From the IMG/VR virus record IMGVR_UViG_3300023174_000651, positions 1-23,374 of that record: 23,374 bases of DNA; one strand, given 5' to 3'. The notes beneath the pieces are model-generated. The model saw only the letters and a list, made by a program, of their open reading frames with translations, was not told the origin of the DNA and ran no database searches. Position 1 is the first letter of the stretch. Each line of letters begins with the position of its first letter. The position numbers and the translations under genes were made by a program. Source of the DNA: a virus. Below, one piece after another: positions 1 through 23,374 of the stretch.

Positions 1-537
1 GCGGGCGGCTTCGAGGCGGTCGATCACCGCAAAGCAGGACTCGGTGGCCTCGACCTGACGGGCCGACAAATTGCCCCAGTGGGCCAAGTTCTCGACCATG
101 CCGCGCAGGAACTCATTGCCACCCGTGTAGCCCTGCAAACGGGCCACCAAGGCGCTGTTGGCATCGCGCCATGCTTGGGTAGCCTCTTGACGCTCTGCGG
201 CTCTCTGAGCGCGTTCTGCCTCGATCTGGGCCTTGCGTGCCTCGCGGCGCTTGGTGGCACCAGCCTGACGGCGGGCGCGGGCGTTGTCAGCGCGAACCTT
301 CTCGAAACCCTCGATGCCCCAGCCAGTCTTGGCGACGCAATCGCAACCCACCTTGAACTGGCGTGCGCCAGCCACAGAACCCTTGATCCAGAACTCCCAG
401 CGAATGCCAGTGCCGCAGTAGTCACAGCAACCGCCAGCCTTAGTAGTGCCGTCGCCCAACTCGAACACATTCTCGGTCACATGGGTGCATGAGAAAGGTG
501 CCTTGCCGAGACCTGCTTTTTCAAAGGGGTGTGTCAT
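1..537 (-). CDS. Cys-rich putative zinc-binding protein, cut by left edge
   Basis: An open frame reads from ATG at 537 down to base 1 without a stop, so the 3' end is missing; 179 residues are visible. Residues 1-70 hold a Cys cluster of the form CCxxC (residues 37-41) and CxC (65-67), spaced like a zinc ribbon. Residues about 85-125 are rich in Arg, Ala, Glu and Gln and look like a charged coiled coil. A Shine-Dalgarno-like AGGAG lies just upstream of the ATG. I do not recognise a named family; the zinc-binding role is inferred from the cysteines only. It is the first gene after the promoter/operator at 580-609, so it may be separately controlled from the genes upstream. Frame choice is clear: the competing frames are rich in Arg, Pro and Ser and lack any motif. 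Confidence 0.8.
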   Translation of the reverse strand, partial: MTHPFEKAGLGKAPFSCTHVTENVFELGDGTTKAGGCCDYCGTGIRWEFWIKGSVAGARQFKVGCDCVAKTGWGIEGFEKVRADNARARRQAGATKRREARKAQIEAERAQRAAERQEATQAWRDANSALVARLQGYTGGNEFLRGMVENLAHWGNLSARQVEATESCFAVIDRLEAAR

Positions 538-579
538 GTTTCGCTCCTGATTCGCTGTCCTGCACATCGCAGTGGTTGA

Positions 580-609
580 AGTGTAACTCAGAATTTCACT
601 TCAATGCAA
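580..609 (-). promoter_or_regulatory. Leftward promoter with overlapping 19-bp palindrome (site 1)
   Basis: On the minus strand, a -35-like TTGCAT (604-609) is followed after 18 bases by a -10-like TACACT (580-585). The 19-bp element GTGTAACTCAGAATTTCAC (581-599, plus-strand reading) overlaps the -10 box. Its GTGTA and TTTCAC ends recur at 2344-2362 and 8443-8461. A longer exact 8-base inverted repeat (TTGAAGTG at 576-583, CACTTCAA at 597-604) surrounds it. The -35 box sits inside the 3' end of the preceding gene. Promoter function is inferred. Confidence 0.5.
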
Positions 610-790
610 TACCCGATGATTGTTTGGGGTCTTTGTCTTCCATCTTCAGGCGGCGCAGGAGCGGGGCCAGCACGCCTTCGGTGTTGGGGGTCTCTTTCAT
701 GTACCGCTCGATCTCGGCCACGATGTAGTCGCACCCGTGGTCAAAGCCCTTGATGTAGTTGATGTCGGCGGCGGATTTCAGATCAAACAT
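596..790 (-). CDS. Small phage protein, unknown function (64 aa)
   Basis: ATG at 790 follows a clear GGAG Shine-Dalgarno (GAGGAGACCACC just before the start). The product is mixed acidic and basic, soluble, with no membrane segment and one Cys. I do not recognise a family. It lies 10 bases downstream of the 59-aa gene and is most likely part of the leftward early operon. Its last codons contain the -35 half of the promoter for the next gene, which is a compact arrangement typical of phages. Confidence 0.7.
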   Translation of the reverse strand: MFDLKSAADINYIKGFDHGCDYIVAEIERYMKETPNTEGVLAPLLRRLKMEDKDPKQSSGIALK

Positions 791-800
791 GGTGGTCTCC

Positions 801-980
801 TCAAAGAATTTGTCGGTCGCGCAGGTAAGACAACGACAGCGCGTGCATGGCCTGCATCAGATGATCGATGTCATCCGCGCTGGTTCCCTCTTCATCGATG
901 ATATTCATCATCACGCAGGCAAGATGCCACATCGCTTCCGCCGTCATGCCGTTAATCGTTTTTGAACTGGTGATGCTCAT
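801..980 (-). CDS. Small phage protein, unknown function (59 aa)
   Basis: The start is placed at ATG 980 rather than the longer upstream candidate at 1022. ATG 980 has an excellent GGAGG 4 bases away and makes an ATGA overlap with the stop of the 146-aa gene. The product is Met-rich and probably all helical, with an acidic middle. No family is recognised. It is the last gene of a chain of four genes in which every stop codon overlaps the next start by four bases (976-1784 region), pointing to translational coupling. Confidence 0.7.
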   Translation of the reverse strand: MSITSSKTINGMTAEAMWHLACVMMNIIDEEGTSADDIDHLMQAMHALSLSYLRDRQIL

Positions 981-1417
981 GCTTCCTCCAATGCCAAAAA
1001 GCCTTCGGGGGTTACTGACCACACCACCGCGTCCTTGCGCTGGGCGGTCTTCCTACGGTGGCCGCTGTCGATCACAAAGCCGCGATCCATCAGCGTCACC
1101 CGGCAAGGGCGGTACGAGTTGCCCTGCATACCCATGATGTTCTGGGCCTCCTCGTCAGTCAGCCCCAGCGGGTACTTACACAGTTCCACCAGCACCGTGC
1201 GCGTCATGGTGCCGAACTTGGGCGCGATGGCCTCTGCGGCGGCTCTGGAGGTGTCGCTATGCCACTGGTGCGGGGGTAGATAGCCTCTGCCCTTGCGACG
1301 GCCCAGATCGGCCTCCAGCAACGCGATGCAGGTCTTGATGCTGTCGGCCACAAAGATGTCTTCGGTGCGAATGGACTTGAGTTCAGCCAGCACCCGGCTC
1401 ATGGTTCGCTTGCTCAT
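977..1417 (-). CDS. Putative winged-helix DNA-binding protein (146 aa)
   Basis: The product is 146 residues, Arg/Lys-rich. The middle to C-terminal part (about residues 65-140) reads like a winged-helix domain: a helix-rich segment with a TDEEAQ turn, a segment ending SYRPCRVTLMDRGFV typical of a recognition helix followed by a wing, and a hydrophobic strand near SVTPEGFLALEE. This is judged by pattern only, with no database match. Start ATG 1417 overlaps the stop of the 55-aa gene (ATGA) and is preceded by GGAGGCCGC. Likely role: DNA-binding regulator or accessory protein of the early arm. Confidence 0.7.
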   Translation of the reverse strand: MSKRTMSRVLAELKSIRTEDIFVADSIKTCIALLEADLGRRKGRGYLPPHQWHSDTSRAAAEAIAPKFGTMTRTVLVELCKYPLGLTDEEAQNIMGMQGNSYRPCRVTLMDRGFVIDSGHRRKTAQRKDAVVWSVTPEGFLALEEA

Positions 1418-1581
1418 GCGGCCTCCTCGATGTCGTCATACAAACTCCGCAGGGCGCTGATCGCAAACTGAATCATTCGATCCTCGTAAACGGGGGAGCC
1501 ATCCTCCTCCCGTTGTGCGCCAGCCAGCACCAGCATCATTATTCGCGCCTCGATCAAGTCGAGCATTTGTTCGGTGGTCAT
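1414..1581 (-). CDS. Small helical phage protein, unknown function (55 aa)
   Basis: This is a short gene (55 aa) found by reading the minus strand between two better-marked genes. ATG 1581 has GGAGGCCGT directly upstream, and both ends make ATGA overlaps with neighbours (1578-1581 and 1414-1417). The product starts MTTEQMLDLIEARI and ends DDIEEAA; it looks like two amphipathic helices joined by a Gly/Asp/Pro turn. A competing longer frame at 1436-1684 is Arg/Ser/Pro-rich and out of register with the overlaps. Function unknown. Confidence 0.7.
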   Translation of the reverse strand: MTTEQMLDLIEARIMMLVLAGAQREEDGSPVYEDRMIQFAISALRSLYDDIEEAA

Positions 1582-1781
1582 ACGGCCTCCTTCGCGAGTT
1601 GCATCTGGCGCTCACGCAAGGCATCGATCTCGGCCCACAACTTGGTGGCGTAGGACTCGGTGATGTCGGTGCCCCACGCCGCAAAGGTTGCGTGGCAATC
1701 CATCAAGGCGCGGCGGCAGGTGTAGAAGTCGTAGTCCTTGACCTTGTTGACAAAGACCTCGTGGTGCTGGTTGTAGTTCAT
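1578..1781 (-). CDS. Small phage protein, unknown function (67 aa)
   Basis: ATG 1781 is chosen over the upstream in-frame start at 1889. It is preceded by GGAGGCCGT and overlaps the stop of the 61-aa gene (ATGA), and the residues upstream look non-coding (Gly/Pro/Arg). The protein begins MNYNQHHEVF and ends QLAKEAV. It contains a central CRRALMDCH stretch with two Cys and is otherwise helical. No family is recognised. It belongs to the coupled chain of small genes in this part of the leftward arm. Confidence 0.7.
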   Translation of the reverse strand: MNYNQHHEVFVNKVKDYDFYTCRRALMDCHATFAAWGTDITESYATKLWAEIDALRERQMQLAKEAV

Positions 1782-1963
1782 ACGGCCTCCGGTGCGCTGA
1801 TCACGCCTTCGTTGATGAGGTGCTGGGCCGTGCGGCCAAACCATCCTTGCAGACGCCAAGCCAGCCCGGTGTCCACGAGGTGTTGCCACGCCTCGATCAC
1901 CTGCTCCTCGCTCTCGGCCTCGATGAAGCCTTCTGCCAATCCTGTCGCTGTAAAACTGTCCAT
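1778..1963 (-). CDS. Small conserved-looking phage protein (61 aa)
   Basis: Start ATG 1963 has AAGGAG upstream (GAAGGAGAGCGAC) and is preferred to the far longer frame from 2230, whose extra N-terminus is Arg/Ser/Pro-rich shadow of the neighbouring gene. The product is acidic at its N-terminus and has a central VDTGLAWRLQGWFGRTA segment. From memory this resembles a small Trp-rich protein that recurs in many phage early regions; its function is not known to me. A 5-bp hairpin with a UUCG loop (1983-1996) sits immediately before its ribosome binding site. Confidence 0.7.
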   Translation of the reverse strand: MDSFTATGLAEGFIEAESEEQVIEAWQHLVDTGLAWRLQGWFGRTAQHLINEGVISAPEAV

Positions 1964-1982
1964 GTCGCTCTCCTTCGCTATA

Positions 1983-1996
1983 GCCCCCGAAGGGGC
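1983..1996 (-). promoter_or_regulatory. RNA hairpin with UUCG tetraloop upstream of an RBS
   Basis: The minus-strand transcript reads GCCCC-UUCG-GGGGC, a perfect 5-bp stem closed by C(UUCG)G, a very stable tetraloop. It lies between the stop at 2004 and the start at 1963, about 10 bases before the AAGGAG. There is no U-tract after it, so it is not a normal rho-independent terminator. It may be an mRNA-stability, processing or translation-insulating element; that role is inferred. Confidence 0.45.
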
Positions 1997-2003
1997 GTTG
2001 GGT

Positions 2004-2288
2004 TTACTTGCTGGTGACCTTGACCGAGAACACGGCGCTGGTCTTGGTGAACTGGGCATATGCCTCTGCACCGTGTACCTTGATGAAGGCGTCCTTGTCG
2101 AACACCGAACGGTTGGTCTCGATGTAGGTGGCTTTGAACAAAGCACCCTCGATAACCTTGGCACCGCCTGCGCTGGCGGAGTTCTTGATCGCGTCCTTGA
2201 TGGCATTGGCCTGCTTCTCAAGGTCGGCAATCTGTGCCAGCAGTGCGCCGAGGGTGTCTACGCTGTTGATGTTGAGATCGTTGTTCAT
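2004..2288 (-). CDS. Small coiled-coil phage protein, unknown function (94 aa)
   Basis: The 94-residue product has an N-terminal helix (about residues 10-40, LGALLAQIADLEKQANAIKD) of coiled-coil character. A Ser/Ala/Gly linker follows, then a C-terminal part with alternating hydrophobic residues (ATYIETNRSVFDKDAF, SAVFSVKVTSK), probably beta strands. The start ATG 2288 has AAGGAAAC upstream. This arrangement is common among small phage early proteins, but I cannot name the family. It is the first gene after the promoter at 2343-2370, so it and the small genes below it could form an independently transcribed unit. Confidence 0.7.
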   Translation of the reverse strand: MNNDLNINSVDTLGALLAQIADLEKQANAIKDAIKNSASAGGAKVIEGALFKATYIETNRSVFDKDAFIKVHGAEAYAQFTKTSAVFSVKVTSK

Positions 2289-2342
2289 CGCTGTTTCCTT
2301 CGCTGTTGCCTGACTCTGCGGAATTGCTGTGTCAGTGAAGAT

Positions 2343-2370
2343 AGTGTAACACCATCTTTCACCTGTGCAA
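2343..2370 (-). promoter_or_regulatory. Leftward promoter with overlapping 19-bp palindrome (site 2)
   Basis: On the minus strand, TTGCAC (2365-2370) and TACACT (2343-2348) are separated by 16 bases. The 19-bp element GTGTAACACCATCTTTCAC (2344-2362) overlaps the -10 and spacer and shares GTGTAAC and TTTCAC at identical spacing with 581-599. The 110-base gap between genes (2289-2398) is unusually long for this window, as expected for a control region. No terminator-like hairpin with a T-tract was seen in the gap. Confidence 0.55.
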
Positions 2371-2398
2371 CACCCTTCTCAAATTATTTTGTAGGTGC

Positions 2399-2695
2399 TT
2401 ACCCTAATATGTCTTGATTTAGCAACAGCCGGGTGTCGTCCAGCAAATCCGCCTCATCAAAGCCCCACTTCTTGGGGAAGCCCTTGGTGCCAAGGCCGTG
2501 CAGGCCCGTAGCGCCTCTGTGATGCTCTGGGCATAGTGGGATGACATCCATGTGGCTTGCGCGTCTTCCAGCCCCCGTTCCGGCCCTTGGATGGTGTAGT
2601 TCTGCCGGGGTGCCGGGGTAGCCCATCCTGCGACAGACGGCGCACCCCAGTTCAGCCACGCGGCTCATGTGCTTCTTTTCCGCAAGGGTTGTCAC
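2399..2695 (-). CDS. Ref-type HNH-like nuclease (short form)
   Basis: The 98-aa protein has the metal-binding pattern of the Ref family (recombination enhancement function; the P1 protein is a RecA-dependent nuclease). It shows CAVC (residues 18-21), ELHHPRAG (32-39), RASHMDVIPLCPEHHRG (45-61) and a GLHGLG(T)KGF segment (64-73). It is shorter than P1 Ref, as is common for phage homologues that lack the N-terminal DNA-binding extension. The start is GTG 2695, making a GTGA overlap with the upstream stop; an in-frame ATG at 2668 is an alternative but would lose only nine residues before the motif. Likely role: nicking or cutting DNA held by RecA filaments during phage recombination. Confidence 0.8.
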   Translation of the reverse strand: MTTLAEKKHMSRVAELGCAVCRRMGYPGTPAELHHPRAGTGAGRRASHMDVIPLCPEHHRGATGLHGLGTKGFPKKWGFDEADLLDDTRLLLNQDILG

Positions 2696-2892
2696 TGGCG
2701 CGGCCCCTTCGCTTCCAAGGCGCGGATCAACTGCGCCTCGTCCTCCTCGGACAGTGGAGTGGCGTTCTGCATCAGCGTGCCATCCTCGACCATCTGATGG
2801 ATGTCGGCGATCATCGCGGCCAACTCTTCTGGGGTGCCCTCGAAGTCGTCAAAACAACCCGGCGCGAAAACCACCTTCAACTTCTCACTCAT
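2692..2892 (-). CDS. Small acidic phage protein, unknown function (66 aa)
   Basis: Start ATG 2892 follows a strong AAAGGAG. The 66-residue protein begins MSEKLKVVFAPGCFDDFEG. It has a short beta-like N-terminal segment, then an acidic helical remainder with TPEELAAMIADIHQM. From memory, proteins with the pattern xVxFxPGxFDxFEGTxEEL recur in many tailed phages, without an assigned function. It is translationally linked by a GTGA overlap to the Ref-type nuclease, so the two are probably made together. Confidence 0.75.
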   Translation of the reverse strand: MSEKLKVVFAPGCFDDFEGTPEELAAMIADIHQMVEDGTLMQNATPLSEEDEAQLIRALEAKGPRQ

Positions 2893-2933
2893 TGCTTTGC
2901 TCCTTTATGGCTTGAGGTTGTAGCAACCGTAGG

Positions 2934-3749
2934 TCATGCATCACCCGCAACAGTCAACTCACGGTCTGGCACATAGTCGTGAACGATGAAACCGTTCTCA
3001 ATCTTGCCCACCCACATCTCGGGTATCCATGTGAAACCCCCAGACCGCAGACGCCTCATGTGCGCCCTGCGCTTGTGTCTGGCCGGGCTGGCGTGCGTGC
3101 CGCCCTTGTGCGGTTGCCTGACCTGCGGCTCTGGCTTCAACTCGATGGTGTTCCACGAGTACACAAGCGGCTGGTGCTTGGCCCTGCGCTTGCGGTTGAT
3201 GAATTCCAAACCCTTTGCCATGTGGGCAGTGACCACTTGCTCGGTGGTATGCGCACGCAAGTTAACCAGACAGGCGTAGTTGACCGCACTGATGCAAGCG
3301 TCCTCGTACAGTTGCAGGGCTTCGCGCTCGGCCATGCCACCCTTCTTTGCCGCATCCATCAACTTCTGGTGGACGACAACATTGGTGCCCTCGGGCGCAT
3401 TATCCTCACTACCGACAACCCTGACCCGTTTTTCGGTAACGATCACGAGCGGGCTGTTGAAGCCATCATTTGTCCACAGCATGGCGGCGGCACCTTCATA
3501 GCCGCCAAACTTGATGTATCTGTCGTAGGTGAACGCAATGTCAGGCCACGCGGGTTGAATGATCGCCATACTGTCGGAGGGCGTCATAAACTCGTTGAGA
3601 TGGCGCATCTCGGTATCCCAGCCATGTTGACGGCCAATCTTGGTGAGTTCCTCTTCAGCATGGTCGCCAAGTTCTGTGAAGTCGAACCATGTGTAGTCTG
3701 CGGCGTCGAACGCCACCTTTGATGCAAGGTCTGCCACTCTCGGATTCAT
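2934..3749 (-). CDS. Phage protein of unknown function (271 aa)
   Basis: ATG 3749 is preferred to an in-frame start at 3812: AAAGGAAAACC lies upstream and the ATG overlaps the stop of the 49-aa zinc protein (ATGA). The product is soluble. The N-terminal two thirds (residues 1-190) show mixed alpha/beta character, including WPDIAFTYDRYI and AAAMLWTNDGFNSPLVIVTE. The C-terminal about 60 residues contain a basic stretch HKGGTHASPARHKRRAHMR followed by GGFTWIPEMWVGKIENGFIVHDY. A similar basic-then-aromatic tail recurs in phage early proteins in my experience, with no known function. It may bind nucleic acid; this is inferred from the basic tail only. Confidence 0.75.
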   Translation of the reverse strand: MNPRVADLASKVAFDAADYTWFDFTELGDHAEEELTKIGRQHGWDTEMRHLNEFMTPSDSMAIIQPAWPDIAFTYDRYIKFGGYEGAAAMLWTNDGFNSPLVIVTEKRVRVVGSEDNAPEGTNVVVHQKLMDAAKKGGMAEREALQLYEDACISAVNYACLVNLRAHTTEQVVTAHMAKGLEFINRKRRAKHQPLVYSWNTIELKPEPQVRQPHKGGTHASPARHKRRAHMRRLRSGGFTWIPEMWVGKIENGFIVHDYVPDRELTVAGDA

Positions 3750-3895
3750 TCTGGTTTTCCTTTCGTAAATCCCTTGCGGTTTTTGAGTTGCGCACAAGTC
3801 TGGCAACGCCACATCACGCGGCCATCACTCGTGCGCACCTTGGTGTCTGCTGGCCGTATGCGGCACACCTGACAGGTCTTTGCCTTTTCAGTCAT
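3746..3895 (-). CDS. Zinc-ribbon mini-protein (49 aa)
   Basis: This is a 49-residue protein with two CxxC knuckles: CQVC at residues 8-11 and CQTC at 31-34, about 20 residues apart, the classic treble-clef/zinc-ribbon layout. The C-terminus is strongly basic (KNRKGFTKGKPE). The start ATG 3895 overlaps the previous gene by 8 bases, and the stop makes ATGA with the 271-aa gene. The longer in-frame open stretch to 4114 is Arg/Ser-rich shadow sequence. Likely a nucleic-acid or protein-binding accessory factor; its target is unknown. Confidence 0.75.
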   Translation of the reverse strand: MTEKAKTCQVCRIRPADTKVRTSDGRVMWRCQTCAQLKNRKGFTKGKPE

Positions 3896-4118
3896 TGCGC
3901 TCTTTCGCCCATTCGTTGCGGATGGCCGCCACCCAGCCAGCATTGAAGTGGCGTCGCACCTCTTCGTTGCTGGCCGTGCGCGGCGCACCCATGTTGTCGA
4001 GGTAGTCGTTGAATGCATCCTCGAAAGACTTGACGCGCACCGGGCGGACAAACTGCGTCTGCTGTGCCTGCCTGCGCTCCAGTTCCTTCCACGCCTCTTC
4101 CTCGGCCTGATCAATCAT
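3888..4118 (-). CDS. Small phage protein, unknown function (76 aa)
   Basis: The product is 76 residues with an N-terminal charged helix (MIDQAEEEAWKELERRQAQQ) and a second helical part ending HFNAGWVAAIRNEWAKERND. The pattern of a helix ending in FNAGW, followed by another amphipathic helix, suggests a small helical bundle. GAAGGGGG lies upstream of ATG 4118. It overlaps both neighbours by 8 bases (3888-3895 and 4111-4118), consistent with translational coupling. No family recognised. Confidence 0.7.
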   Translation of the reverse strand: MIDQAEEEAWKELERRQAQQTQFVRPVRVKSFEDAFNDYLDNMGAPRTASNEEVRRHFNAGWVAAIRNEWAKERND

Positions 4119-4329
4119 TGGCGACGCCCCCTTCGCGGTTGATCTTGAAAAAATAGTCGTTGCGGTATTCCGTCGGCGGAATCCAGCCCTTGCTTTTCCA
4201 TGTGGTCATCACATCCGCACCGTGCGTCCAGACCTTACCCCACTCAGTGGTGAAGGTGTCCTTGCTCTTCTGCGCGGGCTTCACATCAGCCACCAGAACC
4301 AACTTTTTCTTTCCAACCTTTCCAGTCAT
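4111..4329 (-). CDS. Small basic phage protein, unknown function (72 aa)
   Basis: ATG 4329 has a near-ideal AAGGAG (AAGGAGATTGAA) and is chosen over an upstream in-frame start at 4380. The protein starts with a lysine-rich segment (MTGKVGKKKLVLVADVK), followed by a Trp-rich centre (TTEWGKVWTHGADVMTTWKSKGWIPP). It ends with Asn/Asp-rich residues. The W-x(2)GW-IPPTEYR section looks like a folded motif, but I cannot name it. It sits one base downstream of the small membrane-protein gene's stop. Confidence 0.7.
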   Translation of the reverse strand: MTGKVGKKKLVLVADVKPAQKSKDTFTTEWGKVWTHGADVMTTWKSKGWIPPTEYRNDYFFKINREGGVAND

Positions 4330-4330
4330 T

Positions 4331-4480
4331 TCAATCTCCTTCTTTGACCATGAAGTAAAGGGAAGCCGACAACATAACAAGGCCCGCTAAAGCAAGCCAA
4401 TGGCTGTGCAAGACCCAGCCGTCAAACAATACCGTGAACCAACCAAGTCCATGTACCACGCTCCATTGAAAATAATTCAC
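4331..4480 (-). CDS. Tiny single-helix membrane protein (49 aa)
   Basis: This gene was found by translating the gap between its neighbours. It starts at GTG 4480, with AAGGAAAGG upstream and a GTGA overlap with the stop of the 110-aa gene. The stop is one base before the next ATG. The protein is hydrophobic, with aromatic residues at the N-terminus (NYFQWSVVHGLGWF) and a likely transmembrane helix around residues 26-44 (HSHWLALAGLVMLSASLYF), then MVKEGD. Tight packing on both sides supports a real gene. Its function is unknown; small phage membrane proteins may act in exclusion, lysis timing or membrane anchoring. Confidence 0.6.
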   Translation of the reverse strand: MNYFQWSVVHGLGWFTVLFDGWVLHSHWLALAGLVMLSASLYFMVKEGD

Positions 4481-4809
4481 AGCGTTGCCTTTCCTTCGGC
4501 TCTGTTGTTGGCCTGCTCTGTGCGCCAGATTTCCACGCGGGCCTGCGCACCAATCAAGTCCCAGCGCAACTTCTCTTCGATCTCGGTGGCCTCCTTGATG
4601 CCTTGCAACAGTTGCAGGTACTCAGGGTCGCTGTACGCCTCACGCTCTTGCGCGGCCACCGATGTCTCGATGGTGCGCTTCATTAGAATGGCCTTCAGGC
4701 TCTTGCGGTACTCTTCGAGGTACACACGCTCGGCCTTGGCCTTTGCGAACTTCTTGCCGTTGAGCAAGATGTAGTCAACTGCTTTGTGTGGGTCTCTGTC
4801 TTCGCTCAT
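4477..4809 (-). CDS. Helical phage protein, unknown function (110 aa)
   Basis: The 110-residue protein is almost wholly helical and highly charged. The segment ERVYLEEYRKSLKAILM (residues 27-43) and a later LRWDLIGAQARVEIWRTEQANNRAEG (81-106) match a pattern I have seen in a widespread phage protein of unknown role. GAAGGAG lies upstream of ATG 4809. It sits between two tiny membrane-protein genes (4331-4480 and 4813-4935), so a membrane-associated complex is possible. That is inferred from position only. Confidence 0.75.
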   Translation of the reverse strand: MSEDRDPHKAVDYILLNGKKFAKAKAERVYLEEYRKSLKAILMKRTIETSVAAQEREAYSDPEYLQLLQGIKEATEIEEKLRWDLIGAQARVEIWRTEQANNRAEGKATL

Positions 4810-4812
4810 GCC

Positions 4813-4935
4813 TCACTCCTTCGCTGGTGGTTTCTGGCACATCCAAAAAAAGATGACCAGCAAAATAAAACAAATCCAAGTCGCGGCACCCGTGATCGCC
4901 ATGACGATCACAAAGATGTTCCATAGTTCAATCAT
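4813..4935 (-). CDS. Tiny single-helix membrane protein (40 aa)
   Basis: ATG 4935 overlaps the end of the 55-aa gene by 8 bases, and the stop is three bases before the next ATG. The 40-residue product is one long hydrophobic stretch (residues 5-32, including VIVMAITGAATWICFILL) with a short polar tail CQKPPAKE, so a single membrane helix with a cytoplasmic tail is likely. The ribosome binding site AGGGAG is present in the preceding gene. It resembles the small membrane protein at 4331-4480 in size only, not in sequence. Function unknown. Confidence 0.6.
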   Translation of the reverse strand: MIELWNIFVIVMAITGAATWICFILLVIFFWMCQKPPAKE

Positions 4936-5095
4936 CGCGGCGCTCCCTGTCCTGTCGCTCCTCCATCATGGCTTCAGCGAAGTCCCATGCAGAGCGTGCA
5001 ATGTCATCAGGAAACACGCCATTTTTTGCCTTTGACAAGATGGCGTGCAGAGCGAACATCGCGTAGATGTCGGTAAGTTCTGGTTCGGTTTTCAT
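4928..5095 (-). CDS. Small phage protein, unknown function (55 aa)
   Basis: ATG 5095 forms an ATGA overlap with the rusA stop, and the gene's own end overlaps the next start by 8 bases. The product MKTEPELTDIYAMFALHAIL... is helical, with a strongly charged C-terminal tail (MMEERQDRERRDD). No other frame here gives a plausible protein. It is translationally coupled to the RusA resolvase gene. No family recognised. Confidence 0.65.
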   Translation of the reverse strand: MKTEPELTDIYAMFALHAILSKAKNGVFPDDIARSAWDFAEAMMEERQDRERRDD

Positions 5096-5439
5096 TCGAT
5101 CTCCTCGATCTTGATCTTGAGCATTCCGCCGATGTCGGGTGCCCAGTAAATTCGCAGGTCAACGATCTGCGAGTCGTCGTCGAACACGCCAGCGTGCGCC
5201 AGCCCGTCGAGCGTTGCCTTCAGCAAGTTGTCTAAGTCCCTGCGTCGTTTGTCTGGCCTCCACGCCTCAATCACCACGCGCAAGGGTTTAGTGAAGTGCG
5301 CCACCTTGCCTTGCAGTGTCATCTGGTCACCGACCTCCTCGCGGTATTCGCGACCTTTGGCGCTGATGATCATGCGGCCATTGAAGTTGCGCCAGTATGT
5401 GTTGACCGACGGGGGCCACGGCAGTGTGAACTCAATCAT
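5092..5439 (-). CDS. rusA: RusA-type Holliday junction resolvase
   Basis: This is a 115-aa endonuclease of the RusA family, which cuts Holliday junctions and branched DNA symmetrically in the cytoplasm. The N-terminus (MIEFTLPWPPSVNTYWR) is the family's typical opening. The signature RRDLDNLLKATLDGL (residues 66-80) provides Asp68, Asp70 and Lys74, and DDDSQIVD (87-94) provides Asp89, matching the catalytic Asp/Asp/Lys/Asp set of E. coli RusA. Length equals the usual 115-120 aa. The start overlaps the upstream gene by 8 bases. Its neighbours (helicase, primase-like protein, Ref-type nuclease) fit a role in resolving recombination and replication intermediates before packaging. Confidence 0.95.
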   Translation of the reverse strand: MIEFTLPWPPSVNTYWRNFNGRMIISAKGREYREEVGDQMTLQGKVAHFTKPLRVVIEAWRPDKRRRDLDNLLKATLDGLAHAGVFDDDSQIVDLRIYWAPDIGGMLKIKIEEIE

Positions 5440-5659
5440 TGGTCATTCGCATCCGGTGGCGGATGGCCTCTGACAGTTCCTCTTGATTCCACTGCAATGC
5501 CAGATCGGCACACGCATTGCGTTCAATGTGAATCGCCTGCTTGGTCGTCTGTATGGCGATTGCCATGATCTCGGCCTTGGCCTCCGCCAGAGCCTTGTTG
5601 AACTCGTCCTGCGTGTACAAGGTCTGACCCTGCGCAAATATGTTTTTTTCCATCGTCAT
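5432..5659 (-). CDS. Small helical phage protein, unknown function (75 aa)
   Basis: The product has an N-terminal part with aromatic and polar residues (NIFAQGQTLYTQDEFNKAL) and a long helical remainder (AEAKAEIMAIAIQTTKQAIHIERNACADLALQWNQEELSEAIRHRM). ATG 5659 has GGAGAG upstream and is preferred to GTG 5665. The next in-frame ATG at 5653 would shorten it by two residues. It overlaps the start of rusA by 8 bases and overlaps the 3' part of the 123-aa upstream gene by 137 bases in a different frame. It is probably an accessory protein; its function is unknown. Confidence 0.75.
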   Translation of the reverse strand: MTMEKNIFAQGQTLYTQDEFNKALAEAKAEIMAIAIQTTKQAIHIERNACADLALQWNQEELSEAIRHRMRMTND

Positions 5660-5894
5660 TTCCACTCTCCTTCGTTGCCTCTATTACCCTTTGCCCACTG
5701 TTCTCGAACATCTGCCTCAAGACGCGATTCGGGATGTAATTCATTCCACCCCTTGTGCCATCGGCCCACTTCGTCACGGTAACCTCTGAGCCATCGGTAT
5801 GCACCGTCACGATCTTGTAGTCTTTTTTTGATGACCCAACGAACGAGACAGCGATGCCGATGCTCATCTTCCCCTTGGCCTTCTTTCGAGCCAT
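5523..5894 (-). CDS. Small basic phage protein with a long out-of-frame overlap
   Basis: ATG 5894 lies four bases after the helicase stop begins, with GGAGG upstream in the end of that gene. The first 80 residues (MARKKAKGKMSIGIAVSFVG...) are a plausible compact protein with alternating strands and a TKWADGTRGG turn. Residues 81-123 look like an out-of-frame reading of the next gene (Gly/His/Gln/Asp-rich). So the true functional part may be about 80 residues with a degenerate or extended tail. A rival frame (5656-5898) starting at TTG has shadow-like composition and is rejected. Function unknown. Confidence 0.6.
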   Translation of the reverse strand: MARKKAKGKMSIGIAVSFVGSSKKDYKIVTVHTDGSEVTVTKWADGTRGGMNYIPNRVLRQMFENSGQRVIEATKESGNDDGKKHICAGSDLVHAGRVQQGSGGGQGRDHGNRHTDDQAGDSH

Positions 5895-6896
5895 TCAAAA
5901 TCGTCCTCCATCATCAAAGGACATCGGGACGCTGTTGTCTGTCTCGACGAACTGTTGACTTGCTTTGTGATACCAGAGGCTGTACCAGTCCTCCGCTTCA
6001 CCGTTGCGTTGCTTCTCGCACATCAGCATGGCGTCGGGCACCATAGGATCGACATTGCCGACCTGCGCTTGGTGTTCCTTTTTCTTGTTACGCCAGACCA
6101 TCAACACATTGTCGACTTGGTCGCTGATCGCGCCTGACCCCTTAATGTCGTTCTTGTTCGGCTGAATTTCTTCCGACTGCAACTTGCGGATGTGGTGTAT
6201 CAAGTGGATGTGGACATTGTGGTCACGCGCCAGCGCGGTCAACTCGTCCACAAACGCCTTCTGTGCGTTGTAGTCGTCTTCGCCGCTCACGCACTTCATC
6301 AGGCTGTCGATAAAGATGTGGCCGCAACCAAGTTCCATCGCGCTGTATCGTGACACCGCCACGACCTGCTGTGCGGTCACTGTGCCCTGCTGGTCGTACA
6401 GCCACAACTTGCCACGCGAAAAGTGCTGGAGTCGCTCAACCAGTTCCAGCAAGTGCTTCTGCTTGTTGATATACATCGGGTTGTAGATGTCCTCACCTGC
6501 AAACTGGCGGAGCATCCGCGTCAGCGTGCGCTTGGGTTTCATCTCAAACGACGCGATCATCACGCGCTGGTTCTGCTTAATCAGGTGCAGAGCGATCTGC
6601 CCAGTGATCATGGACTTGCCACCACCGTTTCCACCAGCGTACAGCGTGACTTCGCCGGGGCGGAAACCAAAACCCGCATGAGTCTTTGTCCACGGCATCA
6701 CCTGCTGGACATCCTGCTTGGGGTTCAACACATCGTCGCGCACCTCGTCGAGAAACTCGACAGCGTCACGCACCTTCTGGCCGACATCGTGGGCCTTGAT
6801 GTACTTCTCGAAGTCAACCTCTTCGGGCTTGACTATCCGAATGCGACGGGCCTCGTCCAATTCCTTGGCCCGCTTTTGAATTTCAGACACCTGCAT
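5895..6896 (-). CDS. DnaB-like replicative helicase (C-terminal RecA-fold form)
   Basis: This 333-aa ATPase of the DnaB/Twinkle type unwinds DNA at the phage fork. Walker A is GGNGGGKS (residues 88-95), a SFEM motif follows (116-119, with the catalytic Glu at 118), Walker B is HIFID (193-197), and HLIHHIRK (231-238) and KGSGAISDQVDNVLMVWRN (252-270) match the later helicase motifs. The N-terminal primase-interacting domain of full DnaB (about 450 aa) is absent: only about 65 residues precede the ATPase. The gene overlaps the primase-like gene by 14 bases, consistent with helicase-primase co-production. Start ATG 6896 lies inside the end of that gene. Confidence 0.9.
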   Translation of the reverse strand: MQVSEIQKRAKELDEARRIRIVKPEEVDFEKYIKAHDVGQKVRDAVEFLDEVRDDVLNPKQDVQQVMPWTKTHAGFGFRPGEVTLYAGGNGGGKSMITGQIALHLIKQNQRVMIASFEMKPKRTLTRMLRQFAGEDIYNPMYINKQKHLLELVERLQHFSRGKLWLYDQQGTVTAQQVVAVSRYSAMELGCGHIFIDSLMKCVSGEDDYNAQKAFVDELTALARDHNVHIHLIHHIRKLQSEEIQPNKNDIKGSGAISDQVDNVLMVWRNKKKEHQAQVGNVDPMVPDAMLMCEKQRNGEAEDWYSLWYHKASQQFVETDNSVPMSFDDGGRF

Positions 6897-7317
6897 AGTG
6901 AACTACCTCCTCGATTCGCTGTTGTGCCACTTTCAAACGCTCCATGTCCTCTGTGCTGAGTTGCTTGCCCTTGCTCATGTCGTATGCCGCGATCATTACC
7001 ACGAGGCACTCGAACGATGCAATGCGAAGCAGGTCAGTTGCGTAAAACGCGGGCTTGAGCCTTGGCTTGCTTGGCTCGTTCCAATCGCGCTTCTTCTCTT
7101 CCGGCGGAAACAGGTCGGACAAATCCATTCCCACCGCGCCCACAACATCGTGGACTTCACAACCGCCAAAGCAATGCACCAGCACGCGCCCGTCCGGTGT
7201 CTCTCGGATCGACAGCGATGGCGACTTGTCTGCGTGCGCTGGGCACTGTGCCGTCCATGAGCCGTTGCGGCCCTTGACCTTGCCAAGACGCGAGATGAAC
7301 TGCTCGGCTGGGGTCAT
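6883..7317 (-). CDS. CHC2-type zinc-finger primase fragment
   Basis: This 144-aa protein has the zinc-binding domain of DNA primases: CPAHADKSPSLSI (residues 25-37) followed by VHCFGGC (47-53), giving Cys25, His28, Cys49 and Cys53. A following HDVVGAVGMDLSDLFP section is typical after the CHC2 finger. The TOPRIM/catalytic core of DnaG or T7 gp4 is missing, so it cannot be a complete primase by itself. It may recruit a host or separate phage catalytic subunit. ATG 7317 is chosen because AGGAG precedes it and it makes an ATGA overlap with the 85-aa gene. Two upstream in-frame ATGs (7335, 7380) are less well supported. Confidence 0.85.
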   Translation of the reverse strand: MTPAEQFISRLGKVKGRNGSWTAQCPAHADKSPSLSIRETPDGRVLVHCFGGCEVHDVVGAVGMDLSDLFPPEEKKRDWNEPSKPRLKPAFYATDLLRIASFECLVVMIAAYDMSKGKQLSTEDMERLKVAQQRIEEVVHYAGV

Positions 7318-7571
7318 GTCCTGCTCCTGATGCATCTTGCTTGCTCTCGCAACACAGTCTGAATTGAACCGGGGGCGCAAATATTGGCGCTATCGTCAAT
7401 GGCTTTTGCACATTCCTCACGCTCATGCGCGGCGATAACGGCGGCGAAGCGTTGAAGGTTGGGCAGGCAGTCTTCCTCTGCATCAAGAGAGCCGTACTCG
7501 CTTGAATAGCCCTCAAGCATTTCCCACAAACCCACCTCTCGCGCCAATCGGATGATGTCTTCTCTGTTCAT
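7314..7571 (-). CDS. Small phage protein, unknown function (85 aa)
   Basis: The product starts MNREDIIRLAREVGLWEML and continues with an acidic, helical region. A second helix-like segment, LQRFAAVIAAHEREECAKAID (residues 39-59), follows. Its start ATG 7571 makes an ATGA overlap with the stop of the DUF1376 gene, and its own stop overlaps the primase start. The pattern (short helix, tyrosine-rich loop, then HEREECAK) is common in phage replication-region small proteins, for which I know no function. Position between two replication genes suggests a replication accessory role. Confidence 0.75.
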   Translation of the reverse strand: MNREDIIRLAREVGLWEMLEGYSSEYGSLDAEEDCLPNLQRFAAVIAAHEREECAKAIDDSANICAPGSIQTVLREQARCIRSRT

Positions 7572-8218
7572 ATCACCCTCCGCATAGGTTGCTGTTCGCC
7601 AGCATCATCTTCCCAGCGGCGCTGGTTGATGTAGGTCAGGGGCGCGGGGTCAAAGCCGGAAGTCCACTGCTCAGTCTTCTTCAACTTAGTGACATTGGCG
7701 ATGATGATGTCGGCCACCATGTCGAGGTCGTGCTTGGCCCACTTCTTCTCGCACTCGGCGCGGGCAACCTTCCTCTTTGACGAAGGCCACGCAGACCAGA
7801 AGTCGTTGAATCGCATCGTTGTCGGCTTGGCCGACGATATATTCTTCTTCTGTATCTGTATCTGTTTAGGGTTTGTGTTCGGTTTCGTTTCGGTTTCCGA
7901 TTCGGTTTTCTTCGGCCTGCCGCCTCGCTTTCCGAGGGATCGGTTTGTTTCGACTTGATGTTGATACTTGGCGATTTCCATGTCGCAACGATTGTTGCGA
8001 TACCCGTCAACACCCTTGTCGAAAAACTCCCCCAAAACCGATTCGGTTATGTCCAAATCAAGCCTGATCTTGCGTGCAACCGATTCGGTATCGAGTGGGA
8101 TTGGCTTCTCGCTGATGTAGTACAGATCGAGCAGACGGCGGTACGCCAAATCTTCGGCGTCGGACAGGTGTGTCGTGTGTGTGATGTAGTCGCCCAAATA
8201 AAATTTGTACCAGATCAC
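7568..8218 (-). CDS. DUF1376 (YdaU-like) phage replication protein
   Basis: The 216-aa protein has the DUF1376 signature at its N-terminus: MIWYKFYLGDYITHTTHLSDAEDLAYRRLLDLYY with EKPIPLD soon after (residues 1-45). The middle (95-130) is a Lys/Thr/Asn-rich linker. The C-terminal section (130-210) contains a FWSAWPSSKRKVARAECEKKW segment, typical of phage replication initiator or primosome proteins of this family. It probably binds DNA and acts with the helicase at the origin; that follows from family context. It is the second gene of the leftward operon, overlapping the Cro-like gene by four bases. Confidence 0.9.
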   Translation of the reverse strand: MIWYKFYLGDYITHTTHLSDAEDLAYRRLLDLYYISEKPIPLDTESVARKIRLDLDITESVLGEFFDKGVDGYRNNRCDMEIAKYQHQVETNRSLGKRGGRPKKTESETETKPNTNPKQIQIQKKNISSAKPTTMRFNDFWSAWPSSKRKVARAECEKKWAKHDLDMVADIIIANVTKLKKTEQWTSGFDPAPLTYINQRRWEDDAGEQQPMRRVI

Positions 8219-8424
8219 TTGAGTTCTCCAAACAGGTCGGGCCGAAGCGTCGCACGCAACACCTTGCCCTTCGTGTACCTTTCAATCGCGGCGCAAACCT
8301 CTGCGCTTGCCAGCCCGCGTCCGGTGATGATTGCGGCCATCCACTGCTTGGTGATGCCCAAGTGACGCGCCAGCGCGATCTTGGCTCCTCGTGGCTTGCC
8401 CTCGAAAAATTGCTCCAAAGTCAT
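8215..8424 (-). CDS. Cro/YdaS-like helix-turn-helix regulator
   Basis: This 69-aa protein is built around a helix-turn-helix (AKIALARHLGITKQWMAAIITGR, about residues 14-36) and a C-terminal section AEVCAAIERYTKGKVLRATLRPDLF (41-65). It matches the YdaS/Cro family, whose members bind operator DNA in phage early control regions. ATG 8424 has AAAGGAGAGA upstream and is preferred to the longer start at 8457. It is the first gene of the leftward arm, adjacent to the divergent promoters. Autoregulation is likely, because a 19-bp palindrome (8443-8461) overlaps its own promoter. Confidence 0.85.
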   Translation of the reverse strand: MTLEQFFEGKPRGAKIALARHLGITKQWMAAIITGRGLASAEVCAAIERYTKGKVLRATLRPDLFGELK

Positions 8425-8442
8425 TGTCTCTCCTTTCGGTTG

Positions 8443-8461
8443 GTGAAACTTGATCATACAC
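8443..8461. promoter_or_regulatory. 19-bp operator-like palindrome (site 3)
   Basis: The element reads GTGAAACTTGATCATACAC. Its reverse complement shares GTGTA at one end and TTTCAC at the other with the sites at 581-599 and 2344-2362, all exactly 19 bp long. It contains the -10 box (8453-8458) of the leftward promoter. Binding by the Cro-like protein of the adjacent gene is the simplest interpretation, but is inferred. Confidence 0.55.
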
Positions 8462-8480
8462 CAAAAAAGACTTTGTGCAA
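8453..8480 (-). promoter_or_regulatory. Leftward early promoter of the replication operon
   Basis: On the minus strand, TTGCAC (8475-8480) and TATGAT (8453-8458, five of six matches to TATAAT) are 16 bases apart. The start codon of the Cro-like gene is 29 bases downstream of the -10. The -35 sequence equals that of the 2343-2370 promoter. A weaker alternative -35 (TTGACA at 8487-8492) has no matching -10. Confidence 0.6.
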
Positions 8481-8485
8481 GGGGG

Positions 8486-8514
8486 TTGTCAAAAATAGTT
8501 CAAGTTGGTATAGT
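8486..8514 (+). promoter_or_regulatory. Rightward early promoter of the SSB/exonuclease operon
   Basis: TTGTCA (8486-8491) and TATAGT (8509-8514) are separated by 17 bases, five of six matches each to the sigma70 boxes. This is the best promoter in the window. It points toward the first rightward gene (ATG 8545). It lacks the GTG-N13-CAC element, so it may be regulated differently from the leftward promoter. A 7-base sequence TCAAGTT (8500-8506) in its spacer is the reverse complement of AACTTGA (8447-8453) in site 3. Confidence 0.7.
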
Positions 8515-8544
8515 ACCTCGGATCAACAGCGAAAGGAGCGGCGA

Positions 8545-8745
8545 ATGCGCGATGAAGGCGAATACCACCAAGCCATGCTGGAGAGGCAACTGATGCTGGC
8601 TGACGCCCTTGACAGGGCAGAGGCGGGCGTTGCAAGCGAAGACGACTGGAGCGTCATCCGCTATGAATGCGGGATGCCCAAGAGTCAAAAAGTGAAAACC
8701 GTAACCAATGGAGCGAACCATGAGTTTGATAGCGAAAGCAAGTGA
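8545..8745 (+). CDS. Small phage protein, unknown function (66 aa)
   Basis: This is the first gene of the rightward operon. ATG 8545 has AAAGGAGCGGCG upstream. The protein is acidic at the N-terminus with a helical DEGEYHQAMLERQLMLADALDRAEAG section (residues 3-28), followed by a DDWSVIRYECGMP loop. The C-terminus overlaps the start of the SSB gene by 26 bases. Similar small proteins appear beside SSB-type genes in other phages by memory; its function is unknown. Confidence 0.7.
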   Translation: MRDEGEYHQAMLERQLMLADALDRAEAGVASEDDWSVIRYECGMPKSQKVKTVTNGANHEFDSESK

Positions 8746-9385
8746 AGGCGGAACTTTTACCCCCGTGCCGCCGGGGATGCATCTGGCGCGGTGCTACCGC
8801 GTCGTTGATCTGGGCACTCAGAAGAGTGAGTACCTCGGGCAAGTCAAGACCCTGCCCAAGATAATGATCCAGTTCGAGGTGCATAGCGAAGACGACAACG
8901 GCAAGCCGCTCGTCACGGGCAAGGGTGAGCCGATGACCATCAGCAAAAACTTCACCTTGTCGCTGGCCGAGAAGGCGACCCTGCGCAAAGACCTTGTGTC
9001 GTGGCGTGGTCGCGAGTTCACCAAGGATGAACTCAACGGGTTTGAACTCAAGAACATCTTGGGCGCATGGGCCTACCTGAGTATTGCCAAGTCCACTGGC
9101 AACAACGGCAAAGAGTACACGAACATCATGTCGATCAACCCAGTGCCCCCGGCGCTGAAGAAGAACGGCCTGCCCAACGGTCACAACCAGACGGCGCTGT
9201 TCTCTTTGGACGATCCCAACATGGAGATGTTCGAGACCTTCAGCGATGGCCTGAAGCAAAAGATCATGGCATCACCCGAGTGGCAACGCCGCGAATACGA
9301 GACCGCAGAAAGTCGCAGTGGCGCTGACCGCGAAGCCCGCAAGGGTTCCGGGTTTGATGACATGGATGACGACATCCCTTTCTGA
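8720..9385 (+). CDS. Phage single-stranded-DNA-binding protein (DUF669-like)
   Basis: This 221-aa protein has a predicted beta-rich core: FTPVPPGMHLARCYRVVDLGTQ near the start, then KIMIQFEVHSEDDNGKP, SKNFTLSLAEKATLRKDL and AWAYLSIAKSTGNNGKEYTNIMSI. The C-terminal acidic tail ends DDMDDDIPF, the hallmark of bacterial and phage SSBs that use such a tail to recruit partner enzymes. It probably coats single-stranded DNA during replication and recombination and works with the exonuclease 0.8 kb downstream. ATG 8720 has GGAG seven bases upstream; the earlier in-frame ATG at 8708 has no ribosome binding site. Confidence 0.85.
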   Translation: MSLIAKASEGGTFTPVPPGMHLARCYRVVDLGTQKSEYLGQVKTLPKIMIQFEVHSEDDNGKPLVTGKGEPMTISKNFTLSLAEKATLRKDLVSWRGREFTKDELNGFELKNILGAWAYLSIAKSTGNNGKEYTNIMSINPVPPALKKNGLPNGHNQTALFSLDDPNMEMFETFSDGLKQKIMASPEWQRREYETAESRSGADREARKGSGFDDMDDDIPF

Positions 9386-9396
9386 CCGGGGGCCGT

Positions 9397-9627
9397 GTGA
9401 GTGACACATCACATCACGGGGTCATTGTCCAGTGCTTGCGGGACTACGGCCCCCTCGGTAAAGACGGGATCGCCCGCAAGACTGGCCTGCTGGTCAACCA
9501 ATGCTCTCGGGCACTACCAGTGCTGGAGCGCAACGGTTTGATCGAGCAGACGGGTCGCACCGTTATGTCTGACTCTCGACGCCAAGAGCGTGAATGGAGG
9601 GCTTGCCGTGCAACAGAAACTGTTTGA
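9397..9627 (+). CDS. Winged-helix-like small protein (76 aa)
   Basis: The gene starts at GTG 9397, 11 bases after the SSB stop, with a G-run nearby but no strong Shine-Dalgarno. Residues 8-55 read like a winged-helix domain: HHGVIVQCLRDYGPLGKDGIARKTG, LLVNQCSRALPVLERNGLIEQTGRT. A conserved Arg-rich end (SDSRRQEREWRA) follows. It resembles MarR- or replication-accessory-type small wHTH proteins found in phages; the family is not certain. The next gene overlaps its end by 20 bases. Confidence 0.65.
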   Translation: MSDTSHHGVIVQCLRDYGPLGKDGIARKTGLLVNQCSRALPVLERNGLIEQTGRTVMSDSRRQEREWRACRATETV

Positions 9628-9937
9628 CGAGAAGAGGGCGCTGTCCCTTTTCTTCGGGTCTCCCGCCAAGAGCAGGAGCCGCGACGCAGGCACCAGCCAC
9701 GCCGCTGGCGAGAAGGTAGATACCGCTCGGCTTGAAGGGATGGTCTATGAAGCGATTAAGAAGTACCCCGACGGGTGCATCATGGACGATGTCATAGCCT
9801 CCCTGCCGGGCGTTCGGGAACACAGCATTCAGCCGCGCTTTGCGCCCCTGATCCGCAAAGGGTTCGTGGTTGAAACCGGAGAGAAGAGACCGGGTAGATC
9901 AGGAAGACTTCAACGAGTCATTAAAGCAACAGAATAG
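9608..9937 (+). CDS. Small DNA-binding-like protein (109 aa)
   Basis: GTG 9608 is selected because GGAGG lies seven bases upstream; an in-frame GTG at 9590 lacks this. The N-terminal 40 residues are Lys/Arg/Ser-rich and probably disordered. Residues 45-105 form a likely wHTH: EGMVYEAIKKYPDGCIMDDVIASLPGVREHSIQPRFAPLIRKGFVVETG. It is similar in layout to the preceding 76-aa protein, so the two may be related or work together. Function is unproven. Confidence 0.65.
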   Translation: MQQKLFDEKRALSLFFGSPAKSRSRDAGTSHAAGEKVDTARLEGMVYEAIKKYPDGCIMDDVIASLPGVREHSIQPRFAPLIRKGFVVETGEKRPGRSGRLQRVIKATE

Positions 9938-9965
9938 GAGAGTGGCAATGTTTATTTCTACCGCA
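9935..9965 (+). repeat. Short repeat, copy 1 (RBS and start of the coiled-coil gene)
   Basis: The 14-base string TAGGAGAGTGGCAA (9935-9948), then a 7-base gap, then TTCTACCGCA (9956-9965). Both blocks recur exactly at 11953-11966 and 11971-11980, with a 4-base gap. Copy 1 is a functional ribosome binding site and start region. Confidence 0.6.
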
Positions 9966-10223
9966 GAAAAGAGCAAGATTACCCAAGACATCGGGTCGAT
10001 GCAGGCGGCGCTTGACAGGATGCTGACCGACATTCAGTACCTGTCGGCCAAGGTCAAGGTGCTGGAGGCCAAGCCTGTGCCCAAACCCGTCAAGAAGACT
10101 TACAAGAAAAAGAAGTTGACCGCAGAGCAACGCGAAAAGCAACGCGAATACGCTCGTCGGTATCAAGCAAAGAAAAGACTGGAGAAACAAAATGGTAACA
10201 GCGTCAGCACCACGGGCCAGTGA
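9948..10223 (+). CDS. Coiled-coil protein with a basic tail (91 aa)
   Basis: ATG 9948 follows a strong AGGAG (9936-9940). The N-terminal half (residues 10-40) is a helical repeat pattern MQAALDRMLTDIQYLSAKVKVLEAK, likely a coiled coil. The C-terminal half is very Lys/Arg-rich (KPVKKTYKKKKLTAEQREKQREYARRYQAKKR), so it probably binds nucleic acid. It overlaps the exonuclease start by 32 bases. The first bases of this gene and its ribosome binding site are partly duplicated at 11953-11980. No family recognised. Confidence 0.65.
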   Translation: MFISTAEKSKITQDIGSMQAALDRMLTDIQYLSAKVKVLEAKPVPKPVKKTYKKKKLTAEQREKQREYARRYQAKKRLEKQNGNSVSTTGQ

Positions 10224-10959
10224 GTCCAACCATTGGTACACCCGTGAGGGCGTGCCGATGTACACCGTCGAGGCCAAGAAGGGGGGACAGCGGGCCACAA
10301 CCCTACGGGACGCCCGCTCCTTAAACTTGGTTCCCAGCGTCACTACAATCCTGAATGTCGCGGCAAAGCCAGCCCTGCTGGCGTGGATGCAACAGCAGGT
10401 ACTGCTTGCGGCGCTGACCCTACCTCGTCGCCCTGACGAGCCAGAAAAAGAATATATCGACCGCATCATCTCTGACTCAAAAGAGCAGGGCAAGGCGGCG
10501 GCGGACGCTGGAACTGACATCCATGCGTCCATCCAAGGACACTATGAAAACAAACCAACAGGAAAACACCAAGAGAGTGTTGACGCCTGCGTTAAGGCAA
10601 TCAGAGACCACTTCGGAGATGCCATCTGGATTTCCGAGCGTGCATTTGCACACGAGGCGGGTTTTGGAGGTAAGTGCGATCTATTTTGCGCTGGCACCCT
10701 TAACGCCGTCGTGGACATCAAAACCAAAGAGTTCACCGACCCAGACAAGATCGGTGGCTACGATGAGCATTTGATGCAACTTGCGGCGTATCGCGTTGGC
10801 CTTGGTATTCCCAAGGCACGCTGTGCAAATGTGTTTGTCTCTCGCAATGTGCCGGGGCTGGTGGTGGTCAAAGAATGGCCGCTGGAAGAACTCGACACGG
10901 GCTGGGAAATGTTCATGCACTTGCTGGCCTTTTGGCAACTCAAAAACAACCACAAGTAA
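10192..10959 (+). CDS. PD-(D/E)XK exonuclease, Cas4/RecB-like
   Basis: The 255-aa protein carries the motifs of RecB/Cas4-type nucleases: DAGTDIHASIQG (residues 105-116, His111), GGKCDL (159-164, Asp163), VVDIKTK (173-179, with Asp175 and Lys177) and MQLAAY (195-200, Gln196 and Tyr200). Such enzymes degrade one strand to leave 3' or 5' tails for recombination. No conserved Cys cluster is seen, so an iron-sulfur site like that of true Cas4 is unlikely. GGAGA precedes ATG 10192, which overlaps the upstream gene. Together with the SSB it forms a recombination or replication module. Annealing protein was not found. Confidence 0.85.
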   Translation: MVTASAPRASESNHWYTREGVPMYTVEAKKGGQRATTLRDARSLNLVPSVTTILNVAAKPALLAWMQQQVLLAALTLPRRPDEPEKEYIDRIISDSKEQGKAAADAGTDIHASIQGHYENKPTGKHQESVDACVKAIRDHFGDAIWISERAFAHEAGFGGKCDLFCAGTLNAVVDIKTKEFTDPDKIGGYDEHLMQLAAYRVGLGIPKARCANVFVSRNVPGLVVVKEWPLEELDTGWEMFMHLLAFWQLKNNHK

Positions 10960-10961
10960 TC

Positions 10962-11174
10962 ATGGAACAAATACAAGCCTACCGATCAAGCGACGGCACC
11001 CTTTGGGACAACAAAGAGAAAGCCGAGCGCCACGAAATCTTTTTGAAGAAAGACATGGTCATTGAAGAATTCTTGAATGACCCCATCAATCCATACAAGG
11101 GGCTGGCGCAAAAAACAATTGCCCGCGCAACCATCATCAATTGGGAATTCTGGAAGAACAAAAATGCTCAGTGA
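10962..11174 (+). CDS. Small phage protein, unknown function (70 aa)
   Basis: ATG 10962 begins two bases after the exonuclease stop; the start has no clear Shine-Dalgarno and may be translated by coupling. The protein begins MEQIQAYRSSDGTLWDNKEKAERHE, a pattern (short beta pair and then a helix) that recurs in phage small proteins. It continues with a helical, charged C-terminus ending INWEFWKNKNAQ. The in-frame extension upstream to 10875 overlaps the exonuclease and is not supported. Function unknown. Confidence 0.65.
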   Translation: MEQIQAYRSSDGTLWDNKEKAERHEIFLKKDMVIEEFLNDPINPYKGLAQKTIARATIINWEFWKNKNAQ

Positions 11175-11385
11175 AGAAACGATCAAACAAATCTTTTTCT
11201 ATTGCGATCTGCACGAACCCAACGCCCTCGTTGCTGACGATGTGGACATTGTTCAGTTTGCGCATAAACTGGAAGCATTCTTGCGGCCCATTATTGCCTC
11301 AGAGGAGCATCAGCGATGCGTGAAGATTGTCAACGATATGAACCGAGAGGTGGCCCGCTCGTTGGAAAATCAGAGGCCGAAATAG
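11164..11385 (+). CDS. Small phage protein, unknown function (73 aa)
   Basis: ATG 11164 overlaps the upstream gene by 11 bases, with GGAAG nearby. The product is helical (MLSEETIKQIFFYC, then DIVQFAHKLEAFLRPIIA, then HQRCVKIVNDMNREVARSLENQRP). The Cys-x-x-x-V-x-x-MN-x-EVAxxL pattern is familiar from small proteins in phage early regions, though without a function I can name. Its 3' end overlaps the next gene by 70 bases in another frame. Confidence 0.65.
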   Translation: MLSEETIKQIFFYCDLHEPNALVADDVDIVQFAHKLEAFLRPIIASEEHQRCVKIVNDMNREVARSLENQRPK

Positions 11386-11498
11386 CCGAGGCGCTTATGG
11401 AGGCGTATCTGCGGGGTTTTGATGACGGTGTCCAAGAAACCCAGCAGTCGTTTATCCAGACCCAAATGCTTCTGATGATGCCCGCAGGAAACGCATGA
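11316..11498 (+). CDS. Small phage protein in an overlapping frame (60 aa)
   Basis: ATG 11316 has a good AGGAG about 8 bases upstream. No later start codon fits the frame before the helical core EAEIAEALMEAYLRGFDDGVQETQQSF, so the 70-base overlap with the previous gene appears genuine. The protein's first 18 residues are Arg/Gly/Pro-rich, perhaps because they share bases with the other frame. The remainder is helical, ending Met-rich. It makes an ATGA overlap with the CxxCxxCC gene. Function unknown. Confidence 0.6.
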   Translation: MREDCQRYEPRGGPLVGKSEAEIAEALMEAYLRGFDDGVQETQQSFIQTQMLLMMPAGNA

Positions 11499-11923
11499 CC
11501 GACAAAGTAATCCCGATACTTGCCGAGAGAACTTGCGGAGAATGCACGGCCTGCTGTGAGGGGTGGCTTACCGGAGAGGCCCACGGCCACACCTTCCAGC
11601 CCGGTCGCCCCTGCTTCTACCTGCAAAACAACTGCGGCATCTACGAGACTCGGCCAGAAAACCCCTGCCAAACTTACAAATGCGTCTGGCTGGCAAGTGA
11701 CACGCTACCCCTGTGGATGCGCCCAGACAAGGTCAAGGCTATCGTCACCGAGCGAGAGATTGAGGGAATCAAATACTGGGATGTCTCGGAGTGCGGCCAG
11801 ACGCTGTCATCCGAGGTGCTGTCTTACCTTGTGATGTGGACGATTGATCACCAGAGCAATCTGCAATACCGGATCAACAACGGCCCGTTCAAGATCGGCC
11901 AAAAAGACTTCCTCGATTTATAA
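11495..11923 (+). CDS. YkgJ-like CxxCxxCC metal-binding protein
   Basis: The 142-aa protein has CGECTACC near its N-terminus (Cys14, 17, 20, 21), then PCFYLQNNCGIYETRPENPCQTYKC (Cys40, 47, 58, 63). This is the layout of the YkgJ family of proposed zinc/iron-binding proteins. The C-terminal half (residues 70-140) has no further Cys cluster except one at about residue 100. In bacteria the family's function is poorly known. Here it is the last gene of the rightward operon, which offers no clear partner. The start overlaps the previous gene (ATGA), and the stop TAA abuts a terminator-like hairpin. Confidence 0.85.
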   Translation: MTDKVIPILAERTCGECTACCEGWLTGEAHGHTFQPGRPCFYLQNNCGIYETRPENPCQTYKCVWLASDTLPLWMRPDKVKAIVTEREIEGIKYWDVSECGQTLSSEVLSYLVMWTIDHQSNLQYRINNGPFKIGQKDFLDL

Positions 11924-11946
11924 AAAAAGCCCCCAGTGATGGGGGC
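11922..11946 (-). terminator. Rho-independent terminator for the leftward late operon
   Basis: A perfect 6-bp stem GCCCCC/GGGGGC (11929-11934 and 11941-11946) with a 6-base loop is followed on the minus strand by seven T residues (11922-11928, reading leftward). The plus strand has no T-run after the hairpin, so it acts mainly on transcripts from the right. The late gene stop at 11973 is about 27 bases upstream of the stem. Confidence 0.85.
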
Positions 11947-11952
11947 CAAGGG

Positions 11953-11980
11953 TAGGAGAGTGGCAACTGCTTCTACCGCA
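11953..11980 (+). repeat. Short repeat, copy 2 at the convergent junction
   Basis: TAGGAGAGTGGCAA (11953-11966) and TTCTACCGCA (11971-11980) copy the RBS and gene-start region at 9935-9965, but no ATG follows in this orientation. The second block contains the stop codon of the transglycosylase gene on the other strand. Probably a relic of a recombination or duplication event at the operon boundary. Confidence 0.6.
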
Positions 11981-13697
11981 TCAATGTTAACCCGCCCCGC
12001 GCCTTCTGCGGGGGCTGTTTGGCTTTGGCTTCCTCTTCCATCTGTCGCGTGCGGTACAGATCGTAGGCTGTGGTAGCAAGCCCGCCAACGATGCCCAAGC
12101 CCTTCAGGAAGGCCGTAACGGGTGTGCCGGGGGGTAGCATAGCCATACCGTCCAAAACGGCTTGTACGCCCGATAGAACGGCCCCAGAGGTATCGCCCTT
12201 CTCGTACCTGTTCAATGCTTCTGCGGCGCTCAAGCCCATGCCTGCACCAGCAAGGGCACCAGTAAACGGCACCTTCTGCGCCACGGCACCAATCTTGCCC
12301 AGCCCGCTTGGCGCGGCTTCTTGGGCTGTCTTCAGTCCGGCTTGGGCCGCAGTTGCTTTGGTTTGCGCCTCGCGGGCGGCACTCTCGGCGGCGGCAGTGC
12401 CGCGCTGGCGAGTTGATTCGGCACCCTCAAACGCTTTTTGACTAGTTTGAACATTAGCGCGTGCTGACTCAACTTGCGGTGTGACTGCCTGCACCCGCTC
12501 TCGGCCCAATTCCATCCACCTATTGCGACGGGCAGTCTCTTCGGGTGACAGCACCAATTGCTCGGGGCCAGTCCCGGTCATCTGCCAACTTCCCATGCCA
12601 AGTTGCTTTTGACGGGCAATGTTCTCAGCGTTGCGGGCGGCAATATCTCCAGCCCCCATACCGCGAGGATTCTTGCCAGTGGTCATGTCCTCGACCTGCG
12701 CCAGCATGGCTTCTGGCGGCAATTGCCCCGGCATCTTGCGGGCGTAGTTCTCGGCACCAGAAGCGCCGGGCAACTTGGCCCGATCAGCGGCTGTCGGCGT
12801 CGTGTACCTAGTAGATTGCTGGGTCGCCCACTCAAGTTCACGCTCCAGTGTCTGGAGGGCGCTTTGTGATGCGCGATACTGCTGTTCAAGCCTTGCGGCT
12901 TCTTGAGCCAAACGCTGGGCGGTTTCGGTCGATGCACCGGATGCGGCATTTGCCGCCGCTCTGGCTGATTCGTATGCGGCCTTGGCATTGTTTACAGCGG
13001 CTTCCGCCTCCTTCAGCCCCTTACCACCAAACGCCTGCGTGACAAGACCAGTAACAGCGCCAGCGGCCCCAAGGTCTCCGCCGCTGATGTCGCCCTGTTC
13101 ATTTCGCACCAAACGAGTTGCCGCTTTGTAAGAATCAGGCATCCCCTCAAGGTTTGGGCGTGCGCTTGGCGGCATTTCGTTAATGTCTTTTGGCAAAGGC
13201 TCCACTTCACCAAAACGGCTGGATGTGGTTTCGGGGGGGGCTTCCCCTTCCGCCTTTTGCTCCGCTGGCGCGGCACCAAAGCCACCGTTTTTTCCGATGT
13301 CGATCACATAGTCCAGACCCTTGGGGCCAACCGACTTGAGGTCGCCACCAGACTTGATGTATTGGTCAGCAACACCCGGCCCTTGGTGATACGCAAGCAA
13401 AGCCGCCTCGGGCGACTTGTACTTGTCGAGGTAAGTCTTCATCAGCCGAGCGCCACCTTCAATGTTGGCGTTCAGGTCTCGCGGATCGCCCAACTTCATC
13501 TGCTCTGCGGTGCTGGGGCGAATCTGCATCACCCCAAAGGCATCAGAGGTTTTGTCGGCGCTTGGGATGTGCCGGAACCCAGACTCACGATAGGCTTGGG
13601 CCAGCAGTAGGTTGGGATCGACGCCGTGCTTTTTCGCGGCCTCGACCACCATGTCAGCAACTTTTAGTTGTTGTTCGTCAAGTTTGCTGAAGTCCAT
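11973..13697 (-). CDS. Lytic transglycosylase/internal virion protein (574 aa)
   Basis: Residues 12-140 form an SLT lytic transglycosylase domain: NLLLAQAYRESGFR with the catalytic Glu at residue 38, AFGVMQIRPSTAEQM (53-67), NANIEGGARLMKTYL and ALLAYHQGPG (98-107). It would cut peptidoglycan during DNA injection. The rest is long: low-complexity Pro/Glu (150-180), coiled-coil Ala/Gln/Glu-rich sections (about 225-300 and 395-470), a hydrophobic Ala/Gly region (about 475-540), and the C-terminus ARGGLTLMR. Such a domain mix fits an ejected internal virion protein rather than an endolysin. It is the last gene of the late operon; its start shares one base (TAATG) with the previous stop. Confidence 0.85.
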   Translation of the reverse strand: MDFSKLDEQQLKVADMVVEAAKKHGVDPNLLLAQAYRESGFRHIPSADKTSDAFGVMQIRPSTAEQMKLGDPRDLNANIEGGARLMKTYLDKYKSPEAALLAYHQGPGVADQYIKSGGDLKSVGPKGLDYVIDIGKNGGFGAAPAEQKAEGEAPPETTSSRFGEVEPLPKDINEMPPSARPNLEGMPDSYKAATRLVRNEQGDISGGDLGAAGAVTGLVTQAFGGKGLKEAEAAVNNAKAAYESARAAANAASGASTETAQRLAQEAARLEQQYRASQSALQTLERELEWATQQSTRYTTPTAADRAKLPGASGAENYARKMPGQLPPEAMLAQVEDMTTGKNPRGMGAGDIAARNAENIARQKQLGMGSWQMTGTGPEQLVLSPEETARRNRWMELGRERVQAVTPQVESARANVQTSQKAFEGAESTRQRGTAAAESAAREAQTKATAAQAGLKTAQEAAPSGLGKIGAVAQKVPFTGALAGAGMGLSAAEALNRYEKGDTSGAVLSGVQAVLDGMAMLPPGTPVTAFLKGLGIVGGLATTAYDLYRTRQMEEEAKAKQPPQKARGGLTLMR

Positions 13698-15577
13698 TAC
13701 TGTCTCCCTTTTGCCGCTTCGCGCTCACGCTTCTCGCGCTCAAACTTCTGTAGCGGGGTTTCATTTGCTGGCGGCTTTGAAGCCGGAGCGGCTGGCGTAG
13801 ATGGAGCGGCGGGCGGCGCTGATGCCGCAGGCTTCTCTGTCTTGGTTCCGGGGAAATACTTGTCGTTGAGTTTTCCAAGGTGATCGTTGTAATCCTTCTG
13901 AATTGCTTTGAATTCTGGATCACGCTGGAAGTCTTTGACCATTTTGCCGGGATTGTTCTTCTCCCACTCATAGAACAAATCGGCAACTTGTCTGTCGTAC
14001 TCGGCACGAGCCTTGATTGCCTCGGCTTTTGCCGCCGCAACAAGAGGCGTGTCCGAAATGCTCGGGCCAAGATTTCTGACAATCACGCGCTCGTTGTTTG
14101 AGACTGCGCCCTGACCAGTCAAGAACATTCTTGCGTAAGTCAACTCCATCTCAGACGCATAACGAGCGGCCTGCAATGCGGCGTTAATTTCTGTATCAGT
14201 GCCGCCAACCTTACGAACAGCGTCTTCGATGCCCGGAAAGTTGATCGGCCCCTTGGGTGTACTCACGCCTTCTCGGATAGCACCAAGAACTGCCGCTCGA
14301 ACCGTCGGCTTCTGGAGAACACCAAAAGCGCCCTTTGTTTCGGAGTTGGTTGCAAGTTTGTACATTTGATCCGCATTGAGTGCTTGACCAAATGCCGACT
14401 CCCCGGCAGAGTAAATCCGCCCCTTCTGCTCGTCATTTCTCTTGATCTCAAGTTCCTGCGTTTTGGACTCGGCCTCTTCACGCAGTTTCTTTTGACCGGG
14501 TGTTTCCATGCCGCTGATGACAGCGGGCTTTCCTTGTCCAGAAGTTGGAGCCGCACCGGGGGCCGCGCCGGGGGCGCTTCCGCCCGTAGTGGGCTTCTCG
14601 CCGGGCGTGTAATCGACGCCGCCAATGCCTCGTCCAGCGTAGTACCTTGCAAACTGATCTGCGCGATCTGGGTGACCAATCGGGAATTTTTCGCTTAGTC
14701 CCTCGATTTCTCTGAGCATTCGCTGAGTAATCTTTTGCGTCCCAACAAAAGGCAACGGGGCTTCAATTGGCTGGTCGAGATAAGGATCAGCCTTCAAGTA
14801 AATGTTGTTGTCGCGGTCATACATACCCTGCGGTGTGCTGATAAAACGCTCACGCTGGTACTTGCCTCGCTCCATCTCTTGCTTGCCATACTCGGGACTG
14901 ATCAATCCAGCAACCCGAATGCTGTCGGGCGTGACTGGCCGCTCCCTACGCTCTGCCGGGGCACCACCAGCAGGCGCACCTGCCGGAGCCGCGCCACCTG
15001 CGGGAACTCCTCCAGCGGGGGCACCGCCTGTGGGCGCTCCGCCAGCGGGAGTTGGGCCAGCGCCAAGCGTTGTAATTTCCTTGGGGTCGTACCCCTGCAT
15101 ATACATTTGATGCTCAAACATCAAACGCTGGTTTTGAATCTCAGCCTGCTTTTGCGCCAGTTCCAACTTGGCCTTGTCGGCGGCTTGCTTGCGTGCCAGA
15201 ACCTTGTCGGCATCAGTCGCATACGCCTCTGCCGCATAGCCAAGAGACTCACCGAATCCGCCAGTCCTTGTGGGCTTTAGGAAACCAGACGCCGCCGCCA
15301 TCAACGAGGTGTCGAACGGCGGGTTCATGCGGCTGTCAAGGCTGTTCTTGAGCGCCTCGATCTGAGCATTCAATGCCGCCTCTTGCGCACGCTTGTTACG
15401 CAAGGCTTTCTGCATGAAGTCTTCTTCAGGGGCTTCTTGCTCAAGACCAGAGATGCGTTGTGCGGCCTGCGCCGGGTTGGGTTGCTGGGCAGGCTGTTGT
15501 TGTTGCGGCGCGGGTTTGGCCGGAGCCATCGCCCCAAGCCCGCCCACAGGTGGTTGCTGTTGTGGTGCGATTGCCAT
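13697..15577 (-). CDS. Putative virion/internal protein with a collagen-like Gly/Ala/Pro tract (626 aa)
   Basis: The protein starts with a Gln/Pro-rich leader (residues 1-40). A helical domain follows (45-165), including SLMAAASGFLKPTRTGGFGESLGYAAEAYA, which resembles a recurrent motif in phage late proteins. Then comes a Gly/Ala/Pro repeat (173-208), a mid domain of mixed fold (210-300), a second Gly/Ala/Pro linker, and a helical C-terminal part (370-580) with a Pro/Ala-rich, then highly charged end. No named domain is recognised. Its position between the transglycosylase and the 310-aa gene suggests an internal or ejection-associated structural protein. AAGAGGTAAGAC-type spacing separates it from its neighbour. 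Confidence 0.8.
   Translation of the reverse strand: MAIAPQQQPPVGGLGAMAPAKPAPQQQQPAQQPNPAQAAQRISGLEQEAPEEDFMQKALRNKRAQEAALNAQIEALKNSLDSRMNPPFDTSLMAAASGFLKPTRTGGFGESLGYAAEAYATDADKVLARKQAADKAKLELAQKQAEIQNQRLMFEHQMYMQGYDPKEITTLGAGPTPAGGAPTGGAPAGGVPAGGAAPAGAPAGGAPAERRERPVTPDSIRVAGLISPEYGKQEMERGKYQRERFISTPQGMYDRDNNIYLKADPYLDQPIEAPLPFVGTQKITQRMLREIEGLSEKFPIGHPDRADQFARYYAGRGIGGVDYTPGEKPTTGGSAPGAAPGAAPTSGQGKPAVISGMETPGQKKLREEAESKTQELEIKRNDEQKGRIYSAGESAFGQALNADQMYKLATNSETKGAFGVLQKPTVRAAVLGAIREGVSTPKGPINFPGIEDAVRKVGGTDTEINAALQAARYASEMELTYARMFLTGQGAVSNNERVIVRNLGPSISDTPLVAAAKAEAIKARAEYDRQVADLFYEWEKNNPGKMVKDFQRDPEFKAIQKDYNDHLGKLNDKYFPGTKTEKPAASAPPAAPSTPAAPASKPPANETPLQKFEREKREREAAKGRQ
14954..15061 (-). repeat. 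Gly/Ala/Pro coding tandem repeat
   Basis: Within the 626-aa protein, residues about 173-208 are tandem PAGGA/PTGGA units (AGGAPTGGAPAGGVPAGG and similar). At DNA level this is a short imperfect GC-rich tandem repeat. It probably acts as a flexible or polyproline-like linker between two domains. Confidence 0.8.
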
Positions 15578-15580
15578 GTC

Positions 15581-16513
15581 TTACCTCTTCATCTTGATAG
15601 AGCCGCCGCGTGCCAGATACGCACGAGCCTTGGAGCCACGAGCGGCGCCACCCTTTTTCATCATCACTGCGCCGCCATCCTTTTGACCAGTGCCGCGTGC
15701 AAACGAGCCAAGGCCCGCAAGCAAGCCAGCGATCTGAGACAGCGGGCTGTTGGAGTACGCGCCAGCCTCGGGGCCAACCTTCTGGGTAACCTGTCCGGTG
15801 GGAATCTGGTAGCCACGCATTAACTGAGAGAAGGCTTGCGTCTGCGCCATCGGGTAGTCCAGCATCTTCTGGCCCAGCGCCTGCTGTTGACCGCCGTACT
15901 CGCTCATGGCCTTCAGACCACCCAGACCCAGTTGCTGTTGCTCTTGGCCCAGTTGCGTGAACGCCTGACCGGATTGCAGGGCGCGACTCAAGTCAGCCTG
16001 CGCAGTCCTACCAGCCTCGGTGTAACCTTGCTGGAGGGCTTGCATCTGCTTACCAAGCAGATCGGACTGAAGGTCGCGCAGAGCGTTCCCGGTGATCTGC
16101 TGTTGACGGCGTGATCCATACTGACCAGAGCCGATAGCCGCCGCGCCAAGGTTCGGCAGGATGTTCTCGCGGATGCTACGCTGTTGCAAACGACCCATTT
16201 CTCCCACCACCGCATTGGTGTATGGGTTCATGTAGTCGGCCACCACATCGGGCACCGTGGTAGCGCCAGCCTGACCCAATAACTGGGAAGACGCGCCCAA
16301 CGAGCCAGCGCCAGAGAATGCCACATCAGGCACCATCTGGAAGGCTTGCTGTTGCAGTGGACTGAAGCCAGCCACACCGCCTTGCATGACGGCGTTCTGG
16401 CCGAGGTTGGCGATGTCCTGAAGGTAGTTGGTGTAGAACTCCGGCGCAGTCGCTTGCGTTTCTGTCGTCGTCGTTACATCTGGTAGGGGGTCACCCTGAA
16501 ACAGTCCAGCCAT
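15581..16513 (-). CDS. Putative virion structural/ejection protein (310 aa)
   Basis: The product is helical and Gln/Gly/Ala-rich. Residues 20-120 include EFYTNYLQDIANLGQNAVM and YMNPYTNAVVGEMGRLQQRSIRENILPNLGAAAIGSGQYGSRRQQ, a pattern recurring in uncharacterised late proteins of environmental phages by memory. Residues 120-240 are helical with LGQEQQQLGLGGLKAMSEYGGQQQALG. The C-terminus is basic and Gly-rich and ends ARGGSIKMKR. The ATG shares a base with the stop of the 1292-aa gene (TAATG), indicating coupled translation. No known domain; an internal virion or tail-tube-associated role is inferred from context. Confidence 0.75.
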   Translation of the reverse strand: MAGLFQGDPLPDVTTTTETQATAPEFYTNYLQDIANLGQNAVMQGGVAGFSPLQQQAFQMVPDVAFSGAGSLGASSQLLGQAGATTVPDVVADYMNPYTNAVVGEMGRLQQRSIRENILPNLGAAAIGSGQYGSRRQQQITGNALRDLQSDLLGKQMQALQQGYTEAGRTAQADLSRALQSGQAFTQLGQEQQQLGLGGLKAMSEYGGQQQALGQKMLDYPMAQTQAFSQLMRGYQIPTGQVTQKVGPEAGAYSNSPLSQIAGLLAGLGSFARGTGQKDGGAVMMKKGGAARGSKARAYLARGGSIKMKR

Positions 16514-19500
16514 TATTTGGCTCCTTTCAGATAGGAAGTCAGAGCCTTGGTCTTAGGCGGAATCTTGTTGATCGGCGCAGACCGTTTGTGTGCCCTGATG
16601 TTTTCGCGGAACTTGTTTAGAGCCTTGGCCCCAGCCTTGGTCGAGCCGTTGCCGATCTGGGCTACGGTCTCTGCGTCAATCACATACTCGCCATCGGCCA
16701 GCATCGCGGGGATGTCGTCCGACTGACCGTCGCCGGGGCCATGCACCGGAGCGCCATGCCGGAAGTTCAGGCGACCGTTGGTAATAGGCACATTCGACCA
16801 AGCAGGCAGGCCACCGCTCTTCATGCCAACGCCAGAGGGCGGCGTGCCCTGCGGGATGGAAGGCTGATTAGGCGTGAGACCAGTCTGCGGCAAAGGCATC
16901 TGCTGGGGAACTTGCGAAGCGTTCTGCGCGGCCTGCGGAGGCATACCTTGCGGGGCCGCAGGTTGAGGAGGCTTGAACGGCGACGGGTTGCGCAGATTTT
17001 GAATTGGATCGACAGCCTTGCCAAAAGTGTAGTAGGTCTGAGGCGCGGCTTGACCAAGCCCGCCTTGCGGGGCAACTGGCGCAGGCATACCGCCTTCAGC
17101 CATGTTCTGCTCTTCGCCGATGTCTTCGCTTGTGTACTCTTGGTCTGGCCCGAACTCTGCCTCGTCGTAACGAGCGTAGTCGCCGGGGTTGACTTCGTTA
17201 AAGCCCGGAGCGTTCAGGTTCTGATACAACTCGGTGCCGTACAACTCAGGCATCTGCTCGGGTGTGCCGTACTCGTCGTAACCAACATAGTTGGCGGGGC
17301 CGATACCGAAGTCAGTGGTGCGCGGGTTGATCACACCGACTTGCGACATATCGATGCCACCGCCGGAGCCACCACCGCCACCGCCGAATAGGTCGGTGTT
17401 GCCAAGCAGACTGCCCAGCACAGCGCCAGCAATACCAGCGCCACCGTAGGTGTTCAAGCCCTTGAGCAAATCTTGGATTGCGCTTTCGCTTGCGCGTTCA
17501 GTTGCGCGTTGCTCGGCGAGTTCGCGGCCAGTTGGGCCTCGGTCGATGTCAACGCCGCCAGAGCCGCCAGCCCCCGTTACTTTTGTGGGGCCAGTTACTC
17601 GACCACCACCAAGCGGGATCACATTTCCTTGCGGATCATAGACAGCGACAATGTTGCCATAGCCATCTGTGACCATAGCATTGCCTTCGTCATCGTATGT
17701 GGTCTGGTAAGCATCAACAGTCTTGAAGATGTTGCCGTCTGCGTCGTAAATGATCTGCGAACCATCGTCCATAGTCTCGACGCTGGAGCCGTCATCGTAG
17801 TACACGCGGTTGCCGCCGCCCATTTGAGACAGACCACCAGCGGGGGCGGTAGGCTGACCGTTTTGAGCCACGACATCGCCGTTTGCGTCAGTCACAAACA
17901 CAATGTTGTTGTCAGCGTCAATGGTCACGGTGCTACCGTCGTCATCCACATAAGTTGCGGTGCCGTCGCCGTTGCTGACAAACCCAGCGGGGAAGCCATC
18001 GGGGTTTGGTGTCGAACGAACATCACCGCTAGACACAGCAGAGGTCGTGGGAATCTGATCGAGGAACGATTGCAGTTGAGTCGGGTCAGCGCCAGTCAAA
18101 CGGCTTTCTCTCTGATACTCAGCCGCCGTTTGTGGATTGCCATACTGCTGGCCGTTTGCGCCGATCGTCAACCCACGAGAGAACATCGGCGTATCTGTGC
18201 CAACTCCATCAAACTGAGCCTCGGTCACATCCAGAACATTACCGTTTGCGTCGTAAGTAATGGATGAGCCATCATCAAAGTATTGCGTGATAGTGCCGTC
18301 CGGGTTCTCTTCTTCCGCGACCGGATCGCCTTCTGGCGGGTCTTCATCAGAGGGGTCTCCGCCACCAGCCATCTTGATCAAGCCACCCTTACGCTCTTCT
18401 GGCGGCTCTTCGTAGTAATCGTCGCCAGAGCCGTCATCCTCTGTGTAGTCGTCTTCGGTGTAATCGTTTGGAGATGTGCCGTCGGCATAAGCGATCAACT
18501 CGCCATCCCAGTTGTACACATTGCCGTCGGCATCCGTCTGCGTGTAATCAGAGTGATCGCCCTCTGCAATCAGGTTGCCATCCCAATCGTATTGGTTGCC
18601 ATATTCATCGGTGAACACATAGTCGGAGTGATCTGCTTCGTAAAGCAGGTTCCCGCCAGCGTCGTATTGATTGCCGTACTCGTCGGTGTAAGCAACATCA
18701 GCAACAGAGCCTTCGTCGCTGGCATCATCGGCCATCGTGCCATCGGCATATTGGACTAGGTTGCCGTCGGCGTCGTACAGGTTTCCCTCGTCATCAGAGA
18801 ACAAACCGTCGGTGTCGCCAGTAGTGTCGTAGCCAGTGGTGGTGCCAAGCCCGGTGACGACATTACCATCCTCGTCAACAACGGTGTCAGCGCCGCCAGC
18901 CTGAACGACATCGCCGTTCGCGTCATACAGAACACCATCGGTGTCGGTGTAGGAAACGACATTGCCATCGGCGTCATAGTTGACGACAGTTCCATCGTCA
19001 AGCGTCTGGGTTGATCCGCCGCCAGCAACTGCATCTTCGCCGCCGCCAGCAACAACGGTGTCTTGATCGCCAACACCAACCCAAACTGGGTTGTTGTTTT
19101 CGTCAAGTTCGTATCCGGGTAACAAGTTACCCTCATCATCGTATGCAATAACAGCGGTGTCTCTAGATTCAGTGTCTTCCGTCTGATCCCCCTGACCAAC
19201 ACCCGCGCCCGCACCCGCTCCTGTGGTCTTTGTGCCGCCCGTCGTTTTTGTTCCGCCAGCCGGAGTTTTGGGGCCAGTTGCAGTAGGCGCTTTGGGGCCA
19301 GTACCTGTAGGCGTTTTAGGGCCAACTGTTCCGGTGCCAACTCCTGTTTTGCCGGGCACGAATGGGGGTGTACCAACATTGGTGCCGCTAGTTCCTGTGC
19401 CCTTGACAACAGAAGTCACGCCGCCAGCACCAGTGGTGCCGCCCTTGGTTCCGGTTCCGCCCGCAACAGTTGTTCCACCAGTGCCGCCCGTGCCACCTTT

Positions 19501-20391
19501 TGTGGTTCCACCAGTACCGCCAGTACCTCCGGTGCCGCCAGTGCCGCCCTTAGTGGTGCCGCCAGTGCCACCAGTACCGCCCGTGGTCTTCGTGCCGCCC
19601 GTCAGTTTGTCGATGACGAACTTGGTTCCAGCGCCAAGAGCCGCGCCAGCAAGTGCGCTGGTAAGCGTGCTACCAACCTTGGAGCCTCCGGTGGTCTTAC
19701 CACCCGCACCAGTCGTTGTACCAGTGGTCTTCGTCCCGGTGCCCGTGCCAGTAGAGGTCAGGGTTTTGCCAGCAGTTCCGGTGGTGCCAGTGGTCTTGCC
19801 AGTGGTTGCTGTGGTCTTGCCTGCGCCAGTGCCCGTAGAAGTCAAGCCAGTGGTGCCCGTGGTCTTTGAGGTCAAACCGGGCAACTTAGATGTGGTGCTG
19901 GCCGCAGTTGTGCCAGCAGTCTTGCCAGTAGTTGTAGCGCCGGGCTTTGTTGCGGTTGTGGCGGCAGTTTTTGCGCCAGTAGCACCCAAGCCGCGCCCAG
20001 CAGGCTTTGCCGCGCCAGACGATCCCTTCAGCGCTGATGTCACAGCGGTCTTTGGTTGTCCGGCAATGTTTCCGAACTTGTCCACCTTCGCGCCGCCAGC
20101 GCCACTCATAGCGCCCATGCCGCCAGCGCCTGCCGCGCCACCAGCCATCGGGCCTGCGCCACCAGCGCCGGGTCGGCGTCCGCCAGCAACTGCGGCACCG
20201 CCATCCATCGGCGCGAAGCCCTGCGCATCAGCCATCGGGCCGTAGCCGCTAGAGCCAGCCAGTTGTCGAATCGCGGAAGTGATGGGGGTCTCGCCACGCA
20301 GTGCGGCGGCACGATCACCAGCGCGGGTGTCGCTGTATCTTTGGAATCGTGGCAATTGGTTAACTGCTCGACGCTTTTCAAGAATTGCCAT
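16513..20391 (-). CDS. Giant Gly/Thr-rich protein with YD-like repeats (1292 aa)
   Basis: Layout: residues 1-60 mixed; 60-100 Gly/Ala; 130-400 almost wholly Gly, Thr, Lys, Ala and Ser; 415-660 repeats of the type YDADGNVV/TDEYGNQYD, including a 25-residue unit at 568, 593 and 618; an acidic stretch to 667; KGGLIKMAGGG (668-678); further YDxxGN repeats to 920; a helical region (955-1000); Gly-run (1003-1012); Pro/Gln-rich (1100-1190). The C-terminal domain starts HGPGDGQSDDIPAMLADGEYVID (1217-1239), a motif I have seen at the end of other phage late proteins. ATG 20391 follows AAAGGATAAAAATC. Likely a virion protein, perhaps an ejected or fibre-like shell component; not identified further. Confidence 0.8.
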   Translation of the reverse strand: MAILEKRRAVNQLPRFQRYSDTRAGDRAAALRGETPITSAIRQLAGSSGYGPMADAQGFAPMDGGAAVAGGRRPGAGGAGPMAGGAAGAGGMGAMSGAGGAKVDKFGNIAGQPKTAVTSALKGSSGAAKPAGRGLGATGAKTAATTATKPGATTTGKTAGTTAASTTSKLPGLTSKTTGTTGLTSTGTGAGKTTATTGKTTGTTGTAGKTLTSTGTGTGTKTTGTTTGAGGKTTGGSKVGSTLTSALAGAALGAGTKFVIDKLTGGTKTTGGTGGTGGTTKGGTGGTGGTGGTGGTTKGGTGGTGGTTVAGGTGTKGGTTGAGGVTSVVKGTGTSGTNVGTPPFVPGKTGVGTGTVGPKTPTGTGPKAPTATGPKTPAGGTKTTGGTKTTGAGAGAGVGQGDQTEDTESRDTAVIAYDDEGNLLPGYELDENNNPVWVGVGDQDTVVAGGGEDAVAGGGSTQTLDDGTVVNYDADGNVVSYTDTDGVLYDANGDVVQAGGADTVVDEDGNVVTGLGTTTGYDTTGDTDGLFSDDEGNLYDADGNLVQYADGTMADDASDEGSVADVAYTDEYGNQYDAGGNLLYEADHSDYVFTDEYGNQYDWDGNLIAEGDHSDYTQTDADGNVYNWDGELIAYADGTSPNDYTEDDYTEDDGSGDDYYEEPPEERKGGLIKMAGGGDPSDEDPPEGDPVAEEENPDGTITQYFDDGSSITYDANGNVLDVTEAQFDGVGTDTPMFSRGLTIGANGQQYGNPQTAAEYQRESRLTGADPTQLQSFLDQIPTTSAVSSGDVRSTPNPDGFPAGFVSNGDGTATYVDDDGSTVTIDADNNIVFVTDANGDVVAQNGQPTAPAGGLSQMGGGNRVYYDDGSSVETMDDGSQIIYDADGNIFKTVDAYQTTYDDEGNAMVTDGYGNIVAVYDPQGNVIPLGGGRVTGPTKVTGAGGSGGVDIDRGPTGRELAEQRATERASESAIQDLLKGLNTYGGAGIAGAVLGSLLGNTDLFGGGGGGSGGGIDMSQVGVINPRTTDFGIGPANYVGYDEYGTPEQMPELYGTELYQNLNAPGFNEVNPGDYARYDEAEFGPDQEYTSEDIGEEQNMAEGGMPAPVAPQGGLGQAAPQTYYTFGKAVDPIQNLRNPSPFKPPQPAAPQGMPPQAAQNASQVPQQMPLPQTGLTPNQPSIPQGTPPSGVGMKSGGLPAWSNVPITNGRLNFRHGAPVHGPGDGQSDDIPAMLADGEYVIDAETVAQIGNGSTKAGAKALNKFRENIRAHKRSAPINKIPPKTKALTSYLKGAK
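18475..18690 (-). repeat. 25-residue tandem repeat in the 1292-aa protein
   Basis: Residues 568-639 hold three units of about 25 residues, each with D-[EA]-x-G-N-x-Y-[DN]-x-[GD]-G-[NE]-L (starting YTDEYGNQYD, FTDEYGNQYD and QTDADGNVYN). The period is exact (568, 593, 618), which suggests recent duplication or strong structural constraint. Related, less regular units precede and follow it. Confidence 0.8.
19426..19602 (-). repeat. GGT-type tandem repeat coding for Gly-Thr runs
   Basis: On the minus strand this region is a near-tandem run of GGT/ACC/GGC codons translating to TGGTGGTGG and TTKGG units (residues about 264-322). It will be prone to length change by slippage and hard to assemble. 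The plus strand shows an open frame of Val/Pro repeats only because of this composition. Confidence 0.85.
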
Positions 20392-20396
20392 GATTT

Positions 20397-22328
20397 TTAT
20401 CCTTTACCTTTTACGAGAGCAGTCAACCCGGAAATGTTTCCAACCGGGGTCAACTTGCTTACATCTACCTTTTTGGGCGGAGCGGTTTTTACAACCTGCT
20501 TGGGTATCAACTTTGATACATCCACCTTCTGGGGAACAACATTTGTGCGAAGTGCAGACAAGGCGTTGCCAGTCAACTGACGCGCCACGGTGGGCATCGG
20601 AGTTGTCTTGCGACCTGCGGCTTTGTTGATCGTATTCTTCGCGCCAGTAGACGCGGTGTTCACAACCGTCTTCTTGATGATGTTGCCTAAGAGGTTTGAG
20701 CCAGCGGCGGCACCAGTTGCGGCGGCACCAGTTGTGGTTCCAGTTGTCGCGGCATTGGCCGTGGTGTCTTGATCGCCAGCCAATTGATTCAGGCCACCAA
20801 GGTTAGTTGCGTCAGCCGCTGATGTAACGGTGGGCAGGGTCGTGCTGGTGCCAGCATCAATCAAATCTTTTTGTGCCTGAGTCAGACCGCCCGTCACCGT
20901 AATGTTCTTGGCAGTAGTGTCTGCTCCAGCGCCGCCCGTCACCGTGCTTACAGCGCCAAGACCGCCAGTGGTGGTGTCCTCGTCCTGATCAACATCGCCA
21001 GTTCCAGCCTTTACATCAGAACCGCCAGTCAAGGTAAACGAGTCGTCAGCACCAGAGCCAAACAAGTTGGTGGTGTCGGTCGTATCTGCGGCCTTTGTGC
21101 CACCAGTCAGGCTGGTGGTGTCCAGCACTGTGTCATCAACCTGATCTGCGCCAGTCGTGCTTGCGGTGCCAGCAAGGCTTGCATCAGATACAGCAGTCAA
21201 CCCACCAACGGTGGTGTCGGTGTCTTTATCGTCGTTGGCTGAATTGATCTCATCAACCAGCGTGTCAATCTCAGAGTCCGAACGACTTGTTCCGCCACCA
21301 CTTGTAATTGCATCGCTGGCGCTGTTCACAAATGAACCAATCTGCCCGGTAACCGCGTTGCCAAGTTCATTGATGCCAAGGTTCAAAAGACCAGTGGTTG
21401 CATCTTTACCCTTGATCAAATCTTTAGTGACAGAACTTGCGGCTCGGCCAGCAAGGCTGGAGCCAGTCTCATCAGTAACTTCACTGCCAACAAAATTGCC
21501 CGCAAGGTTTGCGCCGATGTTCTCAAGGTTCAGATCGCCGCCACGAGCAACTGTTCCAAGAGTGGATGCGACAGTTTGGCCGATGACCTTGGAACCAGTC
21601 TCTGCGGCAACCTCGGAGCCAACAAAACCAGTACCAACAGAAATCAGGCTGTTCGTCAAAGCCTGACCAAAATCTCCACCGTTGGTCGCGGTGTTGATTG
21701 CAAGTTTTCCTGCAAAGTTTTGAAGCGTTGCGTCAGCGCCGGGAAGAAGCGTTTGACCAATCGTGTTGACGATATTGGTTGCACCCTGAGATAGCGTTTG
21801 CACCGCGCTGGATGCGGCATCAAATGTGCTGGTTGCGGCTTCAAGAAAACTTGATGCTGTGACACTGCCAGATGAGGCGGCAGACACAGCCTCCACAACG
21901 GTAGAGCCTTCTGCAACCAAAGAAGCGCCTGTGGCGGCGGCTTCAATGCCAGCGCCAGCCTCAATCAAAGTTGTAGCGGCAACAGTTTCTGCGCTTGCGA
22001 CAGCAGTAGCGGCACCAGTAGCCTCAAGAACAGCGGTGCCAGACGCAACCGCTTCAGCCGCACCAGCGACCTCAAAGATTGATGCGGCGGTTGCGGCTTC
22101 TGCCGCAGTTCCGGCCACAGCCGCTTCAGCAACACCAACTACAGCGGCCTCTGCCGCCAATGCGCTTAAAGCAAAAGGAGCCGCAATAGCGGCCACCAAA
22201 AGAATCGGGTTTTCTGCGACTGTCTCGATGACATCTTCGGCAAGGTCAATAACCCCCTCTACGACATCACCGACGGCCTCAAAAACATCACCGATTGCAT
22301 CACCGATGGCTTGAATTACAGCACTCAT
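20397..22328 (-). CDS. Ala-rich membrane-associated late protein with internal repeats (643 aa)
   Basis: Residues 1-40 form acidic amphipathic helices (AIGDVFEAVGDVVEGVIDLAEDVIE). Residues 41-72 are a likely membrane segment (PILLVAAIAAPFALSALAAE), followed by an Ala/Val/Thr/Glu-rich helix to about 210. Residues 214-309 hold two related units around TGFVGSEVAAETGS and GNFVGSEVTDETGS. Residues 366-480 hold a repeated DTTxGGLxAVS unit. The basic C-terminus repeats KVDVSKLIP/KVDVSKLTP (601-628). ATG 22328 has GGAGG upstream and overlaps the previous gene by four bases. Hydrophobic, repetitive, and beside an SLT protein, it may form a membrane channel during DNA ejection; this is inferred. Confidence 0.75.
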   Translation of the reverse strand: MSAVIQAIGDAIGDVFEAVGDVVEGVIDLAEDVIETVAENPILLVAAIAAPFALSALAAEAAVVGVAEAAVAGTAAEAATAASIFEVAGAAEAVASGTAVLEATGAATAVASAETVAATTLIEAGAGIEAAATGASLVAEGSTVVEAVSAASSGSVTASSFLEAATSTFDAASSAVQTLSQGATNIVNTIGQTLLPGADATLQNFAGKLAINTATNGGDFGQALTNSLISVGTGFVGSEVAAETGSKVIGQTVASTLGTVARGGDLNLENIGANLAGNFVGSEVTDETGSSLAGRAASSVTKDLIKGKDATTGLLNLGINELGNAVTGQIGSFVNSASDAITSGGGTSRSDSEIDTLVDEINSANDDKDTDTTVGGLTAVSDASLAGTASTTGADQVDDTVLDTTSLTGGTKAADTTDTTNLFGSGADDSFTLTGGSDVKAGTGDVDQDEDTTTGGLGAVSTVTGGAGADTTAKNITVTGGLTQAQKDLIDAGTSTTLPTVTSAADATNLGGLNQLAGDQDTTANAATTGTTTGAAATGAAAGSNLLGNIIKKTVVNTASTGAKNTINKAAGRKTTPMPTVARQLTGNALSALRTNVVPQKVDVSKLIPKQVVKTAPPKKVDVSKLTPVGNISGLTALVKGKG

Positions 22329-22777
22329 TGCTTACCTCCCCTTGCAGGGCCAAGCACGAGGGTTACTTGCAAACCTCCGCCCTCAAGTTTTTTGGCGGCG
22401 TATCCCATGCCTTCACGCACCGGATTGCGCGAAATCATTTTGAAAAGCCCCAACAAACTTGTGTCGTTGAATTGAGTCACAAGAACATCAAACCCCACCT
22501 TATAAGCGGCATCAGCAAATACACGGCTATTTTGCAAGAAGTTAACTGCCGTGTCAGCATTTAAGGCGCGGAAATACCCGTATCCGGGTTGCTTGCTTTT
22601 GTGACAAATGAAAATCGTGTTGCCCTCACGCATCTTCCATGTGTTGGGCATTTTGAATTCGATGGTCAACATCTCTTTGACCTGCTTTATTGGGCGGTCA
22701 ACCTTGGTGTTGCGGGCGGCGATGTCGATGATCTGCTCACCACTCAACTTTTGTACCTTACTGTCTATCATCTGCAT
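22325..22777 (-). CDS. Conserved-looking late protein beside ketoacyl synthase (150 aa)
   Basis: ATG 22777 follows AAGGGG and lies one base after the ketoacyl synthase stop. The protein has an N-terminal helix (KLSGEQIIDIAARN), a central mixed alpha/beta portion (TIFICHKSKQPGYGYFRALNADTAVNFLQ), FDVLVTQFNDTSLLGLFKMISRNPVREGMGY, and a final GGGLQVTLVLGPARGG. This strand-helix mix might be an acyltransferase-like fold (GNAT-type) but no catalytic motif can be confirmed. It could also be a virion assembly factor. Close packing with the ketoacyl synthase suggests functional linkage; the substrate is unknown. Confidence 0.65.
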   Translation of the reverse strand: MQMIDSKVQKLSGEQIIDIAARNTKVDRPIKQVKEMLTIEFKMPNTWKMREGNTIFICHKSKQPGYGYFRALNADTAVNFLQNSRVFADAAYKVGFDVLVTQFNDTSLLGLFKMISRNPVREGMGYAAKKLEGGGLQVTLVLGPARGGKQ

Positions 22778-22778
22778 C

Positions 22779-23374
22779 TCATAGCCCCTTGAAGATTGCG
22801 GCGGAATAGATATTCCCCATGCCAGCCGCCAAACTCAAAATTAACCCATCTGGGGCACGAACCGATTCCGAAAGGAAAACCGAATCGCTTTCCGTTCTGT
22901 TTTCGATTGCAGGCACATAGCCAGATTTTAAGTCGTCTAGCAGTAAAAGTGTCTCCAGCAAGCCGCTCGAACCCATTGTGTGGCCGATTTTCTGCTTGTA
23001 AGATGTGGCTACAAACTGATCGAGCGTGTTCAGGAGGGCGGCTTTTTCCGCCCGGTTATTGGATTCGGTTCCGGTGCCGTGGGTTTTGACAATCCCAATC
23101 TCGTCCGACATCACGCCGGAATAGTGCATAGCGCCGTTTATTGCCTTGGTGAAGCCCTGACCATCCTCCAGTTGCCCAATCGCGTTTGTGGAGGCTTCTG
23201 ACGCGCTGTAGGCACCAATCAGTTCGGCTTTTGGCTCGGCATCCAGTTTTCCTACGGCGTAGTCAGACTCAAACACCGCCAGAGCGGCACCCTGTCCTAC
23301 CCGGAAGCCAAAATTCTTACCATCAAAGGCGGAGGGCTTGACCCCCGCTTCTTCCTGTTTCTGGGTCAGAACCG
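22779..23374 (-). CDS. Beta-ketoacyl synthase (KAS II/FabF-like), cut by right edge
   Basis: The frame is open from base 23372 to the stop at 22779, giving 197 visible residues of the C-terminal half. It shows KPSAFDGKNFGFRVGQGAAL (11-31, as PSAFDG...G.GaaalvlE in FabF/FabB), THGTGT (97-102, catalytic His98), SYKQKIGHTMGSSG (124-137, Lys126 and His131 with the five-residue spacing of FabF) and conserved E140. The usual GFGGTN loop is replaced by AGMGNIYSA (183-191). The Cys nucleophile lies off the window. These enzymes join a malonyl-ACP-derived unit to an acyl chain. A start at GTG 23276 is possible on paper but would remove conserved residues, so the true start is to the right. Confidence 0.9.
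   Translation of the reverse strand, partial: VLTQKQEEAGVKPSAFDGKNFGFRVGQGAALAVFESDYAVGKLDAEPKAELIGAYSASEASTNAIGQLEDGQGFTKAINGAMHYSGVMSDEIGIVKTHGTGTESNNRAEKAALLNTLDQFVATSYKQKIGHTMGSSGLLETLLLLDDLKSGYVPAIENRTESDSVFLSESVRAPDGLILSLAAGMGNIYSAAIFKGL

Follow-up and report, generated by a model that had tools for sequence, protein, structure and literature searches.

Fatty acid synthesis genes are already on record as auxiliary genes of phages: fabG-acpP-fabF has been reported in Rhodobacteraceae prophages and an acyl carrier protein (ACP) gene in Alteromonas phage R22Y (PMC8224337, PMC11705849). These earlier cases are isolated and host-like, with the bacterial fabG-acpP-fabF order or an ACP alone, whereas the family described here is a divergent phage clade of beta-ketoacyl synthases (KSs), encoded in virion or replication-type operons as part of an ACP-KS pair that is stable across a large, mostly uncultured phage group. 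The openly licensed papers that we searched contain no description of this ACP-KS family or module in phages.

The phage KS resembles FabF and FabB (KAS II and KAS I) in its Ketoacyl-synt N and C domains, its Cys-His-His triad and lysine, and its fold (Z of about 39), but shares 17 to 28% identity with them, is shorter (about 370 versus about 410 aa), and carries AAGMGN instead of GFGGTN. Short KSs of about 370 aa also occur on a Natrinema plasmid, in coronafacic acid synthesis (Cfa3), and in cispentacin synthesis (AmcF). They have about 24 to 26% identity to the phage KS, and the one from the Natrinema plasmid, with an ACP directly upstream, is organized like the phage pair. The three, however, have AcpS, FabG, or other pathway genes as neighbors, and their branches in our tree are long and their placement unsure. 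A further point of comparison is provided by the toxin-activating acyltransferases, which lipidate RTX toxins and, in the case of CdiC, CdiA in an acyl-ACP-dependent manner (PMC8510554). Like the LuxI-type AHL synthases, they are GNAT-fold users of acyl-ACP; the likeness to our locus, a GNAT fold beside a source of acyl-ACP, serves as an idea only.

A ketosynthase gene at the end of a viral contig

The window, i.e., the whole stretch of DNA that was analyzed, comprises the 23,374 bases of a viral record in IMG/VR. Five of its features are considered here:

22779..23374 (ORF 22779-23372), minus strand: C-terminal 197 aa of a KS (Pfam, PDB, full-length relatives)
22325..22777, minus strand: 150-aa GNAT-fold protein, the next gene after the KS (AlphaFold2 model, synteny)
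20397..22328, minus strand: 643-aa protein with a hydrophobic N-terminal region, a putative ejection or membrane-active virion protein (synteny, N-termini compared)
16513..20391, minus strand: 1292-aa low-complexity protein with a tape-measure-like C-terminal stretch (PHROG 6090, E = 1.6e-7)
11973..13697, minus strand: 574-aa SLT transglycosylase virion protein (Pfam SLT, E = 8.2e-16)

The KS frame is open at the contig end and thus truncated: the C-terminal half is retained, with both His and the Lys of the active site visible, and the contig breaks off before the N-terminal ~173 aa, where the active-site Cys is located, and before the upstream ACP gene. The initial annotation had placed a condensing enzyme of the FabF/FabB type in the late operon of a phage; the motifs that it listed, THGTGT, SYKQKIGHTMGSSG, and AAGMGNIYSA, were all found in the ORF. 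It had also noted that the KS gene ends one base before the next start, in agreement with the following gene beginning at 22777. The enzyme class is borne out by a match to Pfam Ketoacyl-synt_C (PF02801; E = 2.6e-14, 53.7 bits against a cutoff of 20.8), by PDB profile matches that were, among those listed, KAS or PKS ketosynthases (the best being FabF, 7.7e-15), and by the complete triad of the relatives described below. In NCBIfam, the top match for this C-terminal part was AmcF.

The ketosynthase family is phage specific and keeps its catalytic residues

A scan of IMG/VR with the window KS yielded about 320 relatives, the best 80 of which have 74 to 91% identity to it. Wherever the contigs of these 80 fetched loci extend downstream, the following genes are in unchanged order. 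The recurrence of a colinear cassette in independent viral contigs rules out a mis-assembled host contig or host contamination, a possibility that had been raised for the contig end. PHROG 35856 matches the phage KS over most of its length (E = 6.6e-39). Matches in phage collections at 24 to 32% identity, which came from unannotated records of doubtful phage origin, were left out.

Full-length phage KSs have 364 to 375 aa, and a full-length relative scored above the gathering cutoff of 20.8 bits for both PF00109 (41.9 bits) and PF02801 (47.4 bits). The best scores among models were obtained with FabF models, and the score against the NCBIfam FabF equivalog TIGR03150 was 102 bits, far below its cutoff of 493.75. 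In an alignment that included E. coli FabF and FabB, Streptomyces KS-alpha, and CLF, the Cys (inside a conserved TDxxAC), His, Lys, and His of the phage proteins fell on C164, H304, K336, and H341 of E. coli FabF. All four residues are kept in 116 of 116 distinct phage KSs, the few pattern misses having been checked by eye, so the concern that the Cys hidden from the window might be missing does not apply to its long relatives. An inactive KS of the CLF type, with Gln at the Cys position and a KS-alpha partner, was rejected, as CLFs lack the Cys that the phage KSs possess and as one KS was found in each of 14 long records.

Replacement of the GFGGTN gating loop, to which the initial annotation had drawn attention, is real and family-wide, with AAGMGN(I/V)Y at this place in nearly all phage KSs; from its sequence we would only infer a shifted substrate. 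The N-terminal third of the phage KS is short and diverged, and this feature, together with the altered loop, could mean that the reaction itself is altered, for example to acyl transfer or decarboxylation. Pairwise dN/dS values of 0.03 to 0.08 indicate that the KS genes are under strong purifying selection.

In a maximum-likelihood tree, 17 phage KSs grouped into a single clade (100/100) whose stem measures 3.4 changes per site; as judged from this tree, the clade contains phage sequences only and is remote from FabF, FabB, KS-alpha, and CLF. Because long branches meet in the tree, no cellular KS can be singled out as the closest relative. The AlphaFold2 model of a full-length phage KS (from locus L002; pTM 0.89) has a predicted thiolase-type fold over the full length of the protein. 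It aligned with the type II PKS ketosynthase AntDE over 348 residues (VIA Z 40.3, rmsd 2.8) and with FabF at a VIA Z of about 39, and we consider the two matches tied (range, 38 to 40).

An acyl carrier protein gene adjoins the ketosynthase gene

We found an ORF of ~93 aa encoding an ACP directly upstream of the KS gene in every uncut locus; in the late loci, the overlap between the two genes is 4, 10, or 13 bases long. An ACP gene in the vicinity, for which the initial annotation had recommended a search, thus adjoins the KS in the relatives. When the ACP profile was compared with the PDB, the matches listed were acyl carrier proteins (best, 5e-5); PF00550 was matched by 7 of 11 members, with single sequences scoring weakly (best, 3e-4 in Pfam). 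The phosphopantetheine-site serine motif reads DSLD in 113 of 114 ACPs and DSMD in the remaining one. What is new here, as far as gene content and order tell, is a phage KS paired with its own ACP in constant adjacency.

We looked for further enzymes of the pathway in 14 long relatives (37 to 72 kb, not certified complete) and detected no AcpS, FabG (adh_short_C2), FabD, fatty acid desaturase, or 4HBT thioesterase. With no detectable phage AcpS, FabD, FabG, or thioesterase, the module would therefore need host enzymes. Each of the 14 records contains one KS, and a heterodimer with a second KS was rejected for lack of the second KS. As for the host, a scan of genome contigs gave one phage contig with the cassette (JAGYJQ010000016.1, our locus L082), which is binned in a Balneolaceae MAG; the binning may reflect a link to the host or a contamination of the bin. 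Cultured Caulobacter phages share tail-region genes at 36 to 44%, with no KS or GNAT match and no ACP gene in the slot.

The gene after the ketosynthase encodes a predicted GNAT-fold protein

The GNAT-fold gene occupies an identical place in every late-operon relative with contig coverage. The AlphaFold2 model of the 150-aa protein (pLDDT 90.6) aligned with the GNAT structure 8iyo (VIA-align Z 11.6, rmsd 2.6, 125 aligned), consistent with a GNAT fold. In a viral structure library, the model matched uncharacterized phage proteins and some labeled "Internal virion protein A," and its Foldseek list contained the AHL synthase TofI. The protein itself has no Pfam match, and its relatives have scattered weak ones only. 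Use of acetyl-CoA is doubtful, since the strand-helix turn that usually carries the RxxGxG/A acyl-CoA-binding motif reads R-A-L-N-A-D-T. A Pfam match to toxin-activating acyltransferases was sought in 24 GNAT-fold members and found in none at E ≤ 5, and when we searched by eye for a His/Asp dyad like that of these enzymes, His59 was not kept in all distant members. The GNAT-fold protein may be only structural.

The 643-aa protein encoded downstream has no Pfam or PHROG match. Among the proteins downstream of the GNAT-fold gene, 141 of 146 have Ser, Gly, or Ala after the initial Met.

The ACP-KS pair occupies two genome positions

We then evaluated the composition of the cassette in 166 distinct loci. 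ACP, KS, and GNAT genes were found together in 134 loci, the GNAT gene was alone at the cassette site in 21, and ACP and GNAT were found with KS absent in 2; contig-cut partial loci contained ACP and KS (7 cases) or KS and GNAT (2 cases). In most relatives, the ACP-KS pair immediately precedes the GNAT gene of the late operon and follows virion-protein and endolysin genes. Two of the GNAT-only records have ACP and KS elsewhere in the same genome. The second position of the pair is flanked by a C-terminal helicase fragment on one side and, on the other, by a small protein and then DUF3310, in what appears to be a replication-type region ("early" and "late" are labels that we took from gene context, not from expression). 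A scan with the replication-region KS revealed 28 loci arranged in this way, and in all those whose contig reaches far enough, the ACP gene lies directly upstream. Six records (G017, G020, G023, G024, G026, and G027) combine a replication-region ACP-KS with a GNAT gene, and no GNAT match was found in the remaining replication-region records checked, most of which are short fragments.

A tree required only two label changes between the late and replication-type positions. Since the sister lineage has the pair in the replication-type region and the GNAT gene still in the virion operon, ACP-KS appears to be a relocatable unit. The virion-operon setting proposed initially therefore holds for most relatives, but the tie to virion genes is weakened by this lineage, which argues against a strictly virion role.

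Possible functions of the module

We propose, from the conserved residues and gene order, that the KS is phage specific and catalytically competent and that it probably works with the dedicated ACP encoded directly upstream. Most likely, the module would plug into the fatty acid synthesis of the host and make a phage-directed acyl-ACP. Host AcpS would add phosphopantetheine to the phage ACP, which would be loaded by host FabD or by acyl-ACP exchange; the phage KS would, with good likelihood, perform a decarboxylative Claisen condensation; and host FabG, FabZ, and FabI would complete the cycle, or the product might stop at the beta-keto stage. The outcome would be a phage-owned pool of acyl-ACP in the infected cell. 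Several hundred phages keep the KS intact, under strong selection, and immediately after an ACP gene of their own, which suggests that a special acyl chain is made during infection. The module thus offers a testable case of a virus that directs acyl-chain synthesis, reshaping host lipids or lipidating its own proteins.

Where the acyl chain would go is a matter of more tentative proposals. By analogy with known GNAT-fold users of acyl-ACP, our leading guess for the acceptor, a possible one, is an ejection or virion protein to which the GNAT-fold protein would transfer the chain; a host membrane lipid comes next and is somewhat doubtful. Acylation of a phage protein by way of a special acyl-ACP, for insertion into the host membrane, can be entertained with some reserve. 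It is favored by the adjacency of ACP, KS, and GNAT in the 134 of 166 loci, by the two KS-less loci in which the ACP gene immediately precedes GNAT, and by the N-terminus of the downstream protein, hydrophobic and with a small residue after Met in the proportion given above, but a small second residue is a frequent feature of highly expressed proteins. A precedent exists in the toxin-activating acyltransferases, which lipidate their targets in an acyl-ACP-dependent manner, as CdiC does CdiA (PMC8510554), but to which the GNAT-fold protein bears no sequence match; furthermore, the ACP-KS pair of the sister lineage is far from the GNAT gene, and GNAT is also found without an adjoining ACP-KS. 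The more specific proposal that the virus would use its own ACP and KS to build the chain and the GNAT-fold protein to attach it to an ejection or virion protein, for membrane entry or anchoring, seems to us unlikely. The lineage with the pair in the replication-type region and the GNAT-only loci instead favor a host-directed role, and we regard both readings as live. As a form of auxiliary metabolism, ACP-KS might boost or change the elongation of host fatty acids so that the membrane suits assembly, entry, or lysis, with no dedicated acceptor. Such a role requires only host partners, which these phages lack, is compatible with either genome position, and has already been proposed for phage ACP (PMC11705849, PMC8224337). 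However, a KS that is far from every cellular KS sampled (stem of 3.4 changes per site) and has kept its own ACP is unlike a recently captured host gene, and the altered loop is kept throughout the family; on the whole, we find this explanation rather unlikely.

Two other explanations have less to recommend them. ACP and KS might form a minimal type II polyketide-like pair whose product would act as a signal or inhibit host competitors or defenses, as the structural match to a type II PKS ketosynthase (tied with FabF) and the AmcF match of the C-terminal part would allow; this is improbable, given that the 14 records yielded neither a CLF partner nor a malonyl transferase or 4HBT-type thioesterase and that FabF models give the full-length KS its best scores. 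ACP in E. coli has partners outside fatty acid synthesis, such as MukBEF (a case listed among the references of PMC11705849), and a phage ACP, with the KS as its partner, might accomplish a nonenzymatic takeover by binding host ACP-interacting proteins, e.g., SpoT or MukBEF. Two records do keep the ACP with KS absent, but the complete KS triad in 116 sequences implies selection on catalysis and makes such a takeover very improbable.

Additional observations on the related loci

One of the records with ACP and GNAT, L286 (65.7 kb, KS absent), has an ACP gene (3710-3991) that retains DSLD and immediately precedes the GNAT gene, as does L287; the arrangement suggests a link between ACP and GNAT without KS. 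In the GNAT-only loci L163 (4063-5001) and L165 (4261-5553), the ACP-KS slot is occupied by another gene, of 312 and 430 aa, respectively, with TIEQMYQTVLGR-type stretches and, by eye, a resemblance to DUF4214. The virion operon of the window encodes long low-complexity proteins (16513-20391 and 13697-15577) with Thr/Gly-rich and Ala/Pro/Gly-rich repeats; such proteins diverge strongly among relatives, whereas the KS and a 310-aa protein are conserved. MW202545 (Manatee Spring) also belongs to the family and contains the cassette, in the order ACP-KS-GNAT and at 64% identity. The KS start of this record (MW202545.1, our locus L081) is annotated downstream, at 19635, and a longer frame with the conserved N-terminus runs from 19479 (19479-20579). 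Its annotation also lists genes for a GroES-like chaperonin and a 2OG-Fe(II) oxygenase.
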